Shown here: one piece after another, positions 1-64,000 of the stretch
How positions within the stretch are numbered: the stretch's first letter is position 1
How the letters are laid out: every line of letters begins with the position of its first letter
Assembly (NCBI RefSeq): GCF_000170795.1
Contig: NZ_ABCM01000010.1
Coordinates: 62,001-126,000, forward strand
Direction of reading: 5' to 3'
Origin: Pedobacter sp. BAL39
Lineage (GTDB): Bacteria; Bacteroidota; Bacteroidia; Sphingobacteriales; Sphingobacteriaceae
DNA length: 64,000 nt
The notes under the pieces: generated by a model
Seen by the model: the letters and a program-made list of their open reading frames with translations, nothing else
What the model was told of the DNA's origin: nothing
The model's database searches: none
Program-made: the position numbers and the translations under genes

Positions 1-1
1 A

Positions 2-796
2 AGTAACAATACTCCGGTACTTGCCGATTTAAAACCTAGTGGTACTTACCTGATGGAAGACCTGCATGAAATTGGTGGTGTTCCTGCAGTATTAAAATAT
101 CTATTGAAAGAAGGACTGTTGCATGGCGACTGTATGACGGTAACGGGTAAAACCCTTGCTGAGAATGTGGCTGATGCCGTAGACCTGGATTTCGATCAGC
201 AAAAGATCATCTTCCCGGTCAGCAACCCGCTAAAAACAACTGGTCACCTGCAGATCCTGTATGGCAACATTGCTCAAAAAGGATCAGTAGCAAAAATCAG
301 TGGTAAAGAAGGCGAGAAATTTGAAGGCCCTGCACGTGTATTTGACGGGGAAAAATCGTTGATCGCAGGAATCCTGAGTGGACGTGTACGCCAGGGTGAT
401 GTGGTCGTGATCAGACAGGTAGGCCCTAAAGGAGCTCCTGGAATGCCTGAAATGCTGAAACCGACATCTGCCATCATTGGCGCCGGACTGGGTAAATCGG
501 TTGCCCTGATCACTGACGGAAGGTTCTCCGGAGGTACACATGGTTTCGTAGTGGGACACATCACTCCTGAAGCATGGGATGGTGGAAACATCGCCTTTGT
601 TAATGATGATGACATGATTACCATTGATGCAGTCAACAATACCATTAACCTGAAGATCTCTGATGAGGAAATGGCTAAACGTAAGGCAGAATGGAAACAG
701 TTGCCTCCGCCAGTGAAAAGCGGTGTATTGTACAAATACATCAAGCAGGTTAGTGATGCCAGCGAAGGATGTGTTACTGACGCCTACACACATTAA
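2..796 (+). CDS. ilvD: dihydroxy-acid dehydratase, C-terminal part (5' end outside window)
   Basis: Dihydroxy-acid dehydratase converts 2,3-dihydroxy-isovalerate and 2,3-dihydroxy-3-methylvalerate to the 2-oxo acids that precede valine, leucine and isoleucine. The reading frame is open from base 2 and about 264 residues are visible, roughly the C-terminal half of a family protein of about 560 residues. Visible family features are the conserved stretch [19 protein letters not shown] and the segment [14 protein letters not shown]. The iron-sulfur cysteines lie in the missing N-terminal half. An internal ATG at base 53 is not the start, because the homologous frame continues upstream. It is the first visible gene of the ilv/leu cluster, 49 nt before ilvB. 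Confidence 0.95.
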
Positions 797-828
797 ACAT
801 TTACAATTATTAATTAACGACCAAAAAA

Positions 829-844
829 AACCTAATTATAAAAC
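829..844 (+). promoter_or_regulatory. 16-nt leader motif shared with ilvC (copy 1)
   Basis: The sequence AACCTAATTATAAAAC ends one base before the ilvB start codon. An identical copy lies upstream of ilvC (3320-3335). It could be a translation-enhancing A/T-rich leader, a regulator site or chance. The identity is directly visible; any function is inference. Confidence 0.35.
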
Positions 845-845
845 A

Positions 846-2585
846 ATGAACACAGCACAAGAGGAAGCAACCACCTTAGCAGCACCCAAAAAGACGGTTT
901 CCGTTACGGGTTCTGTAGCTTTACTGGAAGGACTGATTGCTGAAGGTACAGATACGATCTTCGGCTACCCAGGCGGTGCCATCATGCCTATTTATGATGC
1001 ACTTTATGACTACAAAGACAAATTGAAACACATTCTGGTCCGCCACGAACAAGGTGGAACACATGCTGGTCAGGGTTATGCCCGTACCTCAGGAAAAGTC
1101 GGCGTGGTCTTCGCCACCTCTGGCCCGGGAGCAACCAACCTTGTGACTGGTCTTGCTGATGCACAGATCGACAGCACACCTATGGTATGCATCACCGGAC
1201 AGGTGTTTGCGCACCTGCTGGGTACCGATGCTTTCCAGGAAACGGACGTAATCAACATTACTACCCCGGTGACCAAGTGGAACTACCAGGTAACGGATGC
1301 TACAGAAATCCCTGCGGTATTGGCGAAAGCATTTTACATTGCACGCAGTGGCAGACCAGGTCCGGTGTTGATTGACATCACCAAAAATGCACAGCTTCAG
1401 CTTTTTGATTTTGAAGGTTATACGCCTTGCGACCACATCCGCAGCTACCGCCCGAAACCAAATGTGCGTAAAGAGTATATTGAGCAGGCTGCTGAACTGA
1501 TCAACGCTGCAAAAAAACCTTTCATCCTTTTCGGACAGGGGGTATCATTGGGTTTTGCTGAAAAAGAATTCCAGGCATTCGTAGAGAAGAGTGGTATTCC
1601 TGCAGCATGGACCATCCTTGGTGCTGGTGCCATCCCTACAGACCACCCTCTAAACGTGGGCATGCTGGGTATGCATGGTAACTATGGGCCTAACGTTCAG
1701 ACGAATGAATGTGATGTACTGATTGCTATTGGTATGCGTTTCGATGACCGCGTAACTGGTCGTCTGGACAAATATGCGAAACAGGCAAAGGTGGTCCACC
1801 TGGACATTGACCCTGCCGAGATTGATAAAAATGTGAAAGCCGATATTCCGGTATGGGGAGATTGCAAAGAGACCCTTCCATTGTTAACGGAACTTATTGA
1901 ACCTAAAGACCATACTGCATGGCTTGCTGAATTCAGGGCTTTCGATAAAGTTGAACAGGAGCAACTGATCCAGCATGAACTAGAGCCACAAAGCGGAGAG
2001 ATGACGATGGGTGAAGTGATCCACCAGCTGAATCAACTGACCAAAGGTGAAGCGGTAGTAGTAACTGACGTAGGTCAGCATCAGATGGTGGCTTGCCGTT
2101 ATGCCAAGTTCAACAACACGAGGAGCAACATTACCAGCGGTGGATTGGGCACGATGGGCTTCGGCTTACCTGCTGCAATTGGTGCTAAGTTTGGTGCTCC
2201 TGACCGCACGGTAGTTGCCGTGATTGGTGATGGTGGTTTCCAGATGACTTGTCAGGAATTGGGCACCATCATGCAGAGTGGTGTGGATGTGAAGATCATG
2301 ATCCTTAACAACAGGTTCCTGGGGATGGTTCGTCAGTGGCAACAGCTGTTCCACGACAAACGTTATTCTTTCGTGGACATCACCAGCCCGGATTTCGTGA
2401 AACTGGCAGATTCGTATTACATCGCCGGAAAACGGATCTCAGAACGTGAGGACCTCAATGCTGCACTGCAGGAAATGTTAAACCACAAAGGGTCATTTCT
2501 GCTGGAAGTAATGGTTGCCCAGGAGCACAATGTGTTCCCAATGGTACCTCAAGGTATGAGTGTAAGTGAAATCAGGCTTAAATAA
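846..2585 (+). CDS. ilvB: acetolactate synthase, large (catalytic) subunit
   Basis: A thiamine-diphosphate and FAD enzyme that condenses two pyruvates to acetolactate, or pyruvate with 2-oxobutanoate to acetohydroxybutyrate. I choose the ATG at 846 (579 residues, MNTAQEEATT...), because an upstream in-frame ATG at 723 lies inside ilvD and adds a non-homologous extension. The N-terminal pyrimidine-binding domain has GYPGGAIMPIYDAL and RHEQGGTHAGQGYAR with the catalytic Glu. A central domain follows, and the C-terminal ThDP/Mg site has GDGGFQMTCQELGTI followed by ILNNRFLGMVRQWQ. It forms the holoenzyme with the ilvN product encoded 28 nt downstream. Confidence 0.97.
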   Translation: MNTAQEEATTLAAPKKTVSVTGSVALLEGLIAEGTDTIFGYPGGAIMPIYDALYDYKDKLKHILVRHEQGGTHAGQGYARTSGKVGVVFATSGPGATNLVTGLADAQIDSTPMVCITGQVFAHLLGTDAFQETDVINITTPVTKWNYQVTDATEIPAVLAKAFYIARSGRPGPVLIDITKNAQLQLFDFEGYTPCDHIRSYRPKPNVRKEYIEQAAELINAAKKPFILFGQGVSLGFAEKEFQAFVEKSGIPAAWTILGAGAIPTDHPLNVGMLGMHGNYGPNVQTNECDVLIAIGMRFDDRVTGRLDKYAKQAKVVHLDIDPAEIDKNVKADIPVWGDCKETLPLLTELIEPKDHTAWLAEFRAFDKVEQEQLIQHELEPQSGEMTMGEVIHQLNQLTKGEAVVVTDVGQHQMVACRYAKFNNTRSNITSGGLGTMGFGLPAAIGAKFGAPDRTVVAVIGDGGFQMTCQELGTIMQSGVDVKIMILNNRFLGMVRQWQQLFHDKRYSFVDITSPDFVKLADSYYIAGKRISEREDLNAALQEMLNHKGSFLLEVMVAQEHNVFPMVPQGMSVSEIRLK

Positions 2586-2613
2586 TTAACGAATCAACAG
2601 CAATTGCCAGAAA

Positions 2614-3213
2614 ATGGAAACTAACGAAAAACAGGAATTTACGTTTACAGTATATACCGAAAATCAGATCGGCTTACTGAACCGTATCGCCATCATATTT
2701 TCAAGAAGAAAAATCAATATCGACAGCCTCAACACCTCTCCTTCGGAGATTGAGCACATCCACCGTTTCAATATTGTCATCAACGAAACGGAAGATGTAG
2801 TCAGCAAACTTGCCCGCCAGATCGAGAAACAAGTGGAAGTGTTAAAGGTATACTATAACACCAATGACGACGTCATCTGGCAGGAAATGGCGCTATACAA
2901 AGTGCCTACGGATACTGTTGCTGAAAAGGTACAGGTGGAGCGTCTGCTGAGAGAAAATGGTGCCCGTGCAGTGGTCATCCGTAAGGACTACACGGTATTT
3001 GAGGTGACTGGTCACAGAGAAGAAACTGATAAGCTGATTACGGTGCTTCAGCCGTACGGACTGATCGAGTTTGTGAGAAGCGCAAGGGTAGCCATCATCA
3101 AAGACAGTGAAGGCTTTAACGCCAAGCTAAGAGAGTTTGAACGTAAGGAACCTGGTCAGGAGGTCATAGAAAATGAGTATCTTGACAAAGAAAAAAATGT
3201 ATTCACGATGTAA
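2614..3213 (+). CDS. ilvN: acetolactate synthase, small (regulatory) subunit
   Basis: The regulatory partner of IlvB, which in this family stimulates the catalytic subunit and confers feedback inhibition by valine. The protein has 199 residues, longer than E. coli IlvN (about 96) and slightly longer than IlvH (about 163). The N-terminal ACT domain is clear (FTVYTENQIGLLNRIAIIFS, then INIDSLNTSPSE). The C-terminal part (about residues 85-165) matches the ALS small-subunit second domain. The last 30 or so residues are charged. The gene sits between ilvB and ilvC, as expected. Confidence 0.95.
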   Translation: METNEKQEFTFTVYTENQIGLLNRIAIIFSRRKINIDSLNTSPSEIEHIHRFNIVINETEDVVSKLARQIEKQVEVLKVYYNTNDDVIWQEMALYKVPTDTVAEKVQVERLLRENGARAVVIRKDYTVFEVTGHREETDKLITVLQPYGLIEFVRSARVAIIKDSEGFNAKLREFERKEPGQEVIENEYLDKEKNVFTM

Positions 3214-3222
3214 TACGATATA

Positions 3223-3270
3223 GCAAGCCCGATAGCTGCTTGCATGCTGCGAAAGCTCCGGCCGGATGCA
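3223..3270 (+). other. intergenic segment with two mutually exclusive short stems
   Basis: The ilvN-ilvC spacer (133 nt) holds GCAAGC (3223-3228) pairing with GCTTGC (3238-3243), and TGCAT (3241-3245) pairing with ATGCA (3266-3270). The two stems share bases 3241-3243, so they cannot form together. Stems are short, with no T-run, so regulatory meaning is uncertain. Confidence 0.25.
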
Positions 3271-3319
3271 GGATGAAAAGAGATCAAAATGAGAACAAAA
3301 CGATTAAATATTATATAAG

Positions 3320-3335
3320 AACCTAATTATAAAAC
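3320..3335 (+). promoter_or_regulatory. 16-nt leader motif shared with ilvB (copy 2)
   Basis: Identical to bases 829-844 (AACCTAATTATAAAAC). This copy ends 11 nt before the ilvC ATG. No Shine-Dalgarno sequence is visible at either gene, so an A/T-rich translation-initiation context is one possible role. Confidence 0.35.
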
Positions 3336-3346
3336 CAATAAAAACG

Positions 3347-4828
3347 ATGTCAAATTATTTTAACACCTTACCTCTTAGAGAAAAATTAAACCAACTGGGC
3401 GTATGCGATTTCATGGAAAGTTCTGAGTTCCTGGATGGCGTAAATGCACTGAAAGGAAAAAAACTAGTGATCGTAGGTTGCGGTGCACAAGGACTTAACC
3501 AGGGTTTGAACCTAAGAGATAGTGGTTTAGACATTTCTTACGCTTTACGTCAGGAAGCCATCGATGGCAAAAGAGATTCATGGAAAAATGCTACGGAAAA
3601 CAATTTTAACGTAGGCACTTACGAGCAACTGATCCCTTCTGCTGATGTGGTAATCAACCTTACTCCTGACAAACAACATACTGCAGTAGTGAACGCGGTA
3701 ATGCCATTGATGAAACAAGGCGCTACCCTATTGTATTCTCATGGTTTCAACATTGTTGAAGAAGGCATGCAGATCCGTAAAGACATCACCGTGATCATGG
3801 TGGCACCAAAATGCCCAGGTTCTGAAGTGAGAGCGGAATATGTGCGTGGCTTTGGTGTACCAACACTAATTGCTGTACACCCGGAGAACGATCCTGAAGG
3901 AAAAGGTCTTGAGCAGGCGAAAGCTTATTGCGTAGGTACTGGCGGTCACAGAGCTGGTGTATTGAAATCATCTTTTGTGGCCGAAGTGAAGTCCGATTTG
4001 ATGGGCGAGCAAACGATCCTTTGCGGATTGTTGCAAACAGGATCAATTCTTTCTTTTGATAAAATGATTGAGAAAGGTATTGATGCTGGTTATGCTTCTA
4101 AACTGGTTCAATATGGTGTGGAAGTGATTACTGAAGCCTTGAAACAAGGTGGTATCACTGCGATGATGGACAGGTTGAGCAATGTGGCTAAAATTAAAGC
4201 TTTCGAAGTTTCTGAAGAGTTGAAAACCATCATGCGTCCATTGTTCCAGAAACATCAGGACGACATCATGAGCGGAGAGTTTAGCCGCATCATGATGGAA
4301 GACTGGGCTGCAGGTGATAAAAACCTGTTGGCATGGCGTGCTGCAACGGGTGAGACTGCTTTTGAGAAAACTCCTGCCGGTAATGTTACCATCGGCGAGC
4401 AGGAATATTTTGACAACAACCTCCTGATGGTTGCTTTCGTAAGAGCCGGTGTGGAGCTTGCTTTTGAAACAATGGTTGAAGCGGGTATCAAACCTGAATC
4501 AGCTTACTATGAGTCATTACACGAAACTCCGCTGATCGCGAATACCATCGCCCGTAAAAAATTATTCGAAATGAACAGGGTGATCTCTGACACTGCTGAA
4601 TATGGCTGCTACCTGTTTGACCATGCTTGTAAGCCTTTATTGGCCGACTTCATGACGAGAGTAGATACGGACCTTGTCGGCAAAAACTTCAACGAAGGCA
4701 AAGACGGTGCTGTAGACAACAGAGCGCTGATTGCAGTAAACGAAGTGATCCGCACACACCAGGTTGAGCTTGTAGGTGCTGAGCTTAGAAAAGCGATGAC
4801 TGCAATGAAATCAATTAAAACGGCCTAA
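3347..4828 (+). CDS. ilvC: ketol-acid reductoisomerase (class II, long form)
   Basis: An NADPH- and Mg-dependent enzyme that isomerises and reduces acetolactate or acetohydroxybutyrate to the dihydroxy acids used by IlvD. At 493 residues it is the long enterobacterial-type (class II, duplicated C-terminal helical domain) form rather than the class I form of about 330. The Rossmann motif is [20 protein letters not shown] (near residue 43), followed by the cofactor-loop region [16 protein letters not shown]. Acidic metal-binding residues lie in [14 protein letters not shown]. It follows ilvN and precedes leuC, with a strong hairpin in the second gap. Confidence 0.97.
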
Positions 4829-4841
4829 TACATCAAAAACT

Positions 4842-4873
4842 AACGGCTTAGGTGTATCCGCACCTAAGCCGTT
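4842..4873 (+). terminator. perfect 13-bp hairpin between ilvC and leuC
   Basis: AACGGCTTAGGTG (4842-4854) pairs perfectly with CACCTAAGCCGTT (4861-4873) around a 6-nt loop. It is followed by CATAAAAAAAC rather than a T-run, so it may be a partial terminator or an mRNA-stabilising or processing structure rather than a classical intrinsic terminator. It divides the ilv half from the leu half of the cluster. Confidence 0.6.
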
Positions 4874-4893
4874 CATAAAAAAACACCAACAAA

Positions 4894-6300
4894 ATGTCAA
4901 AAACATTAGTAGAAAAAATTTGGGATGCACACGTGGTAAAAAGCGAAGCAGGATTTCCTGATATTTTATACATTGATACACACCTCATCCACGAGGTAAC
5001 CTCTCCACAGGCTTTTGATGGCCTGCGCAAAAGAGGTTTACCTGTCCTCCGCCCGCAGCAAACTGTGGCGACCGCTGACCACAATGTGCCTACGTTGAAT
5101 CAGCTCCTCCCAATTAAAGAAGAGCTTTCCCGCTATCAGGTAGACATGCTGACTAAAAACTGTGCTGAGTTCGGCATCGAGCTGTATGGTTTAGGTCACC
5201 CTTTCCAGGGAATTGTACACGTGATTGGTCCGGAACTGGGCATCACATTGCCGGGAAAAACTATGGTTTGTGGTGATAGCCACACGTCCACGCATGGTGC
5301 CTTTGGGGCCATCGCTTTTGGAATCGGTACTTCACAGGTAGAGCAGGTTTTTGCTACGCAGTGTTTGCTGCAGCAAAAGCCGAAGACGATGAAAATCGAG
5401 GTGAACGGCGTGCTGGGTCAGGGCGTAACTGCTAAAGACATTATATTGTACATCATCTCTAAGATATCTGCTGCCGGTGGTACAGGTTATTTTATTGAAT
5501 ATGCAGGTTCGGCCATCGAAGCTTTGAGTATGGAAGCAAGGATGACGATCTGTAACATGAGTATCGAAATGGGTGCCAGAGGTGGTTTAATTGCCCCTGA
5601 CCAGATCACGTTCGACTACATCAAAGGAAGAGAATTTGCGCCTGCAGGTGAAGAATGGGACAAATCCCTCGCCTACTGGAAAACCTTATACAGTGATGCT
5701 GATGCGCAGTTTGACAGTGTGCTTACTTTTGAAGCTGAAGACATTGCTCCAATGATTACTTACGGTACCAACCCGGGTATGGGTATGGGCATCAGGGAAA
5801 CGATCCCTGCAACACAATCACAGCCTGATAAAGAGCAGTTGTCTTACGAAAAAGCACTTGCCTATATGGGCTTTGAAGATGAGACTTCATTGATTGGAAA
5901 ACCAGTGGATTATGTATTCATCGGCAGCTGTACCAACTCCCGCATTGAAGACCTGCGCGAGGTGGCAGAGTTTGTAAAAGACAAACACAAAGCAGAGAAT
6001 GTAACCGTATGGATTGTTCCTGGATCAAAACAGGTGGAGCAACAGGCGATCAACGAAGGTCTGGACAAGATCTTCGAACAGGCTGGATTCCAGCTGCGTG
6101 AACCAGGTTGCAGTGCTTGTTTGGGGATGAATGAAGATAAAATTCCTGCCGGCAAATACTGCGTTTCTACATCGAACAGAAATTTTGAGGGCCGCCAGGG
6201 TCCGGATGCAAGGACATTGCTGGTAAGTCCGCTTACTGCTGCTGCTGCTGCTGTGACCGGAAAAATTACTGACGTTAGAGAGTTACTGGTTAAAGCATAA
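4894..6300 (+). CDS. leuC: 3-isopropylmalate dehydratase, large subunit
   Basis: The aconitase-family large subunit, which with LeuD isomerises 2-isopropylmalate to 3-isopropylmalate using a [4Fe-4S] cluster. Its 468 residues match the usual bacterial length (about 466). Cluster ligands are visible in [13 protein letters not shown] and in [12 protein letters not shown]. Substrate-site segments include [20 protein letters not shown]. It is the first gene of the leu part of the cluster, 65 nt after ilvC and beyond a 13-bp hairpin. Confidence 0.97.
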
Positions 6301-6366
6301 CGATCGTCGATGGGTGATGTTGAATGTGTTCAGCCCCTTTGATATCACCGGATCGCGCAAAACCAG

Positions 6367-6388
6367 CATCACCTTAAACATGGTGATG
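6367..6388 (+). other. small hairpin in leuC-leuD gap
   Basis: CATCACC (6367-6373) and GGTGATG (6382-6388) form a 7-bp stem with an 8-nt loop in the 135-nt leuC-leuD spacer. No T-run follows. The spacer is long compared with the others in the leu part of the operon; nothing else is recognisable in it. Confidence 0.35.
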
Positions 6389-6435
6389 GACACAGAATAA
6401 AACATGTTCTTAGGAACAGCAAACAGTATACACTG

Positions 6436-7020
6436 ATGAGAAAATTTGAGAAACTTACATCGGCAATTGTGCCGCTGAATATAGAAAATATTGATACCGA
6501 CCAGATCATTCCGGCAAGGTTCCTGAAAGCCACTACCCGTGAAGGTTTTGGTGAGAACCTGTTCCGCGACTGGCGTTACAATGGCGACAATACCCCGAAA
6601 GCGGATTTTGTGCTGAACAACCCTACCTATAGCGGTAAAGTGCTGGTAGCAGGAAAGAATTTTGGTTGCGGGAGTAGTCGCGAGCACGCTGCATGGGCCA
6701 TTCAGGATGCTGGATTTGACGTAGTGATCAGCAGCTTCTTTGCTGATATTTTCAAAGGCAATGCACTGAACAATGGTCTTTTACCTATCCAGGTAAGCGA
6801 AGACTTTCTGGCTGCGATTTTTGCAGCAGTAGACAAAAGTCATACTGCACAACTGGAGGTAGACCTGGAGCAGCAAACGGTAACGATTGCTGACACTGGT
6901 GAGCAGTCTTCTTTTGAAATCAACCCTTACAAAAAATCATGCCTGATCAATGGATACGATGATATCGATTTCATCTTAAACCAGAAAGATCTGATCGAAG
7001 CATTCGAGAAAGCAAGATAA
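6436..7020 (+). CDS. leuD: 3-isopropylmalate dehydratase, small subunit
   Basis: The swivel-domain partner of LeuC. Its 194 residues match the usual size (about 200). The family signatures [13 protein letters not shown] and [17 protein letters not shown] are present near the N terminus and around residue 75. The stop codon overlaps the start of the next gene in a TAATG arrangement (7018-7022), implying translational coupling to the ATPase downstream. Confidence 0.96.
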
Positions 7021-8498
7021 TGTCAGATCCCGTCGTCCATATTACCAACCTAAACATCAAGTACCACCAAAAGGTGGTGCTGGGGGACATGAACTGGACC
7101 ATCCGCAGGAAGGAGCACTGGTTGCTTTGCGGGAAAAGTGGCAGTGGCAAGACCACTTTAGCGAAGGCTATTGCGGGTGCCGACCATGTTTACGGAAATG
7201 TAGAACTGCACTTTGACGCAGAGTCTGCCCTTCCGGCAAAGGCATTGTATGTAGCCAACTGGTATCAGTTTAAAGACCTCGAAGGTCAGTCGAACTTTTA
7301 CTACCAGCAGCGATACAACAAGCAGGCGGTGGAGGTGACGGCGACGGTAAATGCAGAGCTGGAGGCTTATGGCAAAAAAAACGGTTTAAACTTCAGTTCT
7401 CTTGATCGTATTATTGATGCGCTGGGATATGCCGCGTTGCTGGATTCCGCATTGATACAGTTGTCCAGCGGAGAACATAAAAAACTACAGCTGGTTAAGG
7501 CCTTATGGTTCAAACCACAGCTATTGATATTGGATCAGCCTTACAATGGGTTGGATGCAGCGTCCAGAAAAAATCTGAATGTGCTGATCGACGAGTTTGT
7601 AGGAGCAGGATTACAATTGATCCTGATCAGCAATGAACGGGACTTGCCATCCTGCATCAATCGTGTAGCAGAAATCAGGGAGGGCCAGATCCATGAGAGC
7701 AACCTGGAAGAACATCAGGCATCGCATAAAATGACAATCAAGGAAGAAGCCCTGAAACCTGTGCCCGCTTTTCTACGCGACTTTCCAGTGGCTTACAATG
7801 CCTGTGGCATCATCAGGATGATTGATGTAAACATCAGTTACGGTGACAAACAAGTATTAAAAGACATCAACTGGGAAGTAAATGCTGGTGAGAAATGGCT
7901 TTTACAGGGACACAATGGTTCGGGCAAATCGACCTTGCTAAGCCTGATTAGTGGCGATCATCCCCAGGCCTACTCCAACAATTTTTACCTGTTTGGTAAT
8001 AAAAGAGGCAGTGGAGAAAGCATTTGGGACATCAAGGCACGTATTGGTCTGATATCTCCGGAGTTACATTGGTATTTTGATGCATCCGCTACGGTATGGC
8101 AAAGTATAGTTTCCGGATTCTACGACAGCTCAGGTTTATTCTGCGATCCCGGAGCCACCAAAAAAGCACAGGCGGATGAGCTGCTGAGTTATTTCGGGCT
8201 GGACGAGTACAAAAATACATTGATGAATAAACTGCCCTTGGGCAAACAGCGTCTGGCATTGCTGGCGCGTACCATCATCAAAAACCCGGAGCTGCTGATC
8301 CTCGATGAACCTTGTCAGGGTTTAGACCATCAGCAGACCAAACATTTTAACAAACTGGTAGACGAGCTTTGCAAAAATGGAACGACATTGATTTATGTAG
8401 GCCATTTTGAATCGCAGCTTCCTTCCTGCATTGAGAAGAAAATAGTATTAGAAAACGGTGAGGTAAAGCTCATCGAAAATAGATTAGAAAGCGTTTAA
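7020..8498 (+). CDS. ModF-like protein with two ABC ATPase domains
   Basis: A soluble protein of 492 residues with two ABC nucleotide-binding domains in tandem, resembling E. coli ModF (about 490 residues). Domain 1 has Walker A GKSGSGKTT, signature LSSGE and Walker B LLILDQPYNGLD, in which the catalytic Glu is replaced by Gln173. Domain 2 has Walker A GHNGSGKST, a ModF-type GDHPQAYSN segment, Walker B LLILDEPCQGLD, and a degenerate signature LPLGKQ with Pro406 in place of Ser. One composite site is therefore degenerate and the other canonical. No membrane segment or adjacent permease is present. It overlaps leuD by one base and lies 3 nt before leuB, so it is co-expressed with leucine enzymes. 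Its function is unknown and a transport role is doubtful. Confidence 0.85.
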   Translation: MSDPVVHITNLNIKYHQKVVLGDMNWTIRRKEHWLLCGKSGSGKTTLAKAIAGADHVYGNVELHFDAESALPAKALYVANWYQFKDLEGQSNFYYQQRYNKQAVEVTATVNAELEAYGKKNGLNFSSLDRIIDALGYAALLDSALIQLSSGEHKKLQLVKALWFKPQLLILDQPYNGLDAASRKNLNVLIDEFVGAGLQLILISNERDLPSCINRVAEIREGQIHESNLEEHQASHKMTIKEEALKPVPAFLRDFPVAYNACGIIRMIDVNISYGDKQVLKDINWEVNAGEKWLLQGHNGSGKSTLLSLISGDHPQAYSNNFYLFGNKRGSGESIWDIKARIGLISPELHWYFDASATVWQSIVSGFYDSSGLFCDPGATKKAQADELLSYFGLDEYKNTLMNKLPLGKQRLALLARTIIKNPELLILDEPCQGLDHQQTKHFNKLVDELCKNGTTLIYVGHFESQLPSCIEKKIVLENGEVKLIENRLESV

Positions 8499-8501
8499 AA
8501 A

Positions 8502-9593
8502 ATGAAGAAGAATATATTAGTTATACCAGGGGATGGTATCGGCCCGGAAGTGACCACCTGGGGAAAGGCAGTATTGGAACAAATTGCTACCGACTTTGGT
8601 CATGAGTTTACTTTTGATGAAGCGCTGATGGGACATGCAGCCATCGAAGTAACAGGTGAGCCCCTGCCTGATGAAACGCTTGAAAAAGCGAAAAACAGTG
8701 ATGCCATTCTTTTCGGAGCGATTGGCCATGCTAAATACGACAACGATCCTTCGCTGAAAGTACGTCCTGAGCAAGGATTGCTTAAAATCCGCAAGGAGTT
8801 AGGTCTGTATGCAAACCTGCGCCCGATTTTACTTTTTGATGAATTGCTGAATGCTTCGAGCATCAAAGCAAGCATCCTGAAAGGTACTGATATCCTATTC
8901 TTCAGGGAGCTGACGGGAGATGTATACTTCGGCGAGAAAAACCGCTCTGAAGATCGCAACACCGCTTCAGACCTGATGATCTATCACCGTTATGAGGTGG
9001 AACGCATTGCACACAAAGCTTTTGAAGCAGCCATGCAGCGCAAGAAAAAATTATGTTCTGTAGATAAAGCCAATGTGCTGGAAAGCTCAAGGTTATGGAG
9101 AGAGACTGTTCAGCAGGTTGCCCTTCAATATCCGGAGGTAGAAACAGAACACATGTTCATTGACAATGCAGCGATGCAGCTGATCAAGGATCCTAAACGT
9201 TTTGATGTGGTACTGACTGCGAACCTTTTTGGCGACATACTTACTGATGAGGCCTCTCAGATTGCAGGCTCTATGGGTATGCTGGCGTCGGCGTCTGTAG
9301 GAGAAAGCACTGGATTTTTTGAGCCGATCCATGGTTCTGCACACGACATCACCGGAAAAGACCTGGCAAACCCGCTGGCCTCTATCCTGTCGGTTGCCCT
9401 GATGCTGGAAATTGCATTTGGTCTTAAGGATGAAGCAAAGGTTGTAGTAAATGCAGTTGATCAGGCCCTGAAGGAAGGCTTCAGAACAAATGACATCGCT
9501 GATGAAACCACAAACCCGTACAACGTACTAGGCACCAAGGAAATGGGCAAACTGGTATTGAAATATATCACTCAAAACACATTGTCAAACTAA
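8502..9593 (+). CDS. leuB: 3-isopropylmalate dehydrogenase
   Basis: An NAD-dependent oxidative decarboxylase that converts 3-isopropylmalate to 2-oxoisocaproate, the leucine precursor. Its 363 residues match the normal length. It opens with IPGDGIGPEVTTWGKAVLEQ, has the substrate-binding arginines in LRPILLFDEL and LTGDVYFGEK, the active-site lysine and aspartate region SVDKANVLESSRLW, and the metal-binding LTANLFGDILTDEASQIAGS. It follows the ModF-like ATPase by 3 nt and precedes leuA by 12 nt. Confidence 0.97.
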   Translation: MKKNILVIPGDGIGPEVTTWGKAVLEQIATDFGHEFTFDEALMGHAAIEVTGEPLPDETLEKAKNSDAILFGAIGHAKYDNDPSLKVRPEQGLLKIRKELGLYANLRPILLFDELLNASSIKASILKGTDILFFRELTGDVYFGEKNRSEDRNTASDLMIYHRYEVERIAHKAFEAAMQRKKKLCSVDKANVLESSRLWRETVQQVALQYPEVETEHMFIDNAAMQLIKDPKRFDVVLTANLFGDILTDEASQIAGSMGMLASASVGESTGFFEPIHGSAHDITGKDLANPLASILSVALMLEIAFGLKDEAKVVVNAVDQALKEGFRTNDIADETTNPYNVLGTKEMGKLVLKYITQNTLSN

Positions 9594-9605
9594 ACCCGAA
9601 GAATT

Positions 9606-11114
9606 ATGTTACACGATCCTAATAGAGTTTATGTATTTGACACCACCCTTAGGGACGGTGAGCAGGTACCGGGTTGCCAGTTGTCGACCCCCGAGAAAAT
9701 TGAAATTGCCAAAGCATTGGAAGCCCTTGGGGTAGATGTGATTGAGGCGGGTTTCCCGATCTCCAGTCCTGGTGATTTCCAGAGTGTGGTAGAGATGTCT
9801 AAAGCGGTGCAGGAGCCTATCATCTGTGCGCTGACACGTGCCAACAAAGGTGACATTGACTCTGCGGTTGCAGCGTTACAATATGCGAAGAGACCACGTA
9901 TCCACACGGGTATTGGTTCTTCAGATATGCACATCAAATATAAATTCAACAGCACCAGGGAGAAGATCCTTGAACGTGCGGTAGATGCTGTAAAATATGC
10001 AAAACAGTTTGTTGAAGACATCGAATTTTATGCGGAAGATGCAGGCCGTGCGGATAACGTATTTCTTGCCCAGATGGTAGAAGCCGTGATTGCTGCCGGT
10101 GCTACAGTAGTGAACATTCCTGATACGAACGGTTATTGCCTTCCTGATCAGTACGGATCTAAAATCCTGTATCTGAAAGAGAATGTAAAGAACATTGACC
10201 AGGCCATCATTTCAGTACATTGTCACAATGACCTTGGTTTAGCAACCGCGAATACTTTGGCGGGTATTGTGAATGGTGCCCGTCAGATTGAGTGTACAAT
10301 TAACGGTATTGGTGAACGTGCTGGTAACACTGCCCTTGAAGAGGTGGTGATGATCCTGAAAACACACCATGCATTGGGACTGAACACCAACATTAATGCG
10401 AAACATTTCAGCGACATCAGTAACATGGTGAGCCGTATGATGCGCATGCCTGTGCAACCGAATAAAGCAATTATTGGTCAGAATGCCTTTGCACACAGCT
10501 CTGGTATCCACCAGGATGGCTTCCTGAAACACAGGGAAAATTATGAGATCATGAACCCTGAAGATGTAGGGATCAACTCCGCAGACATCATCCTTACCGC
10601 GCGTAGCGGTCGCCATGCACTGAAGCACCATCTGGAGCGTTTGGGTTACGAGATTGAGCGTTTGAACCTGGATCAGGTTTATGAAAGATTTTTGATTCTT
10701 GCTGATGAGAAAAAAGCAATCTCTGATGATGACATCCATTCATTGATGAGTGATGGCAAAGAGGATTCTTATAAAAACGGTTATAAATTGACCTTGTTGC
10801 AGGTACTTTGTGGTGATCCGCTAAGTCCGACTGCGAGCATTAAACTGGAGCACAATGGTGTGGAAAAAGAAGCGATGGCTTCCGGAAACGGACCTGTAAA
10901 TGCAACCATTAATGCGATTCAGAGCATCGTTGGTGCCGATATCGAACTGAAAGAATTTACCATTCAGGCTGTAAATGGTGGCAGCGATGATGTGAGCAAA
11001 GTGAACATCAGGATTGCCAGCGAAGGAAAGTCTTATGTGGGTCATGGTTTCAGCACCGATATCGTGAAAGCTTCGGCTTATGCCTATCTGGATGCAATGA
11101 ATAAATTTATGTAA
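9606..11114 (+). CDS. leuA: 2-isopropylmalate synthase
   Basis: The first committed step of leucine synthesis: acetyl-CoA plus 2-oxoisovalerate gives 2-isopropylmalate. Its 502 residues fit the bacterial LeuA type 1 family. The HMGL-like TIM barrel starts with [17 protein letters not shown]; metal-binding histidines appear in [23 protein letters not shown] and [10 protein letters not shown] follow. The C-terminal regulatory domain (about residues 390-500) carries the usual leucine-binding fold, so feedback inhibition is likely. The gene ends 2 nt before ilvA. Confidence 0.97.
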
Positions 11115-11116
11115 TA

Positions 11117-12367
11117 ATGAGCGTAGAAAACGTAGTAGAGCTGGATTTTACCGGCGCAGCAGAACGATTAAAGGGTACGGTAAAACGTACCCCTCTTGAG
11201 TACAATCTTGGTCTATCTAAAACTTATAATGCGAACATTTACCTGAAGAGAGAAGATTTTCAGGTGGTGCGTTCTTATAAGCTTAGAGGAGCCTACAACA
11301 TGATCAGCACACTGGAGCCGGAGCAGATGGCCCAGGGTGTGGTATGTGCCAGTGCGGGCAACCATGCACAGGGTGTGGCTTATTCCTGCAAAAAGCTGAA
11401 CATTAAAGGCGTGATTTTCATGCCTGAGATTACGCCAAAGCAGAAGGTAAGACAGACAGAGATGTTCGGCGGCGACCTGATTGAAATCGTTTTAGTGGGT
11501 GATACTTTTGACGACTGTCTGAAGGAAGCCCTTGCTTATACTGCGGAGCACAAAATGACTTTCATCCCTCCTTTTGATAACGCAAAGGTAATTGAAGGTC
11601 AGGGTACTGTAGGTGTCGAGATCTTTGAAGATCTCCCTGAGCTGGACATGGTGATCATGCCTATCGGTGGCGGCGGACTGGCGTCTGGCGTGGGAAGTTA
11701 TCTTCGGAACCTGAAACCTGATATCCAGCTGATTGGCGTGGAGCCTCAGGGTGCTCCTTCCATGAAACAGGCACTGAACAACGGTAGCCCTGTGATCTTG
11801 AATGACATCGACCGCTTTGTGGATGGTGCTGCCGTGAAAAGGGTGGGCAGCCTCACTTTTGAATACTGTAAAACACTGTTGGATCAAATGCTGCTGATCC
11901 CGGAAGGTAAAGTATGTACCACGATCTTAAAGCTCTACAATGAGGATGCGATTGTAGTGGAACCTGCGGGTGCGCTTGCAGTAGCTTCTCTGGATTACAT
12001 CAAAGATCAGATTGAAGGTAAAACAGTAGTTTGTATTGTGAGCGGCGGCAATAACGACATTGAACGCATGCAGGAGATCAAAGAGAAATCTTTGTTGTTT
12101 GAAGGACTGAAGCATTATTTCATTGTGCGCTTCCCTCAGCGTCCGGGGGCTTTGAAGTTGTTTGTGAACAATGTACTGGGTCCACATGATGACATTACCC
12201 GTTTTGAGTTTATCAAAAAGACAAATAAGGAAAATGGTCCTGCATTGGTAGGTATTGAGTTGGCAAAACCAACAGATTACGATTCGCTATTGGCAAGGAT
12301 GAAGGAGTTTAAATTTGAAATTATAGAATTGAATAACGACCAGACTTTGTTTGAATACCTGGTTTAA
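11117..12367 (+). CDS. ilvA: threonine ammonia-lyase (threonine dehydratase), short form
   Basis: A PLP enzyme that deaminates threonine to 2-oxobutanoate, feeding the isoleucine branch. The PLP lysine is in RSYKLRGAYNM, the phosphate-binding glycine loop is IGGGGLASGVGSYL, and ASAGNHAQGVAYS is typical of the fold-type II family. At 416 residues it carries one ACT-like regulatory domain (about 330-416), like the Bacillus type, rather than the two of E. coli IlvA (514). It is the last gene of the branched-chain amino acid cluster and is followed by a strong terminator. Confidence 0.95.
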   Translation: MSVENVVELDFTGAAERLKGTVKRTPLEYNLGLSKTYNANIYLKREDFQVVRSYKLRGAYNMISTLEPEQMAQGVVCASAGNHAQGVAYSCKKLNIKGVIFMPEITPKQKVRQTEMFGGDLIEIVLVGDTFDDCLKEALAYTAEHKMTFIPPFDNAKVIEGQGTVGVEIFEDLPELDMVIMPIGGGGLASGVGSYLRNLKPDIQLIGVEPQGAPSMKQALNNGSPVILNDIDRFVDGAAVKRVGSLTFEYCKTLLDQMLLIPEGKVCTTILKLYNEDAIVVEPAGALAVASLDYIKDQIEGKTVVCIVSGGNNDIERMQEIKEKSLLFEGLKHYFIVRFPQRPGALKLFVNNVLGPHDDITRFEFIKKTNKENGPALVGIELAKPTDYDSLLARMKEFKFEIIELNNDQTLFEYLV

Positions 12368-12702
12368 TATTACTGAGTTATTATCAGGAAGAACACCCAT
12401 TTGACAGCGAAAATCTTTGAGTAAAGCATGACAAACTTCTTCAATATATAGTTATCATTCTCATATCATTTTAGAGAGCAGCTACATTTTCCTGTAGCTG
12501 CTCTTTGTTTACACATTATATCTGTACAAATACTTCAGATTCATCAATACAAAATTTAATATAATTAGCCCTGACCAATTGACTCTTACATTAAATTTTG
12601 CATAACAAATCAATTACAGAATATTCAAACCCATGGAACTCATTTTTGTGGCAACAGATTTGCTATCTATTTTTCAGCAAACACACAAATAAACTAAATC
12701 AA
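12368..12702. other. intergenic region after ilvA
   Basis: This 335-nt gap contains the ilvA terminator hairpin (12475-12504) and then an A/T-rich stretch leading to the small lipoprotein gene. I see no RNA gene. An in-frame TTG at 12598 would extend the lipoprotein upstream but would bury its signal peptide, so the stretch is best read as a leader and promoter region. No convincing TAnnTTTG element is visible; TAAATTTTG near 12592 is one base off in spacing. Confidence 0.6.
12475..12508 (+). terminator. intrinsic terminator after ilvA
   Basis: AGAGCAGCTAC (12475-12485) pairs perfectly with GTAGCTGCTCT (12494-12504) around an 8-nt loop and is followed by TTGTTT. It lies 107 nt after the ilvA stop and closes the ilv/leu transcription unit. 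Confidence 0.85.
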
Positions 12703-13116
12703 ATGAAAAGAATACTTTTACTCCTGCTTTGTACCACCACGCTGGGCCTGGTGTCGTGCAAGAAAGAAACGATTATTCAGGAAACAGAAAATCGTACAAT
12801 AATAGTTACAATTCAGCCTTCTCAATGGAAAGCTACTACAGACAATCGTACGTTGAATGCAGAGATATTGATCCCTGAAATTGATGCCATCAATGTCGAT
12901 ATTGAAGGAATATTAGTTTATAGAGACCATCCTGTAAATGCTGGAAGTTACATTCAATTACCATTCACTTTTGAAAATCAAGCTTTTAGTTATGAACAAT
13001 TCGAAGGAGGCCTGTCTTTTGATATTCAAAACTCAAACTTTGCGACAATCGTAGACCGTCCTACTCTACCTATTCGTTTCAAAGTTGTTCTGATTCCATC
13101 AAGGGATATTACCTAG
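12703..13116 (+). CDS. small hypothetical lipoprotein
   Basis: A 137-residue protein of unknown function. The chosen ATG gives a lipoprotein signal peptide (MKRILLLLLCTTTLGLVSC, lipobox LVSC with Cys19), followed by KKETIIQE. The mature part of about 119 residues is predicted as beta-rich, with no motif I recognise. Upstream it is isolated by the ilvA terminator; downstream it converges on an ABC ATPase gene only 11 nt away and shares a bidirectional terminator with it. Confidence 0.75.
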   Translation: MKRILLLLLCTTTLGLVSCKKETIIQETENRTIIVTIQPSQWKATTDNRTLNAEILIPEIDAINVDIEGILVYRDHPVNAGSYIQLPFTFENQAFSYEQFEGGLSFDIQNSNFATIVDRPTLPIRFKVVLIPSRDIT

Positions 13117-13127
13117 TTGAATTAACA

Positions 13128-14363
13128 TTATAAATTCAAAAAACGATCAATGTTCACTTGAACTTGGTCGTTTTTTTTATGCTGACCAATATTCATTTGT
13201 ATCGCGCGAATAAAGACACCTTCACTTTCCAGCAAGAGCTCTTCGTAAAATCCTTTGAAGTAGACATCTTTGACCTCAAAGCCAAGTCCCTCTCCATTAT
13301 CATTTAGCTTTACCCATTCCGGATAAAAGACCGCATTGTCAGTTTTCACATCAAGCCCCAACATCTTACCATGTTCCGCAGTAAGCACATTGGCGTTACC
13401 AAGGATCCTCGCGGTATAAATATGGTCTGGATGCTGATAAATATCACTTGGTTTACCTTGCTGAATGAGCTTTCCATTTTTAACGATAAGCAGGTCGTCC
13501 GCAAGAAACAGTCCGTCGGCAGGATCGTGAGAAACCATTACTACCGTCACACCTGTTGCCGCGGCAATTCGTTTGATATCTGCGCGCAGTTGATTTTTCA
13601 ATAAAGCATCAACCTGACTAAAGGGTTCATCCATTAATAAGACTGAAGTGTCGCTTACGAGTGCTTTTGCGATGGCTACCCGTTGCTGCTCTCCCCCACT
13701 CAATTGAGTGATCTTTTTATCTTTCAAATGATCAATGCGCAAGTGTGCCATGATCTCCATTGTTTTCTCATGCTTTGAACGGATGTCCGTATTAGAAAGC
13801 ATCGATGCAATGTTGTCATAAACTTTGGCATAGATGTTCAGGGAAAAATCCTGAGTGACCATTTTCATTTCCTTATGACCAGGGATGAGTTGCTCGTGAG
13901 GTCCTAAAACCCGGTTACCTTTAAAAAGCACTTCTCCCGCATCTACCTCTAAAAGACCATAGATACACTTGAGCAATGTAGACTTACCGCTTCCGCTTTC
14001 ACCGATAATCGCAACCACATCACCCTTTTTAATCTCAAAACTCACATTATCCACGCCTGAAGAACGTAATGCGGCCACCGGAGTTAAAGTATCCGTAGTT
14101 AAAGTCGCATTGACCCCATCAACATTCTGAACTCCATCTGTGCTCACATTCATCGGTTCCGACACAGTTGATTTAACTGCAGGTCCCTCAATACCGCATG
14201 TTGCTGAAGCATCTGTTTTCGAAAGATCGGAGGTAATGGAAGATCCTGATGACAATGCCGGTGAGGGCATTGTGTTAGCTGAAGAAGCGTTTGCTGCCTG
14301 ATATTGTTTACTTAAACCTTTAACGGTGATAATTGATTCCTTCACACCGTAAAGATAAGACAA
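13128..14363 (-). CDS. ABC transporter ATP-binding protein with a long insert before Walker A
   Basis: An ATPase subunit of 411 residues resembling importers with a C-terminal TOBE-like regulatory part. Walker A GESGSGKST is at about 121-129, the signature is LSGGEQQRVAIAKAL, Walker B is VLLMDEPFSQVDAL and the switch histidine is in VVMVSHDPADG. The first strand and A-loop (ITVKGLSKQYQ, residues 12-22) are separated from VDNVSFEIKKGD (104 on) by about 78 residues rich in Ser, Thr, Ala and Val, where a few residues are normal. The reading frame is intact. No permease or binding protein is adjacent. The 3' end carries a terminator hairpin inside its last codons. Substrate unknown. Confidence 0.85.
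   Translation of the reverse strand: MSYLYGVKESIITVKGLSKQYQAANASSANTMPSPALSSGSSITSDLSKTDASATCGIEGPAVKSTVSEPMNVSTDGVQNVDGVNATLTTDTLTPVAALRSSGVDNVSFEIKKGDVVAIIGESGSGKSTLLKCIYGLLEVDAGEVLFKGNRVLGPHEQLIPGHKEMKMVTQDFSLNIYAKVYDNIASMLSNTDIRSKHEKTMEIMAHLRIDHLKDKKITQLSGGEQQRVAIAKALVSDTSVLLMDEPFSQVDALLKNQLRADIKRIAAATGVTVVMVSHDPADGLFLADDLLIVKNGKLIQQGKPSDIYQHPDHIYTARILGNANVLTAEHGKMLGLDVKTDNAVFYPEWVKLNDNGEGLGFEVKDVYFKGFYEELLLESEGVFIRAIQMNIGQHKKNDQVQVNIDRFLNL
13138..13178 (+). terminator. bidirectional terminator between convergent genes
   Basis: AACGATCAA (13142-13150) and GTTC (13152-13155) pair with GAAC (13160-13163) and TTGGTCGTT (13164-13172). The hairpin is followed by a run of T on the + strand, and on the - strand by TTTTTTGAATTT. 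The hairpin and its - strand T-run are part of the last codons of the ABC ATPase gene (…NIDRFLNL). Confidence 0.8.
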
Positions 14364-14420
14364 TTTAGAGGCAACAAAAATCTAAGAACGTAACGCCGAG
14401 GTTAATCAACGGATTCTACA

Positions 14421-14469
14421 AAAAGAAAAAGGCCATCAGAACGAGATCGATCTCATTCTGACGGCCTTT
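14421..14469 (-). terminator. intrinsic terminator downstream of the outer-membrane barrel gene
   Basis: On the - strand, AAAGGCC, TCAGAA and GAGAT form a long nearly perfect stem (outer arms 14463-14469 and 14428-14434), followed by TTTTTCTTTTT. It ends transcription of the sigma/anti-sigma/barrel unit before the ABC ATPase gene. Confidence 0.85.
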
Positions 14470-14492
14470 GAAAACCCCGATCGGGTACATCT

Positions 14493-15332
14493 TTAATTCA
14501 GTCCAAAGGTGACTCCAAAGGACATATTTTTCAAACCTTTCTGAGGGGCACTGGCGAACATATCATTGAAATAATACTTGGTGAAGAAGCCAAAACCATT
14601 ATACCCGAACCTTAATGTTCCACCGTAACGGAAAGCCTGGAACCTGTAATCATCTGTGAACTTTTGCTTGCCACGCTCTTCACTGATCTGTTTCACTTTA
14701 CCATTCAGCAGGAAGCTCACCTCAGGACCAATGACAAAATAAAAACGGTTGCCATTGTTGTTTTCTTTTGTTCTCAATTCAAAGTTCAAAGGAATGTGGA
14801 GGTAACTGCTGGAGAACCTATTTTTGGAGAATTCCACATCATCTTCCACATACGTAAGCTGCTGTTGATCCTTCTGTATGGTAATGTTTTTGTTCAAACG
14901 GATGTGTGTCCAGTCGAAACCACCGGCAACGTAGATTTTGAAGTTCTGATTGAAACGGTATCCCATCTGTGCCACATCAAAAGAGAATGTACTGGTTTTT
15001 CCTCCTCTGTTATCAAGAAATTCATTTTCCGGAGATAACGTAAAACTGCCATTGTCAACCAGTCTGCTGTAACCAAGATCAACCCTGGTAAAAGTAATTC
15101 CTCCAACAAAACGTCCGTTAGATGAAGTTGTTCCTGTTGAATCTTTCTTTCCGATATTGATGCCAATGCCATGTTTCATGTCAAAGGTTTTCTCCATATC
15201 CTTTTTCTTTACAGTAGTTTTTGTAGTGGTGGTTGTGGTGATTACCGTATCCTGTTCCTGCGCATTAACAGCTGTAGTCGTTGCACCTGTAAGCCCGCTT
15301 ATCAATAGTGCTGCCCATACTAATCGTTTCAT
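14493..15332 (-). CDS. outer-membrane beta-barrel protein (porin family)
   Basis: A 279-residue protein with a Sec signal peptide (MKRLVWAALLISGLTGATTT, cleavage probably after VNA), then a low-complexity Thr/Lys stretch (VITTTTTTKTTVKKK, about residues 30-44). The rest alternates polar and hydrophobic residues with aromatic strand ends (FVGGITFTRVDLGYSRL, FKIYVAGGFDW, FGFFTKYYFNDMF) and ends in FGVTFGLN, as in small Bacteroidota barrels of the OmpW/PF13568 type. It is last in a unit with an ECF sigma factor and a putative anti-sigma factor, so it is probably a target or sensor of that system. Confidence 0.75.
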   Translation of the reverse strand: MKRLVWAALLISGLTGATTTAVNAQEQDTVITTTTTTKTTVKKKDMEKTFDMKHGIGINIGKKDSTGTTSSNGRFVGGITFTRVDLGYSRLVDNGSFTLSPENEFLDNRGGKTSTFSFDVAQMGYRFNQNFKIYVAGGFDWTHIRLNKNITIQKDQQQLTYVEDDVEFSKNRFSSSYLHIPLNFELRTKENNNGNRFYFVIGPEVSFLLNGKVKQISEERGKQKFTDDYRFQAFRYGGTLRFGYNGFGFFTKYYFNDMFASAPQKGLKNMSFGVTFGLN

Positions 15333-15342
15333 ATCCCTTGGT

Positions 15343-16119
15343 TTATTTGTGTTTTCTTGAGTTCAATTTGATGAATCCTATATTGATGGCTACCAATGAA
15401 GAATTGTCATCATCATCTGTATTAAATTTTAAAAATTTCTTTTCACGTTTGTCGACCTTATCCACCACATAGTTCACCAGGTCGCCTACATTCTTGATCC
15501 CTCTGCTTTCAGAAACATCCGACTCTCTGATCTCATTTCCATATCGTGGTGCATCTGTGTCCACATTGGCCATCACGACATCGCTGACATTGGATTCAGA
15601 AACCTTAGCCACCTGTTTATTTACATCTACCTTTCCTGGATCAAACTGATCCTCTTTATTAACAGGACGGTTGTTCTCAGTAATCGGTTGCATCCGGTGA
15701 ACATCTTTTTTCTCATTTTGAGCCACAAAACGCGGCGCAATAACCAATGGCGTACTTTCATAAGTAGCAGTGTCCTTAGGTTGTGCTGACGAGACACCAA
15801 CAACCGACGGTGCGGCTATTTTTTGAACACCATCAACTGGCGCGGTACTTATGTCCAGGGCACTCGCGGCGGCAAACTCATCCGCAGATCCCTGCAGACG
15901 AATTGGATCTTTCTTTGGCATCAGCAATGCAACCATCACACCAATGACTACAACCGCAGCCGCAGACATCCAGAATACTGGTAAACCACGCTTGCGCTTA
16001 GGCTCCAGTTCTGCTGCAATATGATCCCATAAGCCTGCCGAAGGACTGACCTCCGCATGTTCTAACTGATCTTTAAATAACTGATCAAACTCCTTATCCT
16101 GTATAGCTCCCATAATCAA
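15343..16119 (-). CDS. putative membrane-anchored anti-sigma factor
   Basis: A 258-residue protein with a cytoplasmic N-terminal segment (DKEFDQLFKDQLEHAEVSPS), one transmembrane helix at about 47-66 (FWMSAAAVVVIGVMVALLM) and a long, charged, probably periplasmic C-terminal part without a recognisable domain. The start codon lies inside the upstream sigma gene (26-nt overlap). This topology and the coupling to an ECF sigma gene suggest an anti-sigma factor. There is no recognisable zinc-binding anti-sigma motif, so the role is inferred from context. A start at the third codon (MGAIQDKE) is also possible. Confidence 0.6.
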   Translation of the reverse strand: MIMGAIQDKEFDQLFKDQLEHAEVSPSAGLWDHIAAELEPKRKRGLPVFWMSAAAVVVIGVMVALLMPKKDPIRLQGSADEFAAASALDISTAPVDGVQKIAAPSVVGVSSAQPKDTATYESTPLVIAPRFVAQNEKKDVHRMQPITENNRPVNKEDQFDPGKVDVNKQVAKVSESNVSDVVMANVDTDAPRYGNEIRESDVSESRGIKNVGDLVNYVVDKVDKREKKFLKFNTDDDDNSSLVAINIGFIKLNSRKHK

Positions 16120-16660
16120 TGCCCTCCATTTTTATAATTTCTTGTTTTAATATTGCCCTGGCCCTTGATAACTGCGACTTGCTCGCACCTTCAGAAATGC
16201 CCAGTGTATCTGCGATCTCCTTGTGAGAATAGCCTTCGATGGCGTACATGTTAAAGACTACGCGATAACCATCTGCCAACTTCTGAATGATGCGCATCAG
16301 GTCCTGCATGCCCAACCTGCTGAAATCAAACCCTGTTGATGGCTGGTCAAAAGCATCATCAATCGGAACGACATTTAAGGTCCTCAATGTTTTCCTGTAG
16401 CTTTCTATCGATGCATTGACCATGATCCTTCTCATCCAGCCCTCAAAAGAGCCATCCCCACGATACTCTCCTATCTTTTGAAAAATCTTGATGAACCCCA
16501 CCTGCAAGACATCTTCCGCTTCCATCCTGTCCTTTGCATAGCGCATACAAATTGCCAGCATCTTGGACGCAGTCTGCTTGTAAAGCAGCTCCTGCATCTT
16601 CCGGTTGCCGGCTTTGCAGCCTTCCATGAGTTCATCTATACTATATAACGTCAACTTCAT
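16094..16660 (-). CDS. RNA polymerase ECF-type sigma factor
   Basis: A 188-residue sigma-70 family factor of the extracytoplasmic function group. I use the ATG at 16660 (MKLTLYSIDELMEG); a further upstream start adds 16 non-homologous residues. Region 2 is visible at about 20-85 (MRYAKDRMEAEDVLQVGFIK, then FEGWMRRIMVNASIESYRK), and region 4 at about 125-180 (YSHKEIADTLGISEGASKS). It overlaps the putative anti-sigma gene by 26 nt, a typical stoichiometric-coupling arrangement, and is followed by the beta-barrel gene. Confidence 0.92.
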   Translation of the reverse strand: MKLTLYSIDELMEGCKAGNRKMQELLYKQTASKMLAICMRYAKDRMEAEDVLQVGFIKIFQKIGEYRGDGSFEGWMRRIMVNASIESYRKTLRTLNVVPIDDAFDQPSTGFDFSRLGMQDLMRIIQKLADGYRVVFNMYAIEGYSHKEIADTLGISEGASKSQLSRARAILKQEIIKMEGIDYGSYTG

Positions 16661-16739
16661 TTTGTGTTTGGTATATAGAAGATGTATGCGCCCCGGAAAA
16701 GGTTGCATGCAGAACGGAAAAAAAGAAAAAAATATTGAA

Positions 16740-17285
16740 TTAGCAGTTGTGCTTCTTCCTGTAGGCCTTGTACCATTTTACGGCAATCATAATGACAACA
16801 GAAAAGATAATTAACCCAATCAGTCCATAGATCCAGTTTACTGCACTTTTTAAGACCACAGTAAACACAATGGCCACCAGAAGGATTGTGGCTACCTCAT
16901 TCCATAAACGAAGCTGGAATGAGCTTAATTTACACTTCCCGAGCTTCAATTGTTTCATGATCCGCTGACAGATAAAATGATATATCAGCAGCAATACCAC
17001 GAAGGCCAGTTTCACATGCAGCCAGGGAAGGTTTAATAAATTGGGGTTCAGGTAAATCATCAGCAATCCTGCAAGGACTGTAAGTACCATTGCAGGATTA
17101 GTGATGATGTTCCAAAGTTTTGATTCCATTTTTTCGTACTCCTTTTGAAGGATGGTACGTTCAGGTTCCTGCCGGTCTTCGGCCTCCCTATGGTAGATGA
17201 ACAGACGAACACTATAAAACAACCCAGCCATCCAGCTCACCACGAAAATGATGTGAACAGAGAGCACGTAATAATAGTATTCCAT
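16740..17285 (-). CDS. hemJ: HemJ-type protoporphyrinogen IX oxidase (CopD-like membrane protein)
   Basis: An integral membrane protein of 181 residues with about four transmembrane helices. The family features are the N-terminal helix with a conserved His (YVLSVHIIFVVSWMAGLFY), the arginine-rich segment after it, and a third helix beginning WLHVKLAFVVLLLIYHF. HemJ oxidises protoporphyrinogen IX to protoporphyrin IX in bacteria without HemG or HemY. It lies 4 nt downstream of hemE, which supports the heme assignment over a generic CopD copper protein. Confidence 0.85.
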   Translation of the reverse strand: MEYYYYVLSVHIIFVVSWMAGLFYSVRLFIYHREAEDRQEPERTILQKEYEKMESKLWNIITNPAMVLTVLAGLLMIYLNPNLLNLPWLHVKLAFVVLLLIYHFICQRIMKQLKLGKCKLSSFQLRLWNEVATILLVAIVFTVVLKSAVNWIYGLIGLIIFSVVIMIAVKWYKAYRKKHNC

Positions 17286-17289
17286 CCGC

Positions 17290-18315
17290 TTAGTATTTAA
17301 AATCCTTGATGACTTCTATTGCATACTTCACATGATCAAACGGGATATCCGGCATGATGCCATGACCAAGGTTGAAGATAAAGCCATTTTCTCCACGCAT
17401 GCGCTCAAATAACTGAAGAATGTGCTTTTTAATCACTGGTTTATCAGCATACAGGATATGAGGATCTAAATTTCCCTGTACGGCAATGCCTGCAGGAAGA
17501 CTTTTCTTGATGTTCAGCAGGTCGGCATTCCAGTCTACAGAAATTACGTCAGGGTTAGCTTCTGCCATGATCGGCGCGAATACAGAGCTACCTTTGCAGA
17601 AAGAAATCACCGGGATATCTTTTCTATTGAGATTGGCAATGATTTCCTGGATGTAACGATGAGAAAATTCCTGATAATCGTTCCATGACAAGGCCAGGGC
17701 CCAGCTGTCGAAAATCTGGATGGCATTTACGCCGGCAGCAATCTGCAGGTTAAGGTAATCGGCAGTTACTTTGGCAATCTTTGCCAGCAGGCGATGTGCC
17801 ACTTCAGGCTGATTGTGCATCAACAGTTTCGTCAGTTTAAAATCTTTTGAAGAACCACCTTCTACCAGGTAACTCATCACGGTGAAAGGAGCACCAGCAA
17901 AACCGATCAATGGAATGCTGCCATTCAGTCGTTGTTGGATCACCTTGATGGCATCAGCAACATACTGCAGTTTATCCAGCACATCCACATTCAGGTTGTC
18001 TACATCTTTCTCCGTACGTACCGGGTTGGCAAACTTAGGGCCTACACCTTGTGTAAAGCTCAAATCACCTCCCATTGCTTCACCTGTTACCAGGATATCA
18101 GAAAAAAGGATGGCGGCATCAATACCGAGCAGGTCGACAGGCAACATGGTTACATCTGCAGCGATCTCAGGCGTTTTACACATTTCCAAAAAGGAGTACT
18201 TGTTTTTTATCTCCCAGTACTCTGGCATAAAGCGGCCTGCCTGGCGCATCATCCATACTGGCGGGCGCTCTGTCTGTTTTGAAAATGCAGCGTCTAAAAA
18301 TAAGGTGTTCATCAA
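17290..18315 (-). CDS. hemE: uroporphyrinogen decarboxylase
   Basis: Removes four acetate carboxyls from uroporphyrinogen III to give coproporphyrinogen III in the cytoplasm. Its 341 residues match the family (about 340-355). Family marks are the N-terminal RPPVWMMRQAGRFMPEY, the active-site Asp segment AAILFSDILVTGEAMG, and the C-terminal NLGHGIMPDIPFDHVK. It is separated from the TPR gene upstream by 93 nt containing two hairpins and is followed closely by hemJ. Confidence 0.97.
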   Translation of the reverse strand: MMNTLFLDAAFSKQTERPPVWMMRQAGRFMPEYWEIKNKYSFLEMCKTPEIAADVTMLPVDLLGIDAAILFSDILVTGEAMGGDLSFTQGVGPKFANPVRTEKDVDNLNVDVLDKLQYVADAIKVIQQRLNGSIPLIGFAGAPFTVMSYLVEGGSSKDFKLTKLLMHNQPEVAHRLLAKIAKVTADYLNLQIAAGVNAIQIFDSWALALSWNDYQEFSHRYIQEIIANLNRKDIPVISFCKGSSVFAPIMAEANPDVISVDWNADLLNIKKSLPAGIAVQGNLDPHILYADKPVIKKHILQLFERMRGENGFIFNLGHGIMPDIPFDHVKYAIEVIKDFKY

Positions 18316-18346
18316 ATTTTATGTGGTTTTAATGGGATAAAATTAT

Positions 18347-18400
18347 CCTTATTCTTACAATAAGGCATCATCTTATCTGTTAAATGACATTCTTAACAGA
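18347..18400 (-). terminator. two small hairpins between the TPR gene and hemE
   Basis: Two perfect stems lie in the 93-nt gap: TCTGTTAA/TTAACAGA (18376-18383 with 18393-18400) and CCTTATT/AATAAGG (18347-18353 with 18359-18365). Neither has a clear T-run on the - strand, so they may attenuate or process the heme transcript rather than end it. Confidence 0.4.
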
Positions 18401-18408
18401 ATATCGGA

Positions 18409-18933
18409 TTATTTGTTTGTCAGGCGTTTAGCTTCCTGCTCTAATTTAGTTACAATTTCCTGGGCTTTGGGCGTGCTGGCCAGCTCACGTGCACGCGCCA
18501 CATAGGCATTCATGCGCTCCCCGTCCTTTTTACGTAAGGCCAGGTTGGCAAGGTGAATCATCACAAAAGCTTTATCATTTTTACCTCCCAAAGGAAACCG
18601 GCTGGCAATCTGAAAATGGTATTCTGCAGCTTCGTAATCCTCTTTTTTCAAGGCAATGTTAGCGCGCATAAACTCATAATAGCCCCTCCTGTTCTTAGCC
18701 AGGCGATCCGGATTGGGTACTTCTGCGAGCAATTGCGTTGCCCGTTCATAGTTCCCGTTTTTAAAATGTTTGGAAGCCAGTAAGATGGAGCTGTGTTTGA
18801 AGTGACTCCAAACCACGAAGGCAAAGAAAAAACCGGCCATTACAGCCAGCTGAATCTGATCATAAAAAAGGCATGCTCCGGCAGCAATCACAAAGACCGC
18901 CATCAGGGCATACCTGCCAATATTATTATACAT
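18409..18933 (-). CDS. membrane protein with TPR-like repeats
   Basis: A 174-residue protein with two N-terminal transmembrane helices (about residues 7-22 and 26-43) and a helical C-terminal region with TPR-like pairs (HFKNGNYERATQLLAEVP, IALKKEDYEAAEYHFQIA, LANLALRKKDGERMNAYVAR). Function unknown. It may scaffold proteins at the inner membrane. Its ATG overlaps the stop of the response-regulator gene (TAATG), so it is translationally coupled to the two-component system and may be part of its signalling. Confidence 0.75.
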   Translation of the reverse strand: MYNNIGRYALMAVFVIAAGACLFYDQIQLAVMAGFFFAFVVWSHFKHSSILLASKHFKNGNYERATQLLAEVPNPDRLAKNRRGYYEFMRANIALKKEDYEAAEYHFQIASRFPLGGKNDKAFVMIHLANLALRKKDGERMNAYVARARELASTPKAQEIVTKLEQEAKRLTNK

Positions 18934-19637
18934 TAATGTGTATCAGTGAATTTGTAACCTACACCACGGATAGAGTGGAAATAAACAGGATTCTTTTGAT
19001 CTGGTTCAAAATACTTACGGAAAGTAAGGATGAAATTGTCGATGGTACGTGTAGACGGATAAACATCATAGTTCCATACCGTCTCCAGAATCTGCTCACG
19101 GGAAACCGCTTCATTTTTACGCTCGATCAGCAATTTCAGCAGCATGGTTTCTTTCTTCGTTAGAGGCACGATCACACCATCATCATGTTTCAGCTCAAAA
19201 GAGTTGAAATAGATGGTTTTATCGCCAATTTTATAAGAGTTGATTTCTTTAAGATCGTCAGCTTTCATGCTACGTTTTACCAGGATACCAACTCTAAGGA
19301 TCAATTCTTCCAGGTTGAAAGGTTTCACCAGGTAGTCGTCAGCACCTTTTTTAAGACCCATTACACGGTCTTCGCTGGTATTCTTAGCGGTAAGGAAAAG
19401 GATAGGCACTTCGGTGTTTTCCAGTCTGATGGTTTCACATACCTGGAAGCCATCCATCTCCGGAAGCATGACATCAAGGATGATGAGGTTGAAACGCTCT
19501 TCTTTGAAAACCTTCAAAGCCGTTTTACCATCTTTTACAGCATGAACTTTATATCCTTCAAGTTCAAGGTTCAATTTTATAGCATCTAATAAATGGTCTT
19601 CATCTTCAACCAATAGTATTCTTAATTTCTGTTGCAT
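18933..19637 (-). CDS. OmpR-family response regulator
   Basis: A DNA-binding response regulator of 234 residues from the ATG at 19637. The receiver domain (1-120) has the acidic pair in LLVEDED, the phosphoacceptor Asp55 in LIILDVMLPEMDG, the Thr in LFLTAKNTSED and Lys in DYLVKPFNLEE. The C-terminal winged helix (about 130-232) ends with TIDNFILTFRKYFEPD and GVGYKFTD. It follows the sensor kinase gene by 5 nt and is embedded in the heme biosynthesis string. Confidence 0.95.
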   Translation of the reverse strand: MQQKLRILLVEDEDHLLDAIKLNLELEGYKVHAVKDGKTALKVFKEERFNLIILDVMLPEMDGFQVCETIRLENTEVPILFLTAKNTSEDRVMGLKKGADDYLVKPFNLEELILRVGILVKRSMKADDLKEINSYKIGDKTIYFNSFELKHDDGVIVPLTKKETMLLKLLIERKNEAVSREQILETVWNYDVYPSTRTIDNFILTFRKYFEPDQKNPVYFHSIRGVGYKFTDTH

Positions 19638-19642
19638 AGTAA

Positions 19643-20509
19643 TCAACTAAATGTTATTTCAAAAATAGCACCATTTGGTACGTTATCCCTAACGCTGATA
19701 TCCGCATCGTGCTTCTGTAATACTTCCTTAACAATAAACAGGCCCAATCCTGTGCCTTTTGACTTCCTCACATTTTCATCACCCACGCGATAAAACTTAT
19801 CAAATATCAACATTTTTTCTGCATCAGGAATACCTGGCCCTTTATCATAGACTGCTAAAAATGTATGTCCATCTTTTTCCGCCAATTCGACACCTATATC
19901 TGCACATGGACCTGAATATTTGACAGCATTTTCAACCAGGTTGGTGACTACAGACGATAAGGTAAAAGGATCACCGGTAATTTTAATACCAGGTTTGATC
20001 TGCTGTTTGATCACCTGTTCACAATTGCAGGAATGGATCTGCAGACGATCGGTAATTTTCGTTACCATCTCCGACAGGTCAAACTCCTCTTTAGGGAAAG
20101 TATACGACCTGTTTTCAATTTTTGTCGCCAGCAACATATTCTCCACCAGGTCATCCAGACGTTCGATATCTTTAAGAGAATTGTTCAACAGGGAGGTTTG
20201 CCTTGCTTTATCCAGATCTCTTTTGATGATGGTCTGTAATGACAACTTGATGGCCGCTAATGGCGACTTCAGTTCGTGTGTTACCGACAGCAGGAAGTTT
20301 TGTTGTTGTTCTCTCAGACGGTCTTCTTTTTTGATCGACTGGTGCAGGAAGTATGCTCCTATGCACAACAGAAATAGAAACACAGAGCCCTCGCCCATCA
20401 CCATGGCCATCCTTGCTGGCTGTAACTTCACCACGAGTGTACCCCATGATATCAGTTGTACCAGGGCGTACAATAACATGAAATAAAATATGACAATTGA
20501 TTTTTTCAT
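19643..20509 (-). CDS. sensor histidine kinase with minimal extracytoplasmic loop
   Basis: A 288-residue kinase. Two transmembrane helices (about 5-27 and 41-57) are separated by only about 13 residues, so it lacks a periplasmic sensor domain and resembles intramembrane-sensing kinases. The HisKA domain has the phosphoacceptor His78 in SVTHELKSPLAAIK. The HATPase domain has the N box LVENAVKYSG, G1 box DKGPGIP and G2 box KGTGLGLFIVKEVL. It lies between hemL and its cognate regulator. The signal is unknown; heme or membrane redox state is a contextual guess. Confidence 0.93.
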   Translation of the reverse strand: MKKSIVIFYFMLLYALVQLISWGTLVVKLQPARMAMVMGEGSVFLFLLCIGAYFLHQSIKKEDRLREQQQNFLLSVTHELKSPLAAIKLSLQTIIKRDLDKARQTSLLNNSLKDIERLDDLVENMLLATKIENRSYTFPKEEFDLSEMVTKITDRLQIHSCNCEQVIKQQIKPGIKITGDPFTLSSVVTNLVENAVKYSGPCADIGVELAEKDGHTFLAVYDKGPGIPDAEKMLIFDKFYRVGDENVRKSKGTGLGLFIVKEVLQKHDADISVRDNVPNGAIFEITFS

Positions 20510-20545
20510 GGTGTGTGCGGCTTTGTGCTATAAATATAGTCTATT

Positions 20546-21919
20546 TTACTTATTCCTAAAAACGATGTCCAGACTGTCAAAGATTGCTCTTTTTGCCTTT
20601 TCAAGTTCGATCTTGGTATGTGCAGCAGAAACAAAGCCCACCTCATAACCAGAAGGCCCCAGGTAAATTCCTCTGTTGAGCAATTCCCTGTGCATCATTT
20701 TAAATTTCTCCATGCTGGCAGGATCAATATCCTCCGCAGTCTGGATTTTATCTTTATCCGTGAAGGCCATCCAGAAAATCGAACCTACATAGAAAACTTT
20801 CAGTTTGTAATTTCTTGCGGTAGCAAAACGTTGAATACTTTCTGCAAATTCCGCAGTTTTATTGTTCAGCTCTTTGTAGAATCCTGAGCGTAGCAGCTCT
20901 GTCAGCTGTGCAATTCCTGCAGCCATCGCTACCGGATTTCCTGACAATGTACCTGCCTGGTAAACGCCACCATCCGGAGAAATATGGCCCATGATCTCAG
21001 CCGAAGCACCATACATCCCTACAGGAAGGCCCCCGCCGATAATTTTACCATAAGTGACGATATCAGGTTTTACGCCATAATGTGCCGCCGCCCCTTCAAA
21101 GCCAAGCCTGAAGCCAGTGATCACCTCATCGAAGATCAGTAAAGCCTTATTTTCCTTACATGCAGCCTCCAGGAACTTCACATATTCCGCATCCTGCATC
21201 AGCAATCCATTGTTGGCAGGAATGCCTTCAATAATTACCGCTGCTACCTGATCTTTGAATTGTTCAAAAGCCTGTGTAATGGCTGCCGTATCGTTCAAAG
21301 GAATGACAATGGTTTCCTCAGCAAAAGATTTTGGAACACCCGCAGAAGAAGTCTCACCAAAGGTCACCAGACCAGAACCGGCTTTTACCAGCAACGAGTC
21401 GCTGTGACCATGATAACAACCTTCAAATTTGATGATCTTATCTTTGCCCGTGTATCCTCTGGCCAATCTGATGGCCGACATTACCGCTTCCGTGCCGGAG
21501 CTGGTAAAACGGATCTTCTCTACGAACTTATTGTTTTTGATGATCAGCTCAGCAAGTTCGTTTTCCAATGCCGTAGGTGCGCCGAAGCTCATTCCGCTCT
21601 GCATCACTTCCGTCACTTTCTCACGTACCTTCGCATGGTTATGTCCCAGGATCAATGGACCCCAGCTACCGCAAAAGTCGATGAATTGATTTCCATCCGC
21701 ATCCCATACATAACAGCCATCCCCTTTTTGAATAAACAAAGGAGTGCCATATACCGACTTAAAAGCCCTTACAGGTGAATTTACACCCCCTGGAAAGTAA
21801 TTCTTCGCCTTCTCGTACAACTCAGCAGACTTCTCTCTGGAGATATCCGGCTTACTGCCTGTATTTACAGGTAGTTCCCCTTCATTTCCTGAAAACATTT
21901 TTTTTAACGATTCTAACAT
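20546..21919 (-). CDS. hemL: glutamate-1-semialdehyde 2,1-aminomutase
   Basis: A PLP enzyme that converts glutamate-1-semialdehyde to 5-aminolevulinate in the C5 pathway. Its 457 residues include a short N-terminal extension before the usual FPGGVNSPVRAF. The PLP aspartate is in LLIFDEVITGFRLGF and the catalytic lysine in IVTYGKIIGGGLPVGMYG. The tetrapyrrole genes hemB and hemCD lie directly upstream and the two-component system directly downstream (36-nt gap). Confidence 0.97.
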   Translation of the reverse strand: MLESLKKMFSGNEGELPVNTGSKPDISREKSAELYEKAKNYFPGGVNSPVRAFKSVYGTPLFIQKGDGCYVWDADGNQFIDFCGSWGPLILGHNHAKVREKVTEVMQSGMSFGAPTALENELAELIIKNNKFVEKIRFTSSGTEAVMSAIRLARGYTGKDKIIKFEGCYHGHSDSLLVKAGSGLVTFGETSSAGVPKSFAEETIVIPLNDTAAITQAFEQFKDQVAAVIIEGIPANNGLLMQDAEYVKFLEAACKENKALLIFDEVITGFRLGFEGAAAHYGVKPDIVTYGKIIGGGLPVGMYGASAEIMGHISPDGGVYQAGTLSGNPVAMAAGIAQLTELLRSGFYKELNNKTAEFAESIQRFATARNYKLKVFYVGSIFWMAFTDKDKIQTAEDIDPASMEKFKMMHRELLNRGIYLGPSGYEVGFVSAAHTKIELEKAKRAIFDSLDIVFRNK

Positions 21920-21954
21920 ATTTTTCTATCAATTGCGAATACAGGACTCAGTCC

Positions 21955-22923
21955 TTACATCCAATTATTCTCTACGATATCGCGAATGTGGTAAGTGGTA
22001 ATGATGCTGGCACCTGCACGGGCAAAGGCATGCATGGTTTCCATGACTACCTTCTGTTCATCTATCCAGCCTTTTGCTGCTGCCGCCTTTACCATTGAGT
22101 ACTCGCCTGACACATTATAACAGGCGATCGGCACATCAACATGTTGTTTCAGGTTGTGCATCACATCCAGATAAGCCAATGCTGGTTTCACCATCAGCAC
22201 ATCTGCACCTTCACTTTCATCCAGCAACGCCTCTCTCAGGGCCTCGTTAGGATTTCTGAAGTCCATCTGGTAAGCTTTACGATCGCCCTTGCTTGGCGCA
22301 CAATCGGCAGCCTCACGAAAAGGACCATAATATGCTGATGCAAACTTGGTGGCGTGCGACATGATCGCTGTGTTTACATGACCTGCGGCATCCAGCAAGT
22401 TACGCATCGCGCTGATGCGGCCGTCCATCATATCCGATGGTGCCAGCATGTCCGCTCCCGCTTCAGCATGGGTCAATCCCATTTTTGCAATCACTTCAAC
22501 AGTAGGATCATTGAGTACATAATCGTTCTCCATGATGCCACAGTGTCCATGCGTGGTATAAGAACAAACGCAGACATCAGTAACTACGTACAAGTCGTCA
22601 CCAAAGTTTTTCTTCAACAAGCGCACTGCAGAGGGTACCAGAGAATGGTCATGGTAGGCAGAAGCAGCATTCTCGCTCTTCTCATCACCCACACCAAAAA
22701 GCATAATTTTATTGACACCAAGTTTCAGCCCCTTTTCTACGTCATGCAGTAAAGTATCCTCAGAAAAGTGGCTCACGCCCGGCATCGCGTCAATTGGATG
22801 AACCACATTTTTCCCCGGTACTACAAAGTACGGGTATATAAACATGTCTTTTGATAACCTTGTTTCAGCTACCATCTCCCTCACTACAGGATTCTTTCTC
22901 AATCTACGCGGACGGTGTATCAT
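21955..22923 (-). CDS. hemB: delta-aminolevulinic acid dehydratase (porphobilinogen synthase)
   Basis: Condenses two 5-aminolevulinates to porphobilinogen. Its 322 residues match the family. The Schiff-base lysines lie in the region SHATKFASAYYGPFREAA and in VLMVKPALAYLDVM. The cysteine-rich loop DVCVCSYTTHGHCG indicates a zinc-dependent active site rather than the Mg-only type. It lies 10 nt after hemCD. Confidence 0.97.
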   Translation of the reverse strand: MIHRPRRLRKNPVVREMVAETRLSKDMFIYPYFVVPGKNVVHPIDAMPGVSHFSEDTLLHDVEKGLKLGVNKIMLFGVGDEKSENAASAYHDHSLVPSAVRLLKKNFGDDLYVVTDVCVCSYTTHGHCGIMENDYVLNDPTVEVIAKMGLTHAEAGADMLAPSDMMDGRISAMRNLLDAAGHVNTAIMSHATKFASAYYGPFREAADCAPSKGDRKAYQMDFRNPNEALREALLDESEGADVLMVKPALAYLDVMHNLKQHVDVPIACYNVSGEYSMVKAAAAKGWIDEQKVVMETMHAFARAGASIITTYHIRDIVENNWM

Positions 22924-22933
22924 ATCTCTATTT

Positions 22934-24514
22934 TTATTTTACGTCTATTCCGAACACGGCCTCGGCAAGGCCGATTTCATCCGGAGAGTAAGGCTGAATA
23001 AATTTCACACCCATCTCTTCGAACTTCTTGCCGGTCGAATTGCCTATGGCAATGACCTGCTGTCCGGGTTCTAATAAGTTCTCAACAAAATAAGCATCGA
23101 CATTTGAAGGGCTGGTGAAGATGAGGACTTCAGCATACGTCTGGTCTACATCTTCTTCAATTACGGTCTCATAAATCGGCAGGTCTACCACCTTTGTATC
23201 TGGTTTCAGGGCTTTCTGGATGCTCAGCAGGGAATCCTGTGCCCTCGGGAACAAAACGGTCTTCCCAGCAACAAGATCTGCAAAAACTTCTGCCACCTCG
23301 TCGATGTCGCCACCCTCACCTACATAATCAGCCAGGTGACCAGCTTTGCGTAAAGAATCTTCCGATCCTCTGCCCGCAACGCCAAACTTTACATTTTTCG
23401 GCAGTACCGGCTTCAGGTTAAAGAAATATTCCACGCTGTTGCGGCTGCTGAAAAAGATCCAGTCGATATGTTTCAGATAAAAGGGGTCCAGCACATTCAC
23501 AATTGGGAAAGTGCGGATCAGAGAACGTCCCTCAATCTCGATATTGTTTTTTTCTAATGCTTTTCTGAAATAACTGTGTTCTCCAATTTCCCTGGAGATG
23601 AAAACTTTTGATGGTTTCTTACGCTCAGGCGCAAATTTGGCTACAATCTTCTCCGCAAGACCTTCCAGGCTCTCTACGCGGAAAAACAGGCGGTCAGGGA
23701 AATGCTCATCTGTTTCTGCTTTGGAAGTCCAGACCTCATAAAGGCCCTCTTCCTTTTTACAGTAACAACCAAGGGGCATGTGACAACCACCTTCAAAAAG
23801 GTTGAGCACCTTACGTTCCACAGCGATCTCATCAATGGTATCCTGATGGTTGAGTTGCTGTAACAAGGCGAACAGCTCCGTATCGTTTTCACGGATCTGG
23901 ACGGCCAGTGCACCTTGTGCAGGAGCAGGAACAATTTCCGTCGGATCGATCACCTCAACATGAAATTCCGACAAATCTATATTTAAGCGGTTGACACCGG
24001 CTTTTGCCAGTACGATCGCATCGTAATTCTCGTCTCTTAACTTCTGGATGCGTGTAGGTACGTTTCCACGAAGGTCTTCTATATTCAGGTCTGAGCGCAA
24101 AGCCAGCAGTTGTGCCTTGCGTCTGTTGGACGAAGTACCCACCATGGCACCTGTTTTCAGGGAAAGTTTCTGTTTGATGTCCACACAATCTTTCAGGATG
24201 AGCAGCAACTCCGAAGGATCTTCGCGTTCTGTCACTGCTGCAATGGTAAGTCCCGCAGGGTGTGTGGTTGGTAAATCTTTGTGTGAGTGTACGGCTATAT
24301 CGATGGTACCTCCTAAAAGTTCTTCTTCCAGTTCTTTGGTAAAGAATCCTTTTCCTTCGAGTTTATCCAAGCGCAGGTTTAAAATCTTGTCTCCCTGCGT
24401 TTTAATAATTTTCAGTTCGGCTTCCGCACCAATTTCTGCAAGTCTGTCTTTGATGAAATTGGCCTGCCATAAAGCCAGGTCGCTGCCCCTTGTACCGATA
24501 ATAAGTCTTTTCAC
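22934..24514 (-). CDS. hemCD: fused hydroxymethylbilane synthase / uroporphyrinogen-III synthase
   Basis: A 526-residue bifunctional protein. Residues 1 to about 300 are HemC: IIGTRGSDLALWQANFI at the start, the substrate-binding arginines in RDENYDAIVLAKAGVNRL, and the dipyrromethane cofactor cysteine in EGGCHMPLGCY. Residues from about 305 to the end resemble HemD: KVFISREIGEHSYFRKAL, a mid-domain DWIFFSSRNSVEYFF and VLIFTSPSNVDAYF. Together they convert four porphobilinogens to uroporphyrinogen III without releasing the unstable linear tetrapyrrole. HemD diverges quickly, so that half rests on position and a few motifs. Confidence 0.9.
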   Translation of the reverse strand: MKRLIIGTRGSDLALWQANFIKDRLAEIGAEAELKIIKTQGDKILNLRLDKLEGKGFFTKELEEELLGGTIDIAVHSHKDLPTTHPAGLTIAAVTEREDPSELLLILKDCVDIKQKLSLKTGAMVGTSSNRRKAQLLALRSDLNIEDLRGNVPTRIQKLRDENYDAIVLAKAGVNRLNIDLSEFHVEVIDPTEIVPAPAQGALAVQIRENDTELFALLQQLNHQDTIDEIAVERKVLNLFEGGCHMPLGCYCKKEEGLYEVWTSKAETDEHFPDRLFFRVESLEGLAEKIVAKFAPERKKPSKVFISREIGEHSYFRKALEKNNIEIEGRSLIRTFPIVNVLDPFYLKHIDWIFFSSRNSVEYFFNLKPVLPKNVKFGVAGRGSEDSLRKAGHLADYVGEGGDIDEVAEVFADLVAGKTVLFPRAQDSLLSIQKALKPDTKVVDLPIYETVIEEDVDQTYAEVLIFTSPSNVDAYFVENLLEPGQQVIAIGNSTGKKFEEMGVKFIQPYSPDEIGLAEAVFGIDVK

Positions 24515-24538
24515 GTTGATGCTAATTTTTCCGCAAAG

Positions 24539-25765
24539 CTAGCTATTCTTTACCAATATCTCCTTTGCCATGACCATTGGAACACTGATGCATTTTTTTT
24601 CCATGTAATTCATCACTCTTTCCAGTACCAGTCGGGAGTTTTCATCCAGGCTGTTGATTTCGTCGGCAAAGACGGCATTGATTGCGGTATGCTTGATTTC
24701 CTTGATCTTCTGCGGAACGCCACTCATGGCAATTTCAATTTTGCGCTGGCGCAATACCAGTTCAAATTCCTTGATATTTTCGTCGATGATGTGCTCAGCA
24801 TGAACCAGCTCATCATAACGTTCCTGAATATTTTTACGGGCAATCTCTTTGAGAGACTCGACTTCAATAAAATGAATGGGGAAGGAAGATACAACCTCAG
24901 CAGCGGTATCATTTGGAATGGCAAGATCAACGATAATTTTCTTATCGGTTTCGCCATTCAGCAGTTTAGTATAAACTTCTTTGGTTAAAATAGGTTCTGT
25001 TGCACCTGTACAGGTAATGATCACATCAAAGCCTTGTGTATAATTTTCAAGCTCCGACAGCGGGTAGGCTACACCATTCAGCTCTTTGGCCAGAGATTCA
25101 GCCGCCTCAAGTGTCCTGTTGAAAATGGAGAAGTTGGAATATCTGTGTTTTTTCAGGTATTGTGCAATATTTCTGTTGGTCTCTCCAGCGCCAATGATCA
25201 GCAATCGTGACGACTGTGACATCTTTAAATCGCGAAGTTTGCGGTATGCCAGTGATACTACCGAAACAGGGTTCTTGGAGATATTGGTATGGGTATATAC
25301 TTCCTTTGCAGTTTTCACCACCCTGTTCATGATCATCCTCATGTAGTCTGCTGTAAAGCCAGCCACGCGACATGCCTCATAAGCTCTTCTCACCTGGGCA
25401 AGGATTTCCTTCTCTCCTACCACGAGACTCTCCAGGGAACAGGAGGTACGCAGCAAATGATTAAAGGCTTCCAGCTGCTCATATACAGACACGTTTTCTA
25501 CAAACTTTTCCATGTACTCCATAGGCAGGCCCATGTCCAGTACGGTAAGAAAACGAGTGATAAATTCTTTGTCAAGATGATGGGAAGAAGTAAACACAAA
25601 CTCGACCCTGTTGCAAGTGCCGATGTAGAATATTTCTTTTACATCTAACTCCGATTGAATGTTCTTCAACCGGTCGTCTAATGTCTGCTCACATATCACC
25701 AATTTACCCAATGCTTTCAGGTCAATGTGTTTATGCGTAAAAGCAATGATTTTTAAATATTCCAA
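24539..25765 (-). CDS. hemA: glutamyl-tRNA reductase
   Basis: Reduces glutamyl-tRNA(Glu) to glutamate-1-semialdehyde, the first step of the C5 heme pathway. 408 residues. The catalytic cysteine is Cys51 in IGTCNRVEFVF; tRNA and substrate contacts include SCSLESLVVGEKEILAQVR. The NADPH domain has LLIIGAGETNRNIAQYLKKH. A C-terminal dimerisation region follows. It is the first gene of the heme operon, and the upstream gap of 173 nt is shared with a divergent hydrolase gene. Confidence 0.97.
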   Translation of the reverse strand: MEYLKIIAFTHKHIDLKALGKLVICEQTLDDRLKNIQSELDVKEIFYIGTCNRVEFVFTSSHHLDKEFITRFLTVLDMGLPMEYMEKFVENVSVYEQLEAFNHLLRTSCSLESLVVGEKEILAQVRRAYEACRVAGFTADYMRMIMNRVVKTAKEVYTHTNISKNPVSVVSLAYRKLRDLKMSQSSRLLIIGAGETNRNIAQYLKKHRYSNFSIFNRTLEAAESLAKELNGVAYPLSELENYTQGFDVIITCTGATEPILTKEVYTKLLNGETDKKIIVDLAIPNDTAAEVVSSFPIHFIEVESLKEIARKNIQERYDELVHAEHIIDENIKEFELVLRQRKIEIAMSGVPQKIKEIKHTAINAVFADEINSLDENSRLVLERVMNYMEKKCISVPMVMAKEILVKNS

Positions 25766-25796
25766 AATGTTTAACTCTGTTTATTTTTAGCGTAAC

Positions 25797-25804
25797 AAAA
25801 GTAA
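25797..25804 (-). promoter_or_regulatory. candidate -7 element of the hemA promoter
   Basis: On the - strand this reads TACTTTTG, a perfect match to the Bacteroidota TAnnTTTG -7 consensus, 31 nt before the hemA start. I do not see a convincing -33 TTG at the expected spacing. A TATTTAGAA element lies upstream at 25849-25857. Confidence 0.4.
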
Positions 25805-25938
25805 CAACAAGCCGTTATTCCACTGTCATTATGGAGTAATTAAGAGCTATTTAGAAAGATTACAAATAGAATCAACATAGGTAAACTTCCTGAAGAGTTA
25901 ATTGTTATATTGCATAAACACCATATCACTAGACACAT

Positions 25939-26766
25939 ATGATTCAAAAAGAGGAATTTAAATTGAGCAGTCCCGAAGGAAAACCAATTATTGGCGACCT
26001 TACTTATGATGATAACTACAGCAACCTCAGCACGATAATTTTTGTTCATGGCTTTAAAGGCTTCAAAGATTGGGGTGCCCACCGCCTTTCTGCAGAATTT
26101 TTCGCCAGAAAAGGATACAGATATGTAAAGTTTAACCTGTCTTACAGCGGAGTAACGGAATCGAAGCCCAATGATGTCAGCGACCTGGAGGCATTTGCCG
26201 CAAATACGACCAGTAAAGAGTTTGAAGACCTGGACACGGTCATCACTTACGCGGAACGTACCTGGGCATCGCCACAAACCATCCTGATCGGTCATAGCAA
26301 GGGCGGCGGACTAGCCATCATCCAGGCTGCAAATGATTTCCGCATCGATAAACTTGTTACCTGGTCTGCTATAGCAGACTTTTCAAGTCTGTGGAAGCCG
26401 GAGCAAATTGATGAATGGCGGGAAAAAGGGCACATTTTTGTTGAGAACGCACGCACAAAAGAGAAGATGCCACTCAACAGCACGCTGTTGAAAGACTTTG
26501 AGACCAACAAGGATAAGTTTAATATTCTCAATGCTGCACAGCGGGTAAAGATACCATGGCTGATCTTACACGGTGATGAAGATGTTAATGTGCCGTTCAG
26601 TGTAGCTCAAGAACTGGCGCAGAAACAGCTGAACGCCCAGATACAAAAAATTGAAGGCGCAAACCATGTGTATGGTGCTTCACATCCTTATCAGGAAGAA
26701 AGGCTGCCGCTTCACCTGCATCAGGTATGTGAGAAGACGCTTGCTTTTCTCGAGCAGGAATCATGA
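25939..26766 (+). CDS. alpha/beta hydrolase (dienelactone-hydrolase/esterase-like)
   Basis: A cytoplasmic serine hydrolase of 275 residues without a signal peptide. The oxyanion region is IIFVHGFKGFKDWG, the nucleophile elbow GHSKGGG (near residue 120), the acid in HGDEDVNVPFSVAQ and the catalytic His in EGANHVYG. The substrate is unknown; carboxylesterase or acyl-hydrolase activity is expected of the family. It is divergent from hemA and followed by a large bidirectional hairpin. Confidence 0.88.
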   Translation: MIQKEEFKLSSPEGKPIIGDLTYDDNYSNLSTIIFVHGFKGFKDWGAHRLSAEFFARKGYRYVKFNLSYSGVTESKPNDVSDLEAFAANTTSKEFEDLDTVITYAERTWASPQTILIGHSKGGGLAIIQAANDFRIDKLVTWSAIADFSSLWKPEQIDEWREKGHIFVENARTKEKMPLNSTLLKDFETNKDKFNILNAAQRVKIPWLILHGDEDVNVPFSVAQELAQKQLNAQIQKIEGANHVYGASHPYQEERLPLHLHQVCEKTLAFLEQES

Positions 26767-26854
26767 CAGGCCAGGTGGATGAACTGCAATGCCGTTAAGT
26801 TGTTTATGTTGAATATCGTGAAGCAGCGTGAAAAAGGGTGAAATTTTACTTCAC

Positions 26855-26944
26855 AAAAAAAAGGACATGTTACTTCGAGACCGAAATGTGTGGGCTGAAG
26901 AAGCCCACACATTTCCACGTCTCTCCGCAACATGTCCTTTTTTT
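26855..26944. terminator. large nested inverted repeat, probable bidirectional terminator
   Basis: An outer 16-bp stem (left arm ending GGACATGTT, 26856-26871; right arm starting AACATGTCC, 26929-26944) encloses a GAGAC/GTCTC stem and a perfect inner 13-bp stem (26884-26896 with 26902-26914, core ATGTGTGGGCT) with a 5-nt loop. The outer arms begin and end in A- and T-runs, so it can terminate both the hydrolase (+) and DUF2911 (-) transcripts. It is much larger than the other terminators here. Confidence 0.75.
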
Positions 26945-27036
26945 GTTTGATTAATTTACTATCAGACCCCGCTCATTGACCAGCTCATGTGATGATGCCT
27001 GCTGAGAAATTACTGGGGTAGTAAATATTCGAACAC

Positions 27037-27549
27037 TTACTTTACGTTGAAAGCAACAGCCGTTTGACCCCACAAAAGAGAAACTTTGCCTGATTTATCA
27101 ATCGTGAAAGTCATTTTCTCAGTTTCCGCAGCTGCTTTACCAGGCTTAACGGTTACACGAAGTACATCTGTTGACTCGTTATACTGTGTGCCAGGTTGTT
27201 TCCAAGTGCTGTTGAAGATCACTGTCCATTCTTTTTCACCAGGAATAGTGTACAGGCTGTATTTTCCTGCAGCAAGGGCTTTGCCCTCAACTTTCACGGC
27301 TTTATCAATTTCAAAGATGGTAGCTTCGTTGGCACCTGTACGCCAAACTTTTCCAAAAGGAGCAACTTCTCCCCCTACTTTACGGCCTTTCAATGAAGGC
27401 TGACTGTAATCAATGGTGATGGTTGTACCAGATTTGGTGGTTTCTTTGACCAATGCCGGAGGACTTGGGCGTTTGCTTTTATCCTGAGCGGAAACGGTTA
27501 CTGCGGTAAATAAGCTTACAAAAAGCGTTAGTGCAATTAGTTTTTTCAT
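27037..27549 (-). CDS. DUF2911 family secreted protein
   Basis: A 170-residue protein with a Sec signal peptide (MKKLIALTLFVSLFTAVTVS, cleaved after SAQ or nearby). The mature part fits the DUF2911 family: TITIDYSQPSLKGRKVGG, GKVWRTGANEATIFE and GKYSLYTIPGEKEWTVIFN. This family is common in Bacteroidota and has no established biochemical function. It is monocistronic or the end of the iron-related unit, 57 nt after the small membrane protein on the opposite side. Confidence 0.9.
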   Translation of the reverse strand: MKKLIALTLFVSLFTAVTVSAQDKSKRPSPPALVKETTKSGTTITIDYSQPSLKGRKVGGEVAPFGKVWRTGANEATIFEIDKAVKVEGKALAAGKYSLYTIPGEKEWTVIFNSTWKQPGTQYNESTDVLRVTVKPGKAAAETEKMTFTIDKSGKVSLLWGQTAVAFNVK

Positions 27550-27606
27550 GGTTTTGTTCTTTTTTGCCTACTAAGGTCATCAAAATATTCTAAGGATGAC
27601 TGCGTT

Positions 27607-27897
27607 TTATGCAACAAAAAAGAGACTGAAAATCAGAAAAATCCAGTACCCGGAATTTGAAGCGATCATCAGATATTTATTCCGGAGGATAATCCCTGTC
27701 ACCATCAGTACCGCCAATATCGATATGGATAATAAGTGAAGATCGAATGCCTTCATCGCAGCCCAATAAATCAGATGGGCTAAGACGATATTCATTGTTA
27801 CCAGCGACCAGGGAATGAGGTTGTGTTGAATCAATCCGAAATCCCGAATCGATTGTTGCGGATGTTTACCTGTGGCTGTTTTAATGTTTTTTGGCAT
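27607..27897 (-). CDS. small membrane protein downstream of PepSY gene
   Basis: A 96-residue hydrophobic protein with a charged N terminus (MPKNIKTATGKHPQQSIRDF) and three predicted transmembrane helices (about 31-49, 53-70 and 78-95). I do not recognise a family. It lies 16 nt downstream of the PepSY protein and is probably co-transcribed with the siderophore receptor, so a role in iron uptake or reduction is plausible but not shown. Confidence 0.7.
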   Translation of the reverse strand: MPKNIKTATGKHPQQSIRDFGLIQHNLIPWSLVTMNIVLAHLIYWAAMKAFDLHLLSISILAVLMVTGIILRNKYLMIASNSGYWIFLIFSLFFVA

Positions 27898-27913
27898 AGC
27901 GCATAATTTCAGT

Positions 27914-29296
27914 TTAAATAGGTTCTTTTTTCAGCTTCTGGTGGAGGTAGCGGGCTAAGCGTAGCAACAGGTAACCGAAAAATAAGCCGTTCACCACGTA
28001 ACCGGCTATTTTTGCAGCGAGGGTATACCCGGCAAGCGTACTGACCATTGCAATAGTCCCAAGCAAAAGCAAGAATACAACACCGTATATAAAAGTGATT
28101 TTCAGTGGGCTCCAGTTCCGCTTCATTTTCTTTTCTGTACGGTAGAAATAGACTACAAATCCACTAATAGACAAGAAGCTTGAGGTAAGCCCAAATAGCG
28201 TGTACAAAACTTTCAATGCCAGTCCGCCGTAATCACCAAAATGCAGGGCTTCCTGTACAAAATAAAACCTATGACTAAAGGGCTGTTCTCTGATGTCGTA
28301 TTTAAATACAGGAGCCAGACCTTCTTTAGCCAAGATCAAAGTGTTGATGCTCCGTTCATAGATCTGTCCTTCAATATTTCCAGCAATAGTAATGGTTTCG
28401 CTGCCATCATCGGAGCTCCTGATGTACTCTGCCTGGAGATCAGGAAATGTCGTGTGCATCACCGCGAAAACTTCTTCCCAGGATACCGTTTTTTTGAGAT
28501 CCGCGGCTGCTGTACTTCTTATGGCCGGTTCAAAAACATTGGGTGTTTCAATTTTAAACCATCTGATCAGAAGTGGTTGTAATCCCAGCCAGGCACCTGT
28601 CGCGGCAATGACAAAGTTAAATGTCAGCGCACTGATGCCAAGGATTTTGTGCCAGTCGGCCATCCCTATCCTCAGCCCCTTGCCGTTCCTGATCTTTGGA
28701 TAAGGTTGCTTTTTCATGAAATCAGCATAGATAAACAGGCCGGTAACCGTGACCACCAGCAAAGCAATGCCACCCAAACCGACGAGTTGTCTTCCCCATA
28801 CCCCCTCATAAAGGCGGACATGAATCTGACGCAGATAATTCGCAAAAGAATTCTGTTGGATGCTACTTCCAAGAATCAGGTCTTTATTACTATCGACAAA
28901 AAAAGTATATCGCTTTGAGGGAGCTTTCTTCTTTTTGTCACTTTTTTTCTGTTGGGCCTTCTCTGGCTTTGCCTCCTTCACACTAAAATCAAAAACTGCA
29001 GGTTGACCTGCAGTTTTTGGAAGGGTAATCAACAACCCTTTCATGTCAGGGTACTTTTCTTTAAGGATCTCCAGCGATTTGCTGAAGACAGGCACCGGGG
29101 CCGGAACAGTAGAGACTGGATATTTACTTCTCTGAATCAGCACGCTGATCTCCGGAATAAAGACCGCCACTGCCCCCGTGAAGCAAATTACGGCAATCAG
29201 TACACCTGCATAAAGTCCTGCCCAATGGTGTATTGTCCACAGGAGCTGCTTATTGCCTTTCTTACCGGCCGGTTTTTGCTGCTTAACCGCTGACAT
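27914..29296 (-). CDS. PepSY-associated inner-membrane protein (PiuB-like)
   Basis: A 460-residue protein of the PepSY_TM family. It has an N-terminal helix with HHWAGLYAGVLIAVICFTGA, periplasmic PepSY regions, a second helix pair near LVGLGGIALLVVTVTGLFIY and ADWHKILGISALTFNFVIAA, and C-terminal helices. Conserved histidines within helices suggest heme or electron transfer, as in ferric-siderophore reductases of this family. A Lys-rich segment (about 118-127) precedes a periplasmic part. The start overlaps the stop of the siderophore receptor (TAATG). A perfect 14-bp inverted repeat lies inside the coding sequence (28990-29019). Confidence 0.88.
   Translation of the reverse strand: MSAVKQQKPAGKKGNKQLLWTIHHWAGLYAGVLIAVICFTGAVAVFIPEISVLIQRSKYPVSTVPAPVPVFSKSLEILKEKYPDMKGLLITLPKTAGQPAVFDFSVKEAKPEKAQQKKSDKKKKAPSKRYTFFVDSNKDLILGSSIQQNSFANYLRQIHVRLYEGVWGRQLVGLGGIALLVVTVTGLFIYADFMKKQPYPKIRNGKGLRIGMADWHKILGISALTFNFVIAATGAWLGLQPLLIRWFKIETPNVFEPAIRSTAAADLKKTVSWEEVFAVMHTTFPDLQAEYIRSSDDGSETITIAGNIEGQIYERSINTLILAKEGLAPVFKYDIREQPFSHRFYFVQEALHFGDYGGLALKVLYTLFGLTSSFLSISGFVVYFYRTEKKMKRNWSPLKITFIYGVVFLLLLGTIAMVSTLAGYTLAAKIAGYVVNGLFFGYLLLRLARYLHQKLKKEPI
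28990..29019. repeat. perfect 14-bp inverted repeat inside the PepSY gene
   Basis: CAAAAACTGCAGGT (28990-29003) and ACCTGCAGTTTTTG (29006-29019) are exact reverse complements separated by two bases. The T-run makes it look like a bidirectional intrinsic terminator although it lies in coding sequence (the region encoding AGQPAVFDF). Confidence 0.8.
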
Positions 29297-31737
29297 TAAA
29301 ACGTGTACCCTATACCTACCATAAAGTTTCTCGGTGTTCCCGGGAACAACCGGTTAAAGTCGTAACCTCCAACCCAGTGCGTTTTATCAAAGATGTTGTT
29401 CAGGTTTGCAGACAATTTGAACTTGTCTACATTGTAATACAGCGCAGTGTTCACAATGGTGTATTCCGGAAGCGTCAGGATTTTACTTAGCGTATTTCTC
29501 TTGCCGGTGTAGTTGACACCTGCTCCCACTCCAATACCCTTCAGCTCAGGAATGATAAAATTATATTTAGCCCAAAAACCACCCTGGATCTTTGGCGCAT
29601 TGGGAAGCAGCGTACCTATCTCTGTAGGATCTGCACTTTCGGTAATTGTCGCTTCGCTGTAAGCAAAGTTTGCTGTCAGACTCAGGTTCTGCATCACCAT
29701 ACCATTCACATCCAGTTCAAAACCTTTCGATTGTTGCTGTCCTACCTGACGCAGCAGCTCTGGATTACCCTGATCATTTGCATTGATCAGAATGTTATTC
29801 TGTTCGATACGGTATACTGCGAGGTTCAATGATAAGCGGTTCTGGAACCACTCAGTTTTAGCACCAAACTCGATCATATTGCTGATCAGCGGATCAAAAG
29901 GACCACCAAACCGGGCCGGGTCACCTATCGTTCCTGCCGTTTGCGGCTGATAGCCTTCTGTATAGGTTCCATATAAGTTTACCTCGTCAACAGGACTGTA
30001 TACAAGACCTACTCTCGGAATCAAGGCCTTCTGCTCAATCTTTTTACTGGTTGGCGTATTGACATTCTGAATGTCTGTATAATATTCCTGTCTCAGGGCC
30101 AGCAATGCACGCAATTTGCCCCATTTGATCTGATCCTGGATATAAATCCCATTCACATAGTACTTTGTCGGCGCGGTCTGTGAAGACACATTAATGTAGT
30201 TTGAGATGTCAGAAAATGAGTAATCAGGATTGACAAGGTCAAAATGCGGCACATTTGGTACGGGACGGCCATTTACAATATAATACCGCGACGACGAGCC
30301 GGGAACATAAGTAGCAATACTTGTGCTCCGGTCCGCACTGAGATATCCCCTTGCATTATAGGAAGAGTTTCCTACGGGTGTCTGGTTCTGCAGGTAATCA
30401 TATCCTGTTAACAGGGTATGCTCCAATGGGCCCGTTTTGAAATCCGAAACCACATACATGGTGATGTTGTCATTATAATTCTTCCCCTGTCTGCGGATGG
30501 TCTGCATTTCCATTAATGTAGGAATCGATGCACCCAGCTCATCCACAGCATACCTGTTAGAAGTCCGGTGCTCCAATAGGTCCTCATCATACATAAACTT
30601 CATATAAGAAGCATTGAAGCTGACATGATCGGAAATTTTACGCTGCAAAGAGGCGGTTACAAAAAGATTGAGCTCATGCAGGAAATCATTTCTTTTGCCT
30701 ATTGCAAATGATGTAGGTGTGGAATTCAGGTCTGTTCCAGCAGTTGCACCGAAGATGGGCTGTCCACGATCCAGCCTGCTCTTGGATTTTGAGTATACAA
30801 AGTCGAAATTGACCTTTGTCTTATCATCCGGAATAAATGAAAACGACGGAGCAATCATGAAGTCTTCACCCCCTTGCAGCACCCGGAACGACTCTGCATT
30901 CTGGTAGGCAAGATTTAAACGATACAGCAGTGTTTTAGAATCATTCATCGGTCCCGTAAAATCTGAGCTTACCCGATAAGTATTGTAACTGCCCGTCGCA
31001 AAATTGATCGCCTTACGGTTTTCATCCAGCGGTTTTTTTGTAACTGTATTCACGGTACCTCCGGGATCAGTATTGGCGAAAAGTGCTGATGCAGGACCCT
31101 TGATCACCTCGACGCGTTCCACATTCGCCAGTATCGGCTGACTCCAGCCTTCTGTAGCTGTGCGTAGTCCGTTGATCAGGGCTGTACTTGTCCTGAATCC
31201 CCTGAGCGTGATGTCATTGTTATAATAAGAGAAGGTCGACGCGCCGCTGACATTTTTAATGATGTCGCCCGCTCTGAAGGCCTGCTGGTCATCAATAACT
31301 TCCTTAGTAACATAACTGACCGACTGTGGAACATGCTTTAGCAAAGTTTCCGTTTTTGTGCCGGAAAAAGATCTTGTATTTTTATAGGACTGCTCCTTTC
31401 TGCCCACGACCTCCACACTTTGTAAAGCATTCTGCTGATCCGCCAGAACGATATTCAACAGGTCATTTTCAGCATCAAAAGCAAACTTCACACGCTTGGT
31501 TTCAAAACCAATATAGGAAACTATAAAATTGTACGTACCCGCCTTCAGGTCAGGGATAAGAAACACCCCTTCTCGATCAGTTATAATGATCTGGGTTGTT
31601 TCTACTAATTTGACCGTAGCTCCGGGAACAGGGACATTGTGACTATCGGTAATCTTACCACGAAGGGTCAATTGAGCGGAAGCGGTATGCCCTACCAGCA
31701 TCACCACTGCCACTATAAGGCATCGGAAATAAAACAT
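29296..31737 (-). CDS. TonB-dependent siderophore receptor
   Basis: An outer-membrane receptor of 813 residues that takes up ferric siderophores with TonB energy. It has a signal peptide (MFYFRCLIVAVVMLVGHTAS, cleaved before QLTL), a carboxypeptidase-regulatory-like domain (about 22-108, GKITDSHNVPVPGATVKL), and a plug with VPQSVSYVTKEVIDDQQAF and RVEVIKGPASALFANTDPGG typical of the siderophore receptor subfamily. A 22-strand-type barrel follows, ending in a terminal aromatic strand (FMVGIGYTF). It is first in a unit with the PepSY protein. A -7 element and a TTCTAAATAA palindromic region lie upstream. Confidence 0.93.
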   Translation of the reverse strand: MFYFRCLIVAVVMLVGHTASAQLTLRGKITDSHNVPVPGATVKLVETTQIIITDREGVFLIPDLKAGTYNFIVSYIGFETKRVKFAFDAENDLLNIVLADQQNALQSVEVVGRKEQSYKNTRSFSGTKTETLLKHVPQSVSYVTKEVIDDQQAFRAGDIIKNVSGASTFSYYNNDITLRGFRTSTALINGLRTATEGWSQPILANVERVEVIKGPASALFANTDPGGTVNTVTKKPLDENRKAINFATGSYNTYRVSSDFTGPMNDSKTLLYRLNLAYQNAESFRVLQGGEDFMIAPSFSFIPDDKTKVNFDFVYSKSKSRLDRGQPIFGATAGTDLNSTPTSFAIGKRNDFLHELNLFVTASLQRKISDHVSFNASYMKFMYDEDLLEHRTSNRYAVDELGASIPTLMEMQTIRRQGKNYNDNITMYVVSDFKTGPLEHTLLTGYDYLQNQTPVGNSSYNARGYLSADRSTSIATYVPGSSSRYYIVNGRPVPNVPHFDLVNPDYSFSDISNYINVSSQTAPTKYYVNGIYIQDQIKWGKLRALLALRQEYYTDIQNVNTPTSKKIEQKALIPRVGLVYSPVDEVNLYGTYTEGYQPQTAGTIGDPARFGGPFDPLISNMIEFGAKTEWFQNRLSLNLAVYRIEQNNILINANDQGNPELLRQVGQQQSKGFELDVNGMVMQNLSLTANFAYSEATITESADPTEIGTLLPNAPKIQGGFWAKYNFIIPELKGIGVGAGVNYTGKRNTLSKILTLPEYTIVNTALYYNVDKFKLSANLNNIFDKTHWVGGYDFNRLFPGTPRNFMVGIGYTF

Positions 31738-31765
31738 CGCTATTTAGATTAATTATGAATAGCTG

Positions 31766-31823
31766 CAAAAGTAATAACAGTACTCTAAATTCCTAGACTT
31801 ATTTATAGAATTATTCTAAATAA
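31766..31823 (-). promoter_or_regulatory. candidate promoter and operator of the siderophore receptor
   Basis: CAAAAGTA at 31766-31773 reads TACTTTTG on the - strand, matching TAnnTTTG 28 nt before the start codon. Upstream lies the 13-nt palindrome TAGAATTATTCTA (31806-31818), extended on one side to TTCTAAATAA (31814-31823). Its 6-1-6 symmetry resembles Fur-family boxes. Iron control would fit the gene but is inference. Confidence 0.4.
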
Positions 31824-31864
31824 AAAAGAGCTTCTGGAATTTTAAACTCCAGAAGCTCTTTTTT
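31822..31864 (-). terminator. intrinsic terminator after the metalloprotease gene
   Basis: A 17-nt arm (31822-31838, core GAGCTTCTGGA) pairs perfectly with 31848-31864 around a 9-nt loop, with A-runs and T-runs at the ends. On the - strand it follows the metalloprotease stop by about 50 nt and ends in TTTTTT. Confidence 0.85.
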
Positions 31865-31912
31865 CAGCATGATTTTATGTGACAATCTCTGCGATATGCT
31901 GGATTGTCGACT

Positions 31913-34444
31913 TTATTTCAGCAATCCGCTATTTTCTCCGGCAAATTTCTGACTAATCATCATATCCATCTCTTTAAGATGGATCTTCGTCCACTTATCA
32001 AGTCCCGGACGTTTTAAAGCTTGTTTAAACAGGCTCTGTTGTATCCTAAGCTGTTCTCTTATGATGGAATTCAGGTCGGTAACGGTAAAGTGATACGTAT
32101 TTGGACCAGTAATACTGCTCATGTCGTTGGTATAAAAACCTTGCACTAGTAATCTGTACACATACAATTTCTGCATATTGCGTCTGTAGAAATCTACATT
32201 TTTACCCGCATATATTTCTTTGAAGATGCCTTTGTTCAGATCATTAAATAGCTCAGATACCGTATAAATTTTTCCTGGATCTGTATGTTCGCTGGTCAGC
32301 ATTCTACTCAGCCTGTTGCGGGTAATGACTGCATCGATACTGGTCTGCTGAAGGGCATTCAGCTCAAATGGGAAGTTCACATTGATCTTACTCAACATGT
32401 CCTTTTTATTGAGCCAGGAAGGCGTGCTGAATATCTGGTCGTTCAGGAACTGCACGGCACTTTTCTGTTTGGCATACGGTGCGGGCTCAGAAATCAATCC
32501 TGCCTCCCCGTTTACACGTGGCGTATGATAGTTGCCGCCGATGTTTTTGGTCACGTGTCCCAGGTAAAGTTCGTACTGGTTCCAGATGCCATCATAAGCT
32601 TTGAACAGACGCTCCTGACCTTCACCAGGAATGCTCATCCATTGTTCAATTTGAGGAACCATTCGTTTCAGGTTTTTGATCCCGTAGGTACTTGCTTTCA
32701 CCGCATCGTCTCCAAGGTCTTCATTCTGCGACCTTGGATCAAATGGTTCCGCTTCATTGCCAAACCACAGACGGTGGTTCTTTTTAAGGGAATCTGTCAC
32801 CACCTTTACCAGCGCTTTTTGCTCCTCCTCAGGAGTAGCAAACTCCGGATGCCAGGTGTATGCCCATTTGATCGCCCATTTGTCATAGTCGCCAATTCTT
32901 GGGAACAATCCTTTTTCAGAGATCCCATCTTCAGGCTGCGCAACATAGTTGAAACGTGCGTAATCCATAATAGAAGGCGTATGTCCATGAGCTTCCACCC
33001 AAGCCTTGTCCCTCAGTTTCTCTACCGGAACGGTTGAGCTGGAACCAAAGTTATGCAACAAACCCAGGGTATGTCCAACCTCGTGAGAAGAAACAAAACG
33101 AATCAGGTTGCCCATCAGTTCCTTATCAAACTCAGGTTTTCTCGCCCTTGGATCCACTGCCGCAGCCTGTACCATGTACCAACGCTGCAGCAGCGACATT
33201 ACATTGTGGTACCAGAAAATATGGCTTTCGATGATCTCTCCACTTCGTGGGTCAGCCACGCTTGGTCCCATTGCGTTTGCAATAGCGGAAGGCCTGTAGA
33301 TGATGGCAGAATGACTGGCATCATCAATGCTCCAGGTGCTGTCCTGAGCAGCTGTTGGTGCTTCTTTGGCAACAATTGCATTTTTGAAGCCCGCAGCCTC
33401 AAAAGCTTCCTGCCAGTCGTTCACCCCTTTGATCAGGTAAGGCACCCATTGTTTTGGCGTTACCGGATCAATATAAAAAACAATTTGCTTTGCAGGTTCT
33501 ACCAGCTCGCCACGTTTATAACGATCTACATCTTCCGGTTTAGGCTCCAGCTTCCAGCGTTTCACATACGTAGTCCTCGCTACGCCCTGAGGATCCGCAT
33601 CGAAATCTACAAACGAAGTAGAAAAATAACCCACACGCTGGTCTTCCAGCCGGGCCTTCATCGGTTTTAACGGCAACAATACCATCGAAGAGTTTAACTC
33701 CACGGTATAACTTGAATTTGTCGGGTTTCTTCCGGCAGAATATGTCTTCACCGCATGGATCTCCACATTTGTCGGGTAAGCATGGATGTAATCTATGTAA
33801 CTCTTATCGTTCTGCTGACCACCCATTCCAGCCCTGTCTTTGCTGCCCTTCGCCTGAAAGTACAGCACATCATTGTCGCTGTTCAAAAAATCTGTAGCAT
33901 CAACCACGACCGCGGAGGAATCTTTAGGCATGGTCAACACAGGGAAAGCACCTACAATGGCACTCACATTGTTTTTCTGTACACTCGCATACATTGTAGT
34001 TGTGCTGTCCTTCGCATACTCAGCGAAAGAAATCCTCCTCAAGAACAATTTTTTCTCCGGTCCTTTTTCAAAACGATAAACCGTCTCGCCAAGCTGGTCG
34101 CCGGCATATCCGTTGTTGCCGTTGCGCATCTCTGCGGAGGCTTTAGACACCCGGCTTACAATCAGGATGTCGCGTCCCAGGATGGCATTTGGAACTTCGA
34201 AATAATATTTCGCATCTTTCTGATGCACCGTGAAATAGCCCTTTTTTGTCTTTGTGCCTTTTGAAATAATTTCGCTGTAAGGTTTCAACCCGGAAGCCTT
34301 CTGCAGACTGTCGGCTTTTTTCTTAGCCGGATCTACTGCCACTGTTTTTACAGGAGCTTGTTTCTTTTGAAACAATGCACATCCCGAAATCAGCGTACCT
34401 ACACTGATTACACTATAAAATAATAGTGATTTCTGATTAAACAT
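31913..34444 (-). CDS. zinc-dependent metalloprotease lipoprotein (DUF5117/DUF5118 type)
   Basis: A large exported protease of 843 residues. The N terminus is a lipoprotein signal (VGTLISGCALFQ, lipobox Cys near residue 22). The N-terminal half matches the DUF5118 and DUF5117 regions found in Bacteroidota gluzincin-like proteases, including YIDYIHAYPTNVEIHAVKTY and VGYFSTSFVDFD. The zinc site is HEVGHTLGLLHNFGSSS (HExxHxxGxxH, metzincin-like), followed by SIMDYARFNYVAQPEDG, in which SIMDY supplies the Met-turn. A helical C-terminal domain completes it. It is monocistronic, with terminators on both sides. Substrate unknown. Confidence 0.9.
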   Translation of the reverse strand: MFNQKSLLFYSVISVGTLISGCALFQKKQAPVKTVAVDPAKKKADSLQKASGLKPYSEIISKGTKTKKGYFTVHQKDAKYYFEVPNAILGRDILIVSRVSKASAEMRNGNNGYAGDQLGETVYRFEKGPEKKLFLRRISFAEYAKDSTTTMYASVQKNNVSAIVGAFPVLTMPKDSSAVVVDATDFLNSDNDVLYFQAKGSKDRAGMGGQQNDKSYIDYIHAYPTNVEIHAVKTYSAGRNPTNSSYTVELNSSMVLLPLKPMKARLEDQRVGYFSTSFVDFDADPQGVARTTYVKRWKLEPKPEDVDRYKRGELVEPAKQIVFYIDPVTPKQWVPYLIKGVNDWQEAFEAAGFKNAIVAKEAPTAAQDSTWSIDDASHSAIIYRPSAIANAMGPSVADPRSGEIIESHIFWYHNVMSLLQRWYMVQAAAVDPRARKPEFDKELMGNLIRFVSSHEVGHTLGLLHNFGSSSTVPVEKLRDKAWVEAHGHTPSIMDYARFNYVAQPEDGISEKGLFPRIGDYDKWAIKWAYTWHPEFATPEEEQKALVKVVTDSLKKNHRLWFGNEAEPFDPRSQNEDLGDDAVKASTYGIKNLKRMVPQIEQWMSIPGEGQERLFKAYDGIWNQYELYLGHVTKNIGGNYHTPRVNGEAGLISEPAPYAKQKSAVQFLNDQIFSTPSWLNKKDMLSKINVNFPFELNALQQTSIDAVITRNRLSRMLTSEHTDPGKIYTVSELFNDLNKGIFKEIYAGKNVDFYRRNMQKLYVYRLLVQGFYTNDMSSITGPNTYHFTVTDLNSIIREQLRIQQSLFKQALKRPGLDKWTKIHLKEMDMMISQKFAGENSGLLK

Positions 34445-34481
34445 AATTTATAATATTGGTTTGTTTGTGTGTTTTATTAAT

Positions 34482-34504
34482 GGCGGAATGTTTATTATTC
34501 CGCC
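34482..34504 (-). terminator. hairpin between MutS-like and metalloprotease genes
   Basis: GGCGGAAT (34482-34489) pairs perfectly with ATTCCGCC (34497-34504) around a 7-nt loop. It lies downstream of the MutS-like pair and 38 nt upstream of the metalloprotease start. No strong T-run follows on the - strand. Confidence 0.45.
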
Positions 34505-34545
34505 AGCCTTTCGCTGCAGTTACATCGATGAGAACAGCAATATTG

Positions 34546-34590
34546 ATGGCTACCACATTATTCATGGCTACCACATTATTCATGACTACC
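34546..34590. repeat. 18-bp tandem repeat, 2.5 copies
   Basis: ATGGCTACCACATTATTC occurs at 34546-34563 and again at 34564-34581, followed by a partial third copy ATGACTACC (34582-34590). It sits in the spacer just beyond the end of the MutS-like gene. Short open frames cross it on both strands, but they look like by-products of the repeat. Confidence 0.85.
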
Positions 34591-34599
34591 GCAGCATCC

Positions 34600-35922
34600 T
34601 TAACCGATGATCTCGAGGATTTTTTCATTTTCGATGATCATCATCCCATGCCTGTCGCTGCTGATGCCTTCCTTCGCCCGGTAGGTATAAACCGGCACCT
34701 TGCCCCGCATTTCAGTAGGCATATAGGTAAACCGGATGTTGTCACAGCGTTGTGCCAGCGCTTCCCCCACCTCTACAATGTGTGTGGAGATGATGAAGAA
34801 ACAGTTGCGGTGTGTGGCAAAGACCTCTGATACGGCCAGTGTGGCATCGTAGGCATCCTTCACATTGGTCCCCTTGAACAACTCATCGAAGATGATGTAG
34901 AGATTCTTTGGAGCGCTCACTTCTTCCGCAATCTTTTTTACCCGCAACACTTCCGCATAAAAATGGCTGTAGCCCATGTTGATATCGTCCGGAACATTGA
35001 TTGACGTATACATACCTTCTTTTACAGAGAATACCATCGACTTTGCGGGAACCGGAAAACCCATGTGTGCCAGGTAGATACAAAGTCCGTAAGATTTCAT
35101 AAAGGTGGATTTCCCCGCCATGTTGGCTCCCGTTAGGAAGATTACGTTTTCATTGCCATCCATCTTCACGGAGTTTGGAACCGCTTTATTGAGACATGGA
35201 TGAAAACCTTCGTTGATGTCCAGCAGGTCTTGTGTTTCCTCAACAGCCTCCGCATAGGCAAAGGATTTTTCCTGTGCTACTGAAGAAACTGAGATGTAAA
35301 GGTCTGTCAGGTGCACCAGTTTCATGATGATTTCCATCTCATTCCTTAACGCCACCCTGAGCAGGTAATCATAACGTGAAGTTTCAAAAAATGACAATGT
35401 AACTTTCGCTTTCGCTGCCGGCAACCAGTCCAGCTTACCGCTATTGAAACTTTCTGCAGCCATGTTCAGTTCGGCAGCAAAGGGCCCGTCAGGATCTTCC
35501 GACAACAACCTGGATACAAAAGTCCTGATGTCCGCCAGCACCTGTATCGTTGCCGAAAGCCCATTTGTCACCAGGGTATGTTCCACCGTCAAGCCAAGTA
35601 ATTTCAATGCTTTTCTCCTGCCCGTCTGCACTGTAGTCATCAGCATATTTGAACCTGCAGCCCCAGCGAGGTACTGCTCTGCGGTTTGAAGCAGCTGCAC
35701 ATCCAGCGGAAACACAAGTCGTTTTCCCTGGAAATAGCGGATTACATCACTGCGTTCATTAATGAGCTTCATATCTGTCAGTGGATGCTGAAACATCTGT
35801 TCCAGCAATCGTTCCGCACCAGCTGTTTTTGTCCTGTTAAAGAGGTTGAATACAGAGTTGTTCTTATATTTTCCCAGTACGTTCAGATCGTCCAGCGTTT
35901 GTTTATCTGTTATAAATGGCAT
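34600..35922 (-). CDS. MutS-like ATPase (second of a tandem pair)
   Basis: A 440-residue protein with a MutS-type ABC ATPase in its C-terminal half: Walker A FLTGANMAGKSTFMKS (near residue 265), Walker B LYIIFDELFKGTNVKDA, and a D-loop/switch region CFFIISTHIVEVGE. The N-terminal half is helical and corresponds to the core/lever part of MutS. The mismatch-recognition and connector domains (I and II) of true MutS (about 850 residues) and the Smr domain of MutS2 are absent. It starts 2 nt after its paralogue. Function unknown; a DNA-structure-related role is possible but not demonstrated. Confidence 0.88.
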   Translation of the reverse strand: MPFITDKQTLDDLNVLGKYKNNSVFNLFNRTKTAGAERLLEQMFQHPLTDMKLINERSDVIRYFQGKRLVFPLDVQLLQTAEQYLAGAAGSNMLMTTVQTGRRKALKLLGLTVEHTLVTNGLSATIQVLADIRTFVSRLLSEDPDGPFAAELNMAAESFNSGKLDWLPAAKAKVTLSFFETSRYDYLLRVALRNEMEIIMKLVHLTDLYISVSSVAQEKSFAYAEAVEETQDLLDINEGFHPCLNKAVPNSVKMDGNENVIFLTGANMAGKSTFMKSYGLCIYLAHMGFPVPAKSMVFSVKEGMYTSINVPDDINMGYSHFYAEVLRVKKIAEEVSAPKNLYIIFDELFKGTNVKDAYDATLAVSEVFATHRNCFFIISTHIVEVGEALAQRCDNIRFTYMPTEMRGKVPVYTYRAKEGISSDRHGMMIIENEKILEIIG

Positions 35923-35924
35923 AG

Positions 35925-37265
35925 CTATTTGGCTCTGGTCTTTTTATTTTTCAAAATATCAATAATGCCTTCATTGTTGATGATGATCATTCCATGTCTG
36001 TCGGACGTGATTCCCTGTCTCAGTTTATAAGTATAAACAGGCTTGCTGCCTTCCATCAAAGTAGGCAAATAGGTAAACTGTATGTTGTCGCATTTGGATT
36101 TCAGCTCTTCTCCTGCCTCGATGATGTGTGTGGAGATCACGAATACACAATCACGTTTTCTTGCAAAAGCTGCCGCTAGGGCCACCGTGGCTTCATAGGC
36201 ATCCTTCACATTGGTACCACGGAAAAGCTCATCAAAGATGACGAACAGTTTTTTCTTTTGTGCCAGTTGTTCAGCCACCTTTTTTACCCGGAGCACTTCC
36301 GCATAAAAGTGGCTATAGCCCATACTCAGGTTATCCGGCAGGTTGATGGTGCTGAACAAGCCATCCATTACCGGAAATTCCATCCTGGCTGCCGGCACCG
36401 GGAATCCTGCATGGGCAAGAAAAACGGCTATCCCGAGGGACTTCATAAATGTTGACTTACCGGCCATGTTTGCACCGGTCAGGAAAATCATGTTGCTATC
36501 CGGAGTAACCATCAGGTCATTGCCAATCGCATTTTCTACAAGTGGATGGTATAAACCCTCCATTTTCATGACAACCCCTTCAGACAATGCCCGGGGGAAT
36601 ACAAACTGATGCTCCCTGGCAACCTTTGCAACTGCGCAGTATACATCTACATGATGCGCAAAAAACAAGAGCTTTTGAAGTTGATCTTTCTTTTGAAAAC
36701 GCAGGATTTTATCATGTGCCGCAATCTGTTCATAATTTGGCTTGCCCGAGGCCGCCTGCTTAACCAGTTGCTGCAGTTCCTCGTCATGGAGGATCAGTTC
36801 AATGGCCCTTACCTCTTCCTCATAGGGGTTGTCGCCAGGCACCTGACGCATTGCTTCCAGGAAGCGGTGAAAAGCGTTGATGATGTCAAGGATGGCCCCA
36901 ACACCTTGCACCGCCTGCTGGTATGCAGTATCTGCACCAATCAGACTATTCAGCTTACGACTGATCTTATTTTCATCACCGGAAAGCCTGCTGCGTTCAT
37001 CAGCATTGCTCAAATAATGATCTGCCTGGTCGAACCACTCTTCTTTAAAGGGGAAAGCGATGTCTCCCGCTTTAAAAAAACGAATGATGTTACTGCGCTG
37101 GTTAATTGCTCCGGCATCCGACAAAGGATACCGGAACATCTGTTCAAGAATTTCTGCACCGCCGCGGGTACGCGTGCGGTTAAAGAGGCCAAAAACAGAC
37201 TCACGCGCTTTTTTATTGAATATATTGAGGTCGTCTAATGTTTGTTTATCAACTGAGAAACTCAT
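35925..37265 (-). CDS. MutS-like ATPase (first of a tandem pair)
   Basis: A 446-residue paralogue of the protein encoded downstream, with the same opening (KQTLDDLNIFNKKARESVFG) and layout. Walker A is FLTGANMAGKSTFMKS, Walker B LFVIFDELFRGTNVKDA, and the switch region CVFVISTHIIEAGE. It too lacks MutS domains I and II. The two proteins could act as a heterodimer, as MutS-family ATPases dimerise through their nucleotide-binding domains. The stop and the next start are 2 nt apart. It lies upstream of nothing obviously related to DNA repair; the neighbour is a Gld-type ABC exporter. Confidence 0.88.
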   Translation of the reverse strand: MSFSVDKQTLDDLNIFNKKARESVFGLFNRTRTRGGAEILEQMFRYPLSDAGAINQRSNIIRFFKAGDIAFPFKEEWFDQADHYLSNADERSRLSGDENKISRKLNSLIGADTAYQQAVQGVGAILDIINAFHRFLEAMRQVPGDNPYEEEVRAIELILHDEELQQLVKQAASGKPNYEQIAAHDKILRFQKKDQLQKLLFFAHHVDVYCAVAKVAREHQFVFPRALSEGVVMKMEGLYHPLVENAIGNDLMVTPDSNMIFLTGANMAGKSTFMKSLGIAVFLAHAGFPVPAARMEFPVMDGLFSTINLPDNLSMGYSHFYAEVLRVKKVAEQLAQKKKLFVIFDELFRGTNVKDAYEATVALAAAFARKRDCVFVISTHIIEAGEELKSKCDNIQFTYLPTLMEGSKPVYTYKLRQGITSDRHGMIIINNEGIIDILKNKKTRAK

Positions 37266-37301
37266 AAATGTTGTTTAATTAGATATTGGTTAAGCCAAAC
37301 A

Positions 37302-39602
37302 CTATCTGCCTCTTCTGCGGATCCAGATGATCAGACTCGCTGCCGCGAGGATCAGTGGCAATCCCCATTTCAGGAAAAAGCCAAAGAAGGACCAAAGGCC
37401 AACGGTCAGGTGTTTCAACGCATTGTCGGTCGGCTCGTCTCTACGCATGTCAATAGGCACTTCACCATCCGACAACCAGTAAAAACTACTTACTATCAAT
37501 GAATAGTTGGAAGCCTGTACATCATTACGTTGCATGCCCAGCTCACCATTGCTCAGCCAGTCGGCATCTCCGGTCACAAGGATTTTCTGTTCTTTGCCAT
37601 TGACTTTTCTGGATAGCGCCAGCACTGTAGGGTAAGCTTTTTCCACTTCTCCAGCTGTAGGGTTCACACGGACACTGTCGTCCACAAAATTGGTAGTTTC
37701 CAATTCGTTCCAGCTACCTGTAGAATCGCTGCTGAATAGCGGAAGGATATTAAAGCCCTTATCTTTCGTATACTCCAGACCACTTGCAGAAGGCATCGTC
37801 AGCACACCTCCCATTTTGATCATGTCTGCCAAATGATAAGAAAACGCCCTTCCTTCTTTAGTAGGTTTCATCAGCATCAGATCTGATTGAAACTTAACCG
37901 CTGGTTTCACTAGTCGCCCAGGCATAAATTTCACCCCAAGACTGGCGGTAATGGCATTCATCTGCTCTTGTCTTCCAGGTTCTCCTGCAATGACCAGATT
38001 GCCGCCACGGGCGATATACTGATTCAGGTTGGCCTGCTCCGCTGCGGTATAAGCGTCCTTAGGCTCCGCAACGACCAGAATTTTGATGGTTTCGGGAACA
38101 GGCTGCGCCAGTGTTACCTCTTCAAAGTCAAAGCCCTGATTGATCAGAGAATAACGGAAGGTCTTAAGGCGGGAAATGGTCTTATATCCTCTATCCGCCT
38201 CGCCATTGCTGTCGCGCTCACCGTGACCTTTTAAGAATCCGACCACAGGAAGTTTCATCACCAGACGTTTGATGGCTGCTGAGATTTCCGCTTCTGATGG
38301 CAAACGCCGCATGTCATCATAGATGCGCAGGAAGGTCTTCTGACCATTCTCACGCTCCAGCACACGTACAAAACGGTATCCTTCATCTTTTAGGTCTATT
38401 TCTTTTTTGATTTCACTGTAAGGACTGACTTTAAAGTTCCAGTCGTTTAGTTTCATCAGGGTATCCAGTCTTTTCTGAGGGCTCAATTTAGGGTACATGC
38501 GGTCAAGCATAGGATTTTCCGTAGGCTCAGAATAGTATTTGTATACCATCTTGATTTCTGGTTTGAACCGGATGTATTGCTCAAAAGAGTTGACATCATT
38601 TTTATAGTTCATTGGCAGGGCCGTATATGCGGTAGGATCCAGCATATTGCTGTAAGTGGTAATGGTAAAACCACCATCCAGCTTGGCCATAATGTCCTGA
38701 CTGCTTTTTGTCAGCGTATTTACTTTGGATCTTGTGGCGTCATAGTAAAACTTCAATGCTGGTTTTGAGCTCAGGTATCCAAGCAGCATGGCTACGATAA
38801 AGACCGAAGCATAACGTCCCGTAACTGCAGTCCAGGTATTTTTCTGTCTTCCTGAATGTAATTTGATGATGGTGAATCCCAGGAATAACGCAATGACAAT
38901 CAGGAAGTACAATACATCCTCAGAGGTGATCATCCCTGCTACAAAAGTGCCACTCCGACCAGTAATTGCCAGCCAGTAAGTAATGTCACGCACAAATTCC
39001 ATATCCTGACCAACGCCTTTCACATAAGCCAGCAGACCGAAAATACAAAGGGTACCCAATGCTGCAACCACGTTGTATGTCGTCAATGACGACATAAAGA
39101 GGCCGATGGCGGCATATGCGCAAAGTAACAGGTATAGTCCCAGAAGTCCTGTTAGCATATAAGGTATATCTGCGTTTACTACTGTAAAAGCAGTAAACAG
39201 GCAGAATACAGACAAGATTCCGATCATCACAAGGCCGAAAGCCATCAGGGCTACATATTTACCCAGGATAATCTGTCTGTTGCTGATTGGGGAGGAATAT
39301 AAGAGTTTGATAGAACCACTGCCCAGCTCACGACTCATGATGCTCATGGTCAGCAATGGGATGTACAGGTATAAGTAAGACTGCACCTTGACAAACAAAC
39401 CAGCGAAAGCACTTGCAAAAGCATTCATGGTTACGTCTCTCAATGGCTGTTTCATCGTCAGGTTGATCTTTACCAGGAACTCAAAATTTCCTGTAAACAT
39501 CATTCCTAACTGGAAGGTAAAGATAATCAGGATCAACCAGGCTACCGGTGCATAGAATAACACCTGGAGCTCAGTCTTCGCTATTTTAAATATTGTTTTC
39601 AT
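37302..39602 (-). CDS. GldF-GldG fusion: ABC-2 permease joined to GldG-like auxiliary protein
   Basis: A 766-residue membrane protein. Residues 1 to about 245 form an ABC-2 permease with six helices resembling GldF (SYLYLYIPLLTMSIMSRELG, GSIKLLYSSPISNRQIILGK). A further helix at about 265-282 introduces a GldG-like periplasmic region of the ABC_transp_aux type (AEPKDAYTAAEQANLNQYIA, GGNLVIAGEPGRQEQMNAI), and a C-terminal helix with RRRGR closes it. In Flavobacterium these are separate proteins needed with GldA for gliding. Here they are one reading frame, 32 nt downstream of the ATPase. Whether the organism glides is not shown; the complex may export or process surface components. Confidence 0.85.
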   Translation of the reverse strand: MKTIFKIAKTELQVLFYAPVAWLILIIFTFQLGMMFTGNFEFLVKINLTMKQPLRDVTMNAFASAFAGLFVKVQSYLYLYIPLLTMSIMSRELGSGSIKLLYSSPISNRQIILGKYVALMAFGLVMIGILSVFCLFTAFTVVNADIPYMLTGLLGLYLLLCAYAAIGLFMSSLTTYNVVAALGTLCIFGLLAYVKGVGQDMEFVRDITYWLAITGRSGTFVAGMITSEDVLYFLIVIALFLGFTIIKLHSGRQKNTWTAVTGRYASVFIVAMLLGYLSSKPALKFYYDATRSKVNTLTKSSQDIMAKLDGGFTITTYSNMLDPTAYTALPMNYKNDVNSFEQYIRFKPEIKMVYKYYSEPTENPMLDRMYPKLSPQKRLDTLMKLNDWNFKVSPYSEIKKEIDLKDEGYRFVRVLERENGQKTFLRIYDDMRRLPSEAEISAAIKRLVMKLPVVGFLKGHGERDSNGEADRGYKTISRLKTFRYSLINQGFDFEEVTLAQPVPETIKILVVAEPKDAYTAAEQANLNQYIARGGNLVIAGEPGRQEQMNAITASLGVKFMPGRLVKPAVKFQSDLMLMKPTKEGRAFSYHLADMIKMGGVLTMPSASGLEYTKDKGFNILPLFSSDSTGSWNELETTNFVDDSVRVNPTAGEVEKAYPTVLALSRKVNGKEQKILVTGDADWLSNGELGMQRNDVQASNYSLIVSSFYWLSDGEVPIDMRRDEPTDNALKHLTVGLWSFFGFFLKWGLPLILAAASLIIWIRRRGR

Positions 39603-39634
39603 TATAATAAGTTATCAGCTAAAATGTGCTGGTG

Positions 39635-40564
39635 TTATTTTGATTTTTTCTTAGTCAATTCCGCAAAAACGGTCTCCAATGAGTTTTTCTCCAGCACGAC
39701 CTCAATCAGGCGCCACTTCTGAGCAACACTGGTTTCTACCACACGCTCAATCACGTCCTGCGCATCTGTAAAGCTGATGCGGTAGCGGATGCCGCCAAGC
39801 GATTCTACATCTACTACTCCCGGAATGGCCAATAGTTCGGCCACAGGAGGTGCAGCGACGAGTGATACGACAAGGGTGTTGGGAACAATGTGGTTGTCAA
39901 ACTCATCCAGCGATCCGGAGAAGATCATACTTCCTTCGTTGATCATCCAGATGTGGTCGCACAGGGCCTGTACTTCCTGAAGAATATGCGTCGACAATAC
40001 GACCGTACGTTCTTCAGCAATCTCCCTGATCAGACCACGAACCTCCAGGATCTGGTTTGGATCGAGCCCGTTTGTAGGCTCATCAAGTACGACAAAATCG
40101 GGTTTATGAATGATGGCCTGGGCAATTCCTACTCGCTGCTGGTAACCTCCGGAAAGGTTGCGGATCAGCCTGCGGCGGAAATGGCTGATGCCACATTTCA
40201 CTAGTACCTCATCAACGGCAGCCTTTACTTTCGATGATTCCATCAGCCTGATGTTCGCTGCATGGATCAAAAACTCCTCTACGGTAAGGTCGTTCTGCAA
40301 TGGTGGTTGCTGAGGGAGAAAGCCGATGTGGCGTTTGGCCTGCTCAGGATGTTCACCAAGGCTGATGCCTTTGATGAAGATCTCGCCATGTGTCTGTTTG
40401 ATGACGCCACACATGATGTTCATGATGGTAGACTTACCTGCACCGTTTGGCCCTAAGAGTCCGTAAATACCGTTTTTTGTGAGTTCAAAATTGATGTCTT
40501 TTACCGCCCACTGTACGCTATATTGATGAGAGAGGCCCTTAACACTTACTATTGGTTCATTCAT
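39635..40564 (-). CDS. ABC transporter ATP-binding protein, GldA-like
   Basis: The ATPase of the exporter whose permease is encoded next. I use the ATG at 40564 (309 residues, MNEPIVSVKGLSHQYSVQWA). Walker A is LLGPNGAGKSTIMNIM, the signature LSGGYQQRVGIAQAI, Walker B FVVLDEPTNGLDPNQ, and the switch His is in VVLSTHILQEVQAL. A C-terminal extension of about 90 residues (after 220) resembles the DrrA/GldA regulatory tail. GldA is the gliding-motility member of this family; the assignment rests mainly on the GldF-GldG partner. Confidence 0.88.
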   Translation of the reverse strand: MNEPIVSVKGLSHQYSVQWAVKDINFELTKNGIYGLLGPNGAGKSTIMNIMCGVIKQTHGEIFIKGISLGEHPEQAKRHIGFLPQQPPLQNDLTVEEFLIHAANIRLMESSKVKAAVDEVLVKCGISHFRRRLIRNLSGGYQQRVGIAQAIIHKPDFVVLDEPTNGLDPNQILEVRGLIREIAEERTVVLSTHILQEVQALCDHIWMINEGSMIFSGSLDEFDNHIVPNTLVVSLVAAPPVAELLAIPGVVDVESLGGIRYRISFTDAQDVIERVVETSVAQKWRLIEVVLEKNSLETVFAELTKKKSK

Positions 40565-40607
40565 GGTTATTGTGGTTAACAAGATTGTAATCGCATAACA
40601 TTAGCCT

Positions 40608-40635
40608 AAGGCCGGGATTTTCAGGTCCCGGCCTT
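40608..40635 (-). terminator. hairpin terminator after susD-like gene
   Basis: AAGGCCGGGA (40608-40617) pairs perfectly with TCCCGGCCTT (40626-40635) around an 8-nt loop. It lies between the SusD-like stop (40664) and the GldA-like start. The - strand continuation is not T-rich, so termination may be incomplete. Confidence 0.6.
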
Positions 40636-40663
40636 TAGCTGTTTAGCTCATGCTTATCTTCTT

Positions 40664-42043
40664 TTATCTTGGATTTTGGATGATTTCTGGATTTAGAGTA
40701 ATATACTTATCGGCAATTGGATAAGTATAACGGTTGCTACCAGGCTCAAGGGTATAGGTTTCACCTAGGAAAGTTCTGGTTACTGTTGGCACTAGTCCTG
40801 CATCTTTACTTAAACGACGTTGATCAAACCACCTGAAGCCTTTCCCGATGAATTCTCTTCTACGCTCATCAATCACTAACCGCAAAGCCTCGCTACCAGT
40901 AGCCGCAGCTACATCAGCATTATAATTGGTTGCATCGTAACGTTTTCTTCTTAGTGTATTCAGAATGTTGGTGGCAGCCGTTGAATTGTCAGCCCGGGCT
41001 TCACATTCCGCCTTAATTAACATCATCTCCGGCACATTCGGACCAACATATAGACCATCTGTTACAATCCTATGCTTGAAATATCCCACTCCAGTAGTAA
41101 AATTCGAACCTGCAAATGGTGGAGGCGTGAGGTAAATTTTGTAGCGCAGGTCATTCGTCTGATCATATAATGCGATAGCACTGGCACTAATTGGCATTGA
41201 TGATTGAAAGTATGTTGCACGTTTGAAGAAAATCTCTTCCGGATTTTGAAATTTCAGTGGAAAAGGCGTAGTGCTAAGATTTTTATAGGTATTTAAATCC
41301 AACAAAGTGTTTTGAATAGATAACGTTAGATCTGCATATCTTTTTGCTTCTGAAAACTCTCTCGTATTCAAACACACGCGAGCCAAAATGGAATAGGCCG
41401 CGGCTTTCGATGGATTAGAAATAAAATCCGGGCGATCCGGCAAAGCAGGCAATGCGTCTGTCAGATCTTTTTTTATTTGACTATACACGGTTTGAACGGA
41501 CGCTCTGGTCAAATCGGTTAAAAATTTCGGACTCAACACCAAAGGAACACCAAGGTCAGTTCCCGCTGTTGCAGCGTCATACTGTTTTGCATACATGTTC
41601 ACTAAAACAAAATAGATAAATGCCCTATGCACTTTTGCTGCCGCCATCACACCCTCTTTCATAGATGTGGTGCCTTCCTTACTATCCATTACGCCGTCGA
41701 TTACCGTGTTACAGATAAACATCTGTTTATAAAGATTCGACCAATCCATATCCTCATCTTCGGACCCATAAATTCGATCAGCCCAGATGTAGGAGTTTTT
41801 AATGATTATATTGTTCGTGTTTACAGTCTGCCAGCTCTGCTCGTCACTTCCAAAATCATCGCCTGAAAATATAGGGAAATTATAAGCCGCATCCATATTA
41901 TTGGAGTTGTATAACAATTGCTGATATTGACTTGTAGTTTCCAATATCTTCATTTGCTGAGGGTCTACTTCAACATACTTTCGGCAGCTACCAAGAGTAA
42001 GTAAGATGATACTAATAAATAATGTCGATATAATTTTGTTCAT
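40664..42043 (-). CDS. SusD/RagB-family outer-membrane lipoprotein
   Basis: A surface-exposed nutrient-binding lipoprotein that caps the SusC channel. It has 459 residues, with a lipoprotein signal (FISIILLTLGSCRKYVEVDP, Cys20). TPR-like helices follow (AAAKVHRAFIYFVLVNMYAK), a SusD segment PSKAAAYSILARVCLNTREF, and the C-terminal family box RLVIDERRREFIGKGFRWFD. It lies 11 nt downstream of the SusC-type gene. No polysaccharide-degrading enzyme is encoded nearby, so the substrate cannot be inferred; peptides, glycans or others are possible. Confidence 0.93.
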   Translation of the reverse strand: MNKIISTLFISIILLTLGSCRKYVEVDPQQMKILETTSQYQQLLYNSNNMDAAYNFPIFSGDDFGSDEQSWQTVNTNNIIIKNSYIWADRIYGSEDEDMDWSNLYKQMFICNTVIDGVMDSKEGTTSMKEGVMAAAKVHRAFIYFVLVNMYAKQYDAATAGTDLGVPLVLSPKFLTDLTRASVQTVYSQIKKDLTDALPALPDRPDFISNPSKAAAYSILARVCLNTREFSEAKRYADLTLSIQNTLLDLNTYKNLSTTPFPLKFQNPEEIFFKRATYFQSSMPISASAIALYDQTNDLRYKIYLTPPPFAGSNFTTGVGYFKHRIVTDGLYVGPNVPEMMLIKAECEARADNSTAATNILNTLRRKRYDATNYNADVAAATGSEALRLVIDERRREFIGKGFRWFDQRRLSKDAGLVPTVTRTFLGETYTLEPGSNRYTYPIADKYITLNPEIIQNPR

Positions 42044-42054
42044 GATCTTAAAAA

Positions 42055-45000
42055 TTAGAGTGAAACCTTTAGGTTAAACAAATAGTTGCGCGTTGGTGGC
42101 AGGTTGGCAAATGTGCCGGTCATTTGATAGTCTGGGTCAATTCCCTCTTTATTCTTCACCCAGATCAGACCAAGATTACTAACTGTAGCACCGATATCCA
42201 CCCTTTTTATAAATGGTATGTTTTTTAGTACGGTTCCAGGAAGGCTATAACTTAGCGAAATCTGCTGTAAACGTATGTTCCCTGCGTCCCTAACATTAAT
42301 ATCTGAATTCACATATCGTTGAATAGTATTGAAATTCATATTGCCTAATCCTGGCACATTTGTAAACGCTTCATCACCAGGATTTCTCCAGCGAGTTGCC
42401 AGGGCCTGAGTATTACTCAACAAACCACTAAAACCATTTGAACTAGGGTAAGAACTGCTATTGATATTCTGTAACAGGAACTTATGCCCCATGTTGAAGG
42501 AAGCCCGGGCATATAAACTTAAACCCTTATATCTAATTGTATTGCTAAAACCTCCGAAATAGGGAGCGGTGGTTCTTCCAGCGTATACTCTGTCTTCAGG
42601 TTTTATAGTTTGCGTGGATATTGAAGAAATTACAGTACCATCATTGGCGTAAATTTGCGATCGGCCGAGGTTATCTAAGCCAGCCCACCGGTAAACGAAG
42701 AGGTTGTCAACTGGGTAGCCAGAAGTAATCACAGGCATCCCAACAGTGGCTATTTTCGCAGGAAAACGCGTATCAGTAACTTCGTTAGTGTTGTAAGAAA
42801 CGTTAAAATCCGCCGACCATTCCCAATCATTTTTCCTCAAAAGCACTCCATTCAATGCGAACTCGACACCATGACCTTTCATATCGCCAGCATTATAAGT
42901 CAAACTATTAAATCCATATGCAGAGTTAATAGGAAGAGACATTAATATATCAGTCGTTTTCTTCTTATAAACATCGAATGACGTATTTAATCTGTTGTCT
43001 AAAAATGATGCATCTAAGCCTGCATTTGTAGTCTTAGTTGTTTCCCAACCAATATCCTGGTTTGCCGGTGCTGAGATTGATGCATACGGAAGTTGAGAGT
43101 AGCTATCAGCAGGAAATATACTTATAGTTGTATAATTTGATGAGCTCGTAGGTGCATTACCACCTGTTCCTAATGTTGCACGGATACTAAGTGCATCAAT
43201 CCAACTTACATCCTTCAGAAAGTCTTCAGCCGCTGCATTCCATTTTAAACCAGCAGACCATAGTGGCGTTGCGCGATCTCTCCTGTCAACACCTAATATA
43301 TTAATATCATCAAAACGAACACTGGCTGTAGCAAAGTACTTGCCCTTATAAGCATACGATGCATTGCTATAGTAAGACAAGTTGCGCGTTACTCCTTTAA
43401 AAACTGTTCCATTAGCCGATGGAATTGACATTTGATTTCCAAAGATGGAGTAATACCGACCTGTATTTGTAGTGTTGACATTAACAGATGTAGATAAATC
43501 TTCATCGTATCCGTAAAGTAGCTGATTGCCTCCACTAACTTTCACCTGACGGATTTCTGAACCCGCGAGGAAATCAAACTGATGGATTCCATTCCAATCT
43601 TTTTTTACATTCAGCTGGGCACGAAGACCATATTCATCTGAATTCGTTCTGCCCGCATTATATACCGCTCCTTTTGGAATGCCGTAAGGAGGAGTAGCAG
43701 AAATTGCAGAAGTATTTAATGGATTGGTACCAGTATTGACCAAATTCCTTGTGTAATAACTATTTAAATTTTGAATTAGTGTCTGTTCTTCAGCACCTTT
43801 CTGGATCTGTCCAGACACTACAACATTTAACCAGTCAGTAATGGTTCCGGTAACCGAGGTATTTATTCGAAACAGATTTCTTGTTGCAATGGTATTGTTG
43901 TACTGCAGCTCATCAACAGCATTATATTTCCATGGTAACAATTTTTTTGCCTGAGTCAAACTGTCGGCCACAGCGGAAGTTACATGTACGCCACGATAAA
44001 TCCTATTGCCATTTTCATCGACAAGCATGTCATACGGAGATAACCCGTAAGTACCAAGGCTCAGCGAGTTTAGAGCTGCGCTATTTACCTGGCTCTTCGA
44101 GTAAGTGTAATTCAAACCAGTCGCAACAGTAATTCTTTTGCTCAAAAAGTCATTTGTCAAATTGGAATTCACATTATAGACCTCGCCGTAGTTGCTCTTA
44201 AACACGGGAATGTCTTTCGTGTAGTTACCCGAGATGTAATAAGAGCTGTTTTCTGCACCGCCCGAAAATGACAGGTCATATTGCTGAGACACTGCACGCT
44301 GTAACATATAATCTCTCAGCTGGTCTCGATTGCTGCGATTTGCTAAGACGAGAAGTGCTGAATCTCTTTGCGATGTGTATATAGGATTACGTTTTGCTTT
44401 TAACATCCACTGCTGTGCTTCGCTAACAGGAGCAGACCTGTAACCATTGATAATGGGATCAGCTATAAATCCTCTGTCCACCAGCTCCTGTTCCAAATCA
44501 AGATAATCACGATTAGACATTGAGGTCATATTTTTAAAATTGGCAGGTGCAGAAGTACTTAATGTAGCGCCAAAATTAATAGTGTTAGTCCCCTTCTTAC
44601 CTTTCTTCGTAGTGATGACAATAACACCATTAGCAGCTTTAGAACCCCATATTGCAGCAGCAGCAGCGTCTTTAAGAAAAGTAATACTCTCAATATCTGC
44701 AGGATTAAACGAACTTAATATAGCATTTCCTGAAGTACCTGGCTGTTTATCAAATCTTGGGCTGCCTTCGACTGTAGCCGAAGTAATATTTGTTAACTTC
44801 TGATTACTGGCTGGAAACCCATCAATAACAATCAGCGGCGTAGAATTAACTCCTGAATTGTAAGAATTTACCCCTCTAATTTTTATGGTATTGTTACGCA
44901 AATCAAATTGAACACCTGGAACCTTACCTTCAAGACGCTCCATGAGGTTAACATTTGGCGTCTGCTCAATATCTTTTGCTGTAATCACCGAATAAGATCC

Positions 45001-45687
45001 CGTGGTAGAACCTTTTTTCAAAGTCTGATAACCCGTAGATACAGTTACATCCTGCAAAGTCTGGCTTAATGGAATGAGCTTAATCTCCATCGTCGCATTA
45101 GCAGTAGCCGAGCGTTCTGCATAACCTACACTAGAAAAAATAAGACTTGCATTGTCAGGCAAACCTTTAAATTCGAAGTAACCATTGTCATTGGCCACTA
45201 CAGAACGTGTCGTACCAGCAAGCCTTACTGTAACATTCGGAATTCGCTTGCCCGTTTCGGCATCGGTAACGGTACCACTCACATTGATCTCGCGCATGTA
45301 AGCAGCAATGCGGTCAATGAACGACTCGTCTTTCTTTTTCACGACAATCGTATTGTTAACGATCGTATATTCCAGCGACTCCGGTTTCAGTGCTTTGTCC
45401 AGCACATCTTTTAAGGGAACAGTATTAAAAAACGCGTCAAATTTAACGGCGTCATTTACTTTCCCCTCTTGCCAGAATACATTGTATCCTGTTTGTTTTC
45501 TGATTTCTGAAAACAATTCTTTCAAAGAAGCGTTTTTCTTCACAAAAGATACATTTTGAGCAAGGCCTGCAGCGCTGACCTGGATCAAAAAGGTGGTTAA
45601 TATCAGTATGGTTAGCTTCATAGTACGGACTAACAGGTTATTTTTCCAGGCGGAATGCCTGGAGATGATTAGATCCCCAAATTTCAT
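42055..45687 (-). CDS. SusC-type TonB-linked outer-membrane transporter with STN signalling domain
   Basis: A 1210-residue outer-membrane transporter. After a signal peptide (about 23-44, ILILTTFLIQVSAAGLAQ) comes a secretin/TonB N-terminal (STN) domain (about 48-115; SLKELFSEIRKQTGYNVFW), a carboxypeptidase-like domain (about 134-210; VSGTVTDAETGKRIPNVTVR), the plug with ITFLKDAAAAAIWGSKAANG, and a long barrel ending NYLFNLKVSL. The STN domain typically contacts a FecR-type anti-sigma factor, here encoded just upstream. The plug has a longer than usual insert (about 275-310) between PLIVIDGFPA and SSFNPADIES. It pairs with the SusD-like lipoprotein. Confidence 0.94.
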   Translation of the reverse strand: MKFGDLIISRHSAWKNNLLVRTMKLTILILTTFLIQVSAAGLAQNVSFVKKNASLKELFSEIRKQTGYNVFWQEGKVNDAVKFDAFFNTVPLKDVLDKALKPESLEYTIVNNTIVVKKKDESFIDRIAAYMREINVSGTVTDAETGKRIPNVTVRLAGTTRSVVANDNGYFEFKGLPDNASLIFSSVGYAERSATANATMEIKLIPLSQTLQDVTVSTGYQTLKKGSTTGSYSVITAKDIEQTPNVNLMERLEGKVPGVQFDLRNNTIKIRGVNSYNSGVNSTPLIVIDGFPASNQKLTNITSATVEGSPRFDKQPGTSGNAILSSFNPADIESITFLKDAAAAAIWGSKAANGVIVITTKKGKKGTNTINFGATLSTSAPANFKNMTSMSNRDYLDLEQELVDRGFIADPIINGYRSAPVSEAQQWMLKAKRNPIYTSQRDSALLVLANRSNRDQLRDYMLQRAVSQQYDLSFSGGAENSSYYISGNYTKDIPVFKSNYGEVYNVNSNLTNDFLSKRITVATGLNYTYSKSQVNSAALNSLSLGTYGLSPYDMLVDENGNRIYRGVHVTSAVADSLTQAKKLLPWKYNAVDELQYNNTIATRNLFRINTSVTGTITDWLNVVVSGQIQKGAEEQTLIQNLNSYYTRNLVNTGTNPLNTSAISATPPYGIPKGAVYNAGRTNSDEYGLRAQLNVKKDWNGIHQFDFLAGSEIRQVKVSGGNQLLYGYDEDLSTSVNVNTTNTGRYYSIFGNQMSIPSANGTVFKGVTRNLSYYSNASYAYKGKYFATASVRFDDINILGVDRRDRATPLWSAGLKWNAAAEDFLKDVSWIDALSIRATLGTGGNAPTSSSNYTTISIFPADSYSQLPYASISAPANQDIGWETTKTTNAGLDASFLDNRLNTSFDVYKKKTTDILMSLPINSAYGFNSLTYNAGDMKGHGVEFALNGVLLRKNDWEWSADFNVSYNTNEVTDTRFPAKIATVGMPVITSGYPVDNLFVYRWAGLDNLGRSQIYANDGTVISSISTQTIKPEDRVYAGRTTAPYFGGFSNTIRYKGLSLYARASFNMGHKFLLQNINSSSYPSSNGFSGLLSNTQALATRWRNPGDEAFTNVPGLGNMNFNTIQRYVNSDINVRDAGNIRLQQISLSYSLPGTVLKNIPFIKRVDIGATVSNLGLIWVKNKEGIDPDYQMTGTFANLPPTRNYLFNLKVSL

Positions 45688-45753
45688 TACATTTGTTTGT
45701 TTAGTGGTTTAGTTGTTACGTGTGAATATGTCGCGTCTAAGCACTGATCTTCG

Positions 45754-45778
45754 CCGGGGATGTTCTCAGCATCTCCGG
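45754..45778 (-). terminator. hairpin between fecR-like and susC-like genes
   Basis: CCGGGGATG (45754-45762) pairs with CATCTCCGG (45770-45778), with one G-T wobble and a 7-nt loop. It lies in the 126-nt gap between the FecR-like stop and the SusC-like start. No clear T-run follows; it may attenuate read-through into the transporter genes. Confidence 0.45.
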
Positions 45779-45813
45779 TTCATTGAATCACATGCTCCTG
45801 TTTTGTAAAGTTG

Positions 45814-47007
45814 TTACATAGCTGTGATCCTCCTTCCTTCCATCTTAAATTCAACGGAACCAGTAGATTCCAGTACCTGCAATAATTGTGATATATGATT
45901 AAACCGGGAAATGGTTCCCTTAAAGGTTTTCTTTTTTACTTCATCGTTTTCAAAAACGACATCCACATCGTACCAGCGGGAAACCTGCTTCATGATCCCT
46001 TCCAGATCCTGACCATCGAACATGAATAAACCATTCTTCCAGGCCATCGCCTGCTCTGTGTCCACATCCAATACTTTCAGTTGCGCACTGCCATTCAATT
46101 GCGCCTGTTGCCCAGGTTTCAGCAAAGCACCCTTAATTGCAGGATTTGTGAAAGATATAGATACCGATCCCTCCATCAACGTAGTTTTCTGGTTACTTTC
46201 ATCAGGGTAAGCATTGATATTAAAATGCGTTCCCAGCACCTCTACCTCCTCGGCAGCTGTTTTGACCACGAAGGGTTTCATTTTGTTTTTGGCCACTTCA
46301 AAATAAGCCTCCCCACTCAAAACTACCCTGCGCTCGTTCTTGCTGAACTGTACCGGAAATTTCAATGAGCTGGATGTATTTAACCACACCTTGCTCCCAT
46401 CCGGAAGGTTTACCTGATACTGGCCGCCACGAGGTGTCGCAATGGTATTCAGCAACATGGCCTGTGCAGGATTGACTGCATCAGCTCCTTTAACGGAATA
46501 AACCAGCTGACCATCCTTCGTTTTCGTTATGGCAATCCCACCCTGACTGGCAAGGTCGCCCTGGGCAGCATCATTCAAATTGATCACACTGCCGTCTGCC
46601 AAAGTCAGCGTGGCCTTATTCCCGCCGGGAGCAAGGTCATTCTTCACGAAACGATTCGGGTTTCCTGGCTGGTCTGCGATTTTATAAAAGTAGATGCCCG
46701 CAGATACTGCAACCAGCACCACCGCTGCAGCCGTCAGCCGACTCCATAAGCCGAATGTCTTTTTATGATGTTGGTTCTTTGTAAATGCCGGCGTACCGAT
46801 GAGCTGCTGATAAAACCGCTCTTCCTGCTCCTGTGTATAAAGTGCGGAAGGGCTGGTATTTTTCCAGACCTCATCCATTGCAGTAAAGAGTTGCTCGTCG
46901 TTACCTGTTAAGTTGAAATGACGGATCAGCTCAGCATAGTCTTCCCTGCTGATGCTGCCATCTGCAAACTGCTGAATCAGAACCGTAATTCTTTGATTAT
47001 ATGTCAT
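45814..47007 (-). CDS. FecR-family anti-sigma factor / signal transducer
   Basis: A 397-residue protein. A cytoplasmic N-terminal part of about 80 residues precedes one transmembrane helix (about 84-104, TAAAVVLVAVSAGIYFYKIA). The periplasmic FecR domain has TPRGGQYQVNLPDGSKVWLN, VVLSGEAYFEVAKNKMKPFV and EVLGTHFNINAYPD. The last 70 residues match the DUF4974 domain (VSRWYDVDVVFENDEVKKKT). It probably binds the ECF sigma factor encoded upstream and receives a signal from the STN domain of the SusC transporter encoded downstream. Confidence 0.94.
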   Translation of the reverse strand: MTYNQRITVLIQQFADGSISREDYAELIRHFNLTGNDEQLFTAMDEVWKNTSPSALYTQEQEERFYQQLIGTPAFTKNQHHKKTFGLWSRLTAAAVVLVAVSAGIYFYKIADQPGNPNRFVKNDLAPGGNKATLTLADGSVINLNDAAQGDLASQGGIAITKTKDGQLVYSVKGADAVNPAQAMLLNTIATPRGGQYQVNLPDGSKVWLNTSSSLKFPVQFSKNERRVVLSGEAYFEVAKNKMKPFVVKTAAEEVEVLGTHFNINAYPDESNQKTTLMEGSVSISFTNPAIKGALLKPGQQAQLNGSAQLKVLDVDTEQAMAWKNGLFMFDGQDLEGIMKQVSRWYDVDVVFENDEVKKKTFKGTISRFNHISQLLQVLESTGSVEFKMEGRRITAM

Positions 47008-47092
47008 CCCCTAATATTCCCTTTACTCTGGGTTTATATAGACATTACACATCAAAATGAATTCAGGACTAGTCGAAATGAAATTATTTTTA

Positions 47093-47683
47093 TTATTTTT
47101 TGAAAACAGCCATAGAAACCATCAGAAAACAGATCACATCCGATTGATTGAAATGAATTCTAAGCGTTTTAAGGGCAGCAACGAGGTGATTTTTTACAGT
47201 ATTCCTGGAAATATTCAATTTCTCCGCAATTTCATCATAATTCAGACCATCAAACCTACTCATCCGGAAAATTTGCTGCTGTTGTGGAGGAAGATTTACC
47301 AGAGCAGCTTCCGTGAAACGCTGCAGATCCTCTTTTAAGATAGACTCTTCAGTATCGTTGCTCACTTTTTCCATATTCAGCCAAAGCTGGTCTATGGCCT
47401 TCTGGGAAGTTGCAATCTGGCGAAGCGCGTTCAATGCGAGCCTGCGTGTGATCGTGTATAAATAAGGCGCGATGGGGAAATCCGGATTGATCCTGTCCCT
47501 GTTCATCCAGACATTCATCAACGTATCATGCACCACCTCTTCGGCCTGTTCTTTATTTTTCAGCAAACGGAAGGAAAAGGTGTACAGCTTGCGGAAATTA
47601 AGGTCAAAGATCTTCCGAAAAGCAGACTCATCACCTGCCTTTAACGCAATTATGGTGTCTTGTTCAGTCCACCCAGTTGCCAT
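47093..47683 (-). CDS. ECF sigma factor of the FecI/SusCD system
   Basis: A sigma-70 factor of 196 residues. Region 2 is at about 25-95 (FSFRLLKNKEQAEEVVHDTL, YLYTITRRLALNAL) and region 4 at about 130-185 (FRMSRFDGLNYDEIAEKLNI, SRNTVKNHLVAALKTLRIH). The first 20 nt overlap the 3' end of ispG (47664-47683), so transcription probably continues from ispG as well. It is the regulator of the fecR/susC/susD genes that follow. Confidence 0.93.
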   Translation of the reverse strand: MATGWTEQDTIIALKAGDESAFRKIFDLNFRKLYTFSFRLLKNKEQAEEVVHDTLMNVWMNRDRINPDFPIAPYLYTITRRLALNALRQIATSQKAIDQLWLNMEKVSNDTEESILKEDLQRFTEAALVNLPPQQQQIFRMSRFDGLNYDEIAEKLNISRNTVKNHLVAALKTLRIHFNQSDVICFLMVSMAVFKK

Positions 47684-49625
47684 CTTCCTTAATGAGTGAA
47701 ATCAAATCATCCAGAGCACGGGCAGAGTTCACGTTTTTTTTCACTACTTCTTTTCCTCTATAGAGCGTAATTTTATCGGGACCGGTACCTACATAACCGT
47801 AATCTGCATCAGCCATCTCCCCAGGGCCGTTTACGATACAGCCCATGATGCCAATTTTGATCCCTTTCAAATGGTCAGTCCTTGAACGGATCAGCTGGGT
47901 AGTCTCCTGCAGGTCAAACAAAGTACGTCCGCAACTAGGGCAGGATATATATTCTGTTTTCGAAATCCTCGTACGCGTAGCCTGAAGAATACCAAAACTG
48001 GTCGAATTGACCAACCCCAGGCCAACTGTTTCGTCGGCAGTGATCCAGACACCATCCCCCATACCATCAGTTAGCAGGGCACCAAGGTCTGTTGCGGCAT
48101 ATAACATCAGGTCGTCCGCATTTACCGACGGATATGCTCTTTTAATGATGACCGGAATCTGAAGTTCCTGCCGCATCAGCTCCACAAAAAGCGCACGCTG
48201 TGCCGCCATTCCGTGTGCTTCCGACGTAGTCAGTACTAAAATCACTTTTTCACCAAGTACGCTAAAATCCAGTCCAGATGCCTCCTCAGCATTCAGCTGT
48301 ACCAGATTCAGCTGTTCATCTTTTAACGCCACTCCTTGATATTCAGAAAAGCTTAGCAGCGGATGACAATTGTTTTTATCTTTCAGCCCAAGCCAGGTAT
48401 CATAATTATAAACCTGCTTCAGGTTACCTGGAAATGAGAATGACGGCAGCGCATCACCAAGATAAACGAGGTCACAGGCCTGATCGGTCATGTTGTATTT
48501 ATCCAGTCCCGCGCTGTACTGATACCCCACAGCATTCAGGAAAAAAGGATCTTTAAGATTTTCTTTTGATACATCAATCATCACCACGGGATGATGGTGC
48601 CCACCAATATGTTGTACAGGAACCGTGGTTCTTCTGTTATAGGCAAAAGGAGTATAAGGCAGCTCCTGAATGTTGAGTATCTCCCTTGCCGGCTGCTGAT
48701 CCATCTGCATCGCGCGGGCTTCATAGCGTTGTGCCATTGCACGGGCAACAGGGGCCTCAAATTCCGGATCTTCAGTCAGCGAAACCCTGATAGTATCCCC
48801 AAGACCGTCCTCCAGCAGTGTGCCAATGCCGACTGCGGACTTAATCCGCCCATCTTCCCCATCACCGGCTTCAGTCACACCCAGATGTAGCGGATAATTC
48901 ATTCCCTCTTTCACCATGGTTTCCACCAGCAGACGGTAAGCCTGCACCATGACCTGCGTATTGCTCGCTTTCATGGAAATCACCAGGTTATAGTAATTCA
49001 GGTCTTCACACATCCGGATGAACTCCATGGCCGATTCAACCATACCTCTTGGAGTGTCCCCATAGTGACTCATGATGCGGTCCGATAAAGAGCCGTGGTT
49101 TGTACCGATCCGCATGGCGGTACCATATTCCTTACAGATATTTACTAGTGGTGTAAACTTTTTATAGATGCGTTCCAGCTCTGCCTGGTAGGCCGACTGT
49201 GTATATTCGATGTTCTCAAACTTTTTCTTGTCGGCATAGTTACCCGGGTTCACACGTACCTTTTCTACAATCCGCGCCGCAGCTTCCGCAGCGTTAGGTG
49301 TAAAATGAATGTCCGCAACCAAAGGCACATTGTAGCCACGGTAACGGAGTTCCTTTTTGATGTTGGCCAGATTATCCGCCTCCTTCATGCTGGGTGCGGT
49401 GATGCGCACATACTCACAGCCAGATTCCACCATCCTGATGGTCTGTTCTACCGTTGCAATAGTGTTCATCGTATCTGTGGTGGTCATCGACTGAATCCTG
49501 ATGGGGTTCAATCCTCCCATAGGCACGTCGCCGATGGTTACTTCCCGGGTTAAAAACCTCGAATACTTTGTTAAACTGTTGCAATACCCACCAATTAACG
49601 CTTTCTGAACAGATACTTCTTCCAT
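47664..49625 (-). CDS. ispG: 4-hydroxy-3-methylbut-2-enyl-diphosphate synthase (long form)
   Basis: An MEP-pathway enzyme that reduces MEcPP to HMBPP for isoprenoids, using a [4Fe-4S] cluster. Its 653 residues exceed the E. coli form (about 370) because of a large central insert (about residues 300-510), as in the Bacteroidota, chlamydial and plant type. The N-terminal TIM barrel has IRIQSMTTTDTMNTIATVEQ and RIGTNHGSLSDRIMSHYGDT. The C-terminal domain has the cluster ligands in ISCPSCGRTLFDLQET and IGIMGCIVNGPGEMADADYG. Its 3' end overlaps the sigma gene. Confidence 0.95.
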   Translation of the reverse strand: MEEVSVQKALIGGYCNSLTKYSRFLTREVTIGDVPMGGLNPIRIQSMTTTDTMNTIATVEQTIRMVESGCEYVRITAPSMKEADNLANIKKELRYRGYNVPLVADIHFTPNAAEAAARIVEKVRVNPGNYADKKKFENIEYTQSAYQAELERIYKKFTPLVNICKEYGTAMRIGTNHGSLSDRIMSHYGDTPRGMVESAMEFIRMCEDLNYYNLVISMKASNTQVMVQAYRLLVETMVKEGMNYPLHLGVTEAGDGEDGRIKSAVGIGTLLEDGLGDTIRVSLTEDPEFEAPVARAMAQRYEARAMQMDQQPAREILNIQELPYTPFAYNRRTTVPVQHIGGHHHPVVMIDVSKENLKDPFFLNAVGYQYSAGLDKYNMTDQACDLVYLGDALPSFSFPGNLKQVYNYDTWLGLKDKNNCHPLLSFSEYQGVALKDEQLNLVQLNAEEASGLDFSVLGEKVILVLTTSEAHGMAAQRALFVELMRQELQIPVIIKRAYPSVNADDLMLYAATDLGALLTDGMGDGVWITADETVGLGLVNSTSFGILQATRTRISKTEYISCPSCGRTLFDLQETTQLIRSRTDHLKGIKIGIMGCIVNGPGEMADADYGYVGTGPDKITLYRGKEVVKKNVNSARALDDLISLIKEDGNWVD

Positions 49626-49644
49626 GTCACCTACTAATATAAAG

Positions 49645-49652
49645 CAAAGATA
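49645..49652 (-). promoter_or_regulatory. candidate -7 element of the ispG promoter
   Basis: On the - strand this reads TATCTTTG, a perfect TAnnTTTG match 19 nt before the ispG start codon. No clear -33 element is visible. Confidence 0.35.
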
Positions 49653-49754
49653 AAGATTATGTTCATAACTCGAATGTAAAGTCTGAGTGATGCTTTATCA
49701 TCTGCGTTTTAAGTCTGACCATCCTCTAAAATACAGATTAAGCGGATCAATCCG

Positions 49755-50375
49755 TTAGAGGAGCCTGTCTTTGATCACAAGTGTTCCGGCCAAAAGGTCA
49801 TGAAAACACTGCTGTTTTCTATTTAAGAAGCTATACAGATATCCAAAACAAACTGGCAATGCAGAAACCACCTTGGCAAGGTTCCTGCCAAAGGCATGGT
49901 TCAGGCTGATGCGTTCCCCATGAAGGTCGCATACCCTGATATTCAGCAGGGCCTTTCCTGCCGTGGCCTGCTTCTCTGAGGCTTCGGCAACGCTGCCGTA
50001 GATCAGTTTAACTAAAGGCAACAAAGGCAGCCCCATAATGCCCGCAGTAATACGTGCTCCTTTTTCTGTGATGAAGAGGTAACTCAGTAAAATTAAAAAA
50101 ACATAACCGATGGCAATAAAAAAGTAATCGATCACCATTGCCAGCAAGCGCTGATCAAAGGATGCGAAATACTGAGGTGCCGTCTTCTGGAAGCCAAAAC
50201 CAAAAAGCTCACGCAGTTCCGGGAACTCGTGAGCTTCTTTATAATCGTCCATTCCCGGTTTCCTGACAAAGGTTTCGGGAAGGATGGTCATTCCTTTTAA
50301 AGCAGCCAAAGCAAAAGGGCCGGTCGGCTTACCTTGCTGAACTACCGTATAAATTGCATCAGTAGGATCTTCCAT
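49755..50375 (-). CDS. GYF_2 and RDD domain membrane protein
   Basis: A 206-residue protein. The N-terminal 55 residues resemble the GYF_2 domain (YTVVQQGKPTGPFALAALKG). The RDD domain begins near residue 68 (YFASFDQRLLAMVIDYFFIA), with three to four transmembrane helices and the late segment GKALLNIRVCDLHGERISL. RDD proteins are poorly understood; some are ion transporters. The start is 2 nt after the LiaF-like gene, so it is the last member of the PspC/LiaF unit. Confidence 0.85.
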   Translation of the reverse strand: MEDPTDAIYTVVQQGKPTGPFALAALKGMTILPETFVRKPGMDDYKEAHEFPELRELFGFGFQKTAPQYFASFDQRLLAMVIDYFFIAIGYVFLILLSYLFITEKGARITAGIMGLPLLPLVKLIYGSVAEASEKQATAGKALLNIRVCDLHGERISLNHAFGRNLAKVVSALPVCFGYLYSFLNRKQQCFHDLLAGTLVIKDRLL

Positions 50376-50377
50376 CT

Positions 50378-51331
50378 TTAATAACGGTGCACCTCAAAAT
50401 TGCTCAGTCCACCGTCCAGCTTGATAAAAACCTTTTTAGTGGAGGAGGCATAATTTGGCGATTCATACAAACCTTCCTTCAACTTCGTAAATCCATTGAA
50501 ATCTTTCGCGGATAGTCCCGTTTTGGTGGTGATTCTGCACCCAACACTTTCCGGCACATTCAACTTCACATCTGCCACACCGGTTTTTACGGTGACATCT
50601 GCAATAGGTAACAGGTCCCCGATTCTGATGTCCAGCGCTGCCGCACCACCATCAAAGTTAAAACTGCGCACTTTATATTCTGATAGGTCAAATTTCACCT
50701 CTCCGGCACCCATATTCATGTGGATTTCCCACTCCGGATTCTTGTTCATGAGGAAATCAACATCGTTCCCCCCCTCATTTACTGACCAGCTGGACTTCCC
50801 TTTCATCTTAAAAGTTAAGGTATTGACGCTGTCGACCGTTTCATTCACCAATGAATAGCCGGTACGGGAACGGTGTGTCGATGCAGTAAACAGACTATCG
50901 GTTTCCCCTTTCAGCTCAAAGGAAGTACCACCACCGGAGATGTTCAATACGGTACGTTTTGCCATCACATCTGGCAGAGGAGCCGAAAACCTGGATTCCT
51001 TACCGCGACTATGTTCATGATCATCATCAAAATCCATATCGATATTGGGTTCAAAACTCTTGTCCAACCACTTATTTTCATTATGCCTTGGCTGTATGCC
51101 TCTGTAGAAAAGAACTCCCAATGCAATGATGAGTACGCCAAGAGAAATGGCACCACCCATCTGCGATTTGTTTTTATTGAAAAGTATATTCAAACCGGCA
51201 ATAATCAGGAATATCGGCCAGAAGCGCCAAACACTGCTCCAGTAAAAATCAATAATGTTAAAATTCTCCAGGAGCAACACGCCGCCGATAAACAGCAGGA
51301 TGATTCCCCACATTATTCTATCCGTTTTCAT
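50378..51331 (-). CDS. LiaF-like membrane protein (DUF5668)
   Basis: A 317-residue protein. Four closely spaced N-terminal transmembrane segments (about 7-25, 31-50 and 57-78 region; IMWGIILLFIGGVLLLENFN, FWPIFLIIAGLNILF) are typical of the LiaI/LiaF-like DUF5668 domain. The C-terminal half is a beta-rich region (VLNISGGGTSFELKGETDSL, INMGAGEVKFDLSEYKVRSF) like the LiaF C-terminal domain. It is expected to take part in envelope-stress sensing with the PspC protein upstream. Confidence 0.85.
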   Translation of the reverse strand: MKTDRIMWGIILLFIGGVLLLENFNIIDFYWSSVWRFWPIFLIIAGLNILFNKNKSQMGGAISLGVLIIALGVLFYRGIQPRHNENKWLDKSFEPNIDMDFDDDHEHSRGKESRFSAPLPDVMAKRTVLNISGGGTSFELKGETDSLFTASTHRSRTGYSLVNETVDSVNTLTFKMKGKSSWSVNEGGNDVDFLMNKNPEWEIHMNMGAGEVKFDLSEYKVRSFNFDGGAAALDIRIGDLLPIADVTVKTGVADVKLNVPESVGCRITTKTGLSAKDFNGFTKLKEGLYESPNYASSTKKVFIKLDGGLSNFEVHRY

Positions 51332-51381
51332 ATCTGTCTATGTTAATTTGAATAATTTCTTTTTGTGAATACTTAAAGACC

Positions 51382-52212
51382 TTAGTCCTCTTTCTTTTTA
51401 AAACGGTCGTCGATTGACGTTCCGGCTTCGGGGTTTACCGTTCCCGTTCCTTCTGCAGGTGTTTCCCGCACAGTGCTTGCAGGCATTTCATGCGTATCAC
51501 CCGTCGGTGTTTCCTGGACGGTGCTCACCGGTGTGTCCTGCACAGTGCTTGCTGGGGCTTCAGTAACAATTGGCTCTACTGAGGCAGCCACCTGTTCTTC
51601 CTGCTGGCTCTTCCACTCTTCCCAGGCGTTTTTGCGTTTTGATTTCATGATGAAGCTGATACCAATAGCCACAAAGATCAGTGGCCACAACTTATCAATG
51701 CCAAGCCAGAATGGTATGATATTGAACTCCTTCATCAGGAAAAAAATCCCAATCACGAGTAAGAATAATCCACCCACAGTCCTGCCAGTTTCGCTATTAC
51801 GTTTCTGATAAGGTTTAAAGTCCTTCTTAGTTTCGAACGCAAAAGGATCATTATTGATGGTCGATGATGTCCATCCCTTGTTGGGATCCTGTGTTTCTGC
51901 TTTTTTAGGCTCTGGTTGTGGGTAAGCTTGTTGGTGCGGCTGTGTAAAAGCATTTGGCGAATTGTAAACACCACCATGTGGTCCTTTGAAAAACTCATTG
52001 AACCTTGAAAATTTTGCTGCCGGATCGTTATTCACCGGTACAACAATCCACATAATGGCATACACCAATATACCTGTGCCTACCAGAAATATCGTCGACA
52101 ATACAAATAGCAACCTCACAATAGTTACATCCACCTCAATATATTCTGCAATGCCAGATGAAACACCTGCAATTACCTTCTCGTGTTCATTTCTAAATAA
52201 TCTCTTTTCCAT
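51382..52212 (-). CDS. PspC-domain membrane protein with octapeptide repeats
   Basis: A 276-residue protein. The PspC domain occupies 1-60 (EKVIAGVSSGIAEYIEVDVT, one transmembrane helix). A second membrane region lies at about 140-185 (GLFLLVIGIFFLMKEFNIIP, LIFVAIGISFIM), similar to LiaI-type helices. The C-terminal 60 or so residues are a low-complexity Thr/Pro/Glu tail with 8-residue repeats (TPVSTVQE, MPASTVRE). PspC proteins respond to envelope stress. It has a canonical Shine-Dalgarno sequence (52221-52226), uncommon in this phylum. Confidence 0.88.
   Translation of the reverse strand: MEKRLFRNEHEKVIAGVSSGIAEYIEVDVTIVRLLFVLSTIFLVGTGILVYAIMWIVVPVNNDPAAKFSRFNEFFKGPHGGVYNSPNAFTQPHQQAYPQPEPKKAETQDPNKGWTSSTINNDPFAFETKKDFKPYQKRNSETGRTVGGLFLLVIGIFFLMKEFNIIPFWLGIDKLWPLIFVAIGISFIMKSKRKNAWEEWKSQQEEQVAASVEPIVTEAPASTVQDTPVSTVQETPTGDTHEMPASTVRETPAEGTGTVNPEAGTSIDDRFKKKED
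51458..51553. repeat. four tandem 24-bp units in the pspC-like gene
   Basis: Units start at 51458, 51482 (diverged), 51506 and 51530, with shared cores such as GTGTTTCC and ACAGTGCTTGC. They encode octapeptides of the type TPxSTVQE in the tail of the PspC-like protein. Confidence 0.8.
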
Positions 52213-52220
52213 GACGCTAT

Positions 52221-52226
52221 CCTCCT
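52221..52226 (-). promoter_or_regulatory. strong Shine-Dalgarno sequence of the pspC-like gene
   Basis: On the - strand AGGAGG ends 8 nt before the ATG at 52212, preceded by an A-rich stretch. It fixes the start codon. It stands out because most genes in the window show no such sequence. Confidence 0.75.
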
Positions 52227-52236
52227 TTTCTTTTTT

Positions 52237-52926
52237 TTAAAACTGTAATGGTTTCATCAGTATCTCATCAACATTCGCACCATTGCTTAAGTTTAAAATG
52301 GCGTTAATCATATCCGCAACGTCCCCGGCTTGTACAAAACGATCGGGTGGAATTTCTGTCCCTGCCCATGACGATGTTAAGGTCGGCCCCGGCAAAACAG
52401 CGGTTACTTTTATGTTGTGTCTGGATAACTCCCTCCTCCATACATCATTAAGACTGAGCAATGCTGATTTAGTTACACCATAACTCCCTGCATTTTCAGG
52501 AATTACCCGGCTCGCTACGGAACAAATGGTAAAAATATGCCCTGAGCTCTGTTCAATCATCATTTTGCCAAAAAATTTCGTCATGTAATAGGGTGCAAGC
52601 AAGTTCAATTGAAGCTGTGATTCAAGCGCATCGTCGGCCTCTTTGAAGATCGCTGAGGGTAAGAACAGACCCGCATTGTTGACCAGCACATCGATACTAC
52701 CAAAAGTTTCCTTTACTGCATTACAAAAAGCATACACCTCATCTTTAAGGCTGCAATCGGCCTTAAAAGTAAAGACACTGTTGCCCGATTTACGGAGTTC
52801 AGCGGCCAGGAGCTCAAGGTCCGCGGCTGTTCTTGCACACACGGCGACATCATACCCCTGCTGGACCAATTTGATGGCAATGGCCCGTCCGATCCCTTTT
52901 GTCGCTCCTGTGATTACAGCTTTCAT
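52237..52926 (-). CDS. short-chain dehydrogenase/reductase (SDR)
   Basis: A 229-residue oxidoreductase. I place the start at the ATG at 52926 (MKAVITGATKGIGRAIAIKL); a longer open frame up to 53253 adds a non-homologous N terminus. The cofactor motif is TGATKGIG, the NNAG motif is in VLVNNAGLFLP, and the catalytic Ser and Tyr-x-x-x-Lys are in ICSVASRVIPENAGSYGVTK. It may act on a 3-oxoacyl or sugar substrate; this cannot be narrowed from sequence alone. It lies 24 nt upstream of the pspC-like gene and divergent from mlaE. Confidence 0.9.
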   Translation of the reverse strand: MKAVITGATKGIGRAIAIKLVQQGYDVAVCARTAADLELLAAELRKSGNSVFTFKADCSLKDEVYAFCNAVKETFGSIDVLVNNAGLFLPSAIFKEADDALESQLQLNLLAPYYMTKFFGKMMIEQSSGHIFTICSVASRVIPENAGSYGVTKSALLSLNDVWRRELSRHNIKVTAVLPGPTLTSSWAGTEIPPDRFVQAGDVADMINAILNLSNGANVDEILMKPLQF

Positions 52927-53098
52927 ACAATTAAGTTTTGGTCGCAATATTATAAAAAACATCACACAAAACTTCGGTCTTAAAACAGCAAAAAAGCATT
53001 TATAAGAAATAATTATTTGATAAATTAAGAATGTCACAACAATTTTTGTTGTTTCTTTGTAGTAATATTGCATTATTGCCACAGCTAATCTTTCAACA

Positions 53099-53833
53099 AT
53101 GAATTTCACCAATTTTGGCAGGTACATCCTTTTGCTTAAGGCCGTATTTCGAAAGCCGGAAAAAGCAAGTATATACATGAAGGCCATTTTTAAGCAGATG
53201 GACTTTATCGGTGTCGGATCACTTGGCTTAATTGCAATCATCTCTACCTTCATTGGTGCAGTAATGACCTTACAGATCGCCTTTCAGCTGGTGAGTGATT
53301 TTATTCCTAAAACCATCATCGGTTCTGTTAACCGCGACTCGAGTATCCTGGAACTAAGTCCCACCATCAGCGCCATTGTACTGGCAGGAAAAATCGGGTC
53401 AGCAATTTCCTCAGAGATTGGTACCATGCGCGTCAGCGAGCAGATCGATGCCCTGGAAATCATGGGCATCAACTCCCCCGGCTATCTCATCCTCCCTAAA
53501 ATCATTGCAGGAATCACCATGGTACCGCTTCTGGTGATCATGTCGATGTTCTTGAGCATCACCGGTGGATATATTGGCGGAACTTTATCCGGCGCAGTTT
53601 CTGCTGCTGAATATGTACAGGGGATTACGACAGACTTCAACCCATACACCATTGTAGTTGCCTTGGTTAAAGCTTTTGTTTTTGGTTTTATCATCACTTC
53701 AGTACCTGCATACGAGGGATTTTATGTAAAGGGTGGTGCGCTGGAAGTTGCTCAGGCAAGCACCAGGGCAGTAGTTGTAAGCTGCATTACCATTTTGGCC
53801 TGTGACTACATCGTAACTCAGTTATTACTATGA
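53099..53833 (+). CDS. MlaE-family ABC permease
   Basis: The permease of an MlaFEDB-type phospholipid transport complex in the inner membrane. It has 244 residues with about five to six hydrophobic segments and the family marks FIGAVMTLQIAFQL, APTISAIVLAGKIGSAISSE (here with SPTISA) and EIGTMRVSEQIDALEIMGIN. The ATPase gene follows with a 4-nt ATGA overlap. No MlaD (MCE-domain) gene is in the window; it is probably elsewhere. Confidence 0.93.
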   Translation: MNFTNFGRYILLLKAVFRKPEKASIYMKAIFKQMDFIGVGSLGLIAIISTFIGAVMTLQIAFQLVSDFIPKTIIGSVNRDSSILELSPTISAIVLAGKIGSAISSEIGTMRVSEQIDALEIMGINSPGYLILPKIIAGITMVPLLVIMSMFLSITGGYIGGTLSGAVSAAEYVQGITTDFNPYTIVVALVKAFVFGFIITSVPAYEGFYVKGGALEVAQASTRAVVVSCITILACDYIVTQLLL

Positions 53834-54582
53834 TCGAAATCAAAGACATCAACAAATCATTCGGAAGCAATCAGGTACTAAAGGGCATTTCAGGCAAGTT
53901 TGAGGCTGGCGTGACCAACCTGATCATCGGTGGGTCCGGCTCTGGAAAAACAACATTGCTGAAATGCATGATTGGCCTTCACCATCCGGAACAGGGTAGC
54001 GTAGAATATGACGGCCGTGAGTTCACGACCATGAGCTTTGAAGAAAAAATTGAGATCAGGAAAGAGATCGGAATGCTTTTCCAGGGATCCGCACTCTTCG
54101 ACTCCATGACGGTTGAGGAAAACATCATGTTTCCTTTGAATATGTTTACAGAGCAATCCCGCAGTGAGAAACTGGACAGGGTCAATTTCTGTTTGGAGCG
54201 TGTGAACCTGGAAGGAAAAAACAAACTTTTCCCTGCGGAGTTGTCCGGGGGGATGAAAAAACGTGTGGGCATTGCCCGCGCCATCGCCATGAATCCAAAA
54301 TACCTCTTTGTCGATGAGCCCAACTCTGGCCTCGATCCGAAAACGTCAATCGTTATTGATGAACTGATCAAAGAGCTTACTGAAGAATACAATACCACCA
54401 CGATTGTCGTTACCCACGATATGAACTCTGTAATGGGTATTGGTGATTACATCCTGTTTCTCCACGAAGGAAAAAAATTCTGGGAAGGTTCCAACAAGGA
54501 AATTGCCCACACTGATATCCAAGAACTAAATGATTTTGTTTTTGCCAGCCGGTTTATGAAGGCGGCAAAAGGAAAATTTTAA
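53830..54582 (+). CDS. MlaF-like ABC ATPase
   Basis: The ATPase partner of the MlaE-type permease; 250 residues. Walker A is IIGGSGSGKTTLLKCM, the signature LSGGMKKRVGIARAIAMN (the MKKR form is typical of MlaF), Walker B LFVDEPNSGLDPKTS, and the switch His in IVVTHDMNSVMG. Translation is probably coupled to mlaE through the ATGA overlap. The methyltransferase gene follows 12 nt later. Confidence 0.94.
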   Translation: MIEIKDINKSFGSNQVLKGISGKFEAGVTNLIIGGSGSGKTTLLKCMIGLHHPEQGSVEYDGREFTTMSFEEKIEIRKEIGMLFQGSALFDSMTVEENIMFPLNMFTEQSRSEKLDRVNFCLERVNLEGKNKLFPAELSGGMKKRVGIARAIAMNPKYLFVDEPNSGLDPKTSIVIDELIKELTEEYNTTTIVVTHDMNSVMGIGDYILFLHEGKKFWEGSNKEIAHTDIQELNDFVFASRFMKAAKGKF

Positions 54583-54594
54583 TATCTTCATTTT

Positions 54595-55479
54595 ATGATA
54601 AGCCTGTTAACACCCACACATTGGAAAGATTATGAGTTAATTGATTGTGGTGATTTTGAAAAATTAGAACGCTTTGGCAACCTTATCCTCGCAAGACCTG
54701 AGCCTCAGGCGGTATGGAAAAAGATGCGCTCCGAACAGGAATGGAAAAAAGCAACCCATATCAGATTTAAAGGACGTTCTGCCACGACAGGAGAATGGAT
54801 TAAATCTGCCAATCAAATTCCTGACCGCTGGAATGTCAACTATCAAAATGACGATGTGAGCATCAACCTTCGCCTCGGACTCACCTCCTTTAAACATGTT
54901 GGGGTTTTTCCTGAGCAGGCAGTGAACTGGGACTATATCTCTTCTTCCGTCAAAAAGTTTAAATCGCCTTCGCCGAAGGTACTTAATCTTTTCGCCTACA
55001 CAGGCGCAGCCTCGCTGATCGCAAAAGCGGCAGGTGCAGACACCACACACGTCGACTCCATCAAACAAGTAGTCAACTGGGCAAATGAGAACCAGGAACT
55101 TTCCAACCTGAAAGATGTGCGATGGGTAGTGGAAGATGCGCTGAAGTTTGTGAAAAGAGAACTGAAAAGAGGCAAAAAATACAATGGGATTATCCTTGAC
55201 CCACCTGCCTTCGGACATGGTCCGAATGGTGAAAAGTGGAAACTCGAAGACCACATTCAGGAAATGATGATGGACGTGGTACAGCTGCTGGACGAAGAAG
55301 AACACTTCCTGATCCTCAACACCTACTCTCTTGGTTTCTCCTCAGTGATTGTAGAAAACCTGATCAAAACCTCTTTCCCGCAAGTGACCAACCTGGAAAC
55401 AGGAGAACTTTTCCTTCAGGCAACATCCGGGGTAAAACTACCGCTTGGCGTTTTTGGTAAATTCAACAAGTTTAAATAA
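54595..55479 (+). CDS. class I SAM-dependent methyltransferase (RlmI-like)
   Basis: A 294-residue methyltransferase similar to the catalytic part of rRNA large-subunit m5C methyltransferases of the RlmI/YccW type (PF10672). The SAM-binding motif I is VLNLFAYTGAASLIAKAAGA, motif II acidic residue is in THVDSIKQV, and the catalytic IILDPPAFGHGPNGEKWKLE is present. It lacks a PUA domain and the catalytic Cys of RlmI cannot be pinned down, so RNA is the probable but unproven substrate. It is last in the mlaEF unit. Confidence 0.85.
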   Translation: MISLLTPTHWKDYELIDCGDFEKLERFGNLILARPEPQAVWKKMRSEQEWKKATHIRFKGRSATTGEWIKSANQIPDRWNVNYQNDDVSINLRLGLTSFKHVGVFPEQAVNWDYISSSVKKFKSPSPKVLNLFAYTGAASLIAKAAGADTTHVDSIKQVVNWANENQELSNLKDVRWVVEDALKFVKRELKRGKKYNGIILDPPAFGHGPNGEKWKLEDHIQEMMMDVVQLLDEEEHFLILNTYSLGFSSVIVENLIKTSFPQVTNLETGELFLQATSGVKLPLGVFGKFNKFK

Positions 55480-55838
55480 AACCTTAAAAAAGTAAGGCGT
55501 CGGGGCCTAATCCGACGCCTCAAACACACCTAAACCCCAGTAACACCATACTGGCTATAGATTCTTTAAAGAGGACCTTCCGGCATCCACCGGAAGTGTC
55601 CCTCAACCTAAACTAACCAAATTTAGTTTTTGAACAAGGTCATCATTCCAAGGATAATTGTATTGGACATATTATTTAGAATGATTTAAAATAACAATAC
55701 AAGTATAAGAACTTATTTAGAACAATTCCAAACTATTCTGAAAAGAATTTCTAAGATGCCACATAATGTCCTTTTTTATTCGTTTTAAGAACCTTATACT
55801 TGTAGGAATTTAAATTATATAAAAAACACTACCACCAA
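55480..55838. other. intergenic region before the 350-residue lipoprotein gene
   Basis: This 359-nt stretch contains two hairpins (AGGCGTCGG/CCGACGCCT at 55495-55520, and a GGAC-CTTCCGG stem at 55571-55604) that probably terminate or process the methyltransferase transcript. Further on are two copies of TTATTTAGAA (55672-55681 and 55713-55722) and a 12-bp inverted repeat TACAAGTATAAG (55698-55709) with CTTATACTTGTA (55793-55804). TATACTTG at 55796-55803 is a near match to the TAnnTTTG -7 element, 35 nt before the gene. Confidence 0.6.
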
Positions 55839-56891
55839 ATGAAAATACCTCAATTAGCGGGCACAGTTTTAATAGGCATTGCATCCTTGTGCACAGTTTT
55901 CAGCTGTACTTCAGATGCGCAAAAGAAAAGTGGAACAACAAAGGCTGTAAATGCTGCCGGAGATTCTGTTGTTGTGGAAGAACCTGCTGCGGGAACAACA
56001 CGCGAGCCCGTTGATACCGCGAAATACGACGCGTTACTGAAAAAACTAGCCAATGGAGACACCACAGGCAGGTGGCCAGTAAAAAAACAACCCTATCCGC
56101 TTGCAGGAGCCATCCTCCCTTTCAAGAGAATTGTCGTTTACTACGGAAACCTGCACTCAAAGAAAATGGGTGCACTTGGTGAATATCCTCCTGCAGAAAT
56201 GTGGAGAAGACTAAATGTTGAGGTCAAAAAATGGGAGAAAGTAGATCCTTTTACTCCGGTACAACCAGGCGTGCATTACATCGCCGCAGTAGCTAGCGGA
56301 ACGCCAGGATCCGATGGTAAATACATCAACCGCATGGGTGATAAACAGATTGACTCTGTTCTTAAAATTGCCAAAATGCACAATGCTATTGTATTCCTTG
56401 ATATACAGGTAGGACTAAGCACCATCAGGGCTGAGTTGCCAAGACTGGAAAAATACCTGCAACTGCCACATGTGCATTTAGGTATCGACCCTGAATTCTC
56501 TATGAAAGACGGTTCGAAACCAGGTAAAAGAATTGGAACATATGATGCCGCAGATATCAACTATTGCTCAGAGTACCTTGCCAACCTGGTAAAAAAATAC
56601 AACCTGCCTCCAAAAGTATTTACAATACACAGGTTTACCAGAAAGATGGTGACCAACTATCAGAATATCAAACTGCGTCCGGAAGTACAAATTGTGATGC
56701 ATATGGATGGATGGGGTGAGCCTGACCTGAAAATCGGAACTTACCGCCACTTCCTATTCCCGGAACCAGTGCAGTTCACAGGATTTAAATTGTTTTATAA
56801 AAATGATTTGAAAAAAGCACCAAACAGGTTAATGACACCTGAGGAACTGATGAAATTAAAACCTATTCCGAGCTACATTCAATATCAATAA
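55839..56891 (+). CDS. conserved hypothetical lipoprotein, possible TIM-barrel fold
   Basis: A 350-residue exported protein of unknown function. It has a lipoprotein signal (IASLCTVFSCTSDAQ, Cys23) and a low-complexity Thr/Ala/Pro linker to about residue 60. The following 280 residues look like a globular alpha/beta domain with strand-like segments IVVYYGN, HNAIVFLDIQVG, VHLGIDPEFSM, KVFTIHRFT and VQIVMHMDGWGEP. The spacing of acidic and aromatic strand ends is suggestive of a TIM barrel hydrolase, but I recognise no family or catalytic signature. It is flanked by terminators and stands alone. A regulated promoter region lies upstream. Confidence 0.8.
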   Translation: MKIPQLAGTVLIGIASLCTVFSCTSDAQKKSGTTKAVNAAGDSVVVEEPAAGTTREPVDTAKYDALLKKLANGDTTGRWPVKKQPYPLAGAILPFKRIVVYYGNLHSKKMGALGEYPPAEMWRRLNVEVKKWEKVDPFTPVQPGVHYIAAVASGTPGSDGKYINRMGDKQIDSVLKIAKMHNAIVFLDIQVGLSTIRAELPRLEKYLQLPHVHLGIDPEFSMKDGSKPGKRIGTYDAADINYCSEYLANLVKKYNLPPKVFTIHRFTRKMVTNYQNIKLRPEVQIVMHMDGWGEPDLKIGTYRHFLFPEPVQFTGFKLFYKNDLKKAPNRLMTPEELMKLKPIPSYIQYQ

Positions 56892-56918
56892 ACAATGCTT
56901 TAAAGCAGCTGTAAGAAA

Positions 56919-56953
56919 GTATCCGGAGTTGGATCTCCGGATGCTTTTTTTAT
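56919..56953 (+). terminator. intrinsic terminator after the hypothetical lipoprotein
   Basis: ATCCGGA (56921-56927) pairs with TCCGGAT (56936-56942) around an 8-nt loop and is followed by a T-run (56945 on). It ends the lipoprotein transcript. Confidence 0.85.
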
Positions 56954-57140
56954 TTTCCGGCAAGTTAATCCCTGGCTGATCTATACACCGTAGGTACACC
57001 CGCCGTAATGAAGGCACTATGAATTTAAATCATCTCCATCCTGAGTCCACCTTTTACCGTAAAATCTGATATAGACTTGATCAGTAAATAAAAAGTTTCG
57101 TGTTTGAGGACAATGACCTACAAAAGCGATAAGGAACCTA

Positions 57141-57617
57141 TCAAAAACTAAATGTTGCCCGATTTTTAGGATTGTCGAGTTTTGTGCTTTTACGTTTACC
57201 ATTTACAATCACGTGCACCATATTTGACTGCGACTCATGCTGCTCAAACAGGATGTTGTTCTGAACAGTAAGCTGATTGATCTGGCCTGCACTTTCTGTT
57301 TCGAAATAACACCATGCAGCATCTTCTTCAATCTCGTAACCAATATATTTTAAGCTCAATAGCTTCTGACTTGTCTTGATTTTCAAATGCGCATTCACAT
57401 AATCGGCAATAAAACCATCCAACACCTTCCGATCTTCTGGCTTCAGGATATTGACCTTTGTCTTATATTTTTTATTTAAAGCAAGTTCAAAATCATCAAA
57501 AAACACGCGCACACTCACCTGCATGGTCTTACTCTTCACATCCTGTTTAATCTCGGTCACACTTACATAGAAGGGATGAAACAGATTAAGGAAGGCAACA
57601 AGAAGGACGTGTAACAT
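57141..57617 (-). CDS. DUF6702-type protein
   Basis: A 158-residue protein from the ATG at 57617 (MLHVLLVAFLNLFHPFYVSV), giving a short N-terminal hydrophobic segment. An upstream start adds 16 residues without a better context. The sequence FHPFYVSVTEIKQDVKSKTM fits the small Bacteroidota family DUF6702, which usually accompanies HupE/UreJ and M1 peptidase genes, as here. The role is unknown. It is divergent from the HupE/UreJ gene, 70 nt away. Confidence 0.8.
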   Translation of the reverse strand: MLHVLLVAFLNLFHPFYVSVTEIKQDVKSKTMQVSVRVFFDDFELALNKKYKTKVNILKPEDRKVLDGFIADYVNAHLKIKTSQKLLSLKYIGYEIEEDAAWCYFETESAGQINQLTVQNNILFEQHESQSNMVHVIVNGKRKSTKLDNPKNRATFSF

Positions 57618-57687
57618 TTCGTTTCGATGTAATGGATTCCAGGGGAATGTTTGTATAATTAGCACAAAATTACAAATTTAAACCTCA

Positions 57688-58278
57688 ATGGACGATTTTT
57701 GGCTCTATTTCCAGCTTGGCTGGCAACACATTTTAGACTGGCAGGGTTATGACCATATTTTATTCGTCATGGTCCTGTGCATCAGTTATGCACTCACAGA
57801 CTGGAAAAAAGTACTTGTGCTGGTCACCGCCTTTACCATAGGGCACAGCATTACGCTCGCTTTGAGCGTCCTTAAATTCATTAGCCTGAACAGTGCAATT
57901 ATAGAATTCCTCATTCCGGTTACCATCTTATCAACTGCCTTTCACAATATCCTGAACAAAAAATCAGCAGGCAAGCGTACAAAGGCCAGGTATTTTCTCG
58001 CCTTAGGATTCGGATTGATCCATGGGATGGGATTTTCCAACTATCTGAAGAGTTTATTAGGAAAAAACACCAGTATCATACAGGAATTACTTGCGTTTAA
58101 CCTCGGATTGGAAGCCGGACAGGTCATTATTGTACTCGGAATTCTAGGTTTATCATCTTTACTGATCAATTTTGTAAAGATTAAGCGATATGATTGGAAT
58201 TTCTTTATTTCATCAGCTATATTTGGTATATCATTCGTAATGGCAGCAGAGCGATTTTCCGCGGCTTTTTTGAACTAA
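57688..58278 (+). CDS. HupE/UreJ-family membrane protein
   Basis: An integral membrane protein of 196 residues with about six transmembrane helices. It has the family opening LGWQHILDWQGYDHILFVMV, with conserved His and Asp, a second segment VTAFTIGHSITLALSVL, and a third FGLIHGMGFSNYLKSLL. HupE/UreJ proteins are metal (nickel or cobalt) permeases in other phyla; in Bacteroidota, without hydrogenase or urease nearby, the substrate is unclear. It lies 17 nt upstream of the M1 peptidase gene. Confidence 0.88.
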   Translation: MDDFWLYFQLGWQHILDWQGYDHILFVMVLCISYALTDWKKVLVLVTAFTIGHSITLALSVLKFISLNSAIIEFLIPVTILSTAFHNILNKKSAGKRTKARYFLALGFGLIHGMGFSNYLKSLLGKNTSIIQELLAFNLGLEAGQVIIVLGILGLSSLLINFVKIKRYDWNFFISSAIFGISFVMAAERFSAAFLN

Positions 58279-58295
58279 CCATAACCCAGCCTTTA

Positions 58296-60629
58296 ATGCA
58301 TTACCAAAAGTCATCCTTATTTTTTATCGTCCTTTTTTGTAGCGTCCATGCTTTTGGACAATTCCAGAACAATAATCCAGGATCAAACCATGGAAATAAG
58401 TTCGAACAGCTGGGCACCATCATCTCAGACCCCAACTCCTACCGCTCTGCCTCGGGTGCACCGGGACCATCCTACTGGCAACAGCGCGCAGATTATGAAA
58501 TCAATGCGGAACTGGATGAGAAGAAATTATTGCTGACCGGGAACGAGTCCATTACCTATTACAATAATTCTCCCGATGTACTGAGTTATTTGTGGGTGCA
58601 GCTGGATGAAAATCAGCATAAGGCAAGTTCCGACAACAAGCTTACGGAGAGCAGCAAAATGTCTGATCAGATGAACTACAGGGCGCTTTCAGGTATCATT
58701 GGTGCAAAGAACGACCTCGGCGTAAACATCATCCGCATTACAGATGAAAAGGGAAGCCCACTGGCCTACACCATCAATAACACGATGATGCGCATAGACC
58801 TCCCTATTGGGCTTAAACCAAAGGAAAAATATAAACTGAAGATTTCCTGGAATTATAAAATCTCTAACCGTATGACTGCTGGTGGACGCGGTGGTTATGA
58901 GTACTTTGCCGAGGATGACAATTACCTGTTTACCATCACGCAATGGTTCCCTAGGATGGCTGTTTATTCCGACGTTCAGGGCTGGCAGAACAAGCAATTC
59001 GAAGGACGTGGGGAGTTTGCCCTGGTATTCGGCAATTATAAAGTCAACATGACCGTTCCCGCCGACCATATTGTAGGCGCTACAGGCGAATGTCAGAACT
59101 ACTCACAGGTATTGAGTCCGGCAAGCTTAAAAAGATGGAACAGCGCGCAGACAGCGAAGTCTCCGGTAGAAATAATAAACCTCAATGAGGTGAAATCGGC
59201 CATGACAAAAAAATCCGCGGCAAAAAAAACCTGGACTTACACCGCGGAAAACGTAAGGGATTTTGCCTGGGTATCTTCGCGCCGACTGGTATGGGATGCG
59301 ATGGCCACAAACATCAATGGAAAGAAAATAATGGCCATGTCTTACTATGGCCCGGAGGCTTATCCTTTATATAATAAATACTCCACGAAGGTTGTTGCTC
59401 ATACGCTGAAGGTCTATTCTAAACATACCATCCCCTATCCTTACCCGGTAGCGATTTCTGTAGAGGCTTCAAATGGGATGGAATATCCGATGATCTGCTT
59501 CAACTACGGTCGCGCGGAGAAAGACGGCACCTATACAGAGGCAATCAAGTACGGGATGATCGGCGTGATCATCCACGAAGTGGGACACAACTTCTTCCCC
59601 ATGATTGTGAACTCCGACGAACGCCAGTGGTCATGGATGGATGAAGGTTTGAATACCTTCTGCCAGTACCTTGCTGAGCAGGAATGGGACAACAACTACC
59701 CTTCACAACGTGGTCCGGCAAGCAAAATCACAGACTACATGAAGATGCCAAAGGATCAGCTGGAGCCGATCATGACGAACTCTGAAAATATCATCAACTT
59801 TGGTGCAAATGCATATGCGAAACCGGCAACCGCTCTGAACATCCTCCGGGAAACAGTGATGGGCCGTGAGCTGTTTGATTATGCTTTTAAAGAATATGCC
59901 AAAAGGTGGGCTTTTAAACACCCAGCGCCTGCCGATTTGTTCAGAACGATGGAAGATGCTTCCGCCGTTGATCTGGATTGGTTCTGGAGGGGTTGGTTTT
60001 TCGGGACTGATGCGGTAGATATTGCACTTAATGATGTCCGTGCTTATAGAATGAATACGATGAATGCTGCCGTTGAGAACAAACAAGACCAGCAGGCATA
60101 CAATCAGGGAAATTACATCATCACCAGGGAGCGAAACCGTGCAGAGGGGATTAAATTTGCAGTAGAGCAAGATACCAGCCTACTGGATTTTTACAATAAA
60201 TTTGACCGTTTTGAGGTCAGCAAAACTGCCGACCAGGAATTCCAGCAGTACTTGTTGTCACTTACTGAGGAGGAAAGAAAACTATACGAAAGTAAGAAGA
60301 ACTTTTACGAGCTTGATTTCTCCAATGAAGGTGGGCTGGTGATGCCGATCATCATCGAATGGACATTTAAAGACGGCACAAAGGAAGTGGACAAGATCCC
60401 TGCTTACATCTGGCGTAAAGATGAACATAAGGTCACCAAAGTTTTCGCCAAAGACAAGGAGGTCATCGCGGTACAGCTTGATCCTTATCGTGAGACGGCA
60501 GACATCAATGAAGACAACAACGCTTGGCCGAGGAAGGCTAAACCTTCTCGGTTTGAGCTTTTCAAACAACAACAGGCACCACGAGGTTCCTCTTCGGGAA
60601 GTAACCCGATGCAAAGAGCGAGGTCCTGA
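58296..60629 (+). CDS. M1-family zinc metallopeptidase
   Basis: An exported aminopeptidase-like enzyme of 777 residues. I choose the ATG at 58296 (MHYQKSSLFFIVLFCSVHAF), giving a signal peptide cleaved before QFQNN; the longer open frame overlaps the HupE gene. The zinc site is IIHEVGHNFFPMIVNSDERQ followed by WMDEGLNTFCQYLAEQEW (HExxH-x18-E). The exopeptidase motif is GMEYPMICFN, in place of the usual GAMEN. The C terminus is extended to about residue 777, with a basic Ser/Arg-rich tail. A peptidase acting in the periplasm or at the cell surface is likely. Confidence 0.92.
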   Translation: MHYQKSSLFFIVLFCSVHAFGQFQNNNPGSNHGNKFEQLGTIISDPNSYRSASGAPGPSYWQQRADYEINAELDEKKLLLTGNESITYYNNSPDVLSYLWVQLDENQHKASSDNKLTESSKMSDQMNYRALSGIIGAKNDLGVNIIRITDEKGSPLAYTINNTMMRIDLPIGLKPKEKYKLKISWNYKISNRMTAGGRGGYEYFAEDDNYLFTITQWFPRMAVYSDVQGWQNKQFEGRGEFALVFGNYKVNMTVPADHIVGATGECQNYSQVLSPASLKRWNSAQTAKSPVEIINLNEVKSAMTKKSAAKKTWTYTAENVRDFAWVSSRRLVWDAMATNINGKKIMAMSYYGPEAYPLYNKYSTKVVAHTLKVYSKHTIPYPYPVAISVEASNGMEYPMICFNYGRAEKDGTYTEAIKYGMIGVIIHEVGHNFFPMIVNSDERQWSWMDEGLNTFCQYLAEQEWDNNYPSQRGPASKITDYMKMPKDQLEPIMTNSENIINFGANAYAKPATALNILRETVMGRELFDYAFKEYAKRWAFKHPAPADLFRTMEDASAVDLDWFWRGWFFGTDAVDIALNDVRAYRMNTMNAAVENKQDQQAYNQGNYIITRERNRAEGIKFAVEQDTSLLDFYNKFDRFEVSKTADQEFQQYLLSLTEEERKLYESKKNFYELDFSNEGGLVMPIIIEWTFKDGTKEVDKIPAYIWRKDEHKVTKVFAKDKEVIAVQLDPYRETADINEDNNAWPRKAKPSRFELFKQQQAPRGSSSGSNPMQRARS

Positions 60630-60642
60630 GGTTAACATTAAA

Positions 60643-60665
60643 GAGGCTGCCTTTCGGGCAGCCTC
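60643..60665. terminator. hairpin between convergent genes
   Basis: GAGGCTGCC (60643-60651) pairs perfectly with GGCAGCCTC (60657-60665) with a 5-nt loop. It lies between the converging M1 peptidase and endosialidase-chaperone-like genes. No strong T-run follows on either side. Confidence 0.55.
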
Positions 60666-60700
60666 CACTACTAAAAACTATTTTACTAAAAATCTAAAGC

Positions 60701-61141
60701 TTACCTCGCTGTACGCTTTAACAAACCGATTTCCTTCTTTAGGAGTTCAATCTCTGCCTGTTGTTCTTTGATGGCAGCAACTAACACAGGAATGAGCTCT
60801 GCTGTTTTTACTTCATCATAACTGGCAACCTTACTGGCATTCTTTCCGGCGTTCACCTGCGTTGATTTCTGCACCACTAATGATGGGAATTCAGCAGATA
60901 CACTACGTGTTAAAAAGCCATACTGACTGGTAGATGGTAAAGAAAGGTTTTTGAACTTCTTCACATCGTACTGAAATGTAACAGGCTCTAAATTGATCAG
61001 GTGCTGTGTTGAATTGGCAATTTTGCTGACATTGATTTTCAGTTCCTGATCTTCAATTTTCTGTGCATTTGCAGAGAAGGCTACGGCACTAAATAAAAGT
61101 CCCATCAAGGAACCTTTAATTAATAAAGGGTACTTTATCAT
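60701..61141 (-). CDS. small exported protein with endosialidase-chaperone (S74)-like domain
   Basis: A 146-residue protein. A signal peptide (GSLMGLLFSAVAFSANA, cleaved before QKIED) precedes a region that matches the peptidase S74 / intramolecular chaperone domain of phage tail spikes: LINLEPVTFQYDVKKF, then QYGFLTRSVSAEFPSLVV and YDEVKTAELIPVLVAAIKEQ, followed by a coiled-coil (QQAEIELLKKEIGLLKR). In phage the domain helps folding of an upstream beta-helix and is cleaved off. Here it stands alone without such a domain, so its role is unclear. It is a common short type in Bacteroidota. Confidence 0.7.
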   Translation of the reverse strand: MIKYPLLIKGSLMGLLFSAVAFSANAQKIEDQELKINVSKIANSTQHLINLEPVTFQYDVKKFKNLSLPSTSQYGFLTRSVSAEFPSLVVQKSTQVNAGKNASKVASYDEVKTAELIPVLVAAIKEQQAEIELLKKEIGLLKRTAR

Positions 61142-61192
61142 AATAATAACGAATTGTGTTGTTTAAATTATATTTGGATTGTGCTCTATGGA

Positions 61193-61489
61193 TTATGAAT
61201 TGATCATATCCGGAGGGGTATATGGCAGACTGAGGTATGGAGTGCTTATTTTCAGAACAAAAACATGCTCCATCATCCTGGATTGGACATAATGTAATAC
61301 ACGTACGGGACTTTCGTGAAGGAATTCGTCATAACTCACCAAAGGCTCTTTATTTTCTTTCTCTGTTTCGGGAAAATCGTCCTGATGTTCGGTCGCAGCA
61401 ACAGCTTTTTGATCGGGCACAAACAATGGTGTATGCTTTACCAGCAGGAATGAAAGTAAAATCAATAAACACATTGTCCGTTTAAACAT
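61193..61489 (-). CDS. small hypothetical secreted or membrane protein
   Basis: A 98-residue open frame from the ATG at 61489 (MFKRTMCLLILLSFLLVKHT), with a hydrophobic N-terminal segment that looks like a signal anchor. The rest is mostly charged or polar (EHQDDFPETEKENKEPLVSY) with a tyrosine-rich C terminus. I recognise no family. Support is only the frame length, signal-like start and position between two same-strand genes, so it may be spurious. A frame of 82 codons on the opposite strand lacks such features. Confidence 0.5.
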   Translation of the reverse strand: MFKRTMCLLILLSFLLVKHTPLFVPDQKAVAATEHQDDFPETEKENKEPLVSYDEFLHESPVRVLHYVQSRMMEHVFVLKISTPYLSLPYTPPDMINS

Positions 61490-61677
61490 GATGTTTTTCT
61501 TTTTTGCGAACACTACAAAGCGCTGATGCCTCCTTGCCTGCCCGTCGTTTTTAATAGAGATTTTATAGCAGCAAATATATTATCTTCCTGAGAAACACAC
61601 AAATCTGAGACCAAAAAACAAAAAGGATTGACGGAGATATGATAGAACAGAGCATGCGATCATGAACTCAGTGCAGC

Positions 61678-64000
61678 CTAGAATAAACCAAGCTGCCCTG
61701 AGTTGTCAATGTCTACATCATCCGGATTGGTGATCTCCAGATCTATTTTTTTCGCTGGTTTCTCTTCTTTTTTAGCCTTACTGCTGTCACCCCAAACCTT
61801 CTTAGGTTTCTCAACTGTAGCATCAGGTTGCGCAGCATCCGATGCCGGAGGGACGTCAGCTGTTGCCGTATCCTGTGTTGGCGCAGCCTTATCAGGCGTA
61901 ACTTCCGTAGCTTGGGCTATTGGTGCTTGCTCAGCAGGTATTTCTACCTCAGCCGGCTTTTGCTTTTGAGCTGCGGGCTTCGCTGTGTTGAATGGCTTTT
62001 TAGCTGGCGCAGGCGCTGCTTCCGCCGCAGGCTCGTCCATTGGCACTTCAGCTTCCAGCACATCATCCGCTGTTGGTTCGGCAATCGTTTCAGAAGAATC
62101 TTCCATTTCGCTTACTGGATGATCCGCTATTGGCTCCTCAGAAAGCGACTCAGTCACCGCATCCTCCGCTCCTCCTTCATTTATATCAGTATCGTCATCA
62201 TTCTCATCCGGCTTGCCGCTTTCCAACTCGGGTTCTTCATGATTAAAGATGTCAATATGCTGAACATCATGTTGCGTCATCCGGTTGCCATTGGCCTTGA
62301 TGCCCTTGACATCGATAAATTCTGACAGTACAATCTCCAGTGTTTCCGGAATCTGTGTTTTACCTTTAAGCACATCCACCTTGAGCGTTGCCGCCGGGTT
62401 GCTCGTCAGGTACAAGAACCTGGATCCATTTTCTTCACTGATCAGTGTTTGTTTCTTACCTACCGCAATGGGCTCAAAGACAAATCTCTTGATAAAATGA
62501 TTTTTCGCCTTTCCTTCATATTGTACTACCGCAAAAGGTTTCTCAGGATCAAACTTCTGGATCAGGATCAGGTCGGCATCAAAGTGGTTGCTGAGCTCGA
62601 ATGTACTCAACTCATACCAGCCCTCTTTATGCACCTGCAGGATTTTATCCTCTCCATCAAACTCACCCAGGTACTTACCCCTTCCATCCACATTTAAGCG
62701 ACGCAGCAGGTCGTCATACCAGATCTTCAGCCCTGCCAGGGTAGATACCCCTTTGGTCTTTAACAGCACTTTTTTGATGGGATATTTAGAGACGATATTA
62801 CCCTGCGACCCACGACCCTTGATCGCAATTTCGGCATAGTCGATATCAAACTGTAACTTCTTCAACTTGGTGTGCGGCTTCAGCTGTACGTTGACCACCT
62901 CGGCCTCCCCATTAGGATTGGCCGTAAAATACAACACTCTAGAGCCTTTGGTACCCTTAGTGAGGTCATACTCTTTATCGCGGGTTACCCCCACCACAGC
63001 AAAACGTTTGATATAAGAAATACCACTTTCACCGTCTTTATAAATCATGTTGTAGATCGTGCGCTCATCACCTTTTTTAAATACCTGCGCATGCAGGATG
63101 CCTTTGCCCACAAAGGTTTTGTCGGCAACCTTGGTGATGATACATTTCCCGTTCTCGCGGAAAACAATCACCTCATCAATATCTGAACAATCGGCAACAA
63201 ACTCATCTTTACGCAATCCTGAACCTGTTCCGATGAAACCATCTTCACGGTTCATGTATAACTTCACGTTGGCGAGGGCAACCTTTGAAGCTTCCACCCG
63301 ATCAAATAAACGGATCTCCGTTTTACGCTGCCTTCCTTTACCATACTTGTCTTTTAACTTCTGGAACCAGGCGATGGCATAGTCAGTCAGGTGCCGCAAG
63401 TGGTTTTTAACCACTTTAATCTCATCTGCGAGGGCCTGCATCTGCTCATCAGCTTTCTTCACATCGAAACGAGTGATGCTGCTCATCGGCTTATCGATCA
63501 GCTTTTTGAAGTCTTCAGGCTGTATCGGGCGATACAATTGGGGCAGAAAAGGCTCGAACAAGTTGTTGAGCACAGCCACTACGGCATCAAAATTACCAGA
63601 ATTCTCATATTCCGGATGTTTATACATTCCCTCCTGGATGAAGATCTTCAAGAGTGAACTGAAGAAAATCTTTTCCTGCAACTCATTCAGGCGGATTTCC
63701 AGCTCCTGTTTCAGTAAGGCCTTGGTGTGCATGGTATTCTCAGTGAGAATATCATTGACACTCATAAAATGAGGTTTGTCGCCTTTGATGATACAGGTAT
63801 TCGGAGAGATGGAGACTTCACATGACGTGAAGGCGTAAAGCGCATCAATGGTCACATCAGGAGAGATACCTGGCGCCAGCTGCACCACGATCTCTACATT
63901 GGCCGCGGTATTGTCTTCAATCTTTTTGATTTTGATCTTTCCCTTATCATTGGCAGAAAGAATGCTGTCAATTACAGAACCTGTGGTGGTGCTGAAAGGG
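61678..64000 (-). CDS. parC: DNA topoisomerase IV subunit A, C-terminal part (5' end outside window)
   Basis: The reading frame is open from the window edge; about 773 residues are visible and the N terminus with the catalytic tyrosine lies outside. Recognisable parts are the coiled-coil gate region (KALLKQELEIRLNELQEKIF) and the beta-pinwheel C-terminal domain with repeated RVLYFTANPNGEAEV and SRFLYLTSNPAA blades. A low-complexity tail of about 200 residues rich in Ala, Pro, Glu and Asp follows, and the chain ends in SGQLGLF, which resembles the beta-sliding-clamp-binding peptide QL(S/D)LF. GyrA is an alternative, but the long tail and pinwheel type fit the Bacteroidota topoisomerase IV A subunit better. 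Confidence 0.85.
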   Translation of the reverse strand, partial: PFSTTTGSVIDSILSANDKGKIKIKKIEDNTAANVEIVVQLAPGISPDVTIDALYAFTSCEVSISPNTCIIKGDKPHFMSVNDILTENTMHTKALLKQELEIRLNELQEKIFFSSLLKIFIQEGMYKHPEYENSGNFDAVVAVLNNLFEPFLPQLYRPIQPEDFKKLIDKPMSSITRFDVKKADEQMQALADEIKVVKNHLRHLTDYAIAWFQKLKDKYGKGRQRKTEIRLFDRVEASKVALANVKLYMNREDGFIGTGSGLRKDEFVADCSDIDEVIVFRENGKCIITKVADKTFVGKGILHAQVFKKGDERTIYNMIYKDGESGISYIKRFAVVGVTRDKEYDLTKGTKGSRVLYFTANPNGEAEVVNVQLKPHTKLKKLQFDIDYAEIAIKGRGSQGNIVSKYPIKKVLLKTKGVSTLAGLKIWYDDLLRRLNVDGRGKYLGEFDGEDKILQVHKEGWYELSTFELSNHFDADLILIQKFDPEKPFAVVQYEGKAKNHFIKRFVFEPIAVGKKQTLISEENGSRFLYLTSNPAATLKVDVLKGKTQIPETLEIVLSEFIDVKGIKANGNRMTQHDVQHIDIFNHEEPELESGKPDENDDDTDINEGGAEDAVTESLSEEPIADHPVSEMEDSSETIAEPTADDVLEAEVPMDEPAAEAAPAPAKKPFNTAKPAAQKQKPAEVEIPAEQAPIAQATEVTPDKAAPTQDTATADVPPASDAAQPDATVEKPKKVWGDSSKAKKEEKPAKKIDLEITNPDDVDIDNSGQLGLF

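Follow-up and report, generated by a model that had tools for sequence, protein, structure and literature searches.

The C-terminal six residues of Escherichia coli DNA polymerase II (PolB), GQLGLF, bind the replication clamp DnaN, and the structure of the PolB peptide in complex with the clamp has been solved (3D1E, as described in the text of PMC11139829). The same source gives two published grammars for clamp-binding motifs, a pentamer and a hexamer, which share Gln at position 1 and Leu or Met at position 4, with Phe or Leu at position 5 or 6. The clamp is also bound by proteins that do not synthesize DNA: IS1634 and other transposases use a C-terminal QLxLF, and their binding is lost when its Q and F are mutated (PMC4549789). 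The protein described here, subunit A of topoisomerase IV (ParC) from a member of the Bacteroidota, ends in the same six residues as PolB, which is a polymerase and not a topoisomerase. With the transposases it shares a non-polymerase nature and a C-terminal QxxLF in a variable sequence context, binding having been shown in their case; they are, however, mobile-element proteins, whereas the present carrier is a housekeeping enzyme in which the motif is retained throughout a class.

For topoisomerase IV itself, the closest described arrangement is that of E. coli, where the enzyme trails the fork via SeqA and works with MukBEF (PMC11253446 and PMC7803763). It is the same enzyme held behind the fork by protein contact, with other partners. 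Our literature search, which screened largely by title and had most subscription journals outside its scope, returned no publication describing topoisomerase IV as a clamp client, and no direct match for a eukaryotic parallel of topoisomerase II with PCNA. In the main text of the clamp review PMC11139829 the words “topoisomerase” and “gyrase” occur 0 times, and the available text of an interactome paper names a DnaN-PolA contact and no DnaN-ParC contact (PMC10863985). From the comparison presented below, we consider it likely that this subunit carries at its C terminus a short linear motif for clamp binding, borne on a flexible leash that would tether the enzyme to DnaN at or behind replication forks.

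Topoisomerase IV subunit A and its C-terminal tail

The window, by which we mean the whole stretch of 64,000 nucleotides that was analysed, encodes on its minus strand (61678-63999) the C-terminal 773 residues of topoisomerase IV subunit A. No stop interrupts the frame before the window edge, beyond which it extends to a complete ORF of 1020 aa in the genome. A sequence-only reading of this DNA had named the protein and its SGQLGLF end, and both identifications hold: the 773-aa fragment, used as query, matches NCBIfam NF009397 with 894.7 bits, above the family's cut-off of 780, and direct codon reading places QLGLF where it had been proposed. The fragment also matches the Pfam domain PF00521, and its closest named relatives belong to Pedobacter. 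What remains of the PF00521 domain covers residues 1-209 of the window part (63373-63999, minus strand), the N terminus lying outside the window, and the secondary structure of the AlphaFold2 model predicts an all-beta C-terminal domain at about residues 245-590 (62230-63267, minus strand).

The C-terminal end of the protein reads ...EITNPDDVDIDNSGQLGLF. The reverse-strand codons at 61678-61698 are GGG CAG CTT GGT TTA TTC TAG, that is, G-Q-L-G-L-F-stop. The pentamer QLGLF, a putative DnaN (beta-clamp) binding peptide on the grounds of its conservation and its identity to the E. coli PolB end, occupies residues 769-773 (61681-61695, minus strand), and the TAG stop codon lies immediately 3' of it (61678-61680, minus strand). 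It supplies the Gln, Leu and Phe of the published pentamer. The earlier reading had treated the middle residue as a departure from the consensus, a view we do not retain, since position 3 is highly variable among the motifs discussed in the text of PMC11139829 and PolB has the same glycine there.

The chain leading to the motif is predicted to be disordered. From residue 591 on, the pLDDT of the AlphaFold2 model, built from a 50-row alignment, drops from 82 to block means of 34-47, and low-pLDDT segments begin at residue 595 of 773, which gives a tail of 179 residues without predicted structure (61681-62217, minus strand). It is rich in Ala, Glu, Asp and Pro, with A, E, P and D together making up ~55% of residues 595-768, a segment that holds 2 aromatics. 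The disordered, Ala/Pro/Glu-rich character suggested beforehand is therefore borne out by the prediction, and the suggested length of about 200 residues was close to the 179 obtained. According to the model, the motif sits in the disordered segment, a disordered or exposed position being expected of clamp-binding motifs. In relatives, the tail past the aligned core measures 0-299 residues, with a median of 85. Within the protein's own family (f1) the linker is variable, the commonest residue reaching a frequency of 0.17-0.40 at 30-60 residues from the end, and the motif's Q and F both reach 0.99.

The motif is preceded by an acidic stretch, EITNPDDVDIDNSG (61696-61737, minus strand), which is kept in f1 only and is present as a single copy in the own genome, where ParC was the only match when further copies of the end of the tail were sought. 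Among 156 f1 rows, E, I, T and N of its EITNP segment occur at 0.91-0.93 and P at 0.90. The longer EITNPDD, directly N-terminal of the motif, is likewise conserved in the own family only and is not required by clamp binding as known.

Conservation and grammar of the motif in relatives

C termini were taken from 257 loci and 20 more, which gave 267 rows in 51 families after duplicate loci of one genome had been merged and open frames (L082, L104, L238 and L416) dropped before the counts; one further genome (G037) matched the query and lies outside the row set. The sample covers one phylum and one E. coli, and at a threshold of 1e-60 no match was obtained in 107 of the 148 genomes of the phylum. 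We defined a broad motif as Qxx[LMIF][FLI] or Qxx[LMIF]x[FLI] within the last 15 residues and a strict motif as Qxx[LM][FL] or Qxx[LM]x[FL], and used as control the last 40 residues shuffled in 200 rounds. Counts for f1 are inflated because 80 named loci, assigned to it by the analyst, partly duplicate other rows, some being of the same species as other genomes (L003 and L035, like L022 and L096, have equal ends).

The broad motif is present in 256 of the 267 relatives, f1 with its inflated counts included, against an average of 6.2 and a maximum of 16 for shuffled tails; the strict form is present in 232, against 1.6. Outside f1, in 111 rows free of species overlap, the broad form is found in 100 and the strict form in 91. 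At least one broad-form row occurs in 47 of the 51 families, and every row carries it in 43. Family f56 comes from a different class of the phylum, and each of its four sampled members has QIGLF followed by one or two terminal residues. The earlier reading, which had staked its proposal on conservation in relatives, survives this comparison with an amendment: against a variable linker, what is kept corresponds to the broader published definition of the clamp motif and not literally to QLxLF, and the Leu at the second position is not required, as I, M, P, G and T are also seen there.

Since the regular expression fixes Q, the invariance of this residue is to be read only from the 50-row alignment, which was made independently of the motif. 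The last column of the folded part conserved at 90% or more is G571, and after the fold only Q769 and L772 reach that level. At the DNA level, the 98 family rows ending in QLGLF use 67 spellings of the five codons and the stop, which shows purifying selection on the peptide. The same diversity of spellings led us to reject a signal residing in the DNA itself.

The motif varies within recognizable limits. Pentamers outside the own family (n=57) consist of Q, then M, I, P, G, L or T, any residue, L (in 55 of 57) and F, while hexamers (n=37) have L at position 4 in 31 cases and L or F at position 6 in 36. Position 2 is thus chiefly aliphatic but tolerant, position 3 is free, position 4 is Leu, and Phe follows at position 5 or Leu/Phe at position 6. 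Pentamer and hexamer have replaced each other at least 16 times on a quick tree of 131 core sequences, a minimum obtained with no shuffled control, and a single family, f52, mixes 8 pentamers with 6 hexamers.

The 11 rows without a terminal motif comprise one truncated protein, one broken gene, three with internal copies, and others with near-forms or none. The internal copies are QTALF together with QADLF in one row, two QASLF in another and QKDLF in the third. In a count restricted to tails longer than 27 residues and leaving out their final 12 positions, an internal Q..[LM]F occurs in these 3 of the 11 rows versus 0 of the 256 others (Fisher p = 5e-5, a value that ignores relatedness, two of the three cases coming from one family). 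The motif also persists on short tails: in f35, with 5-29 residues past the aligned core, it is still present in 5 of 6 rows, and in f22 the query match stops at residue 411, yet all three members end in QMKMEI or QIKLEI. These f22 proteins (L411-L413) are shorter topoisomerase IV A frames of 715-732 aa with QxKxEI ends.

A second tail motif, G.T[IV][DE][FLW], was observed in 10 rows (L161, L176, L235, L027, L142, L143, L148, L157, L224 and L233) from five families (f2, f15, f17, f48 and f55). In some of these rows it precedes the clamp motif, and in others it forms the extreme C terminus.

The clamp pocket and the genome background

All 30 sampled genomes have DnaN. The host protein is predicted to adopt the clamp fold (pLDDT 92.2), and its top PDB match is the clamp of another member of the Bacteroidota, Elizabethkingia anophelis (8dt6; TM 0.95, 45% identity). 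We compared the 18 pocket residues named in the text of PMC11139829 across the 29 of 30 clamps that could be aligned there, L297 falling outside. Nine of the 18 are identical in the host clamp (R152, T172, H175, L177, P242, V247, N320, M362 and P363), and these nine are kept in 27-29 of the 29 aligned clamps. They include most of the core that contacts Gln, Leu and Phe, but not Arg246, which in the text of PMC11139829 touches the residue following one E. coli motif. Six changes are mild (L155M, G174A, R176K, V360L, Y323F and M364V) and three are not (R246A, V344N and R365M). Judged by these residues, from which affinity cannot be read, the pocket is recognizable, and partly conserved, in the host clamp.

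The GyrA C termini of the 30 genomes have acidic tails, with the motif in 0 of 30, and E. coli K-12 ParC has no such C-terminal motif either. One GyrA (L269, from G002) has a 1238-aa frame whose end is unlike the other acidic GyrA tails and may represent a fusion.

As genome background we used 1015 ORFs from 1.2 Mb of the own genome plus the window. This sample replaced an initial set of 238 flanking ORFs because the 24 strict matches in the last 10 residues of that set were nearly all copies of one neighbouring gene. The strict motif lies in the last 7 residues of 3 of the 1015 ORFs, namely ParC, RuvB and a DUF763 protein, and in the last 15 residues of 11. Families of DNA replication or repair account for five of the 11: ParC, RuvB, DNA ligase LigA, a DNA polymerase III alpha type protein and an exonuclease of the RNase_T type, which is similar to the epsilon subunit but stays under the cut-off of that family. 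The other six are the DUF763 protein, a TetR regulator, an ECF sigma factor and three ORFs without a family.

RuvB of the own genome (L325:10914-12002, minus strand) ends in QTGMLF; among the RuvB C termini of the 30 genomes (L379-L408), 27 of which were readable, 26 show xLF close to the terminus, the remaining one having QLSIPL, and the full QxxLF being present in 8 of the 27, which makes it a weaker clamp-like tip. The DUF763 protein (L357:13472-14755, plus strand) ends in QQLKLF, a good clamp-like motif. Likely clamp motifs are also QEQLF near the end of the polymerase III alpha type protein (L363:8275-11505, plus strand) and QLKMKF in the epsilon-like exonuclease (L325:4724-5764, plus strand).

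Proposed tethering to the clamp and competing explanations

A C-terminal QxxLF could occur by chance and serve no function, and the three strict matches in the last 7 residues of 1015 ORFs show that single cases do occur. We rejected this explanation as scarcely credible, given that the motif is carried by 256 of the 267 relatives, versus 6.2 expected, and is present in 47 of the 51 families, and that the protein sequence is kept while the codons vary. It is also very unlikely that the tip of the tail mimics the acidic C-terminal tip of SSB and docks on a tip-reading protein. Acidic residues do stand ahead of the final hydrophobic LF in the own family. SSB tips require a free C-terminal Phe; the window protein has one, but 32 of the 256 motif-bearing relatives extend one to seven residues past the motif, and we rejected the mimicry on that account. 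The hexamers, which end in L or I, the retention of Gln and the three rows with the motif inside the tail speak against it as well.

Somewhat less remote, yet still unlikely, is the explanation that the motif binds a different partner, such as ParE, the enzyme's own beta domain, a segregation factor or a protease, and that its likeness to clamp motifs is convergent. The conservation of EITNPDD beside the motif in the own family, unneeded for clamp binding, would fit such a partner, as would the additional tail motif in five families. Against this, the tail remains undocked in the single-chain AlphaFold2 model, the exchange between pentamer and hexamer is known clamp-motif behaviour, and 5 of the 11 strict-motif ORFs in the same genome sample fall in DNA replication or repair families.

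If the tail is a clamp tether, as we favour, the Q-x-x-L-F (or Q-x-x-L-x-L/F) peptide would dock in the hydrophobic pocket of DnaN in the manner of the PolB end. The A2B2 enzyme would carry two tails, and the clamp, a dimer, offers two pockets. Clamps at the fork, or those left behind on new DNA where precatenanes form, could then retain topoisomerase IV, which could remove the links between sister chromosomes as they arise. A search of 30 Bacteroidota genomes gave no SeqA, and MukB gave weak partial matches in 4 of the 30 and none in the own genome, from which we infer that a direct clamp link could fill their role. More tentatively, and with somewhat less than even confidence, we suggest that the Bacteroidia clamp acts as a standing recruiter for sister unlinking in place of SeqA and MukBEF, and that RuvB and other repair proteins of these genomes may share its pocket, making the clamp a hub of segregation and recombination.

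Even for E. coli, the way in which topoisomerase IV reaches its substrate behind forks is a matter of debate (PMC7803763). If the proposed tether is real, about 50 families would possess a direct link of five residues between decatenase and clamp that can be deleted, and the question of substrate finding would become testable in one step. Topoisomerase IV would represent a new class of clamp client, and inhibitors of the clamp pocket could also disturb chromosome unlinking in the Bacteroidota phylum.
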